DNA of 64,000 nt, taken from contig NZ_FUYR01000002.1 in assembly GCF_900168015.1 (NCBI RefSeq), positions 702,932 through 766,931 of the forward strand. Direction: 5' to 3'. The stretch's first letter is position 1. Every line of letters begins with the position of its first letter. The notes under the pieces were generated by a model. It had not been told where the DNA came from. It saw nothing but the letters and a program-made list of their open reading frames with translations, and ran no database searches. Both the position numbers and the translations under genes were made by a program. Source of the stretch: Daejeonella lutea. GTDB taxonomy: Bacteria > Bacteroidota > Bacteroidia > Sphingobacteriales > Sphingobacteriaceae. Shown one piece after another: positions 1 to 64,000 of this stretch.

Positions 1-14
1 TATTTACGAGTGAT

Positions 15-2054
15 ATGAAGAACTTATTAGTATTAATAATCTTATTGTTGTCAGGTTTAGCCGGACATTCACAATTTGCGGATCCAAATGCGAAAATCGA
101 AGATCCTGTTCGATGGAGCTACGGATCAGAGAAAATTACTGATACGGAATACGACCTTATCATCACAGCTACAATTGAGAAGGGATGGCATGTGTATTCT
201 CAGTTCATTGAGGATGGTGGCCCCATACCCACGTCGTTTAAGTTTACGCCAGCATCTACGTATAAACTTAAAGGAACTGTTTCGGAAATGCCGAAAGCTG
301 TGTCAGCATTTGATAAGAACTTTGATATGCAGATAGCATGGCATAAAGATAAAGTAGATTTCAGGCAACGAATAGTTCTTTCAGGACCCACCAATGAAGT
401 AAAAGGTGTTCTTGAGTTCATGGTTTGTAACGATACAAAATGCTTACCGCCAGCTGAAGTAGAGTTTAAGATCTCGGTCAATAGCACATCAAACCAAGTC
501 TCTGCAACTTCTTCCGGTGAAAATACTGTATCCCCATCCGCTGCTGATACCTCAGCGGCAAGCCCAAATTCAGTAAGTGCCGATACCCCCGTTATAAAAA
601 GGCAGCTTAAACCCTCAAATAACGAAGGTACTTTGTGGGGCATATTTCTGGCTGGTTTTATTGGTGGTCTGGCTGCTTTTTTCATGCCATGTATCTACCC
701 GATGATCCCGCTCACAGTATCTTTCTTTACCAAGAAGTCTGGATCGAGGGCAAAGGGTATACAAAGTGCAATTATCTATGGTGTTTCTATAATTCTTGTT
801 TATGTCGCACTCGGATTATTAATCACCCTTATTTTTGGAGCATCAGCCCTCAATGAAGCTGCGAGTAGTGCGACATTTAACCTTTTGTTCTTTGTTGCCC
901 TGATTATTTTTGGGATATCTTTTCTTGGAGCTTTTGAGATAACACTTCCCGCTTCGCTTGTGAACAAAATGGATGAAAAATCAAATCAAAATGGATTTAT
1001 TGGTTTGTTTTTCATGGCTTTTACCCTCGCCCTGGTTTCATTCTCATGTACCGGTCCGATCATAGGAACATTATTGGTAGATGCGGTGTCGAAGGGTTCC
1101 TACCTTGGTCCGGCGGTTGGAATGTTAGGATTTTCATCTGCTTTAGCAATTCCTTTTACCTTGTTTGCGATTTTCCCCTCGTGGTTAAAAGAGATGCCAA
1201 AATCGGGCGGCTGGTTGAACACTGTCAAAGTTTCACTTGGATTTCTTGAAATTGCCCTGGCATTTAAATTCCTTTCTAATGTCGACCTGGCCTACCATTG
1301 GAACCTTCTGGATCGCGATATATTCCTTGCGATCTGGATCGTCATATTTGGTTTCTGGGGACTTTACTTGCTCGGTAAAATCCGCCTTGCACATGATAAT
1401 GAGGTAGGTTTTTTATCTCTGCCAAGGTTATTCTTTTCTATATTCATATTAGGATTCACCATTTATATGATCCCTGGTTTGTGGGGAGCACCTCTGAAAC
1501 CTCTCAGTGCATGGCTTCCGCCACAGACCACACAGGATTTCGATATGTATTCCAATAACACGTCGACTGCAGTGACAGAAACTCCGGGAAAAAAGTATGC
1601 GGGTCTGTTTCACGCCCCACACGGCTTAGATGCTTTTTATGACTACGAAGAAGGTTTAGCTTATGCCAAGAGTGTAAACAAACCAATTCTTATTGATTTC
1701 ACGGGTTGGAGTTGTGTTAACTGTCGGAAGATGGAGGCAAGTGTATGGCCGGACGAGGGTGTTTTAAAGAAACTTAAAGAAGATTACGTTTTAATATCTT
1801 TGTACGTCGATGATAAGACCGAATTAAGTGCAAATGAAAAATACACATCTGCATTCAGCGGAAAAAATATCAAAACGATAGGCCAAAAATGGAGTGATTT
1901 CCAGGCTTCAAAATTCGGAACAAATTCACAGCCTTATTATGTGATAGCTGGTCATGACGGAAAGCCCTTGGTAACACCACAGGCTTTTAATCTTGATATT
2001 AATAATTACATTGATTTTTTAAATAGCGGCAAGCTTGCTTTTAGCCGCAAATAA
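15..2054 (+). CDS. dsbD: Thiol:disulfide interchange protein DsbD family
   Basis: Moves reducing equivalents across the inner membrane to periplasmic thiol proteins. A 679-residue protein has a signal peptide (about 1-19), a periplasmic DsbD-alpha-like domain (about 25-155) with a C138/C143 pair, a polytopic membrane domain (about 205-500) with one Cys after each half-start (C226 in FFMPCIYP, C345 in FSCTG), and a C-terminal thioredoxin-like domain with CVNC (C567/C570). This is the full DsbD cysteine layout. A Ser/Ala-rich linker at about 160-195 joins the first two parts. It is the first gene of a tight run with pfkA, whose ATG lies 4 nt after this stop. The upstream promoter is outside the window. 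Confidence 0.93.
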   Translation: MKNLLVLIILLLSGLAGHSQFADPNAKIEDPVRWSYGSEKITDTEYDLIITATIEKGWHVYSQFIEDGGPIPTSFKFTPASTYKLKGTVSEMPKAVSAFDKNFDMQIAWHKDKVDFRQRIVLSGPTNEVKGVLEFMVCNDTKCLPPAEVEFKISVNSTSNQVSATSSGENTVSPSAADTSAASPNSVSADTPVIKRQLKPSNNEGTLWGIFLAGFIGGLAAFFMPCIYPMIPLTVSFFTKKSGSRAKGIQSAIIYGVSIILVYVALGLLITLIFGASALNEAASSATFNLLFFVALIIFGISFLGAFEITLPASLVNKMDEKSNQNGFIGLFFMAFTLALVSFSCTGPIIGTLLVDAVSKGSYLGPAVGMLGFSSALAIPFTLFAIFPSWLKEMPKSGGWLNTVKVSLGFLEIALAFKFLSNVDLAYHWNLLDRDIFLAIWIVIFGFWGLYLLGKIRLAHDNEVGFLSLPRLFFSIFILGFTIYMIPGLWGAPLKPLSAWLPPQTTQDFDMYSNNTSTAVTETPGKKYAGLFHAPHGLDAFYDYEEGLAYAKSVNKPILIDFTGWSCVNCRKMEASVWPDEGVLKKLKEDYVLISLYVDDKTELSANEKYTSAFSGKNIKTIGQKWSDFQASKFGTNSQPYYVIAGHDGKPLVTPQAFNLDINNYIDFLNSGKLAFSRK

Positions 2055-2058
2055 GAAT

Positions 2059-3042
2059 ATGACTAAACAGACTATAAAAAATATTGGAGTTTTTACATCT
2101 GGAGGGGATTCTCCGGGAATGAATGCAGCAATTCGTGCTGTTGTACGCACAGCGTTGTATTATGATTTAAAGGTAACCGGAATTTTGCGCGGTTACGATG
2201 GAATGATTGGTGGTGATTTTCTGGCAATGGAAAGAAGATCGGTCGCAAATATTATTCAACGCGGTGGTACTGTATTGAAAACCGCAAGGAGCGATGAATT
2301 CAGAACGAAAGAAGGCAGGAAAAAAGCGTACGATCAGTTAAAGTCACAGAATATCGATGCCCTTGTAGCTATTGGGGGCGATGGAACATTTACCGGGGCG
2401 AAAATATTTTATGAAGAATATGGTCTTCCAGTAGTGGGCTTGCCGGGAACGATTGATAATGACCTCCTTGGAACGGATTTTACAATTGGATATGATACTG
2501 CTATAAACACAGTTATCGATGCAGTGGATAAAATCCGTGACACTGCTGAATCTCACGACAGGCTATTTATTGTCGAAGTGATGGGTAGGGATTCAGGTCT
2601 TATTGCTTTGCGAAGTGGTATAGGAACGGGCGCGGAAGCTATTCTAATTCCTGAAACAAAAACTGATATTAAAGCTTTGCTAGCCCGCCTGGAAGTTAGC
2701 AGAAAAGATAAATCGTCAAAGATTATCATAGTTGCTGAAGGAGATGATGCTGGTGGCGCATTCGAAATCGCAAAGAATGTCAAAGAGAAATTCCCGCTTA
2801 TCGATACTCGGGTTTCGGTTCTTGGACACATACAACGCGGTGGAGCACCAACGTGTATGGACCGGGTATTGGCATCCAGACTGGGGGTTGCTGCGGTTGA
2901 ATGTTTAAAGGAAGGAAAAACCGGAGAAATGATAGGGATTGTGAATGGTAAAATTCATTTTACACCATTCGGTCAGGCAATAAAACATAATGTTGATGTA
3001 AATAAAGAGTTATTGAAAATAGTTGAGATACTGTCACTTTAA
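2059..3042 (+). CDS. pfkA: ATP-dependent 6-phosphofructokinase
   Basis: Phosphorylates fructose 6-phosphate to fructose 1,6-bisphosphate in glycolysis. The 327-residue length is normal for bacterial PfkA. It shows the nucleotide-binding GGDSPGMNAA (from residue 15), a GGDG loop, and PGTIDND at 129-135, whose D133 corresponds to the catalytic base (D127 in E. coli). A conserved C-terminal HIQRGG is present. The reading frame is open back to an ATG at 2035 inside dsbD, but homologues begin with a short lead such as MTKQTIKN, so I chose 2059. The gene is probably cotranscribed with dsbD and the M2 peptidase, whose start is 10 nt downstream. Confidence 0.95.
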   Translation: MTKQTIKNIGVFTSGGDSPGMNAAIRAVVRTALYYDLKVTGILRGYDGMIGGDFLAMERRSVANIIQRGGTVLKTARSDEFRTKEGRKKAYDQLKSQNIDALVAIGGDGTFTGAKIFYEEYGLPVVGLPGTIDNDLLGTDFTIGYDTAINTVIDAVDKIRDTAESHDRLFIVEVMGRDSGLIALRSGIGTGAEAILIPETKTDIKALLARLEVSRKDKSSKIIIVAEGDDAGGAFEIAKNVKEKFPLIDTRVSVLGHIQRGGAPTCMDRVLASRLGVAAVECLKEGKTGEMIGIVNGKIHFTPFGQAIKHNVDVNKELLKIVEILSL

Positions 3043-3052
3043 GCTTTTTGGT

Positions 3053-4852
3053 ATGAGAAACCTCACTTTGTTTTTTGTATTGTTGATTAGTACATCATGT
3101 AATACGAGTAAGCCTGTTCACAACGCGGAAGCCCAGGCTTTCATCGATTCATACACTGAGGAATATGTAAAACTTTACACAGCTTCTTCGGATGCTCAAT
3201 GGGCTGCGAATACAAAGATCGTTGAAGGCGATAGCACAAACGCGAAGTTGGTGGAACGCACCGGGGAGGCTTACGCCGCATTTACGGGAAGTAAGGAGAA
3301 TATAGGGAAAGCCCAGGATTTTCTAAAAGATAGAAGTAGCCTAAGTGCCCTTCAGGAAAAGCAGCTCGACAAAATTCTATACTTTGCGGCGAATAATCCA
3401 CAAACGGTTTCAAATATCGTAAAAGAGCGCATCAAGGCAGAAAACGCTCAGACGGAGAAGCTTTTCGGTTTCGACTTCAAGGTGGACGGTAAGTCAGTTT
3501 CAGCTAATGATATTGATAATGCATTGAAAGACGAGACTGATCTTGTCCTCAGATTAAAAGTTTGGGAATCGAGTAAGGAAGTTGGTGTAGGCTTGAAGCC
3601 CGGCCTGCTCAACCTTCGTAAACTTCGAAATAAAACAGTTCAGGCTTTAGGGTACAAGAATTATTTCGATTACCAGGTTTCTGATTATGGTATGTCGACC
3701 GGGGAAATGATGGATCTGATCCAAAAGATTAATTTGGAGCTTAGACCCCTTTATCGTGAACTTCACACCTATGCCCGCTACGAGCTGGCTAAAAAATATA
3801 ATGTCAAAGAAGTCCCAGAGTACTTACCTGCCCACTGGCTGCCAAACCGATGGGGACAGGATTGGAGTTCAATGGTTACTGTAACGGGGATGAATCTCGA
3901 TTCAGTCCTAAAAACTAAATCAGCAGAATACATTGTTAAAGACGGTGAAGATTTTTATAAAAGCCTGGGATTTAATGCGCTCCCAGGTTCATTCTGGCAG
4001 AAATCAAGTTTATATCCAGCTCCTGTAGGGGCGGCGTATAAAAAGAACAATCATGCTTCGGCCTGGCACATGGACCTAAATGAAGATGTCCGGAGTTTGA
4101 TGAGTGTGGAGCCAAATTCAGAATGGTATGAAACAGCGAATCATGAGCTCGGTCATATCTATTACTATATGAGCTATACCAACAAAGATGTTCCGCCTTT
4201 AATGCGCGAAGGTGCTAATCGTGCGTATCATGAAGCCATGGGAAGTTTGATGGGGCTTGCTTCGGTTCAAAAACCTTTCTTGGAGAAAAAAGGCATCATC
4301 CCGACAGGAACTAAATCTGATGGAATCCAGGCCCTGCTTAAAGAAGCTTTAAATTATGTGGTGTTCATCCCATTCTCTGCGGGTACCATGACAGAGTTCG
4401 AAAAGTCCCTTTATGCGGATGAGCTACCTGCCGACCAGATTAACTCCAAATGGTGGGAACTTGCTAAAAAGTATCAGGGGATCGTTCCTCCATCAGTTCG
4501 CGGCGAAAATTTTGCTGATGCTGCTTCCAAAACTCACATTAACGATGATGCTGCGCAATATTATGATTATGCTTTGTCATTCGTCATCCTGTTTCAGCTT
4601 CATGATCATATCGCAAAAAAAATCCTGAAGGAAGATCCAAGAGCAACAAATTATTATGGGAATAAGGAAGTTGGAAAGTTTCTCAAGGAAATCATGACGC
4701 CCGGTTCAAGCAAAGACTGGAAGGAAGTGTTGAGGGAAAAAACTGGTTCAGATCTTACTGCAAGGCCAATGCTTGATTATTTTGAGCCATTAATGAAGTG
4801 GTTGAAGGAACAAAATAAAGGAAGAGTTTATACGCTTGCAGAAGGGTTTTAA
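3053..4852 (+). CDS. M2 family (ACE-like) metallopeptidase lipoprotein
   Basis: A zinc peptidyl-dipeptidase of the angiotensin-converting-enzyme family (M2), 599 residues. The zinc motif HELGH is at residues 364-368 and the third ligand lies in HEAMG (E394), as in ACE. The N-terminus is a lipoprotein signal with lipobox STSC, so the enzyme is probably anchored in the envelope facing the periplasm. The start at 3053 gives a clean signal peptide; the upstream in-frame ATG at 3023 overlaps pfkA and adds ten residues before the signal. The physiological substrate cannot be told from the sequence. It lies in the dsbD-pfkA-gmhA run. Confidence 0.9.
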
Positions 4853-4860
4853 TACTACCG

Positions 4861-5436
4861 ATGGAAGACATCAAAAAACATTTTACAGAAGCCCAGGACG
4901 CATTAAGCAAGTTTATCGGCAATCCTGACTCGTTTAAGAGTATAGAGAAGGCAGGTCAGATGCTTGTTCGCGCTATTCAAAATGGAAATCAGATAATATC
5001 TTGTGGCAACGGAGGATCGATGTGCGATGCCATGCATTTTGCTGAGGAGCTTTCCGGTAAATACAGGAATGATAGGCCAGCCTATCCAGCTATTGCGATT
5101 TCTGACCCTGCTTATTTGTCATGCGTCGCAAATGACTACGGCTACGAGTTTGTTTTTTCCAGAATGGTTGAGGCAATGGGCAAAAATGGGGATGTTCTTG
5201 TCGCAATCAGCACAAGCGGAAATTCCGGGAATATCCTGAATGCAATCAATGCGGCAAAAGCAAAGGCTATGCTAGTTATTGGCCTAACCGGTAAAGACGG
5301 CGGAGAAATGGCTGCTTTTTGTGATGCGGAAATTCGGGCGCCTGAATCAGAGTATGCCGATAGAGCCCAGGAAATACACATAAAGGTGATCCATAGCCTT
5401 ATCGATTATGTTGAAAGAAACCTTGCCAAATCTTAA
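4861..5436 (+). CDS. gmhA: Phosphoheptose isomerase (sedoheptulose 7-phosphate isomerase)
   Basis: A 191-residue SIS-domain protein that converts sedoheptulose 7-phosphate to D-glycero-D-manno-heptose 7-phosphate, the first step of ADP-heptose synthesis for lipopolysaccharide. The sugar-phosphate loops CGNGGS (about residues 49-54) and STSGNSGN (about 119-126) are intact, as is the C-terminal [14 protein letters not shown] helix that supplies active-site residues in GmhA. It starts 8 nt after the peptidase stop and is probably the last gene of the run. No other heptose genes lie in the window, so the pathway context is missing. Confidence 0.88.
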
Positions 5437-5466
5437 CAATTTGACAAGATTCCCGATGTAGTTTCG

Positions 5467-5805
5467 TTAAACTGATTGAACTGCGTCTTCCAAAACTACT
5501 GCGGTGCCAGATGAGCTTACCATCAGCATACTTCCATTGCTTCCCAGTGTCTCGTAATCAAGATCTACAGCAAGTATAGCATTTGCACCGATGCGAAATG
5601 CTTGCTCCTGCATTTCACGAAGCGCAATATCTTTTGCCTCACGAAGCCCTTCTTCATAAGACCCTGAGCGGCCACCGACGATATCACGAATTCCAGCAAA
5701 AAAATCTTTCACAATATTTGCTCCGATTATAGCTTCGCCTGAAACTATACCCAGATACTTAACTACTTTTTTTCCTTCGATGTTGTTGGTTGTTGTTACG
5801 ATCAT
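5467..5805 (-). CDS. YbjQ family putative heavy-metal-binding domain protein
   Basis: A 112-residue protein of the YbjQ/UPF0145 (DUF74) family. The family signature is clear: an early [17 protein letters not shown] stretch, a central basic and Gly-rich section containing GGRSGSYE, the AREMQEQA-like helix (here [16 protein letters not shown]) and a C-terminal VDLDYETLG strand. The fold is thought to form pentamers; a metal-binding role is proposed but not proven. It converges with gmhA, 30 bp away. No signal peptide is visible, so it is cytosolic. Confidence 0.85.
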
Positions 5806-5854
5806 TTTAGTAGAACTTAATGGTTTGTTGTTAGATTATAGGAACTAGGAAAAG

Positions 5855-6388
5855 TTACAGCAACTTTTCCGCCACCTCGTTCCAGTTATTTACTCTTTCA
5901 TAATCTGTGAGCAGCATGTTGTGTGGCGAAGTAAATAATAGCTTCCTGCCCTCATAATCCACGAAATTCTTAATTCTGTCGTCGATCATTATATCTGTGT
6001 TTACGATTTTGTAACCACAGAACATAATATGTTGCCAGCCAATAAACGGAAAGTGATCTGCAAGCCATTCATGTTTATCCTGTAAAGAATTAGGGAATTC
6101 CATTGCTGCAGACACTATGAAAACCTCATATTTTTTCTGAAGTTCTTTCATAACTTCGACACTGTCAGGGATTACATCAAGATCGCGAAAAAATCCTTTT
6201 TCATTGATATACTCACGAATTTTCAGCCTCGCATGTTCAGGAACATGCATAGCCATTTCATTTCCCGGAGTTATTGTCAGGTCAAGGGGAACATCATAAT
6301 CTCTATTGTAAAGCTTAATAAATTTGGCAATCGGATCAGCAATAACTTCATCCATATCGACGGCAATGCGTAGTTTTTTCTCAGACAT
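5855..6388 (-). CDS. 5'(3')-deoxyribonucleotidase (NT5C-like HAD phosphatase)
   Basis: A 177-residue HAD-superfamily phosphatase of the NT5C type, which dephosphorylates deoxyribonucleoside monophosphates. Motif I is DMDEVIAD near the N-terminus, where the first Asp is the nucleophile and the second the acid. Motif II is in FIVSAAMEF, and motif III/IV in MIDDRIKNF with paired Asp. A perfect TAnnTTTG element sits 4 nt before the ATG, which supports this start and suggests a leaderless mRNA. It is divergent from rpsP across 104 bp. Confidence 0.85.
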   Translation of the reverse strand: MSEKKLRIAVDMDEVIADPIAKFIKLYNRDYDVPLDLTITPGNEMAMHVPEHARLKIREYINEKGFFRDLDVIPDSVEVMKELQKKYEVFIVSAAMEFPNSLQDKHEWLADHFPFIGWQHIMFCGYKIVNTDIMIDDRIKNFVDYEGRKLLFTSPHNMLLTDYERVNNWNEVAEKLL

Positions 6389-6392
6389 GCCT

Positions 6393-6400
6393 CAAAAATA
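6393..6400 (-). promoter_or_regulatory. -7 promoter element, leaderless start of deoxyribonucleotidase
   Basis: The minus strand reads TATTTTTG, a perfect match to the Bacteroidota -7 consensus TAnnTTTG. Only 4 nt separate it from the ATG at 6388, so transcription should begin at or next to the start codon. No convincing TTG -33 element is visible. Confidence 0.65.
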
Positions 6401-6405
6401 GGAAA

Positions 6406-6440
6406 TTGAGTTTTTTAAATCCGATTTATTTGTATCTTTG
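6406..6440 (+). promoter_or_regulatory. Promoter of the rpsP operon
   Basis: A -7 element TATCTTTG lies at 6433-6440 with a TTG at 6406-6408 (24-nt spacing, slightly long). The predicted start near 6444 leaves a leader of about 49 nt before rpsP. That leader can form a small stem TATGT/ACATA at 6467-6481. It is divergent from the promoter of the deoxyribonucleotidase. Confidence 0.7.
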
Positions 6441-6492
6441 CAACCCCGCAGAATAGACTCCGGGAATATGTTGAATACATAAAACTTGAAAA

Positions 6493-7143
6493 ATGGCAAC
6501 TAAAATCAGATTGCAAAGATTTGGTAAAAAGGGAAAACCTTTCTACCATGTGGTGGTAGCAGACGCACGTGCTCCAAGAGACGGTAAATTCATAGAACGT
6601 ATCGGTTCTTACAATCCAAACACAAATCCGGCTACTATTGACATCAATTTCGACAAAGCGTTGGATTGGGTTAACAAAGGAGCTCAGCCTACAGACACTT
6701 GTCGCGCAATCCTTTCTTACAAAGGTGTAATGTACAAGAAACATCTTGAAGGTGGTGTTAAAAAAGGTGCTTTAACTGCTGAACAAGCTGAAACTAAATT
6801 TGCTGCCTGGTTAGATAGTAAAGAAGGTAAAATAGCTGGCAAAAAAGATAGCCTGACTAAATCAAAAGAAGAAACAAAGAAGAGTGCTTTAGCTGCTGAA
6901 GCAAAGAAGAAAGAGGAAATCGCGGCTGCAGTTGCAGCTAAAAACACTCCGCCTGCTGAAGAAGAAGTTGCTGAAGAAACTGAAGCTAACGACGTTGAAG
7001 AAACTGCAGTAGAGGAAACTCAGGCACCTGCAGCTGAAGAGGCTGAAGAAGCACCTGCTACTGAAGAAGTTGCAGAAACGCCAGCTGAGGAAGCACCTGC
7101 TGCCGAAGCAACGGAAGAAGCTTCTGACGAAGAGAAAGCATAA
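6493..7143 (+). CDS. rpsP: 30S ribosomal protein S16 with long acidic C-terminal tail
   Basis: The first about 85 residues are a standard S16 (start [21 protein letters not shown], then [14 protein letters not shown]), a 30S assembly protein. The total of 216 residues is more than twice the core length. The extension has a Lys-rich helix-like part (about 110-150) followed by about 70 residues made almost only of Glu, Ala, Thr, Pro and Val, which is low-complexity and probably disordered. Extended S16 proteins with Ala/Glu tails are common in Bacteroidota, so I take this as real and not a frameshift. First gene of rpsP-rimM-trmD-rplS. Confidence 0.95.
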
Positions 7144-7161
7144 TTTCTTTAAGGTTTAATT

Positions 7162-7224
7162 AACGCCATTGCAAATGCAGCCAAAGCTAACTCCGGTTAG
7201 GGTTGGCACATTAGCAATGGCGTT
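7162..7224 (+). promoter_or_regulatory. Long interrupted hairpin between rpsP and rimM
   Basis: An outer 11-bp perfect stem joins 7162-7172 with 7214-7224 (AACGCCATTGC / GCAATGGCGTT). Inside it two further perfect stems stack: GCCAA at 7180-7184 with TTGGC at 7203-7207, and CTAAC at 7187-7191 with GTTAG at 7196-7200 around a TCCG loop. It ends 14 nt before the rimM ATG and is followed by TTCTATTTT, so it may act as a partial terminator, a processing site or a binding site that sets S16 output apart from the rest of the operon. Confidence 0.75.
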
Positions 7225-7238
7225 TCTATTTTACAGAC

Positions 7239-7766
7239 ATGAAGATCGAAGATTGTTTTTATATCGGGTACATAACTAAAACTAAGGGCTTAAAAGGTGA
7301 AGTTCAGGTCTACTTCGAGTACGAAGCGCCGGAAGATCTTCTTCTCGAATCTGTGTTTGCTGAAATAAACGGTAAACTTGTCCCATTCTTCGTGTCATCT
7401 TACAAGCTCCAAAATAATCAGACGGGTAACTTCTATTTTGATGATATTGATACTATAGAAAAGGCTCAGACATTAATCCGGAAAAAACTCTATCTACCCG
7501 AGAAATTAAAGCCTGTTAGAGACGATGATGAATTTCTGATTACCGACCTTAAAGGTTTCATCGTTCACGATGAGACTGCGGGGGAGCTTGGTGAGATCAT
7601 TGAAATACATGAATATCCGCAGCAGTATGTTGCCGTCGTGCCATATAAATTTAAGGAGGTTCTTTTTCCACTAAATGATGATTTGATTGTGGAAATAGAT
7701 GAAGAGAATGGTATTTTAAAAGTTGATCTTCCCGAGGGTTTGATCGATCTTTACGTAGGAGATTAA
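7239..7766 (+). CDS. rimM: Ribosome maturation factor RimM
   Basis: A 175-residue RimM, which binds S19 and helps mature the 16S rRNA 3' domain of the 30S subunit. The N-terminal domain shows the family opening (YIGYITKTKGLKGEV-like, residues 8-22) and the C-terminal PRC-barrel part contains the conserved tail with LPEGLIDLY. The length is typical. It follows rpsP after a structured 95-bp gap and precedes trmD by 54 bp, the usual bacterial order. Confidence 0.93.
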   Translation: MKIEDCFYIGYITKTKGLKGEVQVYFEYEAPEDLLLESVFAEINGKLVPFFVSSYKLQNNQTGNFYFDDIDTIEKAQTLIRKKLYLPEKLKPVRDDDEFLITDLKGFIVHDETAGELGEIIEIHEYPQQYVAVVPYKFKEVLFPLNDDLIVEIDEENGILKVDLPEGLIDLYVGD

Positions 7767-7784
7767 GTGCCGAGTTTTCGCCCA

Positions 7785-7819
7785 AACTTATAACTTACAA
7801 CGTATAACCTACAACTTAT
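7785..7819 (+). repeat. Five tandem heptamers directly before trmD
   Basis: Five consecutive 7-bp units run without a gap: AACTTAT, AACTTAC, AACGTAT, AACCTAC, AACTTAT. Every unit follows AAC-N-TA-Y. The array ends one base before the trmD ATG, so it forms the whole translation-initiation region of that gene. No Shine-Dalgarno is present. Confidence 0.85.
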
Positions 7820-7820
7820 C

Positions 7821-8495
7821 ATGCGTTTCGACATTATAACGGTTCTTCCCGGATTACTTGAGAGTCCATTTGCTCATTCGATATTGCAACGGGCGCAATC
7901 AAAGGGGCTGTCGGAGATTATTGTGCATAATCTGAGGGACTATTCAAATCATAAGCAGAAATCTGTAGACGATTATCAATACGGCGGGGGCAGCGGTATG
8001 GTGATGACCATTGAGCCATTCGCCAACTGTATTGAAAAACTTAAGTCTGAACGCGAATATGATGAAGTCATATTCATGACACCTGATGGGGAGACCCTCA
8101 ATCAAACCATGGCGAACGAACTTTCCGGGAAAAAGAATATTATTATTCTGTGCGGGCATTATAAAGGGATCGACCAGCGTATAAGAGATATTTTTGTTAC
8201 CCGCGAAATATCCATAGGAGATTTTGTGTTATCGGGTGGTGAACTCCCCGCAGCAGTACTTGTTGACAGTATAGTTCGACTGCTGCCTGGAGTATTGAAC
8301 GACGAAACTTCGGCTTTGTCCGACTCATTTCAGGGTGAACTTTTGGATGCACCTGTTTACACCAGACCGGCCGATTGGAAGGGTCACAAAGTGCCTGACA
8401 TTTTACTGAGCGGGAATGAGGCAAAGATTAATGAGTGGCGCCATGATCAGGCTTTGGAACGAACGCAGAAGAGAAGACCGGATCTGCTGAAGTAA
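7821..8495 (+). CDS. trmD: tRNA (guanine-N1)-methyltransferase
   Basis: A 224-residue SPOUT methyltransferase that makes m1G37 in tRNAs with G36, preventing frameshifting. Family marks include [17 protein letters not shown] at the start, the [13 protein letters not shown] loop, the trefoil-knot cofactor segment [13 protein letters not shown], and [12 protein letters not shown]. The C-terminal end is complete with RRPDLL. The start codon directly follows a heptamer array. Part of the rpsP operon. Confidence 0.96.
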
Positions 8496-8522
8496 AAGAA
8501 TTACTAATTCCGAATTACAACC

Positions 8523-8550
8523 GTCAACTGTCAACTGTCAACCGTCAACT
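8523..8550 (+). repeat. Four tandem GTCAACY heptamers in the trmD-rplS gap
   Basis: Four gapless heptamers: GTCAACT, GTCAACT, GTCAACC, GTCAACT. The array starts 28 bp after the trmD stop inside the 210-bp gap before rplS. The period is the same as that of the array before trmD but the unit is unrelated. Confidence 0.85.
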
Positions 8551-8663
8551 GAGTCCTACTTACAAGTTACTACTATATACTTCCAGACCCTCCATTACGT
8601 CAATTAAAACAAATTGTTCACACTTCTTTTTAAATGTTAATAATTATTCGTAATATTGCAATC

Positions 8664-8686
8664 CGATTTTTACGGGCTAAAAATCG
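8664..8686 (+). promoter_or_regulatory. Perfect hairpin in the rplS leader
   Basis: CGATTTTTA at 8664-8672 and TAAAAATCG at 8678-8686 form a perfect 9-bp stem with a CGGGC loop, ending 19 nt before the rplS ATG. Just upstream, TAATATTG (8651-8658) matches TAnnTTTG at all but one fixed base and could be an internal promoter. Autoregulated ribosomal-protein leaders exist in many bacteria, and this element is a candidate for L19 control. Confidence 0.6.
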
Positions 8687-8705
8687 ACTTTAAGAGCTTA
8701 AAATC

Positions 8706-9053
8706 ATGGATTTAGTAAAATTTGTTGAAGAGCAGGTAGTAGTTAGAAAAGAAGTTCCTGCTTTCAAAGCTGGTGATACGGTTAGCGTTCACTATAAAAT
8801 TCGCGAAGGAAATAAAGAACGTATCCAGATTTATCAGGGTGTGGTTATCCAACGCAATAGTGTAGGTGTGAACGAAACTTTCACTGTACGCAAAATGTCA
8901 AATGGAGTAGGTGTAGAGCGTATCTTCCCTGTAAATTCTCCTAACATCGATAAAATTGATGTTAACAATCATGGAAAAGTTCGCAGAGCGAAACTATTCT
9001 ATTTACGCGAGTTAACTGGTAAGGCAGCTCGTATCAAATCTAAAAGAGTATAA
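8706..9053 (+). CDS. rplS: 50S ribosomal protein L19
   Basis: A 115-residue L19, which sits at the 30S-50S interface. Recognisable family segments are [42 protein letters not shown] and the C-terminal [17 protein letters not shown]. The length is standard. It ends the rpsP operon and is followed by an intrinsic terminator. A 210-bp gap with repeats and a hairpin separates it from trmD, so it may also have its own promoter. Confidence 0.97.
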
Positions 9054-9073
9054 TTTTATCATACAGGATTTAG

Positions 9074-9103
9074 CCTTCTCGATCATATCGGGGAGGTTTT
9101 TTT
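9074..9103 (+). terminator. Intrinsic terminator after rplS
   Basis: CCTTCTCGAT pairs with ATCGGGGAGG (10 bp with two G-T pairs) around a CAT loop and is followed by a run of seven T. It closes the ribosomal operon. Confidence 0.8.
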
Positions 9104-9184
9104 GTTTTTGTAGGTAGGATTAGAAATAGCAGCAGCCCGATTACGACCGCTAAAATCTAATCTACACATTCGCCAATTTACCAT

Positions 9185-10333
9185 ATGGATACAAGCTTCT
9201 TGAACAATATTTTTCTTGGAAACAGTGTCAAAAACTACCTGCTATTCGCTGGAATCCTGCTGTTTGGATTGTTATTTAAGCGTATTTTTTCGAAGCTCCT
9301 AAGCCGTATTCTGTACAAATTATTTAGAAGTGTCCATTCCGGCACAGATTCGAATGTTTTTGTTGGATTACTATTACGACCAATTGAGCTGTTGATATTA
9401 TTCATTACCATTTACTTGGCGATCAACCAACTTGATTATCCTTTAAACGAAGTAATTTTTAGGCGCACTGACACCGCTAACAAAGTACCTAAGATCTTCG
9501 AGATTAAACTTATTCAGATTATTGACAAGCTATTCCTGCTTCTATTTATAATCTCCTTTTTCAGGATTGTACTTCGCATTATTGATTTTATCGCACACAT
9601 ATTCCTTTACAGAGCTTCACTAACTGAATCTAAATCAGATGATCAAATGGTTCCCTTTGTAAAAGAACTTTCTAAGATTGTCACCATAATTTTTGCGGTC
9701 TTTGTGGTTCTTGGTTCGGTGTTTAACCTGAATGTAGCAACAATTATTGCTGGTTTGGGAATTGGAGGTATAGCAGTAGCCCTTGCCGCCCAGGATACCC
9801 TGCAGAATCTCCTTGGTTCATTTACCATTTTTGCAGATAAGCCTTTCGTAGTGGGTGACACCGTGCGGATTGACAAGTATGAAGGGACGATCGAAAAAGT
9901 CGGCTTCAGAAGCACCCTTTTGCGGACCGTTGAGAAAACCCTGGTGGTCATCCCTAATAAGAAAATGGTGGATAGTCCTCTGGAAAATCTTAGCTTGAGA
10001 AACTCGCACCGAATGAAATTTAACATCGGGCTGAAATACGATACACCCGCAGACGTAATGGTGAAAATTGCCGATGAAATAAAAGAATTCATCAATTCGC
10101 GTCCATTGGTTACTGGGGAAACCGTAGTGACGTTTGATACCTTGGCCGAGTCTGCCTTAAATATCCAGGTTCAATACTTTATTAATGTTGGAGAAGGGGT
10201 TGATTATGGGAAGATTAAAGAAGAAGTGAATTATCAGATTATCAAGATCGTTGGCGATAATGGTGCAAAGTTTGCCTTGCCCGTTCCAACGATCATTAAC
10301 GATTACCGCGGAGAAAAACCAGCGGAAAATTGA
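9185..10333 (+). CDS. Small-conductance mechanosensitive channel (MscS family)
   Basis: A 382-residue inner-membrane channel expected to open under membrane tension during osmotic downshock. Hydrophobic segments occur at about 17-37, 60-80, 108-135 and 155-175, followed by the pore-lining Gly/Ala-rich helix IAGLGIGGIAVALAAQDTLQN (TM3 of MscS) and the beta domain with DKPFVVGDTVRI and the PNKKMVDSPLENLS segment. The soluble C-terminus is typical. It converges with psd with no base between the two stop codons. Confidence 0.9.
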   Translation: MDTSFLNNIFLGNSVKNYLLFAGILLFGLLFKRIFSKLLSRILYKLFRSVHSGTDSNVFVGLLLRPIELLILFITIYLAINQLDYPLNEVIFRRTDTANKVPKIFEIKLIQIIDKLFLLLFIISFFRIVLRIIDFIAHIFLYRASLTESKSDDQMVPFVKELSKIVTIIFAVFVVLGSVFNLNVATIIAGLGIGGIAVALAAQDTLQNLLGSFTIFADKPFVVGDTVRIDKYEGTIEKVGFRSTLLRTVEKTLVVIPNKKMVDSPLENLSLRNSHRMKFNIGLKYDTPADVMVKIADEIKEFINSRPLVTGETVVTFDTLAESALNIQVQYFINVGEGVDYGKIKEEVNYQIIKIVGDNGAKFALPVPTIINDYRGEKPAEN

Positions 10334-11020
10334 CTACTTCGTCTTTGTCGTGTTAGTTGACGGCTTCAAATGAGCAAGAACCGTAACCCCACCCTGAACA
10401 ACCTGATTTAGATTTACGTTTATTTCAGTGCCAAGTGGTAAGAATAAATCAACCCGGGATCCGAATTTTATAAAACCAAATTGCTCGCCCTGTACAGCTG
10501 CGTCACCTTCCTTCGAATAACAAACAATTCTTCTAGCTAAAGCACCGGCTATTTGTCTGAACAGAACAGACACGCCCTTATTATTTTCAATAACCACAGT
10601 GGTGCGTTCATTTTCCGTGGAAGATTTTGGATGCCATGCTACCAGGAATTTTCCGGGATGATATTTTGAGTATTTTACCACCCCTGAGATAGGATTTCTG
10701 TTCACATGCACATTTATAGGCGACATAAAAACAGATATCTGGATCCGTCTGTCTTTTAAATATTCCGTTTCTTCCGTTTCTTCAATTACGACAACTTTTC
10801 CGTCGGCCGGACAGATAACCTGCTCCTCATTTTGCTGAACAATTATATTGGGGCTTCTAAAAAATTGAAGAATAATTACAAAAAGCGCGAAAGAGAGAAT
10901 GTAAATGATCCAATGAAGCCATGTTGTATCCGGCAGGAAATAATGAACGATAGCATTGAGAACAAAAATAAATAATATGCTAAGTGCTATGGATGTATAT
11001 CCTTCCTTGTGAATCGTCAT
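10334..11020 (-). CDS. psd: Phosphatidylserine decarboxylase family protein
   Basis: Makes phosphatidylethanolamine from phosphatidylserine at the inner membrane. A 228-residue short-type (archaeal/Bacteroidota) Psd has two N-terminal membrane segments (about 8-50), then CPADGKVV, the HVNRNPISGVV segment with the active-site His, and FGSR near the C-terminus where self-cleavage before Ser would create the pyruvoyl group. An in-frame ATG at 11044 falls within a perfect TATTTTTG promoter element, so the start at 11020 is preferred. Confidence 0.88.
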   Translation of the reverse strand: MTIHKEGYTSIALSILFIFVLNAIVHYFLPDTTWLHWIIYILSFALFVIILQFFRSPNIIVQQNEEQVICPADGKVVVIEETEETEYLKDRRIQISVFMSPINVHVNRNPISGVVKYSKYHPGKFLVAWHPKSSTENERTTVVIENNKGVSVLFRQIAGALARRIVCYSKEGDAAVQGEQFGFIKFGSRVDLFLPLGTEINVNLNQVVQGGVTVLAHLKPSTNTTKTK

Positions 11021-11041
11021 TTGAATGCCTGAATGTTTAAA

Positions 11042-11049
11042 CAAAAATA
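11042..11049 (-). promoter_or_regulatory. -7 promoter element of psd
   Basis: The minus strand reads TATTTTTG, a full TAnnTTTG match, 21 nt upstream of the chosen ATG. It overlaps the alternative ATG at 11044 and thereby argues against it. Confidence 0.6.
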
Positions 11050-11107
11050 CATAATTCCAGCATTTGTCAAGAAAAGATAAGCCTTGCTCGAAAAGCTGAG
11101 TTTATGG

Positions 11108-11647
11108 CTATTTGGATACCGCGCGGTAAATGTCCTTCAGATTTCTGCCCAAGCCTTTGTAATCCAGTCCGTATCCTACAACAAACTCATCAGGAATTTC
11201 AAATCCTACATAACAGATCTCCTCGAATTTCGTCTTTAAAGAATTGGGTTTAAGCAGTAAGGTACAAACGTTAACCGAAGCAGGATCCTCTTTCTTAATC
11301 ATATCCAATATGTAAGTAAGGGTTGTTCCGCTATCAACTATATCTTCCACAATAATGACATCTCTCCCTTTAAGATCCATTTGTAGGCCAATTTCCTTTT
11401 TTATCTTCCCGGCGCTTTTATCTCCCTCATAAGAAGAAACCTTTACAAAAGTGACTTCCGACGCAATATTAATTTCCTTAATGAGATCTGCCAGGAAGAT
11501 AAAGCTGCCATTGAGAACTCCTACAAACACAGGTGTGCGGGTTTCAAAGTCAACATTTAGTTGAATACCAATAAGCCGGATCCGTTTTTTAATTTGCTCA
11601 TATTCCAGCAACAGGTCAAAAGCCTTTTCGTCTATTTCAATCCTCAT
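11108..11647 (-). CDS. hpt: Hypoxanthine phosphoribosyltransferase
   Basis: Salvages hypoxanthine (and usually guanine) to IMP/GMP using PRPP. The 179-residue type I PRTase shows the PRPP loop VIIVEDIVDSGTTL, the flexible loop region with SSYEGD, and the C-terminal purine-binding stretch VGYGLDYKGLGRNL. Length and motifs match bacterial Hpt. It begins 18 nt after the transglycosylase stop on the same strand, so the two are probably cotranscribed. Confidence 0.93.
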   Translation of the reverse strand: MRIEIDEKAFDLLLEYEQIKKRIRLIGIQLNVDFETRTPVFVGVLNGSFIFLADLIKEINIASEVTFVKVSSYEGDKSAGKIKKEIGLQMDLKGRDVIIVEDIVDSGTTLTYILDMIKKEDPASVNVCTLLLKPNSLKTKFEEICYVGFEIPDEFVVGYGLDYKGLGRNLKDIYRAVSK

Positions 11648-11665
11648 AACTTAAATTTAAGCAAA

Positions 11666-13798
11666 CTAATCATCTTCATTTTTTTTAGCTTCACGTTGTT
11701 CACGCCTTTGTTCCCTTCGCTGTTTCCTTGTTTCGGCGGGAGCTGCAACCGTATCCTTACTTATTGGTTTTGATTTATTTACATCCTTTATGGCCACCGT
11801 ATCTGGTCGTTTTTTTCCAATGATCTGTTCTAGAATAGTCAATTCTTCTTCAGGTTCACCAACCATAAGGCTATCCGCCGTTAATGAATCAACCATTGGA
11901 ATGCCCGAGCGCAGACCTTCTCGTAATCTAACAGAATAAAAACCATAAGCACTACTGTCAGGAGCAGTTAATCCCCTGCGCGCCATAAGGCCGCCAATAA
12001 GCCTGAAATATCCCCGCAGTGATTGACGGAGGCTTCCGTCGCCTTCGAATCGGTATAGGCCCCCCTTAGGCCGAGGAACTATACTTGCCAGGAATATTCC
12101 CTCACCAACATCAAGCTGCGATGGGTGTTTACCAAAATAGTAGCGCGCAGCTTCTCCTATGCCATAGACATTGCGTCCCCATTCGATCAAATTCAGGTAT
12201 ACTTCGAACATCCTCTGCTTGCTTGAAAGGTTGCTGTTTTCGATGATCCACACAATCAACATCTCTTCTGCCTTGCGCGCCATTGTCTTCTGCCTGCTCA
12301 GATAAACGTTTTTTACGAGTTGCATCGAGATTGTACTTCCCCCGCGCTTAAAGGCTTTTTCCTTGAAATTAGTAATTATAGAATTTCGGAAAGATTCTTC
12401 TACAAATCCATTGTGGCTATAAAATGAAGGATCCTCAGCAGTGAGAAGTGCGTTTTTAAGATTGGGAGATATCTGATCAATGGGCACATAATCGGGATTT
12501 TCAGGACCGATGATAATGTCTCTCATGGGCTTTCCATACTCATATGGCGTGTAAACGAAGGTCTTATTGATTTTCTGTAAATTCGTTTTACCCCACTTCA
12601 CTACTTTAAAACCAATGTTTTTGAGCTCAGATTTGAAGATTACGCTATCAGGTATTTTTTCATCAAGATGGAAATCAAGGTCATATTTCACCTTACCTTT
12701 CACCTGGATGCCTTCTAAAGATTCGAAAAGTCCTTGTGGAAAGGAATTAACCACTTGTTGAGCATCCATTTCATCGGTATGGACTTTCAATTCATACACC
12801 TTCGACGGTGAGAGAGTATATTTGATAAACGGATGTATGGAGATATCTTTTACGTGAATGGTGGACGTACTGTCTATAGAAACAAAGTTCTTTCCGATGA
12901 CCATATCAGCATCGAGGTACGCATCTGGCACCACAATATCATTCGCGGAAATTCTAACATGATTAACCAGCAGATTCTTGACACCCCATGAGCCGTTAAT
13001 CTCTAATATATCCCCCCGCTTACTTATCCCTTTCATCTGAGTGGACGCGGTATCAAAATTTAATTTAAGACCTAATCGCTTTTCAAGAAAAGGCAGTTCT
13101 ACTTTCTTATTGTCAGCAAACATGATCAAATCAAGCTGTTGATCGCCTGGGTCTACTGTGCCCTCAACATGCCACGTAGACTCGTTCCCATTAACCTTTA
13201 TCGTTGATTTGACATCCCCGCCATCTATAGTTGCTGACGTTGTATAAAAATTCAGAGCACTTGTGTCGTCCCGGAATTTAATCTCAAAACCCCGTACATC
13301 CATATCGTCAGGAATTTTATAAAGCAACTGGTTGATCAGGCTGTTTGCAAGCTTAGAAAGATTCAATTCAGATTTCTTTTCCGTGCTGTCAACACTTTTT
13401 TTGCGGAAAATAAAGTCATAGTTGCTAACAGACCCTCTCTTCACCAAATTTACCTGCCCAGTATTTAAAATAATCTCTGAAAGTTTGATATCTCCGAAAA
13501 GAAGTGGAAACAATTTAACCCCAACTTTGAAATTTTGAATGTTTGCCAGACTATCGCGATCCTGGGGCACCACAGTAATGTTCTTAAAACTGACCGTGCT
13601 TAATCCTGTAAAATTTGCACTGCCGATTTTTACGTCCAGATCGTAATCACGTTTTGCCTTCGTAATTCCTTTTTGAATGGCCGCCCGTAATATTGCCTCT
13701 CGTTTGGTATAAGCAATTCCACCTGCAATTATGATGATTACAAGAAGACTCGTTAAGGTTATCAGAGCTATTTTAATGTATTTGTGCGGTATCTGCAT
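11666..13798 (-). CDS. AsmA-like/GT51 peptidoglycan transglycosylase
   Basis: A 710-residue inner-membrane protein. One N-terminal membrane helix (about 8-28) is followed by about 350 residues that resemble AsmA/DUF748-type repeats, then a GT51 glycosyltransferase domain (about 430-600) with EDPSFYSHNG (catalytic Glu about 455) and GGSTISMQLVKN. It should polymerise lipid II glycan strands but has no penicillin-binding transpeptidase domain. The Lys/Arg/Glu-rich tail is low-complexity. The frame is open to an ATG at 13858; the start at 13798 places the membrane helix as in relatives. Such AsmA/GT51 fusions recur in Bacteroidota. Confidence 0.83.
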   Translation of the reverse strand: MQIPHKYIKIALITLTSLLVIIIIAGGIAYTKREAILRAAIQKGITKAKRDYDLDVKIGSANFTGLSTVSFKNITVVPQDRDSLANIQNFKVGVKLFPLLFGDIKLSEIILNTGQVNLVKRGSVSNYDFIFRKKSVDSTEKKSELNLSKLANSLINQLLYKIPDDMDVRGFEIKFRDDTSALNFYTTSATIDGGDVKSTIKVNGNESTWHVEGTVDPGDQQLDLIMFADNKKVELPFLEKRLGLKLNFDTASTQMKGISKRGDILEINGSWGVKNLLVNHVRISANDIVVPDAYLDADMVIGKNFVSIDSTSTIHVKDISIHPFIKYTLSPSKVYELKVHTDEMDAQQVVNSFPQGLFESLEGIQVKGKVKYDLDFHLDEKIPDSVIFKSELKNIGFKVVKWGKTNLQKINKTFVYTPYEYGKPMRDIIIGPENPDYVPIDQISPNLKNALLTAEDPSFYSHNGFVEESFRNSIITNFKEKAFKRGGSTISMQLVKNVYLSRQKTMARKAEEMLIVWIIENSNLSSKQRMFEVYLNLIEWGRNVYGIGEAARYYFGKHPSQLDVGEGIFLASIVPRPKGGLYRFEGDGSLRQSLRGYFRLIGGLMARRGLTAPDSSAYGFYSVRLREGLRSGIPMVDSLTADSLMVGEPEEELTILEQIIGKKRPDTVAIKDVNKSKPISKDTVAAPAETRKQRREQRREQREAKKNEDD

Positions 13799-13926
13799 GA
13801 GAGGGTTTCCCGATCTTTTGAGAGATAACGTATTAAATCTTAGAAACGTTTTCGCCATAATTTATTTTGCGGGTCAATCCACTGTAAAATCACCTTACCG
13901 ACTAACAATAAACCCTTCCGGTTTAG

Positions 13927-13934
13927 TAGATTTG
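13927..13934 (+). promoter_or_regulatory. -7 promoter element upstream of apbC
   Basis: TAGATTTG matches TAnnTTTG on the plus strand in the 280-bp gap between the divergent transglycosylase and apbC genes. It would give a leader of about 140 nt. I see no clear -33 TTG at good spacing. Confidence 0.45.
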
Positions 13935-14078
13935 CGTCAAGAAGCCAGGTGAACAGAACACTGCCAACAAATATATAAAAACCATGTCGGCCTTCGCTTA
14001 GCTAATTAGTTCAGTCCAGTTTTCAGGGCCAAATCAGTGTGTAAAGCAAGTAACCGATAAAGTAATTTTCCAACCTTA

Positions 14079-15140
14079 ATGATAAGCTCCGAACAGATTT
14101 TTAATGCCTTACGATACGTCGAAGATCCCGATCTAAAAAAAGATCTGGTGACCTTGAACATGATAGAAGACCTGAAGATTGATGGTAATAAAGTTAGCTT
14201 CACCGTCGTGCTAACGACTCCCGCCTGTCCGATGAAAGATATGCTCGAGAATGCTTGCCGGAACGCGATACTACATTTTGTAAGTAAAGAAGCTGAAATA
14301 TCCATAAATATGAGCTCACGCGTAACCAGCAGATTAGAACCTGGGTTAACGGGCATAAAAAACATTATCGTTGTTGCTTCAGGAAAAGGTGGCGTCGGTA
14401 AGTCGACTGTTGCCGTTAATCTTGCTTTGGGCCTTGCAAAAAAGGGCGCTAAAGTTGGATTGATAGACGCTGATATCTACGGACCTTCGATTCCAATCAT
14501 GTTCGGTGTGGAAGGTGAGCGCCCTCATGCTTCTCAGAATGCCGAAGGAAAAACCAGGATTGAGCCTATTGAAAAATATGGCATTAAATTATTGTCGATA
14601 GGGTTTTTTACCGATCCTAATCAACCTGTACCTTGGCGTGGACCCATGGTTTCAACTGCTGTTAAGCAATTATTTAATGATGCGGATTGGGGCGAACTAG
14701 ACTATATGATTGTTGACCTTCCACCGGGAACGGGTGATATTCACATCACGATCACACAGGGTTTTCCAATCACTGGAGCGGTCATCGTTACGACTCCACA
14801 AAACGTTGCTCTAGCAGATGCACGAAAAGGAGTTGGGATGTTCCTGATGGATTCGATCAATATTCCTCTGCTGGGTGTAGTCGAGAACATGTCGTATTTT
14901 ACCCCTGCTGAGTTGCCTGAAAACAAGTATTACATTTTTGGAAAAAATGGAGGCCAGACTCTCGCACAGCAATATGGAATTGCATTCTTAGGGGAAATAC
15001 CTCTTGTAAAAAGCATCAGCGATGCTGGCGATGTAGGTAAGCCTGTCATTTTGGATGAAAACGACATAATGGGCGAAGCTTTTATGCAGATTGCGGAGCG
15101 AGTAGCACAGCAAGTGGCCATTCAAAACGCGGTTAAATAA
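14079..15140 (+). CDS. apbC: Mrp/NBP35-type Fe-S cluster carrier ATPase
   Basis: A cytosolic P-loop ATPase that carries and delivers Fe-S clusters. The 353-residue protein has an N-terminal MIP18-like domain (about 1-90), a deviant Walker A GKGGVGKS (from about 108), DADIYGPSIP, and DLPPGTGD. Mrp proteins usually bind the cluster with a C-terminal CxxC; here the expected place reads YFTPAELPENKYYIF and lacks it, a known Bacteroidota variant but worth noting. It is directly followed by a NifU-type scaffold gene, which supports the Fe-S role. Confidence 0.9.
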   Translation: MISSEQIFNALRYVEDPDLKKDLVTLNMIEDLKIDGNKVSFTVVLTTPACPMKDMLENACRNAILHFVSKEAEISINMSSRVTSRLEPGLTGIKNIIVVASGKGGVGKSTVAVNLALGLAKKGAKVGLIDADIYGPSIPIMFGVEGERPHASQNAEGKTRIEPIEKYGIKLLSIGFFTDPNQPVPWRGPMVSTAVKQLFNDADWGELDYMIVDLPPGTGDIHITITQGFPITGAVIVTTPQNVALADARKGVGMFLMDSINIPLLGVVENMSYFTPAELPENKYYIFGKNGGQTLAQQYGIAFLGEIPLVKSISDAGDVGKPVILDENDIMGEAFMQIAERVAQQVAIQNAVK

Positions 15141-15182
15141 CATTTTTTAAAAAATTCGTATCTTTATAAAAAATAGAACACC

Positions 15183-15461
15183 ATGGATTTGTTGCAAAGA
15201 GTTGAAGCTGCACTGGATACTATCCGGCCCTATCTCGAGGCTGATGGTGGAAATGTTTCTATCGAAGAGATTACACCCGATAATGTTGTGCGATTGCGTT
15301 TATTGGGCTCATGCGGTTCATGTCCGATGAGTATTATGACGCTTAAGGCAGGGATCGAGCAAGCTATTATGAGGGCCGTTCCTGAAATAGGAGGCATTGA
15401 GGCTATAAATTTAACGGACATTGATGACCCTGCGGCAGTACTTCCTGAAAGGCTCCAGTAA
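15183..15461 (+). CDS. NifU C-terminal domain Fe-S scaffold protein
   Basis: A 92-residue protein made only of the NifU C-terminal domain, with the cluster-binding CGSCPMS (C-x-x-C) near residue 42 and the opening VEAALDTIRPYLEADGGNV typical of NfuA-like scaffolds. It starts 42 nt after apbC. An element TATCTTTA (one base off TAnnTTTG) in the gap may give it some transcription of its own. Acts in Fe-S cluster assembly or transfer together with the Mrp carrier. Confidence 0.92.
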   Translation: MDLLQRVEAALDTIRPYLEADGGNVSIEEITPDNVVRLRLLGSCGSCPMSIMTLKAGIEQAIMRAVPEIGGIEAINLTDIDDPAAVLPERLQ

Positions 15462-15542
15462 CAATACAATAGAAGAATAGCCGTTTAAGACGGTGAACGG
15501 ATGTTTTAACACAATTTAACAATCCTGCGAACCTGATTATAT

Positions 15543-15550
15543 TAACTTTG
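15543..15550 (+). promoter_or_regulatory. -7 promoter element of the 15.6-kb surface protein gene
   Basis: TAACTTTG matches TAnnTTTG exactly. Just upstream lie two TTTAACA-type motifs (15503-15522) that recur before other envelope genes in this window. The leader would be about 80 nt. Confidence 0.55.
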
Positions 15551-15635
15551 AAATCTGCATGAGCTTACCGCTCACACAACGAATTAATATAAGCTCAAGC
15601 AAGCTTCATTGCCGATAAAAAACAAATACATCCTG

Positions 15636-16277
15636 ATGAAAATGCGCATATCCTTAATTCTGGTCCTTTTATTTGCTGCAACAATAGGGTTTTCCCAAAC
15701 CGCTGCTAAAAAGTTGGTGCAATTTTCGGGGGTTATTGTGAATGTGGATAGCAATACGGTAGTACCATATGTAACTATTACTAATGTTACTGGAAAGGCA
15801 CAATTTTACGCGGCTAATTATAAAGGATATTTTTCTTTCGTTGCCAATGTAGGGGATACTTTACTATTCACCGCAATCGGGTATAAGAAAGAAGGCCTGG
15901 TTATACCGAAAGATATTGCAGAGAACAGTTATACAGTTGTTGTAGCGATGAAACAGGATGTTATAAATCTCCCTGCAGTGAGAGTTTACCCCTGGGCTAG
16001 TACTGATGAGTTCAAAAAGGAATTCATGACTATGAAATTTGCTGATGATGACCTCGAGATTGCCCGGAAAAATGTTTCGAAAGAAAGTCTCTCTGCAATG
16101 CTGTCAAGTCTACCGAGAGATGGCGCTGAAATGCAAAGCTATAATTTCCAGAATAATCACGCCCGGTTGACTAATAGGAATATAAATCAGCGACTGGCGA
16201 ACCCATTGCTGAACCCATTTGCTTGGGGAGCGCTTATTCAGCAAATTGTAAATGGCGATAAAAGCCGGGGACAGTAA
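15636..16277 (+). CDS. Exported carboxypeptidase-regulatory-like domain protein
   Basis: A 213-residue exported protein. Signal peptide at about 1-20 (MKMRISLILVLLFAATIGFS), then a beta-sandwich domain (about 25-110) of the carboxypeptidase-D regulatory-like type found at the start of many TonB receptors, here alone. The remainder is a predicted helical tail of unknown role. The frame opens at a TTG at 15609, but the ATG at 15636 gives the clean signal peptide. Function is unknown. A second protein of the same design is encoded at 30766-31530. Confidence 0.75.
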   Translation: MKMRISLILVLLFAATIGFSQTAAKKLVQFSGVIVNVDSNTVVPYVTITNVTGKAQFYAANYKGYFSFVANVGDTLLFTAIGYKKEGLVIPKDIAENSYTVVVAMKQDVINLPAVRVYPWASTDEFKKEFMTMKFADDDLEIARKNVSKESLSAMLSSLPRDGAEMQSYNFQNNHARLTNRNINQRLANPLLNPFAWGALIQQIVNGDKSRGQ

Positions 16278-16280
16278 ATC

Positions 16281-16853
16281 TTAACGTCTGCCTTTCTTTA
16301 CAGACGGAAATTTCATCTTATATTCTACTTTAACCAAACCTTTTGAAATAGAGTCGAGTCTGTTTTTCAACATAGTCTTGCGCAATGGGCTCAGTTTATC
16401 CGTGAATAGTTTTCCTTCGATATGATCGTACTCGTGCTGTATTACCCGGGCGGCTAAACCATTAAAGATTTCTTCGTGATGATTCCATTTTTCATCATAA
16501 TAAGAGATTTTGACCGTATCCTGCCTGCTGATATCCTCCCGTATCTCAGGAATACTAAGGCATCCCTCATTAAACACCCACTTTTCTCCTGTTTCCTCTA
16601 TTATCTGAGCATTAATAAATACTTTTTTAAAATCCTTTAAAGCTGGTTCATCTTCGGCAAAGGAAGTAGCGTCTATTACAAAAAGTCTTATCGAAAGGCC
16701 AATCTGTGGGGCAGCAAGACCAACGCCATGGGCGCCATACATCGTTTCAAACATGTTAGCTATTAGCACATCAAGTTCAGGATAGTCTTTCGGTATATCG
16801 ACTGCCTTTTTTCTCAGAACAGAGTCACCATAGGCGATAATCGGGAATTTCAT
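16281..16853 (-). CDS. def: Peptide deformylase
   Basis: A 190-residue zinc/iron enzyme that removes the N-formyl group from new proteins. All three motifs are present: HGVGLAAPQIG, EGCLSIPE (metal-binding Cys) and QHEYDHIEG (the HEYDH metal site). The start MKFPIIAYGD is fixed by a perfect promoter element ending 4 nt before the ATG; the frame is open further to 16907 but that stretch contains the promoter. It lies downstream of the siderophore receptor gene, from which a terminator separates it. Confidence 0.96.
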   Translation of the reverse strand: MKFPIIAYGDSVLRKKAVDIPKDYPELDVLIANMFETMYGAHGVGLAAPQIGLSIRLFVIDATSFAEDEPALKDFKKVFINAQIIEETGEKWVFNEGCLSIPEIREDISRQDTVKISYYDEKWNHHEEIFNGLAARVIQHEYDHIEGKLFTDKLSPLRKTMLKNRLDSISKGLVKVEYKMKFPSVKKGRR

Positions 16854-16857
16854 GGAA

Positions 16858-16888
16858 CAAAAATAGCTTTCTTTGTTTAAGGAAGCAA
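16858..16888 (-). promoter_or_regulatory. Promoter of def, leaderless arrangement
   Basis: On the minus strand TTG (16888-16886), a 20-nt spacer and TATTTTTG (16865-16858) match the Bacteroidota -33/-7 pattern. The -7 element ends 4 nt before the def ATG, so the mRNA should start at the codon. Confidence 0.75.
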
Positions 16889-16927
16889 ATACTGCCCCGC
16901 AGAGCATTGCAAGATATCCTTAAACGA

Positions 16928-16956
16928 AAAAGCCGGAGATGTTACCTCCGGCTTTT
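16928..16956 (-). terminator. Intrinsic terminator after the siderophore receptor gene
   Basis: An 11-bp perfect stem (AAAAGCCGGAG / CTCCGGCTTTT) with a 7-nt loop begins 1 nt past the receptor stop codon and is followed by more T on the minus strand. It separates the receptor from def. Confidence 0.85.
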
Positions 16957-16957
16957 A

Positions 16958-19348
16958 TTAGAACTTATAAGATAGAGTTGTCAGAAACTGACGCGGCGGA
17001 ATCGGGTTCACGCTGTAGTTCTCATGGACATAATAATTCAATTCATTGGTTAGGTTAGATAGTTTAGCCAATACTGATAACCTCCTGTGTGCGTATCCAA
17101 GTGTAAGGTCATAGGTGGTAAAACCATTCATTGGTATAAGCCGCGATACAGTTTGAGTCTGCCCGACCGTATTATTCCAGCCAGCATTTCGTTCTCCTAT
17201 GTAATATCCTGAAAAGCCTGCTTTCAAGCCCCTCAGTCCGGGGGTATTAAAGGTATAAAATAGACTCGCATTAGCAGTGTGGGCAGGGTTGCTTACCAAT
17301 CGTTCCCCTTCAATATAGCTTCCTTTCCGTCCTGAGGTTTTGGTATATCGCATATAGTTGTAGCTATAACCACCCATAGCATTTAAGCCTGGAAGTACAG
17401 TACCTGTAAGATCAAATTCAAAACCGTCGCTGGTTGTTTGTCCTGTTAGTTCTTTAATATTCGTATTGGCATTCAGAGTTATACCATCCTTAAGGAATTG
17501 AGCCTGCTGTGCCAGGTTGTTGTTAATGATTTTATATAAGGTAAAGTTGGCAGTAAGTTTTCCATTCAGGAAATCATTCTTAACTCCCGCTTCAAACTGA
17601 TCAATAATGGATGGGCTTAAAGCCTGGTCAAATACATCTATTCCTGAATTTACCGTGAAGTTGTTGGAATAGCTTCCAAAAATTGCCATTGTTTTAACCG
17701 GCTGGTACACGATCCCAAATTTTGGCGAGAATGCCTGATCCGATTTTGCTGCCGTAGCACTTTTGCCGCTGGTTCCTTTGATCAGATTGTGAACATCGGC
17801 AACTAATGCTTTTTGATACGACCAACGAAGTCCGGCCATCACTTTTAATTTCTCTGAAAGACTGATTAAATCTTGCGCATAGTAGCCGAGACGGTATGTT
17901 GGTGCTTCGGTTACGAGTGAGTCTTTCGCAAAAGGCATGTCCTGTCTGGCGGTGTATTTATTGGGATTAAGGATGTTTATGCGGTCATAAGCCGTTGCGA
18001 AATTAAATGTATGGCTGGTATTCAGGTAGCTGTCAGCGTCCGTGCCGATGAGCACACTGTGTTTGATCTTTCCGGTATAAAGCGACCCGGTTAGATTTGC
18101 TTGAGCAGAATAGTAATCTTCTGCAGTGCGTGAGCGTGTTAATGCGCGGTTCCAATCACCAACAGCATCTGCCTGGATTCTTTCTGTTGAGTAATAATTC
18201 CGATTAAACAACTGGTACGAACCCACTACATTTAATTTCCAGATATCGTTGAATTTATGATCAACTGTTGCTGAGATGTTAGTTTGGTTAGCTTTATTGA
18301 ACGCCCAGGCGGTATTGAAAAAACTCGATCTGGATATACTTGTCGGGATTTTGCCATCAAGGGATCCAATACCAAAATCAGGCGTAAGGTCATACTGCAA
18401 ATAGTCGCCCTGAAGTAGAACGTCTGTATTTTTTCCTGCTTTGTACAACAAAGAAGGGTTTATATAATATTTGTCAGATTTAACTTCATTTCGATAGCTT
18501 TCATTGTTTTCGAACGTGCCGATCAATCTGAATGCTAGGTTTTTACTGATGGGACCATATACATCACCCGTGGGCTTGTAGGAGTTGTAGCTTCCTCCCC
18601 GCATCGATATTTCGCCTCCATATTCAAATTTTGGACGTTTGGTCACCAAATTGACAATAGCGCCGCCGCTTACGTTTCCGTACAACATTGCTGCGCTTCC
18701 TTTAAGCACCTCAACCTGCTCAAGCGTACTCACTTCTGGCAATGATCCGGAATTGTAGCGCGAACCATTTTTGAAATAGTTGTTGCTTCCGAGACTGTAA
18801 CCACGTGCAAAGAAATTTTCAGACGTTGAACCACGGCTTGTTCCAAGCGCTACGCCATTAACATTTTTCATCACATCACTCAGTTTCGAAGCCTGTTGAT
18901 CTGTAATTACCTGGCTGCTAATTACGCTGCTGCTTTGAGGTACATCCATTGGGTTCAAACCGGCCTTTCCTGCGGTGAGCACTTGCTGATTATTTCTGCT
19001 TGCTGTGACTACAACTTCAGATAACTTCTGCGAGCTTTCCTGCAATTTAAAATCAAGTTCCAAAATTTCACCTTCTTTAAGGGTTACAGCCTTTTCGTCA
19101 CCTGCAAGACCAAGATATGATACTTTTACAATGTGGTTTCCAAAAGGGATATTTCTTAGGCTAAATGATCCGTCTTCTCCTGAAACAGTGCTCTTGAGTC
19201 CTTTAATCCCAACGTTTACATATGCTGCAGGTGCACCGTCCGCAGTTGTGATTTTCCCTTGAATACCAGCACCCCGGGTTTGTGATGAAACGGAGGATGT
19301 AAGAACTGAAATAAGAAGGATTAAGATGAAAGTAGTGGCTTTATACAT
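16958..19348 (-). CDS. TonB-dependent siderophore receptor
   Basis: A 796-residue outer-membrane receptor. Signal peptide (about 1-22), a carboxypeptidase-regulatory-like domain (about 28-105), a plug domain with LSEVVVTASRNN near 110-125 and the siderophore-receptor phrase QVEVLKGSAAMLYGNVSGGAIVN in the plug (about 210-235), then a 22-strand barrel ending in an aromatic residue (LSYKF). The plug phrase and MDVPQSSSVIS segment point to the FhuA/FpvA siderophore class; the siderophore itself cannot be named. Two Fur-box-like palindromes lie upstream, which fits iron control. No transport partners lie next to it. Confidence 0.9.
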   Translation of the reverse strand: MYKATTFILILLISVLTSSVSSQTRGAGIQGKITTADGAPAAYVNVGIKGLKSTVSGEDGSFSLRNIPFGNHIVKVSYLGLAGDEKAVTLKEGEILELDFKLQESSQKLSEVVVTASRNNQQVLTAGKAGLNPMDVPQSSSVISSQVITDQQASKLSDVMKNVNGVALGTSRGSTSENFFARGYSLGSNNYFKNGSRYNSGSLPEVSTLEQVEVLKGSAAMLYGNVSGGAIVNLVTKRPKFEYGGEISMRGGSYNSYKPTGDVYGPISKNLAFRLIGTFENNESYRNEVKSDKYYINPSLLYKAGKNTDVLLQGDYLQYDLTPDFGIGSLDGKIPTSISRSSFFNTAWAFNKANQTNISATVDHKFNDIWKLNVVGSYQLFNRNYYSTERIQADAVGDWNRALTRSRTAEDYYSAQANLTGSLYTGKIKHSVLIGTDADSYLNTSHTFNFATAYDRINILNPNKYTARQDMPFAKDSLVTEAPTYRLGYYAQDLISLSEKLKVMAGLRWSYQKALVADVHNLIKGTSGKSATAAKSDQAFSPKFGIVYQPVKTMAIFGSYSNNFTVNSGIDVFDQALSPSIIDQFEAGVKNDFLNGKLTANFTLYKIINNNLAQQAQFLKDGITLNANTNIKELTGQTTSDGFEFDLTGTVLPGLNAMGGYSYNYMRYTKTSGRKGSYIEGERLVSNPAHTANASLFYTFNTPGLRGLKAGFSGYYIGERNAGWNNTVGQTQTVSRLIPMNGFTTYDLTLGYAHRRLSVLAKLSNLTNELNYYVHENYSVNPIPPRQFLTTLSYKF

Positions 19349-19358
19349 GCTATTGTTA

Positions 19359-19375
19359 TTTAGACTTATTCTATA
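19359..19375 (-). promoter_or_regulatory. Imperfect Fur-box-like site
   Basis: TTTAGACTTATTCTATA at 11 bp upstream of the receptor ATG resembles the better site at 19419, differing at four positions of the palindrome. Its position at the leader or start would suit repression. Confidence 0.45.
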
Positions 19376-19418
19376 TTGATCGCAAAAGTAGCAATAGCAC
19401 TCAATAATCCAAACTTTA

Positions 19419-19434
19419 TTTAGAATAATTCTAA
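19419..19434 (-). promoter_or_regulatory. Perfect Fur-box-like palindrome
   Basis: TTAGAATAATTCTAA (19420-19434) is a perfect 7-1-7 palindrome, 72 bp upstream of the siderophore receptor ATG. The form matches the A/T-rich GAATnATTC core of Fur boxes. Placed upstream of a siderophore receptor, iron-dependent repression is the natural reading. Confidence 0.65.
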
Positions 19435-19479
19435 GGTGAACGGGAGATCTGTGTTTGGAAAGTGCGGATGAGGGGATCT

Positions 19480-20715
19480 CTACGAATCTTCCTGTGGTTC
19501 AAAGATCAGTCTGCTGAGCAAGGTCGGCTCAAACATTTGATTAGCTATTTCCTGTAGTTGATGTGCTGTTACAGCGTTTATTTTATTGAAAACCTCTTCC
19601 AAGGAATCTACTCGTCCGTAGTCAAGAAGACTTTTAGTCATTGAGATTAATAATCCCATTCTGTTTTCTTCACCAAGGGCAATCTGTCCGATAAACTTTT
19701 GCTTCGCCTGCCGAAGTTGCAGGGGACCTATTTTGTTATCCCTGAGTTTCTTCAATTCACGCTCTACAAGCTGTAAAGCCTTCGGTAATTTATCGGGATC
19801 GGTACCGAAGTAGATTGAAAAGATGCCCGTATCACTCATGGGGGAGTAGTTTGATTCAATGGTATATGCAATCCCATGTTTTTCCCGGATCTCAAGGTTT
19901 AGCCTGGAGCTCATTCCGGTTCCGCCAAGGAGGTTGTTTAAAAGTAAAAATCCGGTTTTATATTCATGATGCATCGCGAATGAACGGTTGCCAATTACAC
20001 AGTGCGATTGATTAATCGGCTTTTTAAAGCGAAACTCTTTGGCTTTGTAAGAATTGACCTTTATCCTTTCTCTCTGAGTTTTATTGCCGGGGATTTTGCT
20101 AAAGATCTTCTCCGAAACCCGGATCAAGGTTTTAAAATCATAGTCCCCGCATATGCCAATTATTATTTCGTCAGTACTGTAATTTTCACCGATGAAATCA
20201 AAAATATCTTTCTGTGAAAAGGATCTTACGGATTGTGCCGTCCCCAGAATATTTCTTCCCAATGGATGTCCGTCAAACAAAAGGTCCTCGAAATCATCGT
20301 TTATTGCTTCGTCCGGCTGATCGTGATATGAGCTTATTTCATCCAGGATAACATCCTTCTCTTTGACCATTTCATCTTCAGGAAATACGGAGTGGAAAAC
20401 AATATCTTCGAAAAGGTCTAGTGAGCGCTCAAGGTGAGGTTTCAAAAATGAAGCATGTATGCACGTATATTCCTTGGTGGTGTATGCATTCAGATCAGCC
20501 CCAACAAGTTCCAATCGATTAAGGATTTGATTCGTATTTCTTCTTTCAGTTTTTTTAAATAGAAGATGCTCTATAAAATGCGCCAGGCCGTCTTTGGAAT
20601 TAGCCTCATCACGCGACCCTGCATTGACAATAATGCATGCGTGCGAAATATTAGAAGCTGTGGGTTTATGCAATATGCGTATTCCATTTTGCAGGGCATG
20701 TACCTGATAATCCAT
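19480..20715 (-). CDS. M16 family zinc metallopeptidase (processing-peptidase-like)
   Basis: A 411-residue pitrilysin-family peptidase. The inverted zinc motif HFIEHLLF (HxxEH) occurs at about residues 45-52, with the distal Glu in the helix containing KEDVILDEISSYHDQPDE. The C-terminal half is the second M16 repeat without a zinc site. No signal peptide, so probably cytosolic, like the single-domain-pair Bacillus YmxG/MppA type. Two adjacent ATG codons exist; the second (20715) is 5 nt after a TACCTTTG element and fits the leaderless pattern better. Confidence 0.88.
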   Translation of the reverse strand: MDYQVHALQNGIRILHKPTASNISHACIIVNAGSRDEANSKDGLAHFIEHLLFKKTERRNTNQILNRLELVGADLNAYTTKEYTCIHASFLKPHLERSLDLFEDIVFHSVFPEDEMVKEKDVILDEISSYHDQPDEAINDDFEDLLFDGHPLGRNILGTAQSVRSFSQKDIFDFIGENYSTDEIIIGICGDYDFKTLIRVSEKIFSKIPGNKTQRERIKVNSYKAKEFRFKKPINQSHCVIGNRSFAMHHEYKTGFLLLNNLLGGTGMSSRLNLEIREKHGIAYTIESNYSPMSDTGIFSIYFGTDPDKLPKALQLVERELKKLRDNKIGPLQLRQAKQKFIGQIALGEENRMGLLISMTKSLLDYGRVDSLEEVFNKINAVTAHQLQEIANQMFEPTLLSRLIFEPQEDS

Positions 20716-20720
20716 CATTG

Positions 20721-20728
20721 CAAAGGTA
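20721..20728 (-). promoter_or_regulatory. -7 promoter element of the M16 peptidase gene
   Basis: The minus strand reads TACCTTTG, ending 2 nt before the first ATG and 5 nt before the second. The mRNA is probably leaderless or nearly so. Confidence 0.65.
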
Positions 20729-20775
20729 GGAATTAAAAGGAAATGAGGATGGGGGCTGGAGAACGGAGAATTGCT

Positions 20776-22314
20776 TCAGCCGGCCCACCCATCTCTGTCA
20801 AGGCTTCTATAATGAATTGCTTCGGCTAAATGCTCCAATAGAATCTCGTCACTTTGTGCAAGATCTGCGATAGTTCGAGAGACTTTGAGTATACGATCGT
20901 AAGCACGTGCAGATAAGCCTAACTTTTCCATCGCTTGCTTTAACAGCGCTTGTCCAGCATCGCTGATCCGGCAGATATTCCTTACCATATTCGGGCTCAT
21001 TTGTGCATTGCAGAATACATCATCCCTGTCTGCGAATCGTTGATGCTGAAGCTCCCGACCCGCGCTAACCCGGTCGCGAATAGGTTTACTTTTTTCGGCC
21101 GGCCGATCTGATGACAACTCGTTGAAATTTACCGGGGTGACTTCAACATGCAAGTCAATTCTGTCCAGCAAAGGTCCGGATATTTTACTCAGGTATCGCT
21201 GAACCACACCGGGTCCACAAATACACTCCTTTTCTGGATGATTGTAAAATCCACACGGACAGGGGTTCATAGATGCTACAAGCATAAAACTAGCAGGGTA
21301 ATCGATCGTCGATCTAGCCCTGGAAATAGTAACCCGTCGTTCTTCCAGTGGCTGACGCATAACTTCTAAAACTGTACGTTTAAACTCCGGCAGCTCGTCC
21401 AGGAAAAGAACGCCATTATGTGCCAGAGATATTTCACCAGGTTGGGGGTTTGTACCCCCGCCAACTAATGCAACATCAGATATGGTGTGATGCGGTGACC
21501 GGAACGGTCGAACCGTCATGATGGAGTCGGATGCAGATAATTTCCCCGCAACAGAATGGATCTTTGTGGTGTCAAGAGCCTCGTATAGATTCAAAGGTGG
21601 CAGAATAGTGGGCAGTCTTTTAGCAAGCATTGTCTTACCTGCACCAGGCGGCCCGATCAATATCAGATTATGTCCACCTGCAGCAGCAATCTCCAGTGCT
21701 CGCTTAATATTCTCCTGGCCTTTTACATCGCTAAAATCACTTTCATAGTTACTAATATTATTTAGGAACTCCTGTTTAGTATCTACAACTGTTCGTTCAA
21801 GAGCTTTCTTGCCGATGAAAAATTGGATGACATCGTAAAGGTTATCCACACCATAGACTTCAAAGTCATCTACAATTGCAGCTTCCCGGGCATTTACTTT
21901 GGGTAGGATTAAGCCCCGGAAGCCATCCCGTTTACCCTGGATAGCAATGGGCAAAGCGCCTTTAATAGGCTGGAGTCCCCCGTCGAGGGAAACCTCGCCC
22001 ATGATCAGAAATTCTTTAAGCTTTTCCCTCGCCACCTGGCCCGATTCAGCAAGAATTCCCATGGCAATTGGCAGATCATACGAAGAACCTTCCTTTCGGA
22101 TATCCGCCGGCGCAAGATTCACAACTATTTTTCTTCGGGGCATCTTCAAACCTGAATTGCTGAGCGCACTTTCAATCCGAAATAAGCTTTCCCGAACCGC
22201 ATTATCAGGGAGGCCAACAATAAAATATTTGGTACCACCACTCATATTGACCTCAATTGTTATGGTAATAGCTTCGATTCCAAAAACGGAACTCCCATAG
22301 GTTTTTACTGGCAT
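20776..22314 (-). CDS. YifB/ComM family Mg-chelatase-like AAA+ ATPase
   Basis: A 512-residue protein with an N-terminal Lon-protease-like S16 fold (about 1-170), a Mg-chelatase AAA+ module with Walker [11 protein letters not shown] (about 213-222) and Walker [11 protein letters not shown], a Cys-rich insert ([17 protein letters not shown]) that probably binds zinc, and a C-terminal helical domain. In other bacteria ComM is a hexameric helicase that aids branch migration during natural transformation; that role here is inferred. Full length. Upstream CTACTTTG is one base off a promoter element. Confidence 0.92.
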
Positions 22315-22833
22315 GCTGTATAGGTATAAACTAATTTAAGCAAAGTAGAACCCCTGTAATTAGGAGAGATTAAATGAATTAGGGAACGGATAGAATTGAT
22401 AAAAAACTAATGTTTAGAAGATCAGTTATCTGACGTAAAAAGGTAATTTAACTTTCGGTTAAAAATTGTTTGTGATTATAACGCTATTTAAATTTTTTCC
22501 GGGCAATACCATAACTGCCGGATACGTAGACTGCTTTTCACTATTACCATCTTCGAGACAGTTCCGGGACAGTTCCGAGAAGGATTCGGGAAAAGTTCGA
22601 GAATATCCCGGATGCTTCCCGGAGCTTTCCCTATTCTTTCCCTGATATTTACACCACAAGGTACGGGTCATACCAAGTCAATTTAATACCTTATATGGCA
22701 TACGTCAATGGAAAAGTAGTTGGTGCGGTTATCTGATTTTCGTTTAAAGAAAGTGCAGAAATACGAATTTAAACTTTCGTGTAGAGTCCCACACGATAAA
22801 CAACGTAAAGAAGCGGGAGGAAACTTCGGAAAA
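22315..22833. other. 519-bp intergenic region
   Basis: No convincing gene. It holds the upstream region of yifB (an off-consensus TACTTTG at 22341-22347) and, at 22546-22644, a degenerate 11-bp tandem array described separately. Open frames of about 70 codons here on the minus strand have no recognisable sequence and cross the array. Confidence 0.6.
22546..22644. repeat. Degenerate 11-bp tandem array, nine units
   Basis: Nine consecutive 11-bp units, for example GACAGTTCCGG, GACAGTTCCGA, GAAGGATTCGG, GAAAAGTTCGA, GAATATCCCGG, ATGCTTCCCGG. Two neighbouring units differ at only one base, while the ends drift (first unit ACCATCTTCGA, last TTCTTTCCCTG). The most constant part is YYCSG at positions 7-11. 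The phase is kept exactly through all units. Confidence 0.75.
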
Positions 22834-23658
22834 TTAGAATTTGCCTTTATTCGATGTTGAAAAGGTCTTAAACCGCAAAGCAACATCAAACCCAACATAA
22901 TTTGAACGGGTATTTATCGACCCCCGGTAGAGTTTGTCATTCATGTTAATCGTCATCGTGCCTTTAGTCACGGAAGTTATGCCCCAGTTCGTGCGAACTC
23001 CTAGTAGCACATCTAGATTGTTATTAACACTATGCTCATATCCCACACCGGCGGACATGATTGTAAATATCCGTGCGTCATTCGGGTATTCTACAGCAAA
23101 ATCGGGCGTTTCTGAACCGGCAGCAGGAGCGTCAGCATACATGAGGTTGTCTGGGTTATTTCTCTTTCGCGTGGTTCCGACGCGCTGAGAATGATTGACC
23201 CGAAAGGTTGGACCCGCAAATATGCGGATAACGTTGCCAAGGGCAGATACTTTATAGACAGCATTGAGCGTCGCAGAGTTGTATAAATAATTATGGAAAC
23301 GCGATAAATTAACCTCCCCGGCCTGACCTGGTTGGAATGCTGAAAGCGGTGCCTTTAAATTGTAAGACCAGTTGCCACCACCAAAATCGGTGCCCGCACT
23401 AACACCCCATTTGCGGTTGAGCATGTGAGTATAATCTAGGCCGGCCTCTATCGCGGTAGTTGTACCGGTAGAAATACTTGCAGGTGAATTATTCAAAACT
23501 TTGGGTTCCGAGGTAAAATTTGGAGTAATTCGGATTCCGATATAGCCCTGAGCCAACACCGGATTTTGTGAAATTGGCAGACTGAAAAACAGTGTGGCAA
23601 TTTTTATTGCTCCTGGTAAGGTACAACAACGCCAAAGACGTGACAAAGGATCATTCAT
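22834..23658 (-). CDS. Outer-membrane beta-barrel protein, function unknown
   Basis: A 274-residue exported protein. A long N-terminal region with a hydrophobic core (about 15-33) ending in VLAQG is the signal peptide. After it come alternating beta strands with turns rich in Asn/Gly and a penultimate LRFKTF strand, typical of small porin-like barrels of Bacteroidota. No domain is specific enough to name. The ATG is 4 nt after a perfect TATCTTTG, which supports this start over later ones. Confidence 0.7.
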   Translation of the reverse strand: MNDPLSRLWRCCTLPGAIKIATLFFSLPISQNPVLAQGYIGIRITPNFTSEPKVLNNSPASISTGTTTAIEAGLDYTHMLNRKWGVSAGTDFGGGNWSYNLKAPLSAFQPGQAGEVNLSRFHNYLYNSATLNAVYKVSALGNVIRIFAGPTFRVNHSQRVGTTRKRNNPDNLMYADAPAAGSETPDFAVEYPNDARIFTIMSAGVGYEHSVNNNLDVLLGVRTNWGITSVTKGTMTINMNDKLYRGSINTRSNYVGFDVALRFKTFSTSNKGKF

Positions 23659-23662
23659 TTTT

Positions 23663-23670
23663 CAAAGATA
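23663..23670 (-). promoter_or_regulatory. -7 element, leaderless start of the barrel-protein gene
   Basis: The minus strand reads TATCTTTG, then AAAA, then the ATG. This is the same 4-nt spacing seen before def, the O-methyltransferase, PadR and the deoxyribonucleotidase. Confidence 0.7.
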
Positions 23671-23722
23671 GATGATCTAACTTACAAAAATAATCCCGAA
23701 AATATTTAGCGATGTCTGATAA

Positions 23723-25009
23723 TCAGGTCTTTTGCTTCTTTTTCTTAGCCGACGGGAATAAAACGTTGTTCAGGATCAAGCGGTAGCCCGGTGAGTTTGG
23801 CGTTAAGCTCAAATCACGTTTGCGGTCTGCCGGATTATTAGGTAAGCGCACTCCATTTCCCCTGAAGCCGCCGCCACCACCGCGCCCGAAGTCGCCCTCC
23901 GGATCATGTCCACCATAATAGGTCCATTGGCCATTCCCCAGTTCTCCATGGATGTAACGGGCAACACCAGCAACTTTTGTCTCGCCCATTACCAATACGT
24001 TCGATTTGACGGTGCTTTCATTGAAAGCAGTAGTCTGGCCATTAAACCCTTTAATTACAAACTCATGATCTTGTGTTAGCATCGATGGTACAAGGTCCCA
24101 CTTCGCAGAGTAACTGAAGAGCGTAAAGAAATCGTTTTCAGGATTAGCATACCTTCCGGCATTTATATTCGAGAATCCCCTGTAATCAGGTTTCAGGATG
24201 AAATTGCTGAAGGCAAGGGTTTTACTGAAGTCAAGTTTCGATTGGGCACGCGGATCGCTTCCATCACCATCATGATTACTTTCTACTATATCAATTCCTT
24301 CAGCAGCAAGGGCTACATCCAAAGTTTCACCAGCAGAACACATTGCAAAAAGATACCCGCCGCCACTGATAAATTTGCTAATGTTCTTCGCCACGGTAAG
24401 CTTCATTTGTGACACTTTAGGATACCCATGGCGATTAGCAATGGACTTTTGGATATTTATATCCTCCTGTGATTGTCGCTGGCCCGACAAGCCAAACTGG
24501 CCGGTAAAATCTTCATGATGCAAATGAAGCCATTCATACTTCGGAAGAACACCATTGAGTACTTCTTCATCGTATATTATGTCATAGGGTATTTCCGCAT
24601 ATTCAAGCGCCAGTTGAACAGCATCGGTGTAATCCTTTGTGGTGAAGACATTGTTAGGGGAGTAAACTGCAATCTTAGCTGCAGTTTCAAGCTTAACCAT
24701 CTCCATATTAACTTCTGGGCTTGCAATTTCAGTCAGGATGGCATTTACCTGCCCATCAGTAATTACTTCATAGGTAATACCTCTGATGCGGCATTCATTT
24801 TCTATAGGCTGGGCATATTTGATAAGAAAACTTCCACCGCGATAATTGAGCAGCCAGTCGACAGCTACACCTTTCTTCAATGTCCAATAAGCAATGCCGT
24901 AAGATTTAAGGTGGTTTTTCTGTGCCTCGTCCATAGGGATGAGTATGGAAGCTGCCCGGGAGAACAGCGACACAAGCAGAAAAATTAATGTTAAATAACC
25001 TTTAACCAT
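23723..25009 (-). CDS. Exported protein of a conserved Bacteroidota family, function unknown
   Basis: A 428-residue protein with a signal peptide (about 1-19) followed by ASILIPMDEAQKNHLKSYG. As I recall, close relatives are often labelled asparagine synthetase B in databases, but I see no Ntn-type Cys2 glutaminase and no synthetase P-loop, so that label is not supported. The middle (about 110-260) alternates beta strands and helices and holds YDIIYDEEVL, LHLHHEDFTGQ and GGGYLFAMCSAGETL, resembling a class-I glutamine-amidotransferase or ThuA-like fold with a Cys in an MCSAG elbow. The C-terminus has Gly-rich GRGGGGGFRG. Function unknown. Confidence 0.7.
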   Translation of the reverse strand: MVKGYLTLIFLLVSLFSRAASILIPMDEAQKNHLKSYGIAYWTLKKGVAVDWLLNYRGGSFLIKYAQPIENECRIRGITYEVITDGQVNAILTEIASPEVNMEMVKLETAAKIAVYSPNNVFTTKDYTDAVQLALEYAEIPYDIIYDEEVLNGVLPKYEWLHLHHEDFTGQFGLSGQRQSQEDINIQKSIANRHGYPKVSQMKLTVAKNISKFISGGGYLFAMCSAGETLDVALAAEGIDIVESNHDGDGSDPRAQSKLDFSKTLAFSNFILKPDYRGFSNINAGRYANPENDFFTLFSYSAKWDLVPSMLTQDHEFVIKGFNGQTTAFNESTVKSNVLVMGETKVAGVARYIHGELGNGQWTYYGGHDPEGDFGRGGGGGFRGNGVRLPNNPADRKRDLSLTPNSPGYRLILNNVLFPSAKKKKQKT

Positions 25010-25435
25010 TTCTTACTCATAGGATTATTATAAATCTAATGATAATAGGCCGGAAAAATGAATTGATTATGAAGGTAAACTGTAATATTGTTGTAGGAGG
25101 TAGGAATATTGCTGGAAAGGCCTGTTGTGCTATTAACGTTTATTAAATGTCGGCAATAACGAACATTTTAGCTTAACTATACGACTACTGTTCCGAAGAA
25201 ATTCTGTCATGAGTAAAATAAACGGGGGCGTCGCAAGTAGCTTTTTTGCGGCTGGAAATTTATATTTTTACCGGAAACTTCATGCAAAAAACTACTGCAG
25301 AGCACCCGACTGGCGGAACCGAAGACTTACTGCATCTCCTTTTCAAAATACATATTAGAACTTATATACTAAATAGGGAATATGAACATGGGCCAGATAA
25401 AAATAACTAAAACGTAAATCTTTAAACCAAATCCT
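25010..25435. other. 426-bp intergenic region
   Basis: Lies upstream of the 23.7-kb gene and downstream of ffh. No RNA gene or array is recognisable. A 49-codon ORF at 25209-25358 (+) has no signal peptide, membrane segment or known motif and is not called. Confidence 0.5.
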
Positions 25436-26776
25436 CTACTTCCCAAAAGGCATTTTTGGCATTCCCTTCATCATTTTTGCTGCTGCAGCGGGATTAGAGA
25501 ACTGCTTCATTACCTTACGCATATCCTCAAACTGTTTAATCAGCTTGTTTACCTCCGTGATTGTTGTGCCTGAACCATTAGCTATCCTTGTACGGCGGCT
25601 CTGATTTATAGCATCCGGATTTTCCCGCTCGTGAGGCGTCATCGAGCGGATGATTGATTCGATGGGAGTAAATGCATTGTCATCAATCTCGACATCTTTA
25701 ATCGCTTTCCCAACGCCGGGGATCATTCCCATCAGATCTTTCATATTACCCATCTTTTTAATCTGCTGGATCTGACTCAGGAAATCGTTAAAATCAAACT
25801 TGTTCTTACGGATCTTCTTTTGAAGTTCGGCTGCTTCCTTTTCATCGAACTGCATTTGTGCTCGTTCAACAAGGGATACAACGTCACCCATACCCAAGAT
25901 CCTGGACGCCATACGATCCGGATAAAATACATCCAGAGCTTCCATTTTCTCGCCGGTACCAATAAACTTAATCGGTTTATTGACAACAGATTTTATTGAA
26001 AGCGCTGCACCACCGCGAGTATCACCATCAAGCTTAGTCAGGACAACCCCGGTGAAATCCAGCCGATCGTTGAAGGCCTTTGCTGTGTTCACTGCATCCT
26101 GGCCGGTCATTGCGTCGACAACAAACAGGATCTCGTGTGGATTTGTGCTTGATTTCACTTCCGCGATCTCATTCATCATTTCCTCGTCGATTGCCAATCG
26201 GCCGGCGGTATCAATGATAACCACATTCTGGCCATTCTTCTTCGCTTCTGCTATACCCGCTTTGGCAATAGCTATAGGATCTTTTGAATTACGATCAGTG
26301 TAAACAGGCACATTAATCTGTCCGCCCAATACTTCCAGCTGATCGATCGCTGCTGGCCGATAAACGTCGCCTGCAACTAAAAGAGGTTTTTTGTTCTTCT
26401 GGGTAGCAAGGAAATTCGCAAGTTTTCCAGAAAATGTGGTCTTACCCGCACCGTTTAAACCGGCAATCAATATTATAGTAGGATTCGCAGTGATATTGAG
26501 CTCCTGAACTGTTCCACCCATAAGGTTTGCCAGCTCATCGTTCATAAGTTTGGTTAACAGTTGTCCGGGCGATACGGCTGTCAATACATTTTGTCCTAAA
26601 GCTTTTTCTCTAACCTCATCGGTAAACGCCTTAGCAGTTTTATAGTTAACATCGGCATCCAGAAGAGCTTTTCGAATCTCTTTCATGGTTTCTGCCACGT
26701 TTATTTCAGTAATGCTACCCTGTCCTTTTAATACTTTAAAGGCTCTGTCCAGTTTATCCTGTAAATTTTCAAACAT
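25436..26776 (-). CDS. ffh: Signal recognition particle protein Ffh
   Basis: The 446-residue GTPase of the signal recognition particle, which binds signal sequences on the ribosome and 4.5S RNA, then docks to FtsY. The N domain (about 1-90) precedes the G domain with GLNGAGKTTFSGKLA (G1), DTAGRL (G3), TKLDGDTRGG (G4/G5). The M domain (about 300-446) contains Met-rich helices (MGNMKDLMGMIPG) and the RNA-binding SRRTRIANGSG. Length is standard. I did not find the SRP RNA gene nearby. Confidence 0.97.
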   Translation of the reverse strand: MFENLQDKLDRAFKVLKGQGSITEINVAETMKEIRKALLDADVNYKTAKAFTDEVREKALGQNVLTAVSPGQLLTKLMNDELANLMGGTVQELNITANPTIILIAGLNGAGKTTFSGKLANFLATQKNKKPLLVAGDVYRPAAIDQLEVLGGQINVPVYTDRNSKDPIAIAKAGIAEAKKNGQNVVIIDTAGRLAIDEEMMNEIAEVKSSTNPHEILFVVDAMTGQDAVNTAKAFNDRLDFTGVVLTKLDGDTRGGAALSIKSVVNKPIKFIGTGEKMEALDVFYPDRMASRILGMGDVVSLVERAQMQFDEKEAAELQKKIRKNKFDFNDFLSQIQQIKKMGNMKDLMGMIPGVGKAIKDVEIDDNAFTPIESIIRSMTPHERENPDAINQSRRTRIANGSGTTITEVNKLIKQFEDMRKVMKQFSNPAAAAKMMKGMPKMPFGK

Positions 26777-26800
26777 CTTTCAATCAGCTTTTAGCTGGTG

Positions 26801-26808
26801 CAAAGTTA
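26801..26808 (-). promoter_or_regulatory. -7 promoter element of ffh
   Basis: The minus strand reads TAACTTTG 24 nt before the ffh ATG. The short leader contains the small hairpin AGCTAAAAGCT. Confidence 0.65.
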
Positions 26809-26850
26809 AGATTTTCGGGCTAAATAGTTCTTAACACTTACCTTTACTGC

Positions 26851-26910
26851 CCTAAAGTTTTTTAGGCTGTAACATATTTAACACCATTTAACAAAAACGT
26901 GCAACGTTTT
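26851..26910 (+). promoter_or_regulatory. Two palindromes upstream of the DUF5916 gene
   Basis: CCTAAA-GTTT-TTTAGG (26851-26866) and AAAACGT-GCA-ACGTTTT (26894-26910) are both perfect inverted repeats in the 182-bp divergent gap between ffh and the DUF5916 gene. Three TTTAACA-type motifs sit around the second. They may be operators for the plus-strand gene. Confidence 0.45.
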
Positions 26911-26958
26911 AACAATTCTACCGTCTAATATTGCTGAAAACCAACCTAAACTGACTTA

Positions 26959-29385
26959 ATGAAACAAGGACTACTCTTAGCCAGTCTGCTTTGTGCTCTG
27001 TGCATGACTTCTGTAGCACAGACTATAAAGAAAATGAATGCTGTTCGAACGGAGAGCGCGCCCAAAATTGATGGGGTACTTGATGACGAGGTATGGACTA
27101 AAGCAGTTGCCGCTGATGAATTTGTAGAGCTACGCCCGGTACCAGGAAAGGTAGAATCACGGGAAAAAGGAACAGAAGTAAAAATCCTTTACGACAATTC
27201 TGCCATCTACGTTTCCGCCAGGATGTATGACCATCCGGATAGTATTGCGCGCGAATTAGTCACACGTGACCGGGTGGGTAATGCTGACTTTATAGGAATA
27301 ATTTTCGATCCATACCTGGACCGCATAAATGGACTTGGATTTTACGTTACAGCAGCCGGTTCACAATATGATGCGAAATATTCACTCACTGGTAATGAAG
27401 ATGATAATTGGAATGCAGTATGGGATAGTGAGGTTAAAATTGATGAAAAAGGCTGGACGGCCGAATTCAAAATACCGTATTCTGCGCTTCGCTTTGCTAA
27501 CAAAGATGTTCAGACCTGGGGAGTAAACATGACGCGACGCAGGCAAAAAATCAACTATCAATCCTGCTGGAATTTTGTGGATCCCAAAGTCAGCGGTTTT
27601 ATAAATCAGGAGGGAGAATTGCATGGGATCACTAATATTAAATCGCCGATAAGACTTTCTTTTTCACCCTATGTTTCTACATCAGCCAATAATTATCCAT
27701 ACAATTTGCCTGGGGTAAAAAATACTACTGGAACTTTCAATGGCGGAATGGATGTGAAATACGGAATAAATCAAAGCTTTACCCTTGATATGACCCTGGT
27801 CCCTGATTTCGGACAAGTACGTTCGGACAACCAGATCCTCAACCTAACTCCCTTCGAGGTAAAATTTAACGAGAACAGGCAGTTCTTTACTGAAGGTACA
27901 GAGCTTTTCAATAAAGGAGACCTTTTTTACTCCCGAAGGATAGGCTCGTTTCCATCGTACACCAATGACGTTTATGGACAGCTTCAGGCTGGGGAAACGG
28001 TGAAGGAAAACCCCAGTGAAAGTAAGTTAATAAATGCCACTAAAGTTTCCGGTAGAACAGGAAAAGGACTTGGAATCGGCGTATTCAATGCAGTAACTAA
28101 TCGCGCAGTTGCCACAGTTTTAAATGCAGCCGGACGGGAAAGAATGGTGGAAACGCAGCCGCTCACCAATTACAGTATTTTCGTTCTTGATCAAAATCTT
28201 AAAAACAACAGCTCAGTGACCTTGTTGAATACGAACGTTTTGCGGCAAGGCGCTGCTTATGATGCAAATGTGAGTGCATTTCTTTTTCGTTTAAACAACA
28301 AAAAAAATAAATACCATGTTGAGGGGGCGGCTAAAATGAGTCATCAGACTTCCCTTACCAGAGATGATACAGGATTTGGCTATGAGTTTGAAGTTGGGAA
28401 ACAAAGCGGAAACTTTGTGTGGAATCTTGAACAAGAACTTTCGGACGACAAGTTCAACCCGACTGACCTTGGCTTTTTTACTAACAATAATTTTCTTGAC
28501 CACTCCCTTTATGTAGGATACAATAAATTTAAACCCGGCAAGTGGTATCTGCAATACGAAACCTGGTTCGAAGCTGATCATTCCCGGATGTTTAAGCCCC
28601 AGGCCTATCAATCATTTAATGCGAATGTTGGTGGATGGGTGAAATTTAAAAACTTTTGGTCGGCGAACATGAACATTGGTCGTGTATTTTCAGGCAACGA
28701 TTTCTATGAAGCCAGAAGCGCAGGAAGGGTTTTTAATACCTTTTCAAGTACCGGGATAAATGGCAGCTTTAATTCGAACAATGCAAAGAAATATAATGGC
28801 GGTGCATATCTGTCAATGCGTTTCCAGGATAGCTACCAGGGATTTGGTATTGGTACGGGGTTTTATCAAAATTACAGAGTTAATAATAAACTCTCGTTTG
28901 GTACAGAAATTATGATCGAGCCTCGGTACAACTATGTTAACTGGGTTGGCAAAAACTCGTCCAACGAGATTATCTTTTCCAGATATGACCGGAACACCGT
29001 AGAAAGCATATTGGACGTAAAATACGCCTTCACAGCTAAAATGGGTCTCAATTTACGGGGAAGACACTACTGGTCGGATCGCAGAAACAAAAGCTTTTTC
29101 TTGCTCCAGGATGATGGAAATCTTCAACCAAACCCTGGTACAGAATTCGTTAATCAGCATGTTAACTACAATGTGTTTAATATAGACATGGTTTATTCCT
29201 GGCAGTTTGCTCCCGGCAGTGAATTAAGCTTAACTTATAAGGACGTGGCTGAGGATTATGAAACTTTAAACCGGGAGGGTTATGGCAGAAATTTCGGCCG
29301 GGTAATCAGCCGCCCACAAAACAACAGCCTTTCTCTTAAAGTATTGTATTACCTGGATTATCTTCAGCTCAAGAAGAAGAATTGA
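26959..29385 (+). CDS. DUF5916 outer-membrane protein with CBM9-like domain
   Basis: An 808-residue protein with signal peptide (about 1-20), a carbohydrate-binding family-9-like N-terminal domain (about 30-220) opening with PKIDGVLDDEVWTKA and containing VKILYDNSAIYVSARMYD, and a long C-terminal DUF5916 part predicted as a beta barrel with many alternating Asn/aromatic strands (for example KFNENRQFFTEGTELF). Probably an outer-membrane protein; its ligand is unknown. It converges with the DUF3078 gene with no base between the stops. Confidence 0.85.
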   Translation: MKQGLLLASLLCALCMTSVAQTIKKMNAVRTESAPKIDGVLDDEVWTKAVAADEFVELRPVPGKVESREKGTEVKILYDNSAIYVSARMYDHPDSIARELVTRDRVGNADFIGIIFDPYLDRINGLGFYVTAAGSQYDAKYSLTGNEDDNWNAVWDSEVKIDEKGWTAEFKIPYSALRFANKDVQTWGVNMTRRRQKINYQSCWNFVDPKVSGFINQEGELHGITNIKSPIRLSFSPYVSTSANNYPYNLPGVKNTTGTFNGGMDVKYGINQSFTLDMTLVPDFGQVRSDNQILNLTPFEVKFNENRQFFTEGTELFNKGDLFYSRRIGSFPSYTNDVYGQLQAGETVKENPSESKLINATKVSGRTGKGLGIGVFNAVTNRAVATVLNAAGRERMVETQPLTNYSIFVLDQNLKNNSSVTLLNTNVLRQGAAYDANVSAFLFRLNNKKNKYHVEGAAKMSHQTSLTRDDTGFGYEFEVGKQSGNFVWNLEQELSDDKFNPTDLGFFTNNNFLDHSLYVGYNKFKPGKWYLQYETWFEADHSRMFKPQAYQSFNANVGGWVKFKNFWSANMNIGRVFSGNDFYEARSAGRVFNTFSSTGINGSFNSNNAKKYNGGAYLSMRFQDSYQGFGIGTGFYQNYRVNNKLSFGTEIMIEPRYNYVNWVGKNSSNEIIFSRYDRNTVESILDVKYAFTAKMGLNLRGRHYWSDRRNKSFFLLQDDGNLQPNPGTEFVNQHVNYNVFNIDMVYSWQFAPGSELSLTYKDVAEDYETLNREGYGRNFGRVISRPQNNSLSLKVLYYLDYLQLKKKN

Positions 29386-30390
29386 TTAGCGGGGAAACTT
29401 GTAAATGAGTCCGAGCGAAAGTGCCTGACTGGCCTGGATTTTATCCGCTGTATCATCATCGTAAAGAACTATTCCTGCCAGCGAAACATTGATCAATCGG
29501 TTAACACGAGCGGTCAATGTCACATCCAGTCGGTTGTCTATGCTCTTCAGTTTCTCATAGTTAGCGAACATCGTATACCTGCTTTTCAGATTGAGGTTTT
29601 CCGCAATGTCCTTATCTATTGACCCCACTACCTGGAATGCCAGCTCGTTTCTAAAACCTTTACCAGGTTCAACACCGAAATTTTTGGGATTAGTTTTATA
29701 GAGATTGGTATCTATCATAAAAGTTTGTCGTGCTGTGCCAGTACCAATACGCAGGAAAAAATATTTCACAGGCTTATACTCGAAACCAACCGATTCGGTC
29801 AAATAACCCGGAGCCATGAATCTGGAAAGGAGTGTTGCCACTTCAGTTCCCTGGGCATTTCTGGCAAAGGAAAAACCCCGGTCAAACTGGGATTCAAAAT
29901 TTAACGATCCAAAGAAATACCAGCTCTTAGATAATTTAAGGGCCACTTTATTGTCCCAAAAGATACGGTCTGCAGGTTTCCTAGAGAGCTGACCTTTATT
30001 CTTCAGTTTTCCGTATTGCAGCAAAACCTCTGACACGAAATTTTTATCGCCTTGGGTATAATCAGTTTTATAGGTGAATTGACCACCAAGAGCTAAAGAA
30101 TTCACTCCACCTCCTCCCCAATTATCGCTGAATGATGCTTGATTTACATTCACCCCGAACGATGTCCAGCTCCGCCAGTAATTAATGCTTAACTGAAGCT
30201 CTTCGGGTTCTGGAAGCCGCACTGTTTCTGGAAAAATAACCGGTCGTCTGACTGGGAGAGAATTTCTACGGGGATATTGCCTGAGATCTTTTAAAATCGT
30301 CGTATCCGATTGACTTTCTGTCTGCTGTGCAAATAGTGTAGGGCTCAGAACTGAAATAAAACTGAATATGATCAGGCAACGGGTAAACAT
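29386..30390 (-). CDS. DUF3078 outer-membrane protein
   Basis: A 334-residue exported protein. Signal peptide (about 1-21), a Pro/Arg-rich linker (about 35-60), then DUF3078 with the hallmark SWTSFGVNVNQASFSDNW and GGGGVNSLALGG, followed by beta strands to a terminal LIYKFPR. Predicted outer-membrane barrel restricted mostly to Bacteroidota; function not established. A near-consensus promoter (TTTATTTG) ends 4 nt before the ATG. Confidence 0.87.
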   Translation of the reverse strand: MFTRCLIIFSFISVLSPTLFAQQTESQSDTTILKDLRQYPRRNSLPVRRPVIFPETVRLPEPEELQLSINYWRSWTSFGVNVNQASFSDNWGGGGVNSLALGGQFTYKTDYTQGDKNFVSEVLLQYGKLKNKGQLSRKPADRIFWDNKVALKLSKSWYFFGSLNFESQFDRGFSFARNAQGTEVATLLSRFMAPGYLTESVGFEYKPVKYFFLRIGTGTARQTFMIDTNLYKTNPKNFGVEPGKGFRNELAFQVVGSIDKDIAENLNLKSRYTMFANYEKLKSIDNRLDVTLTARVNRLINVSLAGIVLYDDDTADKIQASQALSLGLIYKFPR

Positions 30391-30394
30391 CTGA

Positions 30395-30402
30395 CAAATA
30401 AA
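30395..30402 (-). promoter_or_regulatory. Near-consensus -7 element of the DUF3078 gene
   Basis: The minus strand reads TTTATTTG, one base off TAnnTTTG, followed by TCAG and the ATG. The 4-nt spacing equals that of the perfect leaderless set. Confidence 0.45.
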
Positions 30403-30436
30403 ACGAAAAAAGACTTCTTTTCGATATCTTTCAAGG

Positions 30437-30769
30437 TTAATGTGACTTAAAGTAGTTCATCCAGGAATAGAATCCCCGATTTTTTAGGTATTGATAATCA
30501 GCATCGTTGCTAAACGCTTCCTTTTCAAACACAATGTTCCGGTAAGCCAGATCATGGTTTCTATATCTCACTAAATTGATCAGATAATCCAGGATGTAAA
30601 TGAGATAAAAGGGAATAATTAATAATTCAATCTGCTGTCTTAAATGTATTAGTTCGTGATTGATGATTTGCTGGTCATTCTTAATCCAGGAGTATTTTAC
30701 CAGCACAAATGGGAAAATAGCCATGCCTGCAGCAGGTAAAAACGGCAGATGCACTATCGGGAATTTCAT
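30437..30769 (-). CDS. Small membrane protein with an HELIH zinc-site motif
   Basis: A 110-residue protein of unrecognised family. Hydrophobic stretches at about 8-25 and 47-66 flank a central NHELIHLRQQIE segment, an HEXXH pattern like that of M56/M48 membrane peptidases. The C-terminal half has RNHDLAYRNIVFEKEAFSNDADY, where EKEAF could supply the third ligand as in gluzincin peptidases. Its ATG overlaps the stop of the upstream gene by 4 nt (ATGA), so the pair is translationally coupled. Activity is inferred only from the motif. Confidence 0.7.
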   Translation of the reverse strand: MKFPIVHLPFLPAAGMAIFPFVLVKYSWIKNDQQIINHELIHLRQQIELLIIPFYLIYILDYLINLVRYRNHDLAYRNIVFEKEAFSNDADYQYLKNRGFYSWMNYFKSH

Positions 30770-31530
30770 TGAGCACTTCCTTTGAGAGGACCAAGACGAT
30801 TGGCTGCGGGATTTTCCAGATAGCTCTGATAGGATTTCTTAATGTACTGGATCAACTCGTAATCATTTGCCTCAAGAATAAAATAGTATCCAGGCTTGTA
30901 CTGTTGTTTAAAATCCGTGAGTTTTGCCCCGCTTAATCCCGTTACATTGTTTACAAGAGTTTTTGTAAAACGGTATTCGATCATCGCATCGCGATAATCC
31001 CGTTCAATGATTTTTTGAAGCATTCGGGCATTTTTGCCTTCTTTGCTCAATAAATTATATAGCGCATTTATACTCAGCCCGGCGCCGCCGCCGCCATTAC
31101 TGCCCCCCATAGTGAAGACATCTTTTACTGCACCTTTTGTGTAAATGGTGTTATATTCTTCCTGAGCTTGCTTTAGTTGTTCGGCCGGGGTTTTCAAACT
31201 GTCGCGCACAACAACTTCCTGAAGCTGGATGCTATTGCGTCGTAAATAGAATAGAAGAGTGCTTTCAGATTTGATACTTATTGTATCCACACCATAACCC
31301 TGTAATGCAGCGACAAGAACATCGCCTGAGCGGGCATTTGTTTTAAATTCCCCCTTTGTTGTATTGTAAAAGCCCGCGCCGGTCCGCGTGTTGTAAATGT
31401 AGACGCGTGTTAAGCGCTGTTTACTGTCCATATCGAAAACAATCCCCTGAACAGGTTTGTCCTGAGCAAACAGCTTACCGTTCGATAGAACGAGCAGCAA
31501 CAGGATATAGATTATTTTCTTCAATTTCAT
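30766..31530 (-). CDS. Exported carboxypeptidase-regulatory-like domain protein
   Basis: A 254-residue protein with signal peptide (about 1-23, ending LFAQ), a carboxypeptidase-regulatory-like beta domain (about 28-105, with QGIVFDMDSKQ and a strand pair ending QLQEVVVRDS) and a long helical C-terminal part with a GGSNGGGGAGLS linker. It has the same plan as the 15.6-kb gene but the tails differ. The ATG at 31530 starts the signal peptide; the frame is open to 31581. Coupled by ATGA to the small HELIH protein. Function unknown. Confidence 0.75.
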   Translation of the reverse strand: MKLKKIIYILLLLVLSNGKLFAQDKPVQGIVFDMDSKQRLTRVYIYNTRTGAGFYNTTKGEFKTNARSGDVLVAALQGYGVDTISIKSESTLLFYLRRNSIQLQEVVVRDSLKTPAEQLKQAQEEYNTIYTKGAVKDVFTMGGSNGGGGAGLSINALYNLLSKEGKNARMLQKIIERDYRDAMIEYRFTKTLVNNVTGLSGAKLTDFKQQYKPGYYFILEANDYELIQYIKKSYQSYLENPAANRLGPLKGSAQ

Positions 31531-31588
31531 AAACTTACGGGTTTCTGCTTCACCCAGGTTCCGATTTAACAATTTTAACAAAAGGAAG

Positions 31589-31616
31589 TATCAAGTGTCA
31601 GGTATCAAGAATCAAG
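31589..31616 (+). repeat. Heptamer array, left arm of an inverted pair
   Basis: Four gapless 7-bp units: TATCAAG, TGTCAGG, TATCAAG, AATCAAG. The same units recur inverted at 31712-31732, 95 bp away. Confidence 0.8.
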
Positions 31617-31711
31617 ACTTGCCACTGGATAATTTTAAACAGGGCTCCCGTATTAACCACTGCAGTATACCTTCAAGTATAACGTGAAAGTTCAAATCTA
31701 GAATGAACTAT

Positions 31712-31732
31712 CTTGATCCTTGATACCTGATA
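31712..31732 (-). repeat. Heptamer array, right inverted arm
   Basis: On the minus strand three gapless units TATCAGG, TATCAAG, GATCAAG. They can pair with the left arm over about 21 bp with a single mismatch, so the 145-bp element could form a long hairpin in RNA between the two minus-strand genes. Confidence 0.8.
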
Positions 31733-31740
31733 CGTGTTTC

Positions 31741-32574
31741 TCATTTCGAAACAAGCAATAACTGACCCAAATTCACTTCGGAGTTGCCCAGATCATTCAG
31801 GATTTTTAAGTCACTTACGGTAATGGAAAAGCGTTTTGCGATAGATTCGATGGTGTCGCCGGCCTTTACTTCATAAATTTTCATTTCTACAGGAGCTTTA
31901 GCCTGCTCCTGTTTCTTTTCTTCCGGGATATTCTGAACTATTTCTGTCAGAACCTTATCTTCCCGCTTGATCTTCTCGACAAAGCCTTCCTTTTGGTCGT
32001 ATTTACTTAAGTCATATCGTTCCACCAGAGTTATCAGCAATTCAGCATAGCGGGGATTAGTGGCGTAGCCGGCTTCCTTCAAACCTGCTGCCCAACCTTT
32101 ATAATCGTTTTTGTTAAGCTCGAAGAGTGGTGCGTATCGCTTGCGTTTCAAGAACTCAGAATGATCGCGAAACGACTCTTCAGGACTTGTATACACCCTG
32201 AAGCAATCATCTTTCTGATCATCGTCTTTTAATATTGTTTTGCCCTTCCACTCAGCAGTACATTTTATCCCGAAATGATTATTCGCATCTCGTGCGAGGC
32301 TGCTATTTCCGCTTCCAGATTCAAGCAAGCCTTGTGCAAGGGTAATACTCGCCGGGATGCCAAAGCTATTCATTTCTTTGATCGCAATGTCTCTGAACCT
32401 TTCGATATATGCTTCTGCAGAATATTTATTGACCAGGGTATTCCCCGTAATCGTTTTAACAGGAGCAGAAGTTTGGGGAGCCTTTGGAACAGGCTTCGTT
32501 ATGGTAACCTTTCGGGTGCTGCAGGCACTAATTAACGCTACCAGAAATATAAAGGGTACAAAAAATATCTTCAT
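31741..32574 (-). CDS. LysM glucosaminidase lipoprotein (peptidoglycan hydrolase)
   Basis: A 277-residue envelope lipoprotein with lipobox ISAC (Cys about 18). A GH73 glucosaminidase domain (about 50-195) shows LAQGLLESGSGNSSLA, where the Glu is the likely catalytic acid, and NNHFGIKC. A LysM domain (about 228-275, with YEVKAGDTIESIAKRFSI) binds glycan strands. It should cut beta-1,4 bonds after N-acetylglucosamine in peptidoglycan. A paralogue lies 245 bp upstream on the same strand, and the two probably arose by duplication. Confidence 0.9.
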   Translation of the reverse strand: MKIFFVPFIFLVALISACSTRKVTITKPVPKAPQTSAPVKTITGNTLVNKYSAEAYIERFRDIAIKEMNSFGIPASITLAQGLLESGSGNSSLARDANNHFGIKCTAEWKGKTILKDDDQKDDCFRVYTSPEESFRDHSEFLKRKRYAPLFELNKNDYKGWAAGLKEAGYATNPRYAELLITLVERYDLSKYDQKEGFVEKIKREDKVLTEIVQNIPEEKKQEQAKAPVEMKIYEVKAGDTIESIAKRFSITVSDLKILNDLGNSEVNLGQLLLVSK

Positions 32575-32683
32575 TTGACGCCGGGGTTTGATCCGGATGC
32601 TAAATTGAATATTTACATTTAATTATTTCACCCCTCATTATATTTAATCTCCCCGCCTATAAAAACGAGCAGAGCAATTTTGA

Positions 32684-32803
32684 CTACTTAACATCCTGTA
32701 CTGGAGTATAGAGGTTATTAGACTTTGGTAATCCCGCCTTTTTCATACGGCATGATCCGGCAAATAAAGCCGCCATCATTATTAATATCAAATACTTTTT
32801 CAT
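32684..32803 (-). CDS. Small lipoprotein, 39 residues
   Basis: A 40-codon ORF (ATG at 32803, TAG at 32684) begins 15 nt after the stop of the LysM glucosaminidase on the same strand. The product starts MKKYLILIMMAALFAGSC: a Lys-rich start, a hydrophobic core and a lipobox-like AGSC with Cys 18, followed by a 21-residue polar tail with KKAGLPKSNN. This is the shape of a small outer-membrane lipoprotein. It is shorter than most gene callers accept. Function unknown; cotranscription with the hydrolase is likely. Confidence 0.62.
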   Translation of the reverse strand: MKKYLILIMMAALFAGSCRMKKAGLPKSNNLYTPVQDVK

Positions 32804-32818
32804 GAGTAAAAGGGTTAA

Positions 32819-33505
32819 TCACAACAATAATTTCTGACCAATCGAGAGCTTACTGTTTGATAACGAATTTTTACTCATTAAGGTTTTAATGCTCGAGCTA
32901 AACTTTTTCGCGATGGATGAGAGCGTGTCTCCTTTTTTAACGGTATAAAGGTTGATTATAGGTTCTGATGATTTAGAAACAGCCGGGGTATTTATAGCTG
33001 GAGCAGCAGTAATTAATTCCTGAGCACCTGTAGGGCGTTTATCAAATTCATACAACTTGTATTTTTTGATGATGGCAAGGACATGTGTTCCCCAGAGTTT
33101 ACTAGCGGCATAACCGCCGTTTTGGATCCCCAGCACCCAGTTATAATAATCGTAACTTGGATATTTCCCAAACAGTGCCTCGAACTTCTTATTCCTTCGC
33201 ATTGCACCAATAAAGTCGAGGTATGAATCTGTTACAGAATCATAGCCGCGATATGAAGACTTGATCTCTGTACTTGAATTCTTTCCTTTAATGCCAAAAT
33301 GATTATTAAGATACTTTGCAATCTTGCTGTTGCCGTTGGCTGATTCGTGCATTGAGATAGCAAGTATTACACTTGCAGGCACACCCTGTTCCTCCATGTG
33401 CCTGACGGCAATGTCTTTGTATTTTTGGATATAATCCAGGGCGCTGTTCTGTGCAGAGACAGACAAACTTACGGTAATAAAGAGCAGGGTAAAGAAGTGT
33501 TTCAT
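32819..33505 (-). CDS. Secreted LysM glucosaminidase (peptidoglycan hydrolase)
   Basis: A 228-residue protein with signal peptide cleaved after VSAQ (about 18), a GH73 domain (about 22-165) with LAISMHESANGNSKIA and NNHFGIKG, and one LysM domain (about 185-228, YTVKKGDTLSSIAKKF). Compared with the 31.7-kb paralogue it has a cleaved signal and not a lipobox, so it is likely soluble in the periplasm or released. It is followed at 15 nt by a tiny lipoprotein gene. Confidence 0.9.
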   Translation of the reverse strand: MKHFFTLLFITVSLSVSAQNSALDYIQKYKDIAVRHMEEQGVPASVILAISMHESANGNSKIAKYLNNHFGIKGKNSSTEIKSSYRGYDSVTDSYLDFIGAMRRNKKFEALFGKYPSYDYYNWVLGIQNGGYAASKLWGTHVLAIIKKYKLYEFDKRPTGAQELITAAPAINTPAVSKSSEPIINLYTVKKGDTLSSIAKKFSSSIKTLMSKNSLSNSKLSIGQKLLL

Positions 33506-33548
33506 GACTGATGCTTTAATTTCTGAATATAAAAAGGAGAGCGCTCCC

Positions 33549-34184
33549 TTATTTTTTTCGAATTACAAACAATCCATCCCGAACAGGCAGGATCAGCTTT
33601 TCAACTCGCTGATCCTTAATCACCATCTCATTAAAATTAGTAATTATTGTGGTATTCTGATCAATTTGTTCTTGAAGAACTTTTCCACTCCACAGCACAT
33701 TATCTACTATGATGATTCCGCCAGATCTTAATTTATCGATCACCAGGTTATAATAGGTGCCATTATTCTTTTTATCCGCATCAATGAATACGATGTCGAA
33801 AACTTCGTCTATTTCAGTGATTATTTTAGTCGCGTCACCAATGCGGTAGATGATCTTGTTATTGAGCGGAGATTTGCTGAAGTTGGTTTTCACCATGTCT
33901 TCCAGTTCTGCGTTAATGTCAATAGTATAGATATGGCCATTTTTTGTCAGGCCTTCTGCTAGGCATAATGTTGCATAACCAGTAAATGTGCCTATTTCCA
34001 ATATCCTTTCTGGGTTGATCATTTTGCTCAGCATACTTAAAACCCGACCCTGATAATGACCCGATAGCATGCGCGGCATGGAAACCTTTAGGTTTGTCTC
34101 CCTGTCAATCCATTTAAGAAGATCATCCTCCGGATCGCAGTATTTTATAAGATAATTTTTTAGCTCTTCACTTATAAATTCCAT
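33549..34184 (-). CDS. Class I SAM-dependent O-methyltransferase
   Basis: A 211-residue methyltransferase of the caffeoyl-CoA/catechol O-methyltransferase family. SAM-binding motif I is ILEIGTFTGYATLCLAEGL, acidic motif IYTIDIN follows, then DIVFIDADKKNN (metal-binding Asp pair) and IIVDNVLWSGKV with the second metal site. The substrate is unknown; relatives act on catechol-type oxygens. A perfect TACCTTTG ends 4 nt before the ATG at 34184 and rules out the upstream ATG at 34199, which lies inside the promoter. Confidence 0.88.
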   Translation of the reverse strand: MEFISEELKNYLIKYCDPEDDLLKWIDRETNLKVSMPRMLSGHYQGRVLSMLSKMINPERILEIGTFTGYATLCLAEGLTKNGHIYTIDINAELEDMVKTNFSKSPLNNKIIYRIGDATKIITEIDEVFDIVFIDADKKNNGTYYNLVIDKLRSGGIIIVDNVLWSGKVLQEQIDQNTTIITNFNEMVIKDQRVEKLILPVRDGLFVIRKK

Positions 34185-34188
34185 AGCG

Positions 34189-34196
34189 CAAAGGTA
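34189..34196 (-). promoter_or_regulatory. -7 element, leaderless start of the O-methyltransferase gene
   Basis: The minus strand reads TACCTTTG, then four bases, then the ATG. It lies in the gap after ruvX. Confidence 0.7.
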
Positions 34197-34224
34197 CAAA
34201 TTCCGGTCAAGCAGGAGATTCGAC

Positions 34225-34641
34225 TTATTGCAGGCTTCTTTTTTCGAGATAAGTTTGCAGGATAATCGTAGCAGATATAGTGTCTAAACGAGATTTATCG
34301 TGACGATCTGAACGTTTAAAGCCACTTTGGGCTACTACTGCCGAAGCCATTTTAGAAGTGAAGCGTTCATCAATCCTTTCAATCGGAATTTCCGGAAAGT
34401 GTTTTTTTAAAATTGTGATAAATCCTTTAATATGAGGTGCTGACTGTGAAGGTGTTCCATCCATTTGCAAGGGTTCACCGACGACAAATAATTCTACCGG
34501 TTCCTGAACAAGGTATTTTTTCAGGTATTCGACTATATCCTTGGGGTGAATTGTGTCCAGACCTGTGGCAATAATCTGCAAAGGATCGGTTACCGCTATG
34601 CCGATTCGTTTTGTTCCATAATCAAAGGCTATGATCCGCAT
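34225..34641 (-). CDS. ruvX: Putative pre-16S rRNA nuclease / Holliday junction resolvase YqgF
   Basis: A 138-residue RNase-H-fold nuclease. The first catalytic Asp is in AFDYGTKRIGIAV, the Glu in VVGEPLQMDG and the last Asp in SRLDTISATIIL; the ERIDERFTSK segment is also typical. The family is credited with 5' maturation of 16S rRNA and was named for a Holliday-junction role. Length standard. It precedes the O-methyltransferase, which has its own promoter. Confidence 0.93.
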   Translation of the reverse strand: MRIIAFDYGTKRIGIAVTDPLQIIATGLDTIHPKDIVEYLKKYLVQEPVELFVVGEPLQMDGTPSQSAPHIKGFITILKKHFPEIPIERIDERFTSKMASAVVAQSGFKRSDRHDKSRLDTISATIILQTYLEKRSLQ

Positions 34642-34700
34642 ATATAAATAATCAACTGAGAATTATCGTTCTAAATGAATACTGTCTTTATCTAATCCGG

Positions 34701-36128
34701 CTACTCCCGTGCAAACTTTTCACAGAGCTCAAGTGTGCTTTTCACATGTTCCATAGTCGTTCTTGGATTTATCAAGCACATCCTTAGCACCACCTGACCC
34801 TGCAGCATTGTTGTAACAAGAAGGGCTTCTTTTGAAGCCAGCACTTTTGCCGAAATTCGTTGATTGATCTGGTCAAGTTTTCGATCTGTAATTTTTTGCC
34901 CGACCGGATGATATCTGAAATTAATTATAGCCAAAGTCGCCGGGGAGATCACTTCCCAGGTAGTGCTTTGTCTGAGCTCGGCCTCTACTTGCTCTGTTAG
35001 TTCAATATTATAGTCGATAGCATTTCTAAATGCTTTCAGGCCAAAGGTTTTTACAGACATATAAAATTTCAGGGCCCGGAAGTTCCTTGTAAGTTCTATA
35101 CCATGGTCATAAAAATTTATTTCCGACTTGTTACCTTCAATGTCTCTTAGGTAAGTCGCTTTTTCACTAAAAGTTCCTTTGAGCCATTTATGATTTTGCA
35201 CCAGTAGACAACCAATTTCATAAGGTTGAAAAAGCCATTTGTGCGGGTCAACTGTCAAGGAATCTGCTTTTTCAATTCCCTTAAGAAGTTTTTTGCCGTT
35301 TTTAGAAAGAATAGCAGCAGCCCCATAAGCTCCATCAACATGAAGCCAGATATTTTCTTTTTTACAGATGCTTGCCAGTTCATCTAAGGGATCAATAGTA
35401 CCGGTGTTAGTTGTTCCTGACGAGGCAATCAGGCAAAATGGTTGCAGACCTTCCAGTTTATCACGGGCTATCGCATTTTTTAATTTATTTATGGAGAATT
35501 TAAACTCCATATCTGTAGGGATAATTCTTACCTGTTCTTTGCGGAATCCGAGGATGTTAATCGCCTTGATATTGGAAGAATGTGCCTGATCCGAGAGATA
35601 AATAACGGCTTTTGAAAAATCTTCACCACATTTTACTTTGCGAGCGGTTGCTAACGCAGTCAAATTAGCCATCGAGCCGCCGCTGGTAAAAATCCCCCCG
35701 CCTTTTTTTACCTGGAAACTGAACAGCTTAAGAAGCCAGTTTATAGTAACAATTTCGATCGTTGCCGCTGCTGGAGAACCAACCCAACCCCCGGAAAATA
35801 TATTGAAACCTGTCGCGAGAGTATCGGACATTACACTGATATAATTACTTGGACCGGGTACAAAAGAATAAGACTTCGGATGACTCATAATGTTGGTGTG
35901 AGGCATCACATTCTTCAGAACAAAGTCCAAAACGTCATTTGCTGGTGTTGGATCCTCCGGCAGAGTCTCTGAAAATAATTCTTCCATCTCCTTTCGTGAG
36001 CCACTCGCAACAGGATTTTTTTCTTCCTGGCTTGCGAAATGTTCAGCGACAGCGTCGACTACACGGTAGCCAAAGTCCTGCATTTCTTTTCCTGAGAGTT
36101 CTAGCCTTGAACTTGGATCTTGCTTCAC
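34701..36128 (-). CDS. PLP-dependent group II amino-acid decarboxylase
   Basis: A 475-residue decarboxylase of the aromatic amino acid/glutamate group II family. PLP features: GGGIFTSGGSMANLTAL (phosphate binding), HVDGAYG (Asp pairs with the pyridine N), and DPHKWLFQP with the Schiff-base lysine K297. The C-terminus shows LRMCLINPRTT. The exact substrate (aromatic, aspartate or other) cannot be read here. The chosen start is a GTG at 36128; no ATG lies in frame upstream, and the next ATG is 15 codons in. Confidence 0.85.
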   Translation of the reverse strand: MKQDPSSRLELSGKEMQDFGYRVVDAVAEHFASQEEKNPVASGSRKEMEELFSETLPEDPTPANDVLDFVLKNVMPHTNIMSHPKSYSFVPGPSNYISVMSDTLATGFNIFSGGWVGSPAAATIEIVTINWLLKLFSFQVKKGGGIFTSGGSMANLTALATARKVKCGEDFSKAVIYLSDQAHSSNIKAINILGFRKEQVRIIPTDMEFKFSINKLKNAIARDKLEGLQPFCLIASSGTTNTGTIDPLDELASICKKENIWLHVDGAYGAAAILSKNGKKLLKGIEKADSLTVDPHKWLFQPYEIGCLLVQNHKWLKGTFSEKATYLRDIEGNKSEINFYDHGIELTRNFRALKFYMSVKTFGLKAFRNAIDYNIELTEQVEAELRQSTTWEVISPATLAIINFRYHPVGQKITDRKLDQINQRISAKVLASKEALLVTTMLQGQVVLRMCLINPRTTMEHVKSTLELCEKFARE

Positions 36129-36149
36129 TAATTGGGGGTTTTAACTTTG

Positions 36150-36157
36150 CAAAATTA
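36150..36157 (-). promoter_or_regulatory. -7 promoter element of the decarboxylase gene
   Basis: The minus strand reads TAATTTTG, a full match to TAnnTTTG, 21 nt upstream of the GTG start. Confidence 0.5.
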
Positions 36158-36266
36158 AACTTTAAATCCAAGGATTCTCACAAAGGCAGGGCTTGTACGT
36201 TTTGACGGAACTATGATGCGATTAATGTACCGGAGATATAAAATTTCACTCTGAGCGCTTCTTTTC

Positions 36267-36274
36267 TTATTTTG
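36267..36274 (+). promoter_or_regulatory. Near-consensus -7 element of holB
   Basis: TTATTTTG, one base off TAnnTTTG, followed by CACG and the holB ATG. The spacing is the same 4 nt as in the leaderless set. Confidence 0.45.
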
Positions 36275-36278
36275 CACG

Positions 36279-37424
36279 ATGCAGTTTAGTGAAGTCGTAG
36301 GCCAACACGAAGTTAAAGAACACCTGATCAAAACAGTTGCTGAGAATAGAGTTAGCCATGCGCAGCTATTTCTTGGGCCGGAAGGATCAGGGAATTTCGC
36401 ACTAGCCTTAGCTTACGCTCAATTCATTTCCTGCCAGGAACGATTACCAGATGATAGCTGCGGTACGTGTCCATCATGCAGAAAGTACGCTAAACTTATA
36501 CATCCCGACCTTCACTTTTCGTATCCATTTTTTAGAGGTGGTGAGAAGGAGGACAGTATGCCTGATCTGGAAGAATGGCGTGACCTGGTGCTCAGCAATC
36601 CATATTTTAGTCTGGATGAATGGCGCGAGCGCTTAGATGCCCAGAATAAGCAACCAAATATAAACAAAGCAGAATGTATGAACATTCTGCACAGACTTTC
36701 TTTGAAGCCATTCGAGTCTGACTATAAAGCCATGATCATATGGCTTCCGGAATATTTAAAAAACGAAGGGAACCGCCTTTTAAAAACCCTGGAGGAGCCA
36801 GCCGAGAAAACGTTGATCATCCTCGTCGCGCAAAGCCAGGACCAGCTCCTCAACACTATAGTTTCGCGTACACAGCTAGTTAAGGTTCCGGCCTTAAGCC
36901 AGGGCGAAATACGCGATCATTTGCTTAAAACAAAAGATATCAGCGAAGCAAAAGCCGCGCAAACGGCATATTTAAGTGAGGGTAATTTAACTGCCGCATT
37001 GAATTTCCTGAAGGAAGATGATAATGATAACTTTCGTCTATTTTCTGGTTGGATGCGGATGACATATGCGGATAGGGGCCCTTCGATTTTTGAATTTGTA
37101 GAAGAAGCGTCTAAAATTGGTCGTGAGAGCCAGAAGAATCTACTCAAGTATGGTATCAGTATTATACGCGAGTGCATCATGGTTCTCTCCGATGCAAGCG
37201 AGCTGGTACATTTACCATCATCTGAATTGGATTTTGTAACCAATTTTAGCAGGCATCTCGATCTTGCAAGGGCCGAGGCTTTGATAAACGAAATGGACAA
37301 AGCGTACTATCACATCGAGCGAAATGCGAATCCTAAAATTTTATTTTTAGATGTATCTTTACAATTCGTTAAAATTTTAAAGTTTAATACGCTCCCTGCG
37401 GGGACTCAATATATACTGACTTAG
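36279..37424 (+). CDS. holB: DNA polymerase III subunit delta'
   Basis: A 381-residue clamp-loader subunit. The opening VVGQHEVKEHLIKTV and the zinc module CQERLPDDSCGTCPSCRK are typical. The P-loop reads GPEGSGNFALA, so the usual Walker A Lys-Thr/Ser is replaced by Asn-Phe; delta' is catalytically silent in most bacteria, so this fits. An LKTLEEPAEKTLIIL sensor region follows, and the C-terminal collar domain (about 215-381) is diverged. It heads an operon: ricT begins 2 nt after its stop. Confidence 0.9.
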   Translation: MQFSEVVGQHEVKEHLIKTVAENRVSHAQLFLGPEGSGNFALALAYAQFISCQERLPDDSCGTCPSCRKYAKLIHPDLHFSYPFFRGGEKEDSMPDLEEWRDLVLSNPYFSLDEWRERLDAQNKQPNINKAECMNILHRLSLKPFESDYKAMIIWLPEYLKNEGNRLLKTLEEPAEKTLIILVAQSQDQLLNTIVSRTQLVKVPALSQGEIRDHLLKTKDISEAKAAQTAYLSEGNLTAALNFLKEDDNDNFRLFSGWMRMTYADRGPSIFEFVEEASKIGRESQKNLLKYGISIIRECIMVLSDASELVHLPSSELDFVTNFSRHLDLARAEALINEMDKAYYHIERNANPKILFLDVSLQFVKILKFNTLPAGTQYILT

Positions 37425-37426
37425 TT

Positions 37427-38824
37427 ATGGGTTGTGGAAGTTGTTCATCAGGAGGCTGTGCCCCTGCCGGTTGCAAGAGTAATGGCTCGTGCCTTACCAA
37501 TGGATGCAGTAAACTGGATGTTTATGATTGGCTGTCACATATGGACATGCCGTCGAACTATAAGCCGTTCAATATCATTGAAATAAAATTCAAGGGCTCC
37601 AGAAAGGAGTTCTTTCTAAATACAGAAAATCTTTATCTCGAAGCGGGCGAGTTAGTTGCAGTTGAGACAACGACCGGTGGATATGATATTGGACATGTCT
37701 CCCTGACTGGAGAACTTGTTCGTATGCAGCTTAAAAAGAGGCATGTACGGACCGAAGATGTGGTTAAAAAGATCTACAGAAAAGCTACTCCTGCGGATGT
37801 CGACAAATGGAAGGTATCAAAGGACCTGGAGTTCGAGACTATGCATAAGTCACGGGTACTCGCCAAGGAACTTGGCTTGGCGATGAAACTGAGTGATGTT
37901 GATTACCAGGGAGACAGGACAAAAGCAACTTTTTATTATACTGCTGAAGGAAGGGTTGATTTCAGAGAGCTCATAAAAAAGATGGCCGAAACTTTTCGTA
38001 TCCGTATAGAGATGCGGCAGATCGGTATGAGACAGGAAGCGAGCCGACTAGGGGGAATTGGTTCCTGCGGTCGCGAACTTTGCTGCTCGACTTGGCTCAC
38101 CGATTTTAAAACTGTTTCCACTTCAGCCGCCCGGTATCAGAATCTTTCCTTAAACACACTGAAGCTTGCAGGGCAGTGCGGCAAGCTTAAATGCTGCCTT
38201 AACTATGAGCTGGATACATACATGGATGCCCTTAAAGACATTCCAGATAATGTAGAACGTCTTGAAACCCTTACCGGAACTGTGCGGCATCAGAAAACTG
38301 ACATTTTCAAGAAATTAATGTGGTTCAGCTACCCGAATGACGAAAACTGGATCGCCCTTGACATCGCTCGTGTAAAGGAAGTTCAGAAATTAAACAGGGA
38401 AGGGATCAAACCTGAATACTTAAAAGTTGAAGTTGAAACAAGTAAGGCTGCCCCTGTTAAAGTTCTTGATTATGAAAACGTAGTTGGCCAGGATAGCCTG
38501 ACACGATTAGACAATAAGAATTACCGGAATAAGAAAAACAATCGGAATAAGAAGAACCGGCCGAAGGGTCCAAACCCTAATGCTCAACAGACATCCGAAG
38601 GAACAACCCGGCCCCAGGGTCAACCAAATCAGCCCAGACCAGTAAATCCTCAAGCCCGACCGGCTAATCAACAACAACGTCCGGCTAACCTTCAGCCAAG
38701 AATTCAAACCGAAGGTAGTGGTGCAGATGGAACGCAGGCTGAACGTCCGGCAGGTCCTAACAGGAATAACAAGAGAAGAAAAAATTACCGGAATAACAAC
38801 AACAGGGAGCGGCCATCAGAATAA
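37427..38824 (+). CDS. ricT: PSP1/RicT family protein (Fe-S regulatory complex subunit type)
   Basis: A 465-residue protein. Residues about 1-27 are very Cys/Gly-rich (seven Cys in CGSCSSGG-like spacing), then the PSP1 C-terminal domain (about 100-285) with GGIGSCGRELCCSTWL and LAGQCGKLKCCLNYE, whose Cys pairs bind Fe-S clusters in the Bacillus RicT/YaaT complex. The last about 90 residues are Asn/Arg/Pro/Gln-rich and disordered. In Bacillus RicT acts in mRNA processing; the role in Bacteroidota is inferred. It sits between holB and gldH; its stop shares one base with the gldH start. Confidence 0.85.
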   Translation: MGCGSCSSGGCAPAGCKSNGSCLTNGCSKLDVYDWLSHMDMPSNYKPFNIIEIKFKGSRKEFFLNTENLYLEAGELVAVETTTGGYDIGHVSLTGELVRMQLKKRHVRTEDVVKKIYRKATPADVDKWKVSKDLEFETMHKSRVLAKELGLAMKLSDVDYQGDRTKATFYYTAEGRVDFRELIKKMAETFRIRIEMRQIGMRQEASRLGGIGSCGRELCCSTWLTDFKTVSTSAARYQNLSLNTLKLAGQCGKLKCCLNYELDTYMDALKDIPDNVERLETLTGTVRHQKTDIFKKLMWFSYPNDENWIALDIARVKEVQKLNREGIKPEYLKVEVETSKAAPVKVLDYENVVGQDSLTRLDNKNYRNKKNNRNKKNRPKGPNPNAQQTSEGTTRPQGQPNQPRPVNPQARPANQQQRPANLQPRIQTEGSGADGTQAERPAGPNRNNKRRKNYRNNNNRERPSE

Positions 38825-39300
38825 TGGGATTACCGAGAAAGATATCTTTGCTTATATGCTTAGCTGTTACGGGGTTTATTTCGTGCCAGGATACGCAAAC
38901 AGTGGTTGACGATAATGTCGAAATTGCTGGCCATAACTGGAGTTATACGGAAAAAGTGCAAGTTCCGGTGGTGATTGAGGATGCCAGCATTTCCTATAAT
39001 GTTTATCTTAATTTACGCCTTACTGCAAGCTACAAGTATTCTAATATCTTTCTGCTCATCCATACAACGAACCCCGATGGAAAGAAAACTACAGAACGAA
39101 AGGAGTTCCGGCTGGCCCTTCCCGACGGTGAATGGTTAGGAAGCGGATCTGGTAATCTTTACAGCTATCAGATGCTTTTCAGGGAGAATTATAAGTTTCC
39201 GTTAAAAGGGAAATATACCTTCGAGCTTGAACAGAACATGCGGGATAACCCACTTAATTCCGTTACTGATGCGGGTGTGAGGGTCGAAAAAGTTAACTGA
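38824..39300 (+). CDS. gldH: Gliding motility lipoprotein GldH
   Basis: A 158-residue lipoprotein with lipobox FISC (Cys about 20). The mature part matches GldH: a HNWSY-like WxY opening, the YNVYLNLRLTASYKYSNIF strand pair, RKEFRLALPDGEWLGSGSGN and a final FELEQNMRDNPL. GldH is required for gliding in Flavobacterium johnsoniae and is linked to type IX secretion there; non-gliding Bacteroidota also carry it. Order holB-ricT-gldH is conserved in the phylum. Confidence 0.9.
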   Translation: MGLPRKISLLICLAVTGFISCQDTQTVVDDNVEIAGHNWSYTEKVQVPVVIEDASISYNVYLNLRLTASYKYSNIFLLIHTTNPDGKKTTERKEFRLALPDGEWLGSGSGNLYSYQMLFRENYKFPLKGKYTFELEQNMRDNPLNSVTDAGVRVEKVN

Positions 39301-39302
39301 TT

Positions 39303-39485
39303 ATGGAGGGTTTAAAACGCTTTATTACAAGCAGATATTTCACTTTTCTTTCGATCTTCCTGATTGTTTTCTGCATCTCTTCTGTTATCCTTTTAGATAT
39401 TAGGCATCCGTTGTACTTAACATCTATAGGGTGTGGATTACTCGTTTTTGTATTACAGAGGTACAGGAAAAAACTGCTGAAATGA
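39303..39485 (+). CDS. Small two-helix membrane protein
   Basis: A 60-residue protein starting 2 nt after gldH. Two hydrophobic segments (about 12-32 and 38-52) are flanked by basic residues, and the C-terminus is RYRKKLLK. It has no recognisable domain. Tight spacing and clear membrane composition support a real gene; in relatives gldH is often followed by a penicillin-binding protein gene, which is absent here. Function unknown. Confidence 0.6.
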   Translation: MEGLKRFITSRYFTFLSIFLIVFCISSVILLDIRHPLYLTSIGCGLLVFVLQRYRKKLLK

Positions 39486-39493
39486 TTTTGGGT

Positions 39494-40129
39494 TTATGCG
39501 CCATCAATTCCAAACTGGTGGGCGATTTTTATTAATCCGGCAATATTTTTAACTTCTAGTTTCCTCATAATATTTTTCCGGTGCGTACCCACGGTAAATT
39601 CGCTAATAAAGAGATTATCGCTGATCTCTTTACTGGTAAGCTCCCTTTCAATCATTTTTATTATTTCAACTTCACGTCGTGTAAGCCGAAATTTCTTCAT
39701 GAAATCATCAATGAAAAAATGATTACCGTCAACCTCCTGGTCTAAGGATTGCTCAAAATATGATTCACCCCTTGAAACCATAGCAATAGCTTCTTTAAGC
39801 ACCACTGACGCACTGCTTTTCAGGATATAGCCATTCGCGCCCAACTTCTTAATTTTATCGACTAGCTGCGGTTGGTTGTAATTTGTAAGAACAATTACTT
39901 TTATACCTGGGAACTCGCGCTTCATAACCTCAAGGGTTTTAATTCCGTCCATATTTGGCATATTAAGATCAAGTAGCACCATGTCAGCAGGATTAGAACG
40001 CAGACTTTTTATGAGCTTAATTCCGTCATTAACCGGATCAAGCAAAACCAAGTCCTCTACCTCTGTCAATATCGAAATCAGGCCTTCTATGAGCAGCTGA
40101 TGATCTTCCGCAATTACTAGCCTAATCAT
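39494..40129 (-). CDS. NarL/LuxR-type response regulator
   Basis: A 211-residue two-component response regulator. The receiver domain (about 1-120) has the acidic pair EDH near the start, phospho-acceptor D54 in LLDLNMPNMDG, and Lys in ILKSSA. The LuxR-type helix-turn-helix (about 148-205) reads LTRREVEIIKMI ... FTVGTHRKNIMRKL. Its ATG overlaps the sensor kinase stop (ATGA), so the two form one operon and an obvious pair. Target genes are unknown. Confidence 0.93.
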   Translation of the reverse strand: MIRLVIAEDHQLLIEGLISILTEVEDLVLLDPVNDGIKLIKSLRSNPADMVLLDLNMPNMDGIKTLEVMKREFPGIKVIVLTNYNQPQLVDKIKKLGANGYILKSSASVVLKEAIAMVSRGESYFEQSLDQEVDGNHFFIDDFMKKFRLTRREVEIIKMIERELTSKEISDNLFISEFTVGTHRKNIMRKLEVKNIAGLIKIAHQFGIDGA

Positions 40130-41958
40130 GATTCATCACCTTTTATGGGAATTTCAATATTTATCAGCGTGCCTCCTTCTAACTTTTCCGAGAACTCGAC
40201 CTGCCCCTTGAAATAATCCACCCTCGACTTAATATTGCTTATTCCCATACCACTTTTTATGCTTAACTGATCATTCTTCATACCCTTACCGTTGTCTTCA
40301 ATCTGAATAGAAATTGCATCCTCATGCTCGATTAATTGAATGAGACAATGTGAGGCTTCCGAGTGTTTTATAATATTGTTGAGCAACTCCTGTGAAATCC
40401 GGTACATGTCGTTCAGGAAATTTGAAGAATAGTTATCTGTATTTTCAAATCCTAAAATAACATGCTCAACATCGATTTTATCTGTCAGGTTAATGCTTGC
40501 AACTAAATCAATAACGGCATTTTTAAATCCATATTTTTCAATTGCTAAGGGTGTTAAGGTATGGCTCATGTTACGGATAGTATCTGAAACTGTACCAAGG
40601 ACCCTCATGGATTTTTCAAGATTTATTTTTGTTTTTTCCTCGTCAGGATGGTTATCTGTTGCTGAAGATATCTGAAGGATAGCCAGTGAAAGCATTGACC
40701 CAACATCATCGTGTAATTGATCAGCAATTTTTCTTCGTTCGGTTTCTTGTGTTTCGATTATACGTTCAGTCAGTTCATTTTGTTTTTTATTTACTTCGAT
40801 CAGGAGTGCTTCTTTTTCATTTTTGTAACTATTGAAACGATGGGCTAATCCGAAATTCAGGATAATGATCTCTATAACCAGTCCGGTTTGGATGCCAAAA
40901 TTTGACAAGTAATAAAGCTCGTTGTTTGAGCTGCCACTGTGAATGCTTAGCTCTGCTACAGAAAAGACAACAAGCATGAAGATGGAGATAGTGTAAAACC
41001 ATGCTGCTTTGTTTCCCGCGATAATTTGTTCTATAAGGCTAAACGCAACTAGAATAACAGTCAAGGCGCCCAAAAACAATAGAGCTCCTAAAAACCAATA
41101 AGACAACGAATGAAATTCAGCAGGCAGGAATAAAAAACATAAGGCTAAAACAAACGATGCTATTTTGGTGAAGTATAAGGGCTTATAAAATGGGCTCTGT
41201 GTGGACTGGTTTACAAAAGACTGCATTAATTGGATGATCATAATATTCAGTATGGCGTTAAACACCGGCCTTGCACGACTCGCAAATTCAGGAAAATCGG
41301 GCCATAAGAATTGATAACCATATCCTTTATCCGCAGCGATCCAAAGGCTCGCAACAAGCAGATATAAAAGGTAATGCAGGTAGAGTTTTTCGCCAACTGT
41401 GATATACATAAAGCATACAAAAACGATTACCAGAATAATGATACCCCAAAGTATTCCAGTAATTAAGTTTTCACGTGATGATTTCTGCAAAAGTTGTTCA
41501 GCGCTCAGAATCTGTACACTAAGTTGAAGCGATTCAGAGCGTTTGTCAACTTTTATCAGATAAACTGAACCCGCACGAGCTTCAAGCGGAAAGATGAATA
41601 ACCGATTATTAATCGGTCGTTGCCTGAAAAGAAAATGATCACCTGTGACATATCTTAATTTGGTTTTTTCGTCTTCAGAAACTAAAAATTCCAGTTTGTT
41701 TATATGTGAATTCCCAATTAAGAGTTTATGATTGAAGTTGATTGGATCAGATCGGAAGATGAGCCAAAAGGTCGATTTTGTAAAACCTGGATTAAATGTT
41801 TCCCCTTGTAACTCACGGGTTTTGCCAGTTTTAAAGATTGATAATACTTCAGCCGGACTTTGAGTGTTCGTCTTATCTTCGTAAATATGTATAGGAGACG
41901 CGGCTAATGCGTCACAAAAAACAACAACAAATAACAGGATGCCTAGAAACCTGACCAT
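40126..41958 (-). CDS. 7TM-DISM sensor histidine kinase
   Basis: A 610-residue membrane kinase. Signal peptide (about 1-20), a periplasmic 7TMR-DISMED2-type beta domain (about 25-160) with the family phrase STFWLIFR, seven membrane helices (about 168-385), a coiled coil, then HisKA_3 with the phospho-acceptor in ADQLHDDVG (H416) and a HATPase domain with NNIIKHSEAS (N box), DNGKGM (G1) and GMGISNIKSRV. DISM domains are thought to sense carbohydrates or other small ligands. It partners the downstream response regulator. Confidence 0.92.
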   Translation of the reverse strand: MVRFLGILLFVVVFCDALAASPIHIYEDKTNTQSPAEVLSIFKTGKTRELQGETFNPGFTKSTFWLIFRSDPINFNHKLLIGNSHINKLEFLVSEDEKTKLRYVTGDHFLFRQRPINNRLFIFPLEARAGSVYLIKVDKRSESLQLSVQILSAEQLLQKSSRENLITGILWGIIILVIVFVCFMYITVGEKLYLHYLLYLLVASLWIAADKGYGYQFLWPDFPEFASRARPVFNAILNIMIIQLMQSFVNQSTQSPFYKPLYFTKIASFVLALCFLFLPAEFHSLSYWFLGALLFLGALTVILVAFSLIEQIIAGNKAAWFYTISIFMLVVFSVAELSIHSGSSNNELYYLSNFGIQTGLVIEIIILNFGLAHRFNSYKNEKEALLIEVNKKQNELTERIIETQETERRKIADQLHDDVGSMLSLAILQISSATDNHPDEEKTKINLEKSMRVLGTVSDTIRNMSHTLTPLAIEKYGFKNAVIDLVASINLTDKIDVEHVILGFENTDNYSSNFLNDMYRISQELLNNIIKHSEASHCLIQLIEHEDAISIQIEDNGKGMKNDQLSIKSGMGISNIKSRVDYFKGQVEFSEKLEGGTLINIEIPIKGDES

Positions 41959-42005
41959 AAAGGATTACAATAATGCATTTTGGGTTTTACCCTGTGTATT
42001 GCCTT

Positions 42006-43313
42006 TTAAAGAGTAGAAATCAAACTTTCCAGTTTCATTCCTCGTGAGCCCTTCAGCAATATAGTTGAATTAATTGGTCTGTTATTTTCAAGTCCCTGTA
42101 ACGCGTCATCAGTAGTTTTATAAAATTCGAAAGCATCATCTTTCAGCTTATAAAATTCTTCACCGATAAATATCTTTCTGTAGGCTGTAGTTTCCATCGC
42201 TTTTTCCAGGATCATGCTGTGTTCGGCAGGTGAATCTACACCAAGTTCAAACATATCGCCCAGGATGAGCACTTTTTTTTCTGCAGGCACCGCCTGAATG
42301 TTTTCAAGCGCAACAATCATGCTGCTGGGATTAGCATTGTAATAGTCGCAGATGACGGTATTATTTTCCGTTTTTAAAATTTGAGAGCGGTTATTTTGGG
42401 GAAGATAAGCCTTTATACCCTGGTTGATCTGGGCGGAGCTTAACTTGAAAAAGCTTCCGATACAAATAGCTGCTAGAATATTTTCAAAGTTGTATGTTCC
42501 GGGTAGATTCGACTCTGCTGTAAATATCGCTTCATCTTCTTGTCCCTTTAGCTGCCAGTCAACAGTTAAAAAAGGTGACACTTGCGTTAATCCGCCGGAT
42601 ACAAAGTTTGTAGCACCCTTGCCATATCCGACAACATTTTGCACTCTTCTATCGCGGCTCATATCCACCAGTATCGGATTGTCAGTGTTAATGAAAACAG
42701 TCCCGCCTGTTTTAGCAAGATATTCATATAATTCTCCTTTTGCTATTTTGACTCCTTCAACTCCTCCAAATCCTTCAAGGTGAGCTTTCCCAACATTTGT
42801 AATGAGGCCGTAACCCGGTTGTGCGAGACTGCAAAGAAATTCAATTTCTTTTTGGTGATTAGCGCCCATTTCGATGATCGCGATATCGCAATCATCACGG
42901 ACAGATAGCAAAGTTAATGGAACACCGATATGGTTATTCAGGTTACCTTCAGTTGCATAAGTGCGGCAATGCTGTGATAAAACAGATTTAATAAGCTCTT
43001 TCGTAGTGGTTTTGCCATTGGTGCCCGTGATTCCAATTACGGGTATCGTTAATTGTTTGCGATGAAAGGCTGACAGTTCCTGTAAGGTCGTTAATACGTC
43101 TTCAACAAGAATATATCTATCGTTCAAAGCGTAACGCTTATCATCAATGATGGCATACGATGCACCTGATTCTATTGCCGTTGACGCAAACTCATTTGCG
43201 TCGAAATTATCGCCCTTTAATGCAAAAAACAGGCATGAATCAGTCACCTTTCTGGTGTCAGTGCAAATGAACGGATGTTTTAAGTAAATCTGGTAAAGCT
43301 CTTCTGTCTTCAT
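42006..43313 (-). CDS. murF: UDP-N-acetylmuramoyl-tripeptide--D-alanyl-D-alanine ligase
   Basis: A 435-residue Mur ligase that adds D-Ala-D-Ala to the UDP-MurNAc-tripeptide in the cytosol. The N-terminal substrate domain (about 1-85) has TDTRKV and FFALKGDNFDANEF, the central domain the P-loop GITGTNGKTTTKE (about 96) and IIEMGANHQKEIEFLC, and the C-terminal domain DYYNANPSSM and LGDMFELG. The set of motifs is MurF-specific. It stands alone here, away from a dcw cluster, as is common in this phylum for murF. Confidence 0.94.
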   Translation of the reverse strand: MKTEELYQIYLKHPFICTDTRKVTDSCLFFALKGDNFDANEFASTAIESGASYAIIDDKRYALNDRYILVEDVLTTLQELSAFHRKQLTIPVIGITGTNGKTTTKELIKSVLSQHCRTYATEGNLNNHIGVPLTLLSVRDDCDIAIIEMGANHQKEIEFLCSLAQPGYGLITNVGKAHLEGFGGVEGVKIAKGELYEYLAKTGGTVFINTDNPILVDMSRDRRVQNVVGYGKGATNFVSGGLTQVSPFLTVDWQLKGQEDEAIFTAESNLPGTYNFENILAAICIGSFFKLSSAQINQGIKAYLPQNNRSQILKTENNTVICDYYNANPSSMIVALENIQAVPAEKKVLILGDMFELGVDSPAEHSMILEKAMETTAYRKIFIGEEFYKLKDDAFEFYKTTDDALQGLENNRPINSTILLKGSRGMKLESLISTL

Positions 43314-43441
43314 AATGGTGCTTGTACAATATTAAATATTTTGGCGTTTTGAAATGAACAATTTGGTATTTAAACTTCAGGATGTGTAGATTAGTTTATA
43401 TTTCTGCACATTAACCCCTACTCATTGCATTATCCAACTCT

Positions 43442-45943
43442 ATGAATAAGTTTCTACTTCTTATATGCCTGCTACTTTCAGGCAGCTTAACCCTGCAAGC
43501 TCAAAAAATACAATCACCTTCTGAATTTTTAGGATACAAACTCGGTGAACGGTTTACGCCACATCACCGCGTTGTAGAGTATTATAAATATTTAGCCACA
43601 GCTTCAACAAATATTAAACTCGAAGAGTATGGAAAGACTAATGAAGGCCGGCCGCTTTTGCTGGCAATAGTTGCTTCCCCGAGCAACATCGGTAAAGTTG
43701 AAGATATCAGGAAGAATAATCTGCGGCTTGCTGGAATTACGGCTGAAACGCCGTTGGCAAATCAGCCTGCAATTGTATGGCTGAGTTATAACGTACATGG
43801 TAATGAGTCGGTTTCGACTGAGGCATCGTTACAAACAATTTATGATCTTCTTGATCCTGCAAATCAGCGTACGCAGCAATGGCTTCAGAATACAGTTGTT
43901 ATTATCGACCCATGTTTAAATCCTGACGGGAGGGAACGATATGTGAATTTTTATAATCCTATCAGGAATTTAACCCCCGATGCATCTCCATTCTCACGCG
44001 AGCATTTTGAGCCCTGGCCAGGAGGTAGAGCAAATCATTATTATTTCGACTTAAACCGTGACTGGGCTTGGCAATCACAGATTGAAACCCAGCAGAGGAT
44101 GCAGGTTTATAATAAATGGCTTCCACAAGTCCATGTAGATTTTCATGAACAAGGAGTGAATGAGCCTTATTATTTTGCACCGGCAGCTGAGCCCTATCAC
44201 CAGGATATCAGCAAATGGCAACGTGAGTTTCAGACAATAATTGGTAAAAACAATGCGCGCTATTTTGATAAAAATGGATGGATGTATTTCACCCGTGAGC
44301 GTTTTGATCTTCTATATCCATCCTACGGGGATACCTACCCGATCTATAACGGTTCTGTTGGTATGACCTACGAACAAGGTGGCTCCGGAAGGGCGGGTCT
44401 GGCTATCGTAAATGCTGAGGGCGATACGCTAACACTTAAAGACCGTATCGATCACCACCACACAACGGGATTATCGACGATAGAGGCTGTTTCTCAAAAT
44501 GCTGCCAAGGCGGTTTCGGAGTTTCAAACCTACTTTACCACTAGTAAAACTAATCCGCCGGGAGAATACAAGACTTATGTTATTAAGGGCGACAACCTAG
44601 AAAAGATTAAGACATTGGCGACCATGCTTCAGCGCAATGGTATCGAATTCGGATATGGCTCATCAAAAGGAGGGAATGGGTTCAACTATTTTACCGGGAA
44701 AAAAGAACCATTCAAGGTGGAACGTAATGATATGGTAATCAATGCCTATCAACCGAAGTCGGTGCTGCTTAAAGTATTATTTGAGCCTCAAACTTTTGTG
44801 TCTGATTCGGCAACATATGATATTACGGCATGGTCCTTACCTTACGCATTTGGCTTGCAGTCGTTTGCGACTTCCGAAAATCTTAAGCCGCTTTCAACCG
44901 GACTGGAACCGTTAGTAGCCGTCAATGAGGTTTCAGATCCCGTAGCTTATGTCGCTAACTGGAATTCATTATCCGATGTTAAGTTTCTCGCCCAATTGCT
45001 CAAACATAACATCAAAGTCAGGTTCTCCGAGATACCTTTTGAGACAAATGGAAAACGTTTTAATGCCGGTTCTCTTATCATAGCTCGTACAAGCAATGAT
45101 AGCTATGGTAGCGGATTTGAACAATTACTCAAAAATCTTGCAACAAGCTCGGGGATCAGCCTGCAAGCTATTCCCTCAGCATTTGTCGATAAGGGTGCCG
45201 ATCTTGGATCGGACAAAGTCAGATTGATCCGTAAACCTAAAATAATGGCAGTAACTGGTCAGTCGACCTCTTCACTATCTTTTGGAGAAGTCTGGCATTT
45301 CTTTGAACAGCAGATTAAGTATCCGCTAAGTATTGTTCGTGCGGAAGACCTGGGCAGGGTTAACCTAAATGAGTTCGATGTAATCATTCTGCCCGATGGA
45401 AATTATGCTGATGCAGGAAGTGACCGCATACAGGAATGGATTCGTGGCGGAGGTAAATTAATAGCAATGGAGGGTGCTGTTGCCCAACTCGCTGGGAAGA
45501 AGGGGTTTGATCTGAAGAATAAAGAAGAAGCTAAAAAGACCGAAAAAGACCCCAATCCTTACGATGATTTAAAAGTGTATGAAAACAGAGAGCGGGAAAG
45601 TGTGGGTTCTAACATTCCGGGCGCTATTTATAAGGTCAACATGGATAGTACACATCCGCTGGGTTTTGGTTTTCCCGGTTTCTATTATACGCTAAAGCTC
45701 GATGACAAAGTTTACCAATATTTGAGTTCAGGCTGGAATGTTGGAGTGTTAAAAAAGGACAATTATGTAACCGGATTTGTTGGGGCCCAAGCCAAGAAAA
45801 AATTAGTGGATGGTTTGTTGTTTGGGGTTCAGGAGATGGGTAGCGGGTCCATTGTGTACCTCGCTGATGACCCTCTCTTCAGGAGTTTCTGGGAGAACGG
45901 TAAGCTGTTATTCAGCAATGCGGTTTTTATGGTAGGACATTAA
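43442..45943 (+). CDS. M14 family zinc carboxypeptidase
   Basis: An 833-residue exported metallopeptidase. Signal peptide (about 1-20), M14 domain (about 35-350) with zinc ligands H119 and E122 in NVHGNES and H235 in VHVDFHEQG, and the late TYEQGGSGRAG segment that carries the catalytic Glu. The C-terminal half includes a flavodoxin/GATase-1-like region (about 600-700, with IILPDGNYADAGSDRIQEW and GGGKLIAMEG) as in other Bacteroidota M14 proteins. Probably acts on peptides in the periplasm. No type IX sorting tail is apparent. Ends at a bidirectional terminator. Confidence 0.9.
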   Translation: MNKFLLLICLLLSGSLTLQAQKIQSPSEFLGYKLGERFTPHHRVVEYYKYLATASTNIKLEEYGKTNEGRPLLLAIVASPSNIGKVEDIRKNNLRLAGITAETPLANQPAIVWLSYNVHGNESVSTEASLQTIYDLLDPANQRTQQWLQNTVVIIDPCLNPDGRERYVNFYNPIRNLTPDASPFSREHFEPWPGGRANHYYFDLNRDWAWQSQIETQQRMQVYNKWLPQVHVDFHEQGVNEPYYFAPAAEPYHQDISKWQREFQTIIGKNNARYFDKNGWMYFTRERFDLLYPSYGDTYPIYNGSVGMTYEQGGSGRAGLAIVNAEGDTLTLKDRIDHHHTTGLSTIEAVSQNAAKAVSEFQTYFTTSKTNPPGEYKTYVIKGDNLEKIKTLATMLQRNGIEFGYGSSKGGNGFNYFTGKKEPFKVERNDMVINAYQPKSVLLKVLFEPQTFVSDSATYDITAWSLPYAFGLQSFATSENLKPLSTGLEPLVAVNEVSDPVAYVANWNSLSDVKFLAQLLKHNIKVRFSEIPFETNGKRFNAGSLIIARTSNDSYGSGFEQLLKNLATSSGISLQAIPSAFVDKGADLGSDKVRLIRKPKIMAVTGQSTSSLSFGEVWHFFEQQIKYPLSIVRAEDLGRVNLNEFDVIILPDGNYADAGSDRIQEWIRGGGKLIAMEGAVAQLAGKKGFDLKNKEEAKKTEKDPNPYDDLKVYENRERESVGSNIPGAIYKVNMDSTHPLGFGFPGFYYTLKLDDKVYQYLSSGWNVGVLKKDNYVTGFVGAQAKKKLVDGLLFGVQEMGSGSIVYLADDPLFRSFWENGKLLFSNAVFMVGH

Positions 45944-45944
45944 A

Positions 45945-45969
45945 AAAGGCCCCGTTAATCGGGGCCTTT
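45945..45969. terminator. Bidirectional terminator between M14 and PspC genes
   Basis: AAAGGCCCCG and CGGGGCCTTT form a perfect 10-bp stem with a TTAAT loop, with A/T tracts on both sides, between convergent genes. It can serve both. Confidence 0.88.
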
Positions 45970-45973
45970 CCAT

Positions 45974-47539
45974 TTATCTAACTTCCACAGATGTGGAATC
46001 AGTATCAACTTCTAAGGGTTTTACATATTGGCATTTTAAACCCTCCGCAGTCATTTTCCAGCTGGAAATATAATCCCATGGTGCATTTTCTGGACGGCAT
46101 TCCCAATAATCATGATCGTTCAGGAAGCGATTGACTGGCGCCTCAATCATGACCCGGGTATTTTCCGGTATTCTTAGAATTAAACTCACCGATTGATCAC
46201 GCCAGAGTTCTCCTCTTTGCAGATGCGTTTTTGGGTCGAACGTAAGAATAGAATCTTTTTGTGTAAACCTGTGGTTTACCTTCCGGGCGGTACTTAATGC
46301 TTCTTCAAAATTAGAGCCTCTCGCACTGAATTCCTGAACAAGGGTCGGTTTATCGACGTCACCCTTAAGAATTTGAATTCTAACGCTGCGCGGATCATGA
46401 TAATCACGGTTCCTGCTTATTAACGTTCCTTTAAAATTGGTTTGATCGATTTTGTAACGGACGCTGTCTTCTTTGGTAAGAAACTCTACAGGATTCACCT
46501 TCAGATAATATACTGGCGACGGTGTCAGTGGAGTAGTAACCGAGAATTCAGCTTCTTCATTGAATTCCGATGCGATCTTTGAGCCATGATAAGCACCCAT
46601 TACAAGCCCGGCGATCCATATGATCAGCATCGTGAAATAAACCGTTTTTGATATTGCAATTCTTTTGACCAAAACTCTAAGGGCAAACATGACAAGCGCT
46701 GCAATTGGTATAATTACTATAATAAATGCACTAAAAGCTAGCACTGATTTGTATCCCGGGTTGACGATCGTGAAAGGGAAGGTATTTAGCTGGTTGCTGT
46801 TCCAGTATCCTAGGAATGTAATTAGACCAATGAAAAGTACAATCATTCCTAGTATCCCCATAAACGCGACTAGCGATACGATGAATTTTATGAATAGTTT
46901 GGCCAGAGTTTCTATCAGCTTTCCTATCTGGTAAATCGCCGGCCGAACCTCACTATGTGCTCTTTGAAATCCACCCCTCAAACCTTCTACTTCTTCATCG
47001 AAATTTCTTTTAAAATTTTGCAGGTTTATTGGCTCACCCTTCATCGCCATTTTATCGGCCCGTGTCGACGCTGCAGGCATGATGATCCACAATATGATGT
47101 AAACAGGTAGGCCTATTCCACCAAAAAATATAAAAAGTATGGCCAGTAATCGCATCCACTTTGGTTCAATGTTAAAGTAGTGAGCCATACCCGCACAAAC
47201 TCCACCCAGAATTCGTTCATCAACATCCCGGAATAGTTTACGGCCAGATTTTAACGATTCTTCTTCCTCGTCGTCGATGTTAAAGTCATTAACATTACCC
47301 ATTATCGCTGTTACTGATTGGACGTCGGCCAGTACAATTACCTGCTTGTGATCTGCAGCCAGACGTTCATTAAACATTTCAGCCAGGCGGTTTTCAATGT
47401 CTGTTACGATTTCGTCACTATCCGGCGAGTAGGCAAAGTGCCTTTTGACTTCCGTCATGTAGGTTCTGAGAACCTCATATGCATCCTCCTCAATGTGGAA
47501 GACGGTACCGTTTATATTGATTATAATAGTCTTATTCAT
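45974..47539 (-). CDS. PspC domain membrane protein
   Basis: A 521-residue protein. The N-terminal about 95 residues are a cytosolic helical domain (with EIVTDIENRLAEMF) common before PspC in Bacteroidota. The PspC domain (about 100-160) reads KLFRDVDERILGGVCAGMAHYF, followed by membrane helices at about 128-152, 215-245, 265-290 and 300-320 and a periplasmic C-terminal beta region. PspC belongs to phage-shock envelope-stress systems in other phyla; here the role is inferred. It is coupled by ATGA to an upstream PadR regulator. Confidence 0.85.
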   Translation of the reverse strand: MNKTIIININGTVFHIEEDAYEVLRTYMTEVKRHFAYSPDSDEIVTDIENRLAEMFNERLAADHKQVIVLADVQSVTAIMGNVNDFNIDDEEEESLKSGRKLFRDVDERILGGVCAGMAHYFNIEPKWMRLLAILFIFFGGIGLPVYIILWIIMPAASTRADKMAMKGEPINLQNFKRNFDEEVEGLRGGFQRAHSEVRPAIYQIGKLIETLAKLFIKFIVSLVAFMGILGMIVLFIGLITFLGYWNSNQLNTFPFTIVNPGYKSVLAFSAFIIVIIPIAALVMFALRVLVKRIAISKTVYFTMLIIWIAGLVMGAYHGSKIASEFNEEAEFSVTTPLTPSPVYYLKVNPVEFLTKEDSVRYKIDQTNFKGTLISRNRDYHDPRSVRIQILKGDVDKPTLVQEFSARGSNFEEALSTARKVNHRFTQKDSILTFDPKTHLQRGELWRDQSVSLILRIPENTRVMIEAPVNRFLNDHDYWECRPENAPWDYISSWKMTAEGLKCQYVKPLEVDTDSTSVEVR

Positions 47540-47916
47540 GATTGTGTCTTTTTGGTTTCTTCAGATGTTTGGTTTGAATTTGGCAGTGTCCGTCCTTTTA
47601 AAGCAGTTGTAACCGAGTAGGAAAGTTCTTCCCAGGTTGTGTCCAGTCGTTTTAGAACTTCCGCTCCTGCAGGAGAAAGAACGTAATATTTTCGGGGCGG
47701 ACCCGAGGTTGACTCCTGCCAGTTATAGGTTAGAAGTCCATTATTTTTCAAGCGTGTCAGCAGCGGATATAGCGTGCCTTCAACTACCAGCAAGTTTGCG
47801 TTTTTCAATTCCGCAATAATGTCTGAAGCATATATTTCCCCTCGGGAAATAATTGAAAGAATACAGTATTCCAGTATCCCCTTCCTCATTTGGGTTTGTG
47901 TGTTCTCCACTATCAT
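47536..47916 (-). CDS. PadR family transcriptional regulator
   Basis: A 126-residue winged-helix regulator of the short PadR-s2 type, with QMRKGILEYCILSIIS, EGTLYPLLTRLKNNGLL (recognition helix) and the PRKYYVLSPAGAEVL wing. It overlaps the PspC gene by 4 nt, an arrangement seen in many Bacteroidota and Firmicutes, and probably controls that operon. The start at 47916 is 4 nt after a perfect TATCTTTG; the longer frame to 47952 contains the promoter. Confidence 0.92.
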   Translation of the reverse strand: MIVENTQTQMRKGILEYCILSIISRGEIYASDIIAELKNANLLVVEGTLYPLLTRLKNNGLLTYNWQESTSGPPRKYYVLSPAGAEVLKRLDTTWEELSYSVTTALKGRTLPNSNQTSEETKKTQS

Positions 47917-47920
47917 ATCA

Positions 47921-47952
47921 CAAAGATATATGCTTTGTTTGGTATTATGCAA
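47921..47952 (-). promoter_or_regulatory. Promoter of padR-pspC, leaderless arrangement
   Basis: On the minus strand TTG (47952-47950), a 21-nt spacer, then TATCTTTG ending 4 nt before the padR ATG. Both boxes match the Bacteroidota consensus. The spacer holds a CCAAACAAAGC stretch that could be an operator. Confidence 0.75.
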
Positions 47953-48330
47953 TACATAGTAATATAATTTTATGATTTTTTTCCATTATCATACTAATTA
48001 GTTCATATAAACCATTTAAATGAGCTATATGGGAAAATTATAGGATGAACGCGGAAGAAAATTTCGACTGAATTCGCCTACTCCTGATCATTTAAATTAA
48101 GGGAATATTTAGATCGAAACCCTAAAAATCGGATAATTAATTAATAGCTGGTTAATCCCTTTAGTACCCTAAGAAAACTATTTGCCAAATAAAGTTTGCC
48201 TGGGTTTATTACGGCTCTATTAAAGTTTTGGAATTCGTTCAAAATGGCAAATTAAAATAACTTTTCAAATAAAATTTAATCACCTGAATATCAGCTAATT
48301 ATGTAAAACTTTGAAAAACAATTAACAAAA
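47953..48330. other. 378-bp intergenic region between padR and the first susC
   Basis: An A/T-rich gap upstream of the conserved susC leader. I see no gene, array or RNA here, only scattered short A/T repeats. Confidence 0.5.
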
Positions 48331-48408
48331 TATTTTGATGTAACTTGTTTGTTGCAGACATTAGTAATTCTAACCAACTCATAATTAATCAACTAAACAC
48401 AACTAAGT
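48331..48408 (+). promoter_or_regulatory. Conserved susC leader, copy 1
   Basis: 78 bp directly before the first susC, with TATTTTG, GTAACTTGTTTGTTGC, ATTCTAACCA and ATTAATCAA followed by AAGTATGAAAA. The same blocks in the same order precede the second susC at 54014. Conservation in non-coding DNA points to a shared promoter and regulatory leader. Confidence 0.7.
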
Positions 48409-51400
48409 ATGAAAAAACTTTTACAAAGTTTGTTCTTGGTATTTGCTATTGTCTCCCAGACAGTTGCACAGGAACGAACAGTTACAGGCACAGTAACAGC
48501 CAAAGAGGACGGTTTGCCTCTTCCGGGAGTAAGCGTAATTGTTACCGGAACTAGAATAGGTACACAAACAGGTGGCGATGGAAAATTTTCCTTGATGGTT
48601 CCCACAGGAAATAATTCACTGACACTTACTTACATTGGTTATTCAGTTCAAACAGTCAACATTGGAACTAATAACGTAGTGAATGTGGCTCTTCTGGCGG
48701 ATGCTACACAACTTGGTGAAATTGTGGTAACTGCATTAGGCCAGTCACGCTCACAGAAGTCGCTGTCTTATTCAGCCACGAAAATTGACGCTGAGGATCT
48801 AACAGTGGCCAGAGGTACCGATATCAGTTCTGCGCTGGCAGGTAAAGTGGCCGGAGTTCAATTGAATGGATCTCCAAGCTCGACTTTTGACAATGCCAAT
48901 ATTATTATCCGCGGGGTAAACGGATTTGTCGTTGGTGCTCCGCTCTTCGTAGTTGACGGAACGCCAACATTGCAGGAGAATGTAAACATGGATAACGTTG
49001 AAAATGTCACCGTTCTAAAAGGTGCAGCAGCAACAGCATTGTATGGACAGCGTGCTTACAATGGCGTAGTAATCGTTACCAGTAAAAAAGGTTCAAGGCA
49101 AGGGGGTACCTCTGTTGATTTCAACAGCAGTTTCGCTGCTGAAAATGTTTCATTATTGCCCGATTATCAAAACCAATATGCCGGTGGATATTCTGCCGAT
49201 GCTCCGGTATTTACATACAATCCTGCAATTCACCCCTCTTCCTGGGCATCTTTCAACGGGCAAAAAATGCTTGACTACGGAGCGGATGCTAGTTTTGGGC
49301 CTAAGATTGACGGATCATTATACAGGCCATACTATAGTTGGTATCCCGGTCCTGAATTCGGTAAACAAGTACCTCTTGTCGCTAATCCTGACAATGTTAA
49401 GGATTTCCTTCGTACCGGAAAAAACATTAACAACACACTAGCTTTCTCAGGTGGAGGACAGGGTTACAATTTCCGCCTTGGTTATACTAATCAAACGAGA
49501 AGCCTTATTCAGCAAAACTCGCAGCGTGGAATGAATATGTTCAACGTAAATGGAAGCCTTGATATCAGCAAAAGGCTGACTGTATCTACAGATTTCCAGT
49601 TTGCAAAGGAAAATAGAAAGGGTCAACCTTATGAGACTTATCGTAACGACGGTTTGAACATCGTGCAGGGATTCAATCAATGGTTCCAGCGTCAGCTTGA
49701 TATGAATGAAATGTCGAGAAACCGGGTTCAGGCTAACGGAAACCCAACGTCATGGAATATCGGAGATCCTAATGGTAGTGGAGACTTAGCCGAAATTACA
49801 CATCCCCAATATTGGGATAACCCTTTCTGGGTAGCAGACAATAACTATCGTACACAAAAAAGGAATCGTGTTTTTGGGAATTTAGGCTTTACTTATAAAC
49901 TTACGAACGACATCGCTTTACAGGCAGCGGTTAGGGGCGATATCAATAATGGAATCGGTGATGAGCGAATGGGCACTGGTGGATTACAACTTGATTATTA
50001 TAAAACAAGCCAGTTCACTAATAATGAATTCAACTACGAGTTAAACGGTACTTATAAAAAAGCTTTCGGTGATTTCAGTTTTGATGCCTTAATAGGCGGA
50101 AACGTTCGAAAAGAAAAACGGGAAGGTTTAGCTCTTGAAACTAATGGTGGTTTAAGCTTCCGTAATTATTTTAATATTGACGCATCATTGGCCAGACCAA
50201 TTGATGACAATACTTACTATGCCAAGGAAGTTCGAAGTGCATTTGGTAAAGTTTCCTTTGGCTACAAAGGATTTGCCTACATTGACGTTACAGCGAGAAA
50301 CGACTGGTCATCTGTGTTTTCACCAGGTTTGAATTCATACTTCTATCCTTCTCTTTCTGGTACTTTCATTGCTTCTGAATTCTTTTCTCCAAGTTTCAAG
50401 GATATCGTTTCTTTCGCGAAAGTTAGAGCATCTTATGCACAGGTTGGATCTGATATCGACCCATATCGTGTAAATCTTCAATTTAATACGGAAAACGGTT
50501 ATGGCAGCAATGCATCATTGAATATCGGTAACGAATTGCGTGACGGCCTCATTAAACCGGCCTTAACAGCTTCTTTTGAAGTTGGAACAGACTTAAGATT
50601 CATGAAGGATCGTATAGGGCTAGATTTTGCTTATTTCGAGAACCAAAACGAAAATCAAATTCTGTCTGTAACACTGAATGGAGCGACAGGATACGGAAGT
50701 AATCTGATTAACGCTGGCCAGTTGACGAACAGAGGATTTGAATTCGCATTAACTGGAACCCCTGTAAAATCTAAAAATATTACATGGGATTTGAATTTGA
50801 ACTTCAGCAAATCAAAAACAATCGTTGACAAGATCACTTCAACCCAACAAAATGTAATTTATCAAAATTCAACTTTCTTCACTAATAGTTTAAATCTTCG
50901 CGAAGGGGAGGAATGGGGTTATGTAACCGGGCGTAAATTTAAAAGAGATGCTGCAGGGAATATGATAATTCTTGCGAATGGACGTCCAGATTTTACTACT
51001 AACCAGTTTATAGGTTATGCCAGACCAGACTACACCGGTGGTGCATTCTCATCATTAAGGGTATTCAATTTTGATCTCGGGTTCTCATTAGATTTCCAAA
51101 AAGGTGGGTTGTTCAATTCTACTACCCGGGCTTTCAATATGGGTAGCGGTTTATCTATGGAAACAGTTGGTGTGAATGATAAGGGTGTTGATTGGAGGTT
51201 GCCGGTTTCACAAGGCGGTGGTTACAAATTCCCTGGTGTTTTGGCAAATGGTACTCCTAATACTCGTTACATTGAAGCTAGTGTTGCGTTTTACAATGGA
51301 ATGCAAAATGGTGCTGGCGAAATGTTCATGATCGACGCTTCTTATCTGAAATTGAGAGAAGTTAGATTGGGGTATAATGTACCTCAGCAATTCCTGAGGT

Positions 51401-51579
51401 CTAAGGCAGGGTTTATTAAAAATGCCAATCTTGGACTAATAGTTGGGAATGCATGGCTGATTTCGGCGCCAGGTAAGGAATTTGGTATCGATCCATCCGA
51501 ACTTGAAAACTTCTGGCAGGAGGGGGGTCAATTACCCCAAACCCGTACCATCGGAATTAACTTGAGAGCAGGATTTTAA
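48409..51579 (+). CDS. SusC/RagA family TonB-linked outer-membrane protein
   Basis: A 1056-residue receptor that imports ligands across the outer membrane using TonB energy. Signal peptide (about 1-21, SQTVAQ), carboxypeptidase-regulatory-like domain (about 24-100, TVTGTVTAKEDGLPLPGVSV), Ton-box-like LGEIVVTALG (about 103-112), plug with the SusC-type LKGAAATALYGQRAYNGVVIVTSKKG, then a barrel ending in LRAGF. Its partner SusD-like lipoprotein starts 21 nt downstream. The unusual ALGQSRSQKSLSYS after the Ton box is typical of one SusC subgroup. Substrate unknown; no degradative enzymes lie nearby. Confidence 0.93.
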   Translation: MKKLLQSLFLVFAIVSQTVAQERTVTGTVTAKEDGLPLPGVSVIVTGTRIGTQTGGDGKFSLMVPTGNNSLTLTYIGYSVQTVNIGTNNVVNVALLADATQLGEIVVTALGQSRSQKSLSYSATKIDAEDLTVARGTDISSALAGKVAGVQLNGSPSSTFDNANIIIRGVNGFVVGAPLFVVDGTPTLQENVNMDNVENVTVLKGAAATALYGQRAYNGVVIVTSKKGSRQGGTSVDFNSSFAAENVSLLPDYQNQYAGGYSADAPVFTYNPAIHPSSWASFNGQKMLDYGADASFGPKIDGSLYRPYYSWYPGPEFGKQVPLVANPDNVKDFLRTGKNINNTLAFSGGGQGYNFRLGYTNQTRSLIQQNSQRGMNMFNVNGSLDISKRLTVSTDFQFAKENRKGQPYETYRNDGLNIVQGFNQWFQRQLDMNEMSRNRVQANGNPTSWNIGDPNGSGDLAEITHPQYWDNPFWVADNNYRTQKRNRVFGNLGFTYKLTNDIALQAAVRGDINNGIGDERMGTGGLQLDYYKTSQFTNNEFNYELNGTYKKAFGDFSFDALIGGNVRKEKREGLALETNGGLSFRNYFNIDASLARPIDDNTYYAKEVRSAFGKVSFGYKGFAYIDVTARNDWSSVFSPGLNSYFYPSLSGTFIASEFFSPSFKDIVSFAKVRASYAQVGSDIDPYRVNLQFNTENGYGSNASLNIGNELRDGLIKPALTASFEVGTDLRFMKDRIGLDFAYFENQNENQILSVTLNGATGYGSNLINAGQLTNRGFEFALTGTPVKSKNITWDLNLNFSKSKTIVDKITSTQQNVIYQNSTFFTNSLNLREGEEWGYVTGRKFKRDAAGNMIILANGRPDFTTNQFIGYARPDYTGGAFSSLRVFNFDLGFSLDFQKGGLFNSTTRAFNMGSGLSMETVGVNDKGVDWRLPVSQGGGYKFPGVLANGTPNTRYIEASVAFYNGMQNGAGEMFMIDASYLKLREVRLGYNVPQQFLRSKAGFIKNANLGLIVGNAWLISAPGKEFGIDPSELENFWQEGGQLPQTRTIGINLRAGF

Positions 51580-51599
51580 TTAGGACAACAGAAAGAATT

Positions 51600-53057
51600 A
51601 TGAAAAAATTAAATAAATATATAGCATTATCACTGGCCGGGCTGACCATGTTTGCCGCAGGTTGTGATAAAATAGGGGATTTTGGCGATACTAACGTCGA
51701 TCCAACCAGAGTTGCAGTTTCATCTACTCGCTCACTATTAACAAATGCCATGCAGAATAGTGTAGGATTGTTTATAGGCAGTGGGCAGGGAACTACTATG
51801 GCTCAGTACTTTTCCGAAGGCCCATACCTTACAAGCTCAGGTTATGGGGACGCTGTTGGTGGCCAAGCTTACTCAGGTTGGTACAGCTCACCGCTAATTC
51901 AGTTGCAAAAAATTATCGAATACAATACAGCAGGTACAGTTGAGGCAGATCCAGGTGCTAATGGATCAAAAAACAACCAACTTGCAGTTGCCCGGATAAT
52001 GAAAGCCTATATCTTCTGGAAAATAACTGACCGATGGGGTGATCTGCCGTATTCACAAGCATTAAAGGGGGGTGAAAATATTACTCCGGTATACGACAAA
52101 CAGGAAGATATTTACAAAGATCTATTCAAAGAGTTGAAAGAAGCAGGAGCACAGATAGATGGCGGCCTAGGCATGCAAGGAGATATTATCCTTGATGGTA
52201 ACATGGCAGGCTGGAAACGATTTGCTGCTACTCAAAGGCTTTTGATGGCCCTACGTATGTCGAAGGTACATCCTACAGCTGCTGGCCTGGCTGCTACTGA
52301 ATTTAAAGCTGCTATGGCAGATGTTATAGCTTCAAACTCACAGAACATCACCTACAAATTTCTTGCAGGCGATCCGAATAATTACAATCCGTGGTACAAT
52401 AATTACTCGATCTCGAACCGAAATGATTATGCAATTAGCACGCCACTTGTAAACTACATGAAAGCGAATGGCAGAAGTAATGACCCACGTTTGCCGGTTT
52501 ATGCTGAGGTCCTGCCAGGAAATGTCATCAAGGGATTAGATTACGGAAAAACGCTGCAAACTAATATACCAAACGCCTTCAGCAGATTGGGAAACAACTT
52601 GCGTGCAGCTGGCTCACCGGCCTATATATTCACTTTTGCACAGGTAGAATTCGCGAAAGCAGAAGCAGCAAAATTGGGATGGATTCCGGGTGGAGACATT
52701 GCCGCGAAAGCGTCATACGATAGCGGGATCGACGCTTCATTAGCCCAGTATGGAGTTCCTGATGCGACGTTCAAGAATGAAACAGGCGTTGCATATGATG
52801 CAAGTAAAGCCATTCAACAGATTGCAACCCAAAGATGGATTCACCTTTATTTAGACGGATGGGAAGCATGGGCAGAATGGAGACGGACGGGCTTCCCGGT
52901 GTTAACTGCTGGCCCTAACTCTGCTAATCCGGCCGGTATACCAAGAAGGTTAATTTATCCTGCTGCAGATAAAACTGTAAATGCCGATAATTACGCGAAA
53001 GTACTTACCCAGCAGGGCCCAGATAATTTGAACACCAGAGTTTGGTGGGATAAATAG
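51600..53057 (+). CDS. SusD/RagB-like nutrient-binding lipoprotein (SusD-like_2 type)
   Basis: A 485-residue outer-membrane lipoprotein with lipobox FAAGC (Cys about 22). It shows GDTNVDPTRV, the TPR-like helices with RIMKAYIFWKITDRWGDLPYSQA, and the C-terminal QRWIHLYLDGWEAWAEWRRTGFP typical of the SusD-like_2 family, which differs from classical SusD. It caps the SusC barrel and captures ligands at the surface. Followed by a strong terminator. Confidence 0.92.
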   Translation: MKKLNKYIALSLAGLTMFAAGCDKIGDFGDTNVDPTRVAVSSTRSLLTNAMQNSVGLFIGSGQGTTMAQYFSEGPYLTSSGYGDAVGGQAYSGWYSSPLIQLQKIIEYNTAGTVEADPGANGSKNNQLAVARIMKAYIFWKITDRWGDLPYSQALKGGENITPVYDKQEDIYKDLFKELKEAGAQIDGGLGMQGDIILDGNMAGWKRFAATQRLLMALRMSKVHPTAAGLAATEFKAAMADVIASNSQNITYKFLAGDPNNYNPWYNNYSISNRNDYAISTPLVNYMKANGRSNDPRLPVYAEVLPGNVIKGLDYGKTLQTNIPNAFSRLGNNLRAAGSPAYIFTFAQVEFAKAEAAKLGWIPGGDIAAKASYDSGIDASLAQYGVPDATFKNETGVAYDASKAIQQIATQRWIHLYLDGWEAWAEWRRTGFPVLTAGPNSANPAGIPRRLIYPAADKTVNADNYAKVLTQQGPDNLNTRVWWDK

Positions 53058-53070
53058 AAATTACTAATTA

Positions 53071-53102
53071 AAAAGAGGCTGTCCGGAAGGACAGCCTCTT
53101 TT
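53071..53102 (+). terminator. Intrinsic terminator after the first susD
   Basis: A perfect 14-bp stem (AAAAGAGGCTGTCC with its complement) around a GGAA loop, ending in a T run, 13 bp after the susD stop. Confidence 0.9.
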
Positions 53103-53177
53103 ATTTGTCCGAACCGTTGACGTTGGCCTTGCATGTGCAAAAGATATTGCTGCCAGAATGTCAAAAAAATATATCTA

Positions 53178-53888
53178 ATGAAAATCAAATCTAAATTCTT
53201 GATACTAATACTGTTTTTTGGTACCGTAGGTCAGTCGATTGCTCAGGAGAATTGCAAAGTTTTACTTTCAGCCATTGCCGGGAAATACGAAGGGGAATGT
53301 AAGAAAGGAAATGCCAATGGCGTTGGCAAAGCGGAAGGGATCGATCAATATCAGGGCGAGTTCAAAGATGGATTGCCTCATGGAACTGGTACTTACTCAT
53401 GGAAAAACGGGGATTCGTATGTTGGTAAATGGTCCAATGGTAAGCGGGATGGTGATGGAATTATGAAAATTAAGAAAAAAGATGGAGCTGATAGCTTGTT
53501 AACCGGTGTCTGGAAAAAAGACTTGTATTTAGGAAAAACAGACAAACCCTTCAAGGTCTACGCCCGTACCTTACAGGTTACCCGAGCTGATATTGAATAT
53601 AAGATGACAGATGAAAATGCAATAATCCTAACCTTGAGTAATACGACAGGAAATGTACCTTCCTTGAACGGCCAGATTGCAATTAAAGCAACACTAGGGC
53701 AAATTGCTATATCTCAAGGGTCTTATACGCGGGTATTGAATGTTTCTGAGACAGCAAAACAACTCACCTATAAACTTGACAATGTAATATTTCCTTTCAG
53801 GGCTAAATTTAGATTTGGTAACCAGGAAATTGATGCTCTCTTTTCCGAAAAGGGTGTATATACAATGAATGTCGTACTGAATAATTAG
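53178..53888 (+). CDS. Exported MORN-repeat protein
   Basis: A 236-residue protein with signal peptide (about 1-20, ending SIAQE), then three MORN-type repeats (about 35-105: YEGECKKGNANGVGKAEG, YQGEFKDGLPHGTGTYSW, YVGKWSNGKRDGDGIMKI) and a beta-rich C-terminal part of unknown fold. MORN repeats usually mediate protein or lipid contacts. The ATG at 53178 gives the signal peptide; the longer frame to 53133 adds a polar lead. It stands alone between two SusCD pairs and after a terminator, so a link with them is unproven. Confidence 0.75.
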   Translation: MKIKSKFLILILFFGTVGQSIAQENCKVLLSAIAGKYEGECKKGNANGVGKAEGIDQYQGEFKDGLPHGTGTYSWKNGDSYVGKWSNGKRDGDGIMKIKKKDGADSLLTGVWKKDLYLGKTDKPFKVYARTLQVTRADIEYKMTDENAIILTLSNTTGNVPSLNGQIAIKATLGQIAISQGSYTRVLNVSETAKQLTYKLDNVIFPFRAKFRFGNQEIDALFSEKGVYTMNVVLNN

Positions 53889-54013
53889 CCGCCAGTGTCC
53901 ACACCTGTAATGTGCTGAACATTAGGTAATTTCCAAAATCATCAAAATTCGCATAAAATTAATTATCTGATCATCAGGTAGTTAATTTTTTTTTGCCATT
54001 CAGTTTAACGATT

Positions 54014-54094
54014 TATTTTGTTGTAACGTGTTTGTTGCGGATATTCGGTATTCTAACCATAATCAGTATTAATCAAATTAAACGCAAATCAAGT
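54014..54094 (+). promoter_or_regulatory. Conserved susC leader, copy 2
   Basis: 81 bp with TATTTTG, GTAACGTGTTTGTTGC, ATTCTAACCA and ATTAATCAAA, ending AAGTATGAAAA. It aligns over its whole length with the leader of the first susC. The two GTAAC-K-TGTTTGTTGC blocks differ at one base only. Confidence 0.7.
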
Positions 54095-57000
54095 ATGAAA
54101 AGACTTTTACAAAGTTTATTTCTGATGCTATTTATTGCCTTTCAGGCGTTGGCACAGGATCGTACTGTGACTGGAACAGTTACAGACAAATTAGATGGCT
54201 TGCCTCTGCCGGGGGTAAGTGTCAAGGCTGCCGGTAGTACAGCCGGAACCTCTACCGATGGAAATGGACGTTTTTCGTTGCAGGTTCCTTCAGGTTCTAC
54301 TTCATTAACTTTTACATACATAGGATACCTGCCTCAAACTTTGGCAATAACCGGTACTACTATGAATGTAACGCTAACTTCAGACCGCCGCCAATTAAGT
54401 GAGGTTGTTGTTGTTGGTTACGGAACTCAATCGCGGAAGGAAGTTACCGGATCCGTTGGCAGTGTTACTGGTGGGGCACTTGCTGATAAACCAGTTGCCA
54501 GTTTTGACCAGGCATTAGCTGGAAGAGTATCTGGTGTACAAGTAACTGTTTCTAGTGGTATTCTGGGTCAGGCACCCCGTGTTAGGATCAGGGGAGTAAA
54601 CAGTATTTCAAATGGTACTGAACCTTTGTACGTTGTAGATGGGTTACCGGTAGTAACAGGAAACCAAAGCGGTACAACAACTACTAACCCGTTGGGAGAC
54701 ATCAATCCGAATGATATCCAGAGTGTTGATGTGTTGAAAGATGGTGCAGCAACTGCGATTTATGGTTCAAGGGCTGCAAATGGTGTGGTTCTTATTACAA
54801 CGAAAAAAGGAACTGCTGGCAAACCGCAGATTGCTTACAATACATGGTTTTCATCTTCAAGCGTAGCAAAGACTTTTGACCTGTTAAGCGCTGATCAGTT
54901 TATTACTATTGCTAATGAAAAACTAACTAATTCAGGTGGTGCAGCTGGTGCTGTTGCAAGCGGTATCAATACTGACTGGCAGGATGTAGTGTTCAATAAA
55001 AACGCTTTCCAGCAAAGTCATGCTTTAGCCGTTAGTGGAGCAACTGAACAGTCTAACTATTATTTCTCGCTTGGTTACAATGATCTTGAAGGTGCAATTA
55101 AGTCGAACACTCAGAATAAGTATTCTTTCTTTGGAAAAATCGAGCAAAGCGCCTTGGACAAGCACCTAACTTTTGGAATTAATGCTAACGTAGCTTACAC
55201 CAGAAACTTTGGATTGAATGCAGGTACTAACGCTCTTTCAGGAAACGTTGGTAACGCTATCCGCGCTTTACCTAACGTTGCTCCAATGAACCCTGATGGT
55301 TCGTACAACTTCAGTGCAGATCTTGCTCGTCTTGGAAGAGGTACCAACCTAAGAGAGATCGATGATAACTACACAAATATTGCTTTCGTTCTGGCTAACA
55401 ATAAATTCCGTAACCAAACCACGAACCTTATTGGTGGTGCATTTGTGAATTTTAATATCATCAACGGTCTGGATCTTAAAACTCAGATTTCAACAAACAG
55501 CTTGTTTGGAGAGGATTATCAATACTACAGTCCGCTGCACGGTGACGGACGTGGTTCTGGTGGTTTTGCATTCCAGCAATACATTCCAACATTCCGTTAT
55601 GTATGGACTAACACTCTTGGATACAATAAAACTATTGGCGACCACAACTTTGGTGCTGTTGGTGGTTTGGAATTCCAGAAATCACGCTACAGAGCATTCA
55701 ATGCGAGTGCTACAAGTATTTCTACAACGTTCTTTGGCGGAGAGAACCTTATTAGTAACTCCTTCCCTCAGGCTACCTTTGGTTTAGGTGGAAGTGTTTC
55801 GGAACAAGCTTACAAATCTCTATTTGTTCGTGGAAATTATTCATATAAGGGCAAGTACCTTTTGAGCGCAACCTTCCGGTCAGATCAGATATCTTCGCTT
55901 CCGCAAGGGAACCAAGTTGCAAATCTCCCAGGTGCGTCAATTGGATGGAGAATTTCTGAAGAAGGTTTCTTTAAGAATTCATCAGCATTCAAATTCATCA
56001 ATGACTTTAAAATTCGTGGTGGTTATTCTAAAGTTGGTAACACCGATATTGGTAACTATCCATTTGCTGGTAACTTCAGCGCAGCAACATACGGTGCTAA
56101 CAGTGGATTGTTCTTCAGCCAGGCTGGTAACCCAGACTTAAAGTTTGAAACCAGTAAAAAATACAACGCAGGTGTTGACTTATCAATGTTCAATAGCCGT
56201 TTAAACCTGAGCGCTGATTATTTCACGAATGACGTTGATAACATCATATTATTTGTTCCTACTCCACTTTCGCTGGGTGTACCAGGAAATGGTATCAACC
56301 AGAACGTTGGTAGCATGAACAATAAAGGTTTTGAATTTACGGTGGGTTCGATGAACGTGCAAAACGATAATTTCTCATGGTCATCTGATTTAAATCTGAC
56401 ACTTGTAAAGAATCGTATCAAAACACTTGCGAATAATAACTCTGATGTAGTGTTCTCTTACAACATCCACCGCGTTGGCGAATCAATCGCATCATTGTAC
56501 GGTTACAAATATGAAGGAGTTAACCCCGCGAATGGTAATCCATTGTACAGAAAAGCTAATGGTCAAATCATCCAAGGTAACATCGTAACGCAGGCTTACA
56601 GTGTTTACGATCCTGCAAACCCATCTGTTGCTGGAGCTGCAACTACTTTGGCTGCTGCTGACCGTGTGGTATTAGGAAACTCAAGCCCGACTTACTTTGG
56701 TGGTTTGAACAATACCTTCACTTATAAAGGTTTAGATCTTAACGTCTTCCTTACCTTCTCAGGGGGTAATAAAGTAATGAACGTTACACGTCAGGAAAGT
56801 TTACTAAACCAGAAATTCCTGAATGGCGGTACTGAGTTACTTAACCGTTGGACTTCAACTAACACGAACACCGATGTTCCTCGTCTTTATTACGGACGTG
56901 ATGCATTCACAAATCTTACTGCCAATACTGTTTCACGTTTCGTGGAAGATGGAAGCTACATTCGTGGTCAGAACATAACCCTCGGTTATACTTTGCCGGT

Positions 57001-57196
57001 ATCAGTTGTGAACAGTCTTAAGTTCAATAAACTGAGAGTGTATGCACAAGTGATGAACGCATTTATTATTACAGATTATTCAGGATTAGATCCGGAATTG
57101 AACACAAGTGTTACTTCAAACAGTACTGTCGGAGTAGATTACAACACCAACCCAATTTCACGCACATTCGTGTTAGGTTTAAATCTTGGATTTTAA
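54095..57196 (+). CDS. SusC/RagA family TonB-linked outer-membrane protein
   Basis: A 1033-residue TonB-dependent importer. Signal peptide (about 1-20), regulatory-like domain (TVTGTVTDKLDGLPLPGVSV), Ton-box/plug with LSEVVVVGYGTQSRKEVTGSV-type opening, VRIRGVNSISNGTEPLYVVDGLPV and VLKDGAATAIYGSRAANGVVLITTKKG, then a barrel ending in LGLNLGF. It is the classical SusC subgroup, unlike the first copy, yet the leader, signal peptide and first domain are close to those of the first. The frame is open to 53993, but that part includes the leader. The partner susD starts 12 nt after. Confidence 0.94.
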   Translation: MKRLLQSLFLMLFIAFQALAQDRTVTGTVTDKLDGLPLPGVSVKAAGSTAGTSTDGNGRFSLQVPSGSTSLTFTYIGYLPQTLAITGTTMNVTLTSDRRQLSEVVVVGYGTQSRKEVTGSVGSVTGGALADKPVASFDQALAGRVSGVQVTVSSGILGQAPRVRIRGVNSISNGTEPLYVVDGLPVVTGNQSGTTTTNPLGDINPNDIQSVDVLKDGAATAIYGSRAANGVVLITTKKGTAGKPQIAYNTWFSSSSVAKTFDLLSADQFITIANEKLTNSGGAAGAVASGINTDWQDVVFNKNAFQQSHALAVSGATEQSNYYFSLGYNDLEGAIKSNTQNKYSFFGKIEQSALDKHLTFGINANVAYTRNFGLNAGTNALSGNVGNAIRALPNVAPMNPDGSYNFSADLARLGRGTNLREIDDNYTNIAFVLANNKFRNQTTNLIGGAFVNFNIINGLDLKTQISTNSLFGEDYQYYSPLHGDGRGSGGFAFQQYIPTFRYVWTNTLGYNKTIGDHNFGAVGGLEFQKSRYRAFNASATSISTTFFGGENLISNSFPQATFGLGGSVSEQAYKSLFVRGNYSYKGKYLLSATFRSDQISSLPQGNQVANLPGASIGWRISEEGFFKNSSAFKFINDFKIRGGYSKVGNTDIGNYPFAGNFSAATYGANSGLFFSQAGNPDLKFETSKKYNAGVDLSMFNSRLNLSADYFTNDVDNIILFVPTPLSLGVPGNGINQNVGSMNNKGFEFTVGSMNVQNDNFSWSSDLNLTLVKNRIKTLANNNSDVVFSYNIHRVGESIASLYGYKYEGVNPANGNPLYRKANGQIIQGNIVTQAYSVYDPANPSVAGAATTLAAADRVVLGNSSPTYFGGLNNTFTYKGLDLNVFLTFSGGNKVMNVTRQESLLNQKFLNGGTELLNRWTSTNTNTDVPRLYYGRDAFTNLTANTVSRFVEDGSYIRGQNITLGYTLPVSVVNSLKFNKLRVYAQVMNAFIITDYSGLDPELNTSVTSNSTVGVDYNTNPISRTFVLGLNLGF

Positions 57197-57207
57197 TTAG
57201 TAGAGAC

Positions 57208-58845
57208 ATGAAAAGAACTATAGAAAATAGATTATTTAAAAAGGGGATCCTCATTATGGGTCTTGCCGGCCTGATGGTTGTATCCTCTTGTAAAAAGTTT
57301 ACGGAGCTAAGCCCATTGAGCCAGCTTTCGGAAACGACAGCATTCTCAAACCCGGCTAATATTGAGTTGGCGATGAATGGGGTGTATAACCGTGCAGCAG
57401 TTGGTAACTATAATGGTGGTGCTGGCCGTGGTTATCCATTCGGCGCAGCATCTATCGAGCAGTCAGAAATGCGTGGTGAAGACATGGTCAACCTTGCGAC
57501 ATTCTACCAGATCACATACGAAACCACTATTACTGCGGCGGCGTCTAGTGCTAATAACTGGAATATGTTTATCAACTTATATTCGTTGATCAACCAGTGT
57601 AATGTTGTAATTGACGGTGTTACAGCGGCTGCTGGTGCAGGAACAATTACTCAGGCTGTTGCTGATCAGTATGCGGGCGAGGCAAGATTTTTACGCGCCC
57701 TTGCTCACCATGAACTTGTAATCAATTTCTGCCGCCCTTTTGTTGACGGTAATGGTAATAAGCCTGGAGTTCCTTATCGGACGGTGGCCGTTACTGGTGC
57801 ATCAACTGTGGCAGCTACCTTATCTCAAACAAGGGGAACTGTAGCTGAAGATTACACGAAGATTTTAGTGGATCTTGATTTTGCTGAAACAAATCTACCA
57901 GCAACACGTACTTCAAACAAGATCACACGTGCTACTAAAGCTGCAGCAATTGCGCTTAAAACGCGTGTTAAACTTCACATGAATGACTTTGCAGGAGTTA
58001 TCACCGAAGGAGCAAAACTTGGAACCAGCGGCGCAGCTGCCCCGTATACCAGCCCTATCGGCGGATATGCTTTAACAGCCAGCCCTGACGGTCCATTTGC
58101 TACCTTCAATAACAATACTGAATCAATTTTCTCTATTGAAAATGGTTCTGCTGCAAATGGTGGTGTTAATGGTGCACTGGCGAACATGTTTGGTCCGGCT
58201 GCTAACCCATTAAATAGCCAGGTTGGTCGTGGATTAGTTGCTACAAGTCCAAATCTGTATAACGCATCATTCTGGGTTACAGGTGATACAAGAAGATCCT
58301 TATTACAGATCCAGCAAACTACCAACGGCGCGAAATACTTCTTTAACTACAAGTATCGTGACCCGACGACAAGCACTGACTGGGCTCCGATCATTCGTTA
58401 TGCAGAAGTTTTGTTAAACGTAGCTGAGGCATATTCTAGAACTACGCCACTGGATGTCCGTGCTTTGAATTTGCTTAATGCAGTTAGAAATCGGGCTGTG
58501 CCTGTGGCTGACCGTTACACAATCGCTAACTTTGCTTCTCAAAATGCATTAACTCAGGCTATTCTGAACGAGCGCCGTGTTGAGTTTGCAGGTGAAGGAA
58601 GAAGATGGGCAGATATTACCAGATTGTCACAGGATGTGAACTTCCAGGTTGCTGGTGGTGGTATCCCTGCCAAGATCCTGGTAACAGCACTTGCTGGAGA
58701 CGGATCTAACTACAATACTACAACCCGTCCGGTAACACCAGCGGCAAAGGCTGCTATCCCGTACTCAGATTTCAAATACATCTGGCCAATACCTCAGGAT
58801 GAGCTTAATGCAAATCCTAACTTAACTCAGAATCCGGGTTATTAA
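57208..58845 (+). CDS. SusD/RagB family nutrient-binding lipoprotein
   Basis: A 545-residue lipoprotein with lipobox VSSC (Cys about 28), the classical SusD N-terminus FTELSPLSQLSETTAFSNPANIE, TPR-like helices with EARFLRALAHHELVINFCRPF, and C-terminal ILNERRVEFAGEGRRWADITRL plus a final YIWPIPQDELNANPNLTQNPGY (the SusD end motif). It partners the SusC just upstream. Ligand unknown. A terminator follows 25 bp after the stop. Confidence 0.94.
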   Translation: MKRTIENRLFKKGILIMGLAGLMVVSSCKKFTELSPLSQLSETTAFSNPANIELAMNGVYNRAAVGNYNGGAGRGYPFGAASIEQSEMRGEDMVNLATFYQITYETTITAAASSANNWNMFINLYSLINQCNVVIDGVTAAAGAGTITQAVADQYAGEARFLRALAHHELVINFCRPFVDGNGNKPGVPYRTVAVTGASTVAATLSQTRGTVAEDYTKILVDLDFAETNLPATRTSNKITRATKAAAIALKTRVKLHMNDFAGVITEGAKLGTSGAAAPYTSPIGGYALTASPDGPFATFNNNTESIFSIENGSAANGGVNGALANMFGPAANPLNSQVGRGLVATSPNLYNASFWVTGDTRRSLLQIQQTTNGAKYFFNYKYRDPTTSTDWAPIIRYAEVLLNVAEAYSRTTPLDVRALNLLNAVRNRAVPVADRYTIANFASQNALTQAILNERRVEFAGEGRRWADITRLSQDVNFQVAGGGIPAKILVTALAGDGSNYNTTTRPVTPAAKAAIPYSDFKYIWPIPQDELNANPNLTQNPGY

Positions 58846-58869
58846 TATTGGATAGAAAATAAAAAACTA

Positions 58870-58898
58870 ACGCCTTCAGCTTGCTGGAGGCGTTTTTG
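58870..58898 (+). terminator. Intrinsic terminator after the second susD
   Basis: ACGCCTTCAG and CTGGAGGCGT form a 10-bp stem (one G-T pair) with a CTTG loop and a T5 tail. Confidence 0.85.
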
Positions 58899-58941
58899 TT
58901 TCAGCCACTTTAAAACATACAGGCTTTACAGCCAAGGGCAT

Positions 58942-58972
58942 AAAAAAAAGCCACTCTAATTGAGTGGCTTTT
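58942..58972 (-). terminator. Intrinsic terminator after tRNA-Arg
   Basis: AAAGCCACTC and GAGTGGCTTT form a perfect 10-bp stem with a 5-nt loop and, on the minus strand, a T-rich tail, beginning just after the tRNA 3' end. It probably ends the metG-tRNA transcript. Confidence 0.85.
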
Positions 58973-58973
58973 G

Positions 58974-59045
58974 TGGTCCCGACGAGAATCGAACTCATAT
59001 CTAAAGTTTAGGAAACTTCTATTCTATCCGTTGAACTACGGGACC
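58974..59045 (-). tRNA. tRNA-Arg (anticodon CCU)
   Basis: A complete cloverleaf of 72 nt without encoded CCA. Acceptor GGTCCCG pairs with CGGGACC (7 bp) with discriminator A; the D stem GTTC/GAAT, anticodon stem GAAGT/ACTTT with loop TTCCTAA (anticodon CCT, reading AGG), and T stem ATGAG/CTCGT with loop TTCGATT all pair. It lies 2 bp downstream of the metG stop on the same strand and before a terminator, so it may be cut out of the metG mRNA. Confidence 0.96.
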
Positions 59046-59047
59046 AT

Positions 59048-61144
59048 TTATCTAATCTCACTTCCACTTGGAAAGGCTTCAGATGGTGCAACAAAACTAA
59101 GCTTTCCTTCTGAATTTTCCGCCATCAGAATCATACCCTGTGATAAAATGCCTTTAATCTCCCGTGGTTCGAGGTTTATCAATACAGAAACCTGCTGCCC
59201 GATGATTTTCTCAGGGTCGAAGTATTCTGCGATGCCCGAAACGATGGTACGTTGATCGATGCCAGTATCAACCTGTAATTTGAGTAGCTTCTTAGTTTTT
59301 GCGACTTTTTCAGCCGCCAATATCTTTCCGACCCGAATATCCATCGCAGAAAATTGGTCGAAACTGATATTCTCCTTCGCCTGAGATGGTTCTGCCTGAT
59401 CCAGAGTATTAGCTGTCTTCGTATCCATCAATCTTTTTATTTGGGCGTCTATAGCCTCATCTTCAATTTTATCAAAAAGCAAGGCGGCCTCGTTGAGCTG
59501 ATGACCCTCTTGAAGCAATTCAACAGTTCCTGCCTTATCCCAGCCTTGAACATCGAGGTTCAGCATTTTAAAAAGCTTTGCTGCGGTGAATGGCAGGAAG
59601 GGCTGGGCGAGTATGGCCAGGTTAGCTGCAATTTGAAGCCCAACATTTAAAACCGTCTTAACCCGTTCCTCGTCGGTTTTGATAACTTTCCAGGGTTCTT
59701 CATCTGCGAGATATTTATTGCCAAGCCGCGCGAGGTTCATAAATTCGGATAGCGCCTCCCTGAAGCGGTATTGCTCAATAGATGAGGATATGCTTGCCGG
59801 ATAACCTTTTAGCTCGCCTATGGCCTTCAGGTCACTTTCTGTATACTCTGAACCGAACGCAACCTTTCCCTCAAAATATTTATGTGAAAGTATCAGTACA
59901 CGATTTATAAAATTACCGAAGATCGCGACAAGCTCGTTGTTGTTTCTTGCCTGGAAGTCTTTCCAGGTAAAATCATTATCCTTGGTTTCAGGCGCGGTTG
60001 CTGTCAGGACATAACGCAGCACATCCTGTTTTCCCGGAAAATCTAAGAGATACTCATTCAACCAGACAGCCCAATTCCGGGATGTTGAAATTTTATCTCC
60101 TTCAAGGTTAAGAAATTCATTGGCTGGCACGTTCTCAGCAAGATTATATCTTCCATGAGCCATCAGCATAGCCGGAAATATGATACAATGGAAAACAATA
60201 TTGTCTTTGCCTATAAAGTGAACAAGTTTTGTTTCATCATCCTGCCAGTACTTTTCCCAGCTGTGAGTTGGCTTTAGTTGGTCGTTTACGTAATACTCAT
60301 CTTTTTTATTGGATTCTAATCCAGGTTTGCACAGGTCTTTTGTTGCCGAAATATATCCAATAGGAGCGTCAAACCATACATAGAGAACTTTGCCATCAGC
60401 ACCTTTTACGGGAACATTTACTCCCCAGTCCAGATCCCGGGTCATGGCCCTGGGATGCAGGCCGCCGTTCAACCAAGACTTGCACTGACCATATACATTT
60501 GGTCTCCATTCCTTATGCGAATCAATATATGATTCAATCTGCGGCTGCATTTTATCAAGTGGCAGAAACCAATTGGTGGTTCTCCTGAGTACCGGTTTGG
60601 AGCCAGATAACGTAGAGTGAGGATTTATCAACTCCTCAGGGCTCAGTGAAGTGCCGCATTTTTCGCATTGGTCACCATAAGCATTGTCGTTACCGCAATT
60701 AGGACAAGTACCGACGATATAACGGTCTGCGAGAAACTGCCCGGCTGTTTCATCAAAATATTGTTCCGTTTCTTCTTCGGTAAACACACCTTTATCGTAG
60801 AGAGTCTTGAAGAAATCGGAAGCTGTTTTGTGATGAGTCTCAGAGGATGTCCTGTGGTAGATATTGAACGATACCCCGAAATCCCTGAACGAATCCCCAA
60901 TAACTTTGTGATACTTATCAACGACCTGTTGAGGCGTTATACCTTCTTTGCGGGCCTTAAGGGTGATTGGAACGCCATGTTCGTCCGATCCACAAATGAA
61001 TACCACATCATGGCCGGATGAACGTAAATATCTTACATAAATATCAGCGGGAACATATACACCAGCAAGGTGGCCGATGTGGACCGGGCCGTTGGTATAA
61101 GGAAGTGCTGCTGTAACGGTATATCTCTTAAATGTCTTTCCCAA
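59048..61144 (-). CDS. metG: Methionyl-tRNA synthetase
   Basis: A 698-residue class I synthetase charging tRNA-Met. HIGH box is PVHIGHLAG (about 20-28), the zinc knuckle [18 protein letters not shown] (about 145-163), and the KMSKS loop appears as KISTS. The C-terminal about 110 residues form an EMAP/Trbp111-like tRNA-binding domain ([20 protein letters not shown]). It is the long two-zinc-knuckle form. The likely start is a TTG at 61144: no in-frame ATG precedes [20 protein letters not shown] promoter element lies 40 nt upstream. Confidence 0.94.
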
Positions 61145-61184
61145 AATCTGATTATTAACGTATCTCGTTCGATTGAATAGTTTG

Positions 61185-61192
61185 CAAAGATA
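61185..61192 (-). promoter_or_regulatory. -7 promoter element of metG
   Basis: The minus strand reads TATCTTTG, a full consensus match, giving a leader of about 36 nt. Confidence 0.65.
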
Positions 61193-61410
61193 ATCGCTAA
61201 GGCTCTAACTTTATAATTGCATATAAAGTCCTGAACGTTATGATCAAGCTTTTAGGATACTTAGTGTATTAAACTTTATTCTGTTATCGTGCTGAAGAGC
61301 TTGGTGTTGTTGGCATTCCTGCCCGAAAGCGCATAAAAAGCTCCAGTTTTTTTATCGCTGAAATCACGTTTTTATACCAGATTTAAAAATAGTATAAAAA
61401 ATGATCTTTC

Positions 61411-61443
61411 TCTGTACCTTCTCCGCCTCTTCTTCGTCTCCAA
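61411..61443 (-). repeat. 11-bp repeat array, left inverted arm
   Basis: On the minus strand three gapless 11-bp units: TTGGAGACGAA, GAAGAGGCGGA, GAAGGTACAGA. The last is nearly identical to units of the plus-strand array at 61481. Confidence 0.65.
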
Positions 61444-61480
61444 CCCCATTTTAGGCCACGCCAGGGCAACATTTGGCGAA

Positions 61481-61524
61481 GAAGGTACGAAGAAGAACAC
61501 TAGAAGGTACTTAGAAGGTGTAAG
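61481..61524 (+). repeat. 11-bp repeat array, right arm, four units
   Basis: Four gapless 11-bp units: GAAGGTACGAA, GAAGAACACTA, GAAGGTACTTA, GAAGGTGTAAG. Pairing with the left arm is possible, for example GTACCTTCT (61414-61422) with AGAAGGTAC (61502-61510). Confidence 0.75.
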
Positions 61525-61980
61525 CGAGTTTAATTTAATGTCGTACTTACCATATTAGTATAAGCGTTCTTCATACGGTTGAAATAAAGCGATCTGAGAC
61601 AATTTCATAAGATTAGTGGACTGTTGAGTTCGCAAGTTTTTTTTGGCGGCAAATCTAAGCCTTAATCAATTTGAGTAAATTGTTATATTACCGGCATTTT
61701 TCAGCATTCTAATTTTACCTCAAAAATTAGTTCCTCAGCAATAAAGTGGGATCCAATTGATCGTCACTTAAGGTGTTCCGAAAGAACGTTAGTGTATTTG
61801 GCTAGCCTGTTTGAATTTTCCTGTTATGTATGGCCGGTTTAATTATCGGACTTGCTTGAATATTGTCACTGAGGCTTATAACGATAAACTAATGCTTAGG
61901 ATAAGAATGGGATAAATTTGACAAATAGTTAATACGGTATTTGTTAATTTGCGCACCACAACCATTTAGATAAACATACG

Positions 61981-62886
61981 TTGATAACCCCTCCATATTT
62001 ACAGAAAGGCGATACCGTTGCCATTACCTGTCCTGCTAAGAGCCTTCCGGTACCCATTGACGATGCGGTAAAGCTATTAGAGTCGTGGGGATTAAAGGTT
62101 GTTCTCGGCGAAACCGTATACGCATCCTGGCACCAATTTGCCGGTACAGATGAACTGCGTACAGCAGATTTCCAAAAGTTCCTTGATGATGATTCCGTGA
62201 AAGCAATCTTTGCCGCACGAGGCGGATACGGAACCATTCGCATTATCGATGGTATCGATTTCTCGCGATTTGAAGATAACCCGAAATGGATCATTGGGTT
62301 TAGTGATATAACAATTCTTCACAGTCACATCAATGCCGTACTAAATACTCAGAGTATTCACGGACAAATGCCTTTAACTATTCCTGACGGAACAAAAGTC
62401 TCCTTGGAAACTCTGCGTAAAGCCTTATTTAATGAACCCTTCGATTATTCTTATACCAGTGCTGTCGAGAATAAAAGCGGATCAGGCTCAGGGATGCTTA
62501 TTGGAGGAAATCTCACTTTACTACTGATGATGTCCGGATCTGTTTCAGAACAGGATTACAAAGACAAGATTCTTTTCCTTGAAGATGTTGGAGAATATTT
62601 CTATTCGATCGACAGGATGATCCTAAGCTTTAAACGAGCGGGTATTCTTGCTGAATTAAAAGGGTTAATTATCGGCGGATTTACGGATTTGAAAGACAAT
62701 GACATTCCCTTCGGACATACCGCTGAAGAAATTATCGTGAGCCACGTAAAAGAATACGACTACCCGGTTTGTTTTAATTTCCCGGCCGGCCACATTGAAG
62801 ATAATAGAGCATTGATATTTGGCAGGGAAGTTACTTTAACAGTTGATGGCCCCTCAGTTTCGTTAACCTATTCAAACCAACTATAA
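61981..62886 (+). CDS. LD-carboxypeptidase (S66 family)
   Basis: A 301-residue serine peptidase that trims the terminal D-Ala from the tetrapeptide of peptidoglycan fragments during recycling. It has the family ARGGYGTIRI loop, the nucleophile S108 in GFSDIT, the catalytic Glu in FLEDVGEYFYSIDRM, and the His in FPAGHIEDNRALIFG. No signal peptide, so cytosolic. The start is a TTG: its product begins MITPPYLQKGD like family members, and no ATG is available nearby. Confidence 0.92.
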   Translation: MITPPYLQKGDTVAITCPAKSLPVPIDDAVKLLESWGLKVVLGETVYASWHQFAGTDELRTADFQKFLDDDSVKAIFAARGGYGTIRIIDGIDFSRFEDNPKWIIGFSDITILHSHINAVLNTQSIHGQMPLTIPDGTKVSLETLRKALFNEPFDYSYTSAVENKSGSGSGMLIGGNLTLLLMMSGSVSEQDYKDKILFLEDVGEYFYSIDRMILSFKRAGILAELKGLIIGGFTDLKDNDIPFGHTAEEIIVSHVKEYDYPVCFNFPAGHIEDNRALIFGREVTLTVDGPSVSLTYSNQL

Positions 62887-62902
62887 TAACAAAAAACAAT
62901 TT

Positions 62903-63310
62903 ATGGCCTTGTTCGCATCACTCGGTAAATACAGAAATACAGGATTATTAATCGTGCGACTCGGCCTTGGAGTTATGATGATGCTGCACGGTTACCCGAA
63001 ATTTCTGGGCGGGCCCGATAACTGGGCAGCCGTCGGAGGTTCAATGAAATACCTTGGGATCACATTTGCTCCAGAGGTTTGGGGCCTGCTCGCCGCGGCA
63101 GCTGAAACATTTGGAGGATTCCTGCTTTTGATCGGTTTAGCTTTCAGGCCTGTTTGTCTGATCTTGACCTTTACAATGCTCGTTGCAGCTGTAACTCATT
63201 TGAAAACTTCATCCGACTATATGGACGCGGCTCATGCTATTGAACTAGGATTTGTATTTTTCGGCTTAGCTTTTATCGGTCCCGGCAGATATAGTGTCGA
63301 CAAGAAGTAA
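62903..63310 (+). CDS. DoxX family membrane protein
   Basis: A 135-residue inner-membrane protein with four hydrophobic helices (about 12-30, 55-75, 82-100, 108-127). The family signature is in RLGLGVMMMLHGYPKFLGG and the Gly-rich AAAAETFGGFLLLIGL. DoxX proteins are small quinone-related or redox-linked membrane proteins with no settled role. Starts 16 nt after the LD-carboxypeptidase stop and is likely cotranscribed. Confidence 0.9.
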   Translation: MALFASLGKYRNTGLLIVRLGLGVMMMLHGYPKFLGGPDNWAAVGGSMKYLGITFAPEVWGLLAAAAETFGGFLLLIGLAFRPVCLILTFTMLVAAVTHLKTSSDYMDAAHAIELGFVFFGLAFIGPGRYSVDKK

Positions 63311-63342
63311 TTCGTAAATCAGCGAAGAAAACTTTGAGCAAT

Positions 63343-64000
63343 TTACTTGTTCACTGCGTTTTTAGTTACAAAATCAGGGATTCTCGACTTGGGCTCTCCG
63401 AAGTAGTGAAATTGCTCAGCCCATTCAAGACCGTACTTTTTACCAACTTCCTTGTCGGAAGGAACTGCCCTGTGATATTCGGAGTCTATGTCTAACACGA
63501 AATTTTTAACAAAGCTGGCATTTGCCGTGTCATCACTGTCGCCCAGAATTGGCAAAGACTTCCCCTGGTCGGCAAGGCTTTTCCGCAATCTTGCTCCCGC
63601 ATCTCCGCCCGGACCCTGGGTTTTTATTACCACATTGCTCTCCACCTTTTTATCGATGTACTTGCTAATATCTACAACCCGGTTAACTAACTGCGGCCCA
63701 CGAGCAAAATAATACCGTTCCTGAACAGCATGTGGTTTTACAACTTCAAAGTGCTCGGGGTAGTCGAGGCTTCCAGCCATCCAGCGCGCCGCTTCCACCG
63801 CTTTCGCCGTCACATAATGATCAGGATTTTCTTCATAATGACCCCATGGATCATAACAAATTACTGTGTCTACTTTCAGTAAACGGAAAAGAAAAATAAG
63901 CCTTCCTTTGATCTCCTGAATATTGTATTCATCCATACGATGATTGCGGTAATGCAGATCGTAAACCTTAGAAATTCCGAGAACTTTGGCGGTTGCCTCC
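63343..64000 (-). CDS. PIG-L family deacetylase, 5' end cut by the window
   Basis: The reading frame stays open to the window edge, so the ATG at 63936 is internal: in-frame residues EATAKVLGISKVYDLHYRNHR continue upstream of it in one stretch. The visible about 219 residues carry DTVICYDPWGHYEENPDH, which matches the PIG-L/LmbE family block with the HPDH-like metal site, followed by TAKAVEAARW. These zinc enzymes remove N-acetyl groups from sugars such as GlcNAc derivatives. The N-terminal metal motif (usually PHPDD) lies outside the window. Confidence 0.82.
   Translation of the reverse strand, partial: EATAKVLGISKVYDLHYRNHRMDEYNIQEIKGRLIFLFRLLKVDTVICYDPWGHYEENPDHYVTAKAVEAARWMAGSLDYPEHFEVVKPHAVQERYYFARGPQLVNRVVDISKYIDKKVESNVVIKTQGPGGDAGARLRKSLADQGKSLPILGDSDDTANASFVKNFVLDIDSEYHRAVPSDKEVGKKYGLEWAEQFHYFGEPKSRIPDFVTKNAVNK

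Follow-up and report, generated by a model that had tools for sequence, protein, structure and literature searches.

Tandem heptanucleotide repeats located between bacterial genes have so far been described piecemeal, as G-quadruplex formers, as translation signals built on one motif, or as the stem of an intron. Small dispersed repeats also occur in heptamer tracts of cyanobacteria. In Xanthomonas and Nostoc, the heptamers GGGAATC and GGGGA(T/C)T were studied as quadruplex formers, and their G-rich strand is reported to be antisense less than 50 bp upstream of an open reading frame (ORF) and sense less than 50 bp from a stop codon, which some of them overlap; inverted pairs in convergent orientation are described in Xanthomonas, and the repeats are under-represented between divergent ORFs (Rehm et al. 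2015, PMC4692102, where tandem heptanucleotides of Calothrix are also mentioned). TAACTGA direct repeats are known from marine Beggiatoaceae, some cyanobacteria, and five Bacteroidetes, as intergenic heptamers ending a few nucleotides from start codons, those of essential genes included; the same source describes one set lying directly past a stop in reverse orientation in Flexibacter litoralis, a Microcystis sample that departs from the polarity, and single-base variants that are rare as repeats in BOGUAY (MacGregor 2015, PMC4679880). As for the P6b stem of the Nostoc trnL intron, its arms are described as made of degenerate 7-nt motifs, of which one class replaces another in place, with length steps of 7 nt or 14 nt (Kaasalainen et al. 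2015, PMC4476775). For arrays of the kind reported here in Sphingobacteriaceae, we found no description in a literature queried mostly without taxon names and with few subscription journals covered.

The array under study lies in a 64-kb window of the Daejeonella lutea genome (the whole stretch of DNA analyzed, G000:C8:702932-766931), within an rpsP–rimM–trmD–rplS cluster whose gene identities are upheld by Pfam. There, a 54-nt spacer separates rimM (7239..7766, + strand; Pfam RimM and PRC_RimM; stop at 7766) from the tRNA (guanine-N1)-methyltransferase gene trmD (7821..8495, + strand; Pfam tRNA_m1G_MT, E value of 1.1e-61; ATG at 7821), and contains at 7785..7819, on the + strand, the five units AACTTAT, AACTTAC, AACGTAT, AACCTAC, and AACTTAT, followed by a C at 7820. 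This is as the earlier note had read it, namely five AAC-N-TA-Y units running in phase and ending one base before the trmD ATG. The consensus is accurate: the array varies solely at positions 4 and 7, and it is these two that vary most in other arrays of the same class, AACKTAY. Tandem Repeats Finder gives the array a score of 42 at period 7 and a better one, 56, at period 14. Three exact three-unit matches to the AACNTAY pattern, overlapping one another, are found in the window, when 0.35 matches would be expected even with up to 3 mismatches permitted, and given that no three-unit run occurred on either strand of 200 Markov-1 simulated windows, the array is not due to chance. Within the array, we found neither a Shine–Dalgarno-like run nor any run of three or more G capable of contributing to a G-quadruplex; no partner arm was seen in the rimM–trmD spacer, be it in D. 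lutea or in its nearest relative, and the only Rfam element of the window is one tRNA. With its end 1 nt before an ATG, the array is placed as TAACTGA repeats are, while its unit is AACKTAY instead of TAACTGA, and classes other than TAACTGA dominate in the family described below.

Within the genus, a scan of the 75 nt preceding the trmD start codon detected a period-7 array in 14 of 20 genomes, our own included, and the six others fall below threshold. Each of these 14 arrays has a mononucleotide-shuffle P of 0.008 or less, and the background of period-7 arrays before genes amounts to 28/541 in D. lutea (G000), 33/543 in its nearest relative (G013), 13/305 in G005, and 9/321 in G082, which belongs to another genus of the family, although setting 14/20 against this background is no formal test because the 20 genomes are related. 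Unit number upstream of trmD differs among the array-bearing genomes (about 2.6 to 7.6), which supports this part of the earlier note; of the two outcomes that it had named as telling against its reading, an invariant repeat across divergent species and an absence in close relatives with identical trmD expression, neither applies cleanly, since the repeat is not invariant and six of the 20 genomes are below threshold. Twelve of the 14 arrays are of other classes, their units being ATCTCAT, CTCAATA, AATTCTC, ACTCATA, and the like. In these same 12 genomes a TATCTTT(G/A) box (TATCTTTG or TATCTTTA) stands between the array and the ATG, the last base of the array overlapping the box in two of them; D. 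oryzae, for instance, has an AATTCTC array ahead of a TATCTTTG box. The main sigma factor of this phylum is reported to have TAnnTTTG as its -7 consensus (PMC7366714). With this promoter-like box between array and ATG, and with the caution that leaderless mRNAs are reported to be rare in Bacteroides, the array of these 12 genomes is probably located upstream of transcription, hence outside the mRNA, and a role as ribosome-landing region, which the earlier note had assigned to the array, would therefore not explain them; what stands of that claim is the location of the array in the spacer just before the ATG. The rimM gene ends less than 80 nt from trmD in 6 of the 20 genomes (G000, G013, L042, L043, L049, and L050). 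When 80 named loci were considered, 6 of which are genus genomes counted already, 11 (4 of these 6 among them) reached the threshold for period 7 upstream of trmD, when lags 5, 6, 8, 9, and 10 gave 0 or 1. In seven Pedobacter/Mucilaginibacter loci (L061, L079, L093, L099, L102, L107, and L125), outside the genus, the 75 nt upstream of trmD contain period-7 tracts that differ in sequence, most of them followed by a TTTGC-type box.

A signal specific to trmD was rejected, for the array belongs to a family that is found genome-wide. To delineate this family, we examined 674 kb of the 4.03 Mb of G000, 360 kb of G005, 400 kb of G082, and, in G013, 327 kb for lag spectra and 636 kb for the analyses of polarity, class, pairing, and unit identity; genes were called as ATG ORFs of at least 90 codons, longest first, a rule that misplaces some borders and overlooks small genes, and none of the counts includes the stretches L153 and L154 (picked for their many arrays), L201, or L202. 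The three-unit pattern of the AACKTAY class has 47 matches in G000, against 0 for the reversed pattern taken as control. Without recourse to any motif, the lag spectrum of the 674 kb of G000 places almost all tandem self-similarity of spacers at period 7 and its multiples: at lag 7 it yields 66 arrays in spacers, which make up 13% of bases, and 9 in coding sequence, when any other lag from 4 to 25, multiples of 7 excepted, yields 0 to 7 intergenic arrays; intergenic lag-7 arrays number 21 in the 327 kb of G013, 37 in G005, and 11 in G082. These are 7-nt tandem repeats lying mainly outside genes, as is characteristic of intergenic heptameric simple sequence repeats. The 223 intergenic arrays of the four genomes were sorted into seven classes (AACKTAY 72, ACTGTCA 38, ACTTTCA 35, ACYTGAT 24, GCTCATT 13, ACTGATT 12, and ACYTCAG 11), with 18 left over. 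In the AACKTAY class, neighboring units differ at a frequency of 0.35 at position 4 and 0.55 at position 7, as against 0.04 to 0.18 elsewhere. The distribution of the classes is limited: ACYTGAT occurs in 10/121 genomes of the family, and AACKTAY in 12 of 25 genera of the family and in 8/247 genomes drawn from the phylum. Around trmD, no clear lag-7 excess was found in the spacers of the 80 named relatives (514 kb; 3 intergenic and 2 coding arrays under a stricter score, with 0 to 5 intergenic arrays at other lags in the same sample), so the strength of the family differs within Sphingobacteriaceae. Array density per kb of spacer is 1.16 in convergent, 0.80 in tandem, and 0.52 in divergent spacers. 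Adjoining one heptad array of G000, a stretch of about 196 bp (L152 5651-5846, G000:C5:165651-165846) has many dispersed matches in G013, the longer ones at 69 to 81% identity and shorter pieces at higher identity.

The arrays also show a marked polarity with respect to genes. We oriented by class motif the arrays that have one gene border at most 25 nt away and the other no nearer than 50 nt, and their G-poor strand points toward the near border in 83 cases and away from it in 4 (four genomes), a count from which the 38 of 223 arrays without an assignable motif orientation were dropped and outside which stand the arrays that are not near exactly one border. The 83 are divided into 62 at stops, 24 of which overlap the ORF end (negative distance), and 21 at starts, and all 4 that point away are at stops; the trmD array, which points toward a start 1 nt away, obeys the rule. 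Neighboring arrays in one spacer are oriented -+ in 37 cases, +- in 2, ++ in 4, and -- in 5, and an orientation by base composition gives, on a smaller set, 79 toward versus 3 away and 37, 0, 4, and 3 pairs, respectively. Once the distance filter is removed, orientation by base composition leaves 126 arrays of the four genomes pointing to their nearest border and 38 pointing away, with 55 toward and 19 away in 422 kb of G000. Composition itself was rejected as the cause of this polarity, array-free spacers being only mildly biased (-+ 199, +- 125, ++ 148, -- 149). So were G-quadruplexes, which are not needed here, as only 3/223 arrays hold four runs of three G. The polarity corresponds to that of the Xanthomonas and Nostoc heptamers, whose G-rich strand is antisense ahead of start codons and sense past stop codons; it is already published for G-rich heptamers, and here it holds across classes and without quadruplexes. 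Two further sites of the window illustrate the variety of these arrangements. A single array of class AACYGTC (CAACYGT) at 8518..8549 (+ strand) breaks the polarity by distance, lying 22 nt past the trmD stop and pointing to rplS, 156 nt off; by eye, the trmD–rplS spacer of G013 contains a different class, AACGTAY, plus a reverse-complement arm. Tract detection also revealed an inverted pair formed by a left arm of class CTTGATA at 31586..31617 (- strand) and a right arm, CTTGATCCTTGATACCTGATACGTG, at 31712..31736 (+ strand); the corresponding spacer of G013 shows no period-7 tract and has 157 nt fewer.

The comparison of G000 with G013, whose TrmD proteins are 96% identical and whose median identity over 279 reciprocal best hits is 85.5%, gives a view of how these arrays evolve. 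Among 216 syntenic spacers, 51 are tight, 116 are array-free, 20 have an array in G000 only, 14 in G013 only, and 15 in both; 34 of the 49 array-bearing spacers are therefore above threshold in one species only, a count that depends on the threshold. A weaker period-7 tract (score of at least 6.5) is present in the other species in 14 of these 34 and absent in 20, as compared with 7/232 for array-free spacer sequences, so that gain and loss are real, yet the position often outlasts the detectable array. The array-bearing spacer is the longer one in 27 of the 34 one-sided cases (median excess of 60 nt, sign test P of 0.0008), when array-free spacers have a median absolute length difference of 9 nt. 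In the 15 shared spacers, the class judged by eye is the same in 5 (trmD, C4:38944, C4:61369, C4:165402, and C5:110206), clearly different in 6 (trmD–rplS, C5:39597, C5:63606, C5:88352, C5:110809, and C5:176421), and intermediate in 4. In the G013 counterpart of C4:61369-61619 (L138), a unit of about 99 bp containing one heptad array is apparently in tandem (offsets 171, 270, and 369), forming a second, longer period built on the array.

With these observations in hand, several explanations can be weighed. The one put forward in the earlier note, in which an essential methyltransferase would be translated at a rate dictated by gain or loss of units, would fit an array that abuts the start codon, varies in unit number across the genus, and recurs before trmD in most of its genomes. 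However, the nearest relative has nearly the same number of units (4.9 detected in G000 versus 4.7 in G013, about five each and of the same class), and the G013 array differs by three transitions and a change at its 3' end that alters the bases next to the start, from A-3 and C-6 in G000 to T-3 and A-6 in G013. In Flavobacterium, A at -3, -6, -12, and -13 is reported to favor initiation (PMC6847099); of these four positions, the trmD leader carries A solely at -3 in G000, and at -6 and -13 in G013. Moreover, the folded leader resembles its shuffles (z of 0.01 and -0.40), the promoter-like box commonly intervenes between array and ATG, and arrays of the same family follow stops genome-wide, where they are commoner than before starts. 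As the array is one copy of a genome-wide spacer family with a shared polarity, it seems unlikely that it serves as a dedicated control of trmD; the tuning reading is weakened, and we consider it improbable. A sequence-specific regulator, protein or RNA, that binds the arrays at gene borders could account for the position-specific constraint inside units (each of the seven classes holds one C position at a frequency of 0.90 or more) and for the fixed orientation, but the polarity is common to all classes scored and orthologous spacers switch class, so we give this possibility hardly any credence.

The inverted pairs invite two other readings. In the first, paired arrays would fold as heptad-phased hairpins, in RNA or as cruciform DNA, in a manner reminiscent of the Nostoc trnL P6b stem, and single arrays would have lost their partner. 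Arms of same-spacer pairs are indeed more often complementary than re-paired ones (20/47 versus 117/638, permutation P of 0.0002), which indicates that some pairs have a common origin or act as stems; moreover, both species keep inverted arms despite sequence change at 87029 and 92788 of the C8 piece (by eye). Yet 16 of 37 inverted pairs are made of different classes, inverted pairs occur in divergent spacers (8/47), where a single transcript need not cover both arms, tandem spacers show no clear strand-specific wobble excess (13 G-U versus 8 A-C in the sense strand), and the trmD array has no visible partner in its spacer in either species. RNA stems were rejected as the sole cause of polarity, as pairs of different classes retain it and the comparison of G-U with A-C is unclear; the lack of strand-specific wobble and the mixed classes together indicate that RNA pairing explains only part of the picture, and this stem reading seems unlikely to us. 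In the second reading, the arrays would be heptad-array terminal inverted repeats of a mobile element resembling a miniature inverted-repeat transposable element (MITE), and single arrays its remnants. Whole inverted units can be missing in one species, with no tract in their place and with spacers of 92 versus 1 nt at C5:105131, 215 versus 42 nt at C4:43118, and 210 versus 53 nt at window position 31531, and the AACKTAY class is patchy (31/121 family genomes). Against this, no core homology was found among 16 paired units (blastn-short, E value of 0.01), no target-site duplication stood out by eye in the 13 spacers displayed, the arms of one pair can be of different class, and at C4:72914 the G013 arrays flank a terminator-like hairpin common to both species (by eye). 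We therefore hold a mobile element to be very improbable.

On balance, we think it probable, with moderate confidence, that the trmD repeat is a single-armed member of a genome-wide intergenic family of degenerate heptanucleotides, grown by slippage and serving mainly as tolerated spacer, not as a dedicated regulator. What the data show for the family is period 7, several classes, confinement to spacers, polarity, inverted pairing, gain and loss, and class replacement between close species. Its arrays would grow by slippage or local tandem duplication: unit identity declines with distance (0.83, 0.816, 0.785, 0.763, and 0.75 at lags 7 to 35), which, together with the 7-nt phase and the lengthening of array-bearing spacers, fits local tandem duplication. 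Purifying selection would then confine the arrays to spacers, and the trmD array would be a mainly tolerated G-poor spacer inside the rimM–trmD transcript. The phylum begins translation without Shine–Dalgarno sequences, and a G-poor array may be harmless in such a setting. It counts against this explanation that neither the polarity nor the degeneracy restricted to certain positions would be predicted from slippage by itself. In addition, the excess of weaker tracts at one-sided spacers (14/34 versus 7/232) and of arrays before trmD (14/20 versus 28/541) indicates that certain places could be favored or selected, and the complementarity of arms leaves room for a part of the family that may act as stems. 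The trmD case illustrates how a repeat can abut the start codon of an essential gene and still be ordinary spacer.

Taken against the known systems, the Daejeonella arrays are like the Xanthomonas and Nostoc heptamers in being tandem arrays of spacers with the same polarity, inverted pairs, and fewest members in divergent spacers, and unlike them in that so few are quadruplex-capable and that seven classes exist, several per genome; furthermore, they are gained, lost, and switched in class from one close species to another, when an increased stability is reported around the Xanthomonas and Nostoc repeats (Rehm et al. 2015, PMC4692102). When rotated, TAACTGA reads ACTGATA, which is among the variants of one class found here, but the system described by MacGregor (2015, PMC4679880) relies on one fixed heptamer, when we observe many degenerate classes and a preference for stops over starts. 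The Nostoc P6b stem shares with our arrays the degenerate heptamers and the replacement of classes, and differs in being a single intron stem-loop to which gene polarity is inapplicable (Kaasalainen et al. 2015, PMC4476775). Since classes without quadruplex capacity obey the polarity at both gene ends and are swapped between species, the polarity is separable from the published functions and its cause becomes testable. As a tentative possibility, which we rate as rather doubtful, a DNA-level process could lay arrays outward from gene borders, with the 3' end of the G-richer strand extending into the spacer, thereby giving one polarity to unrelated heptads in Bacteroidota, Gammaproteobacteria, and Cyanobacteria, with no need for a transcription direction, G-quadruplexes, or a fixed heptamer. 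Were such a process at work, the identity of the heptamer would be swappable at a border, while position and polarity would persist.

Two minor features of the rpsP–trmD region can be mentioned in addition. The sequence CGCCCA, which directly precedes the trmD array (window 7778-7784), is perhaps a small dispersed repeat joined to arrays: it recurs within 70 nt 5' of 7 arrays in G-poor orientation, versus 0.68 expected, and CGCCCAG before 5, versus 0.24 expected, both k-mers having been picked off the ranked list of a 5' k-mer search. Further upstream, two copies of a 27-bp repeat (window 7024-7077) encode part of an Ala/Glu-rich C-terminal extension of ribosomal protein S16, which is here 216 amino acids long with a Pfam domain spanning residues 9-67.
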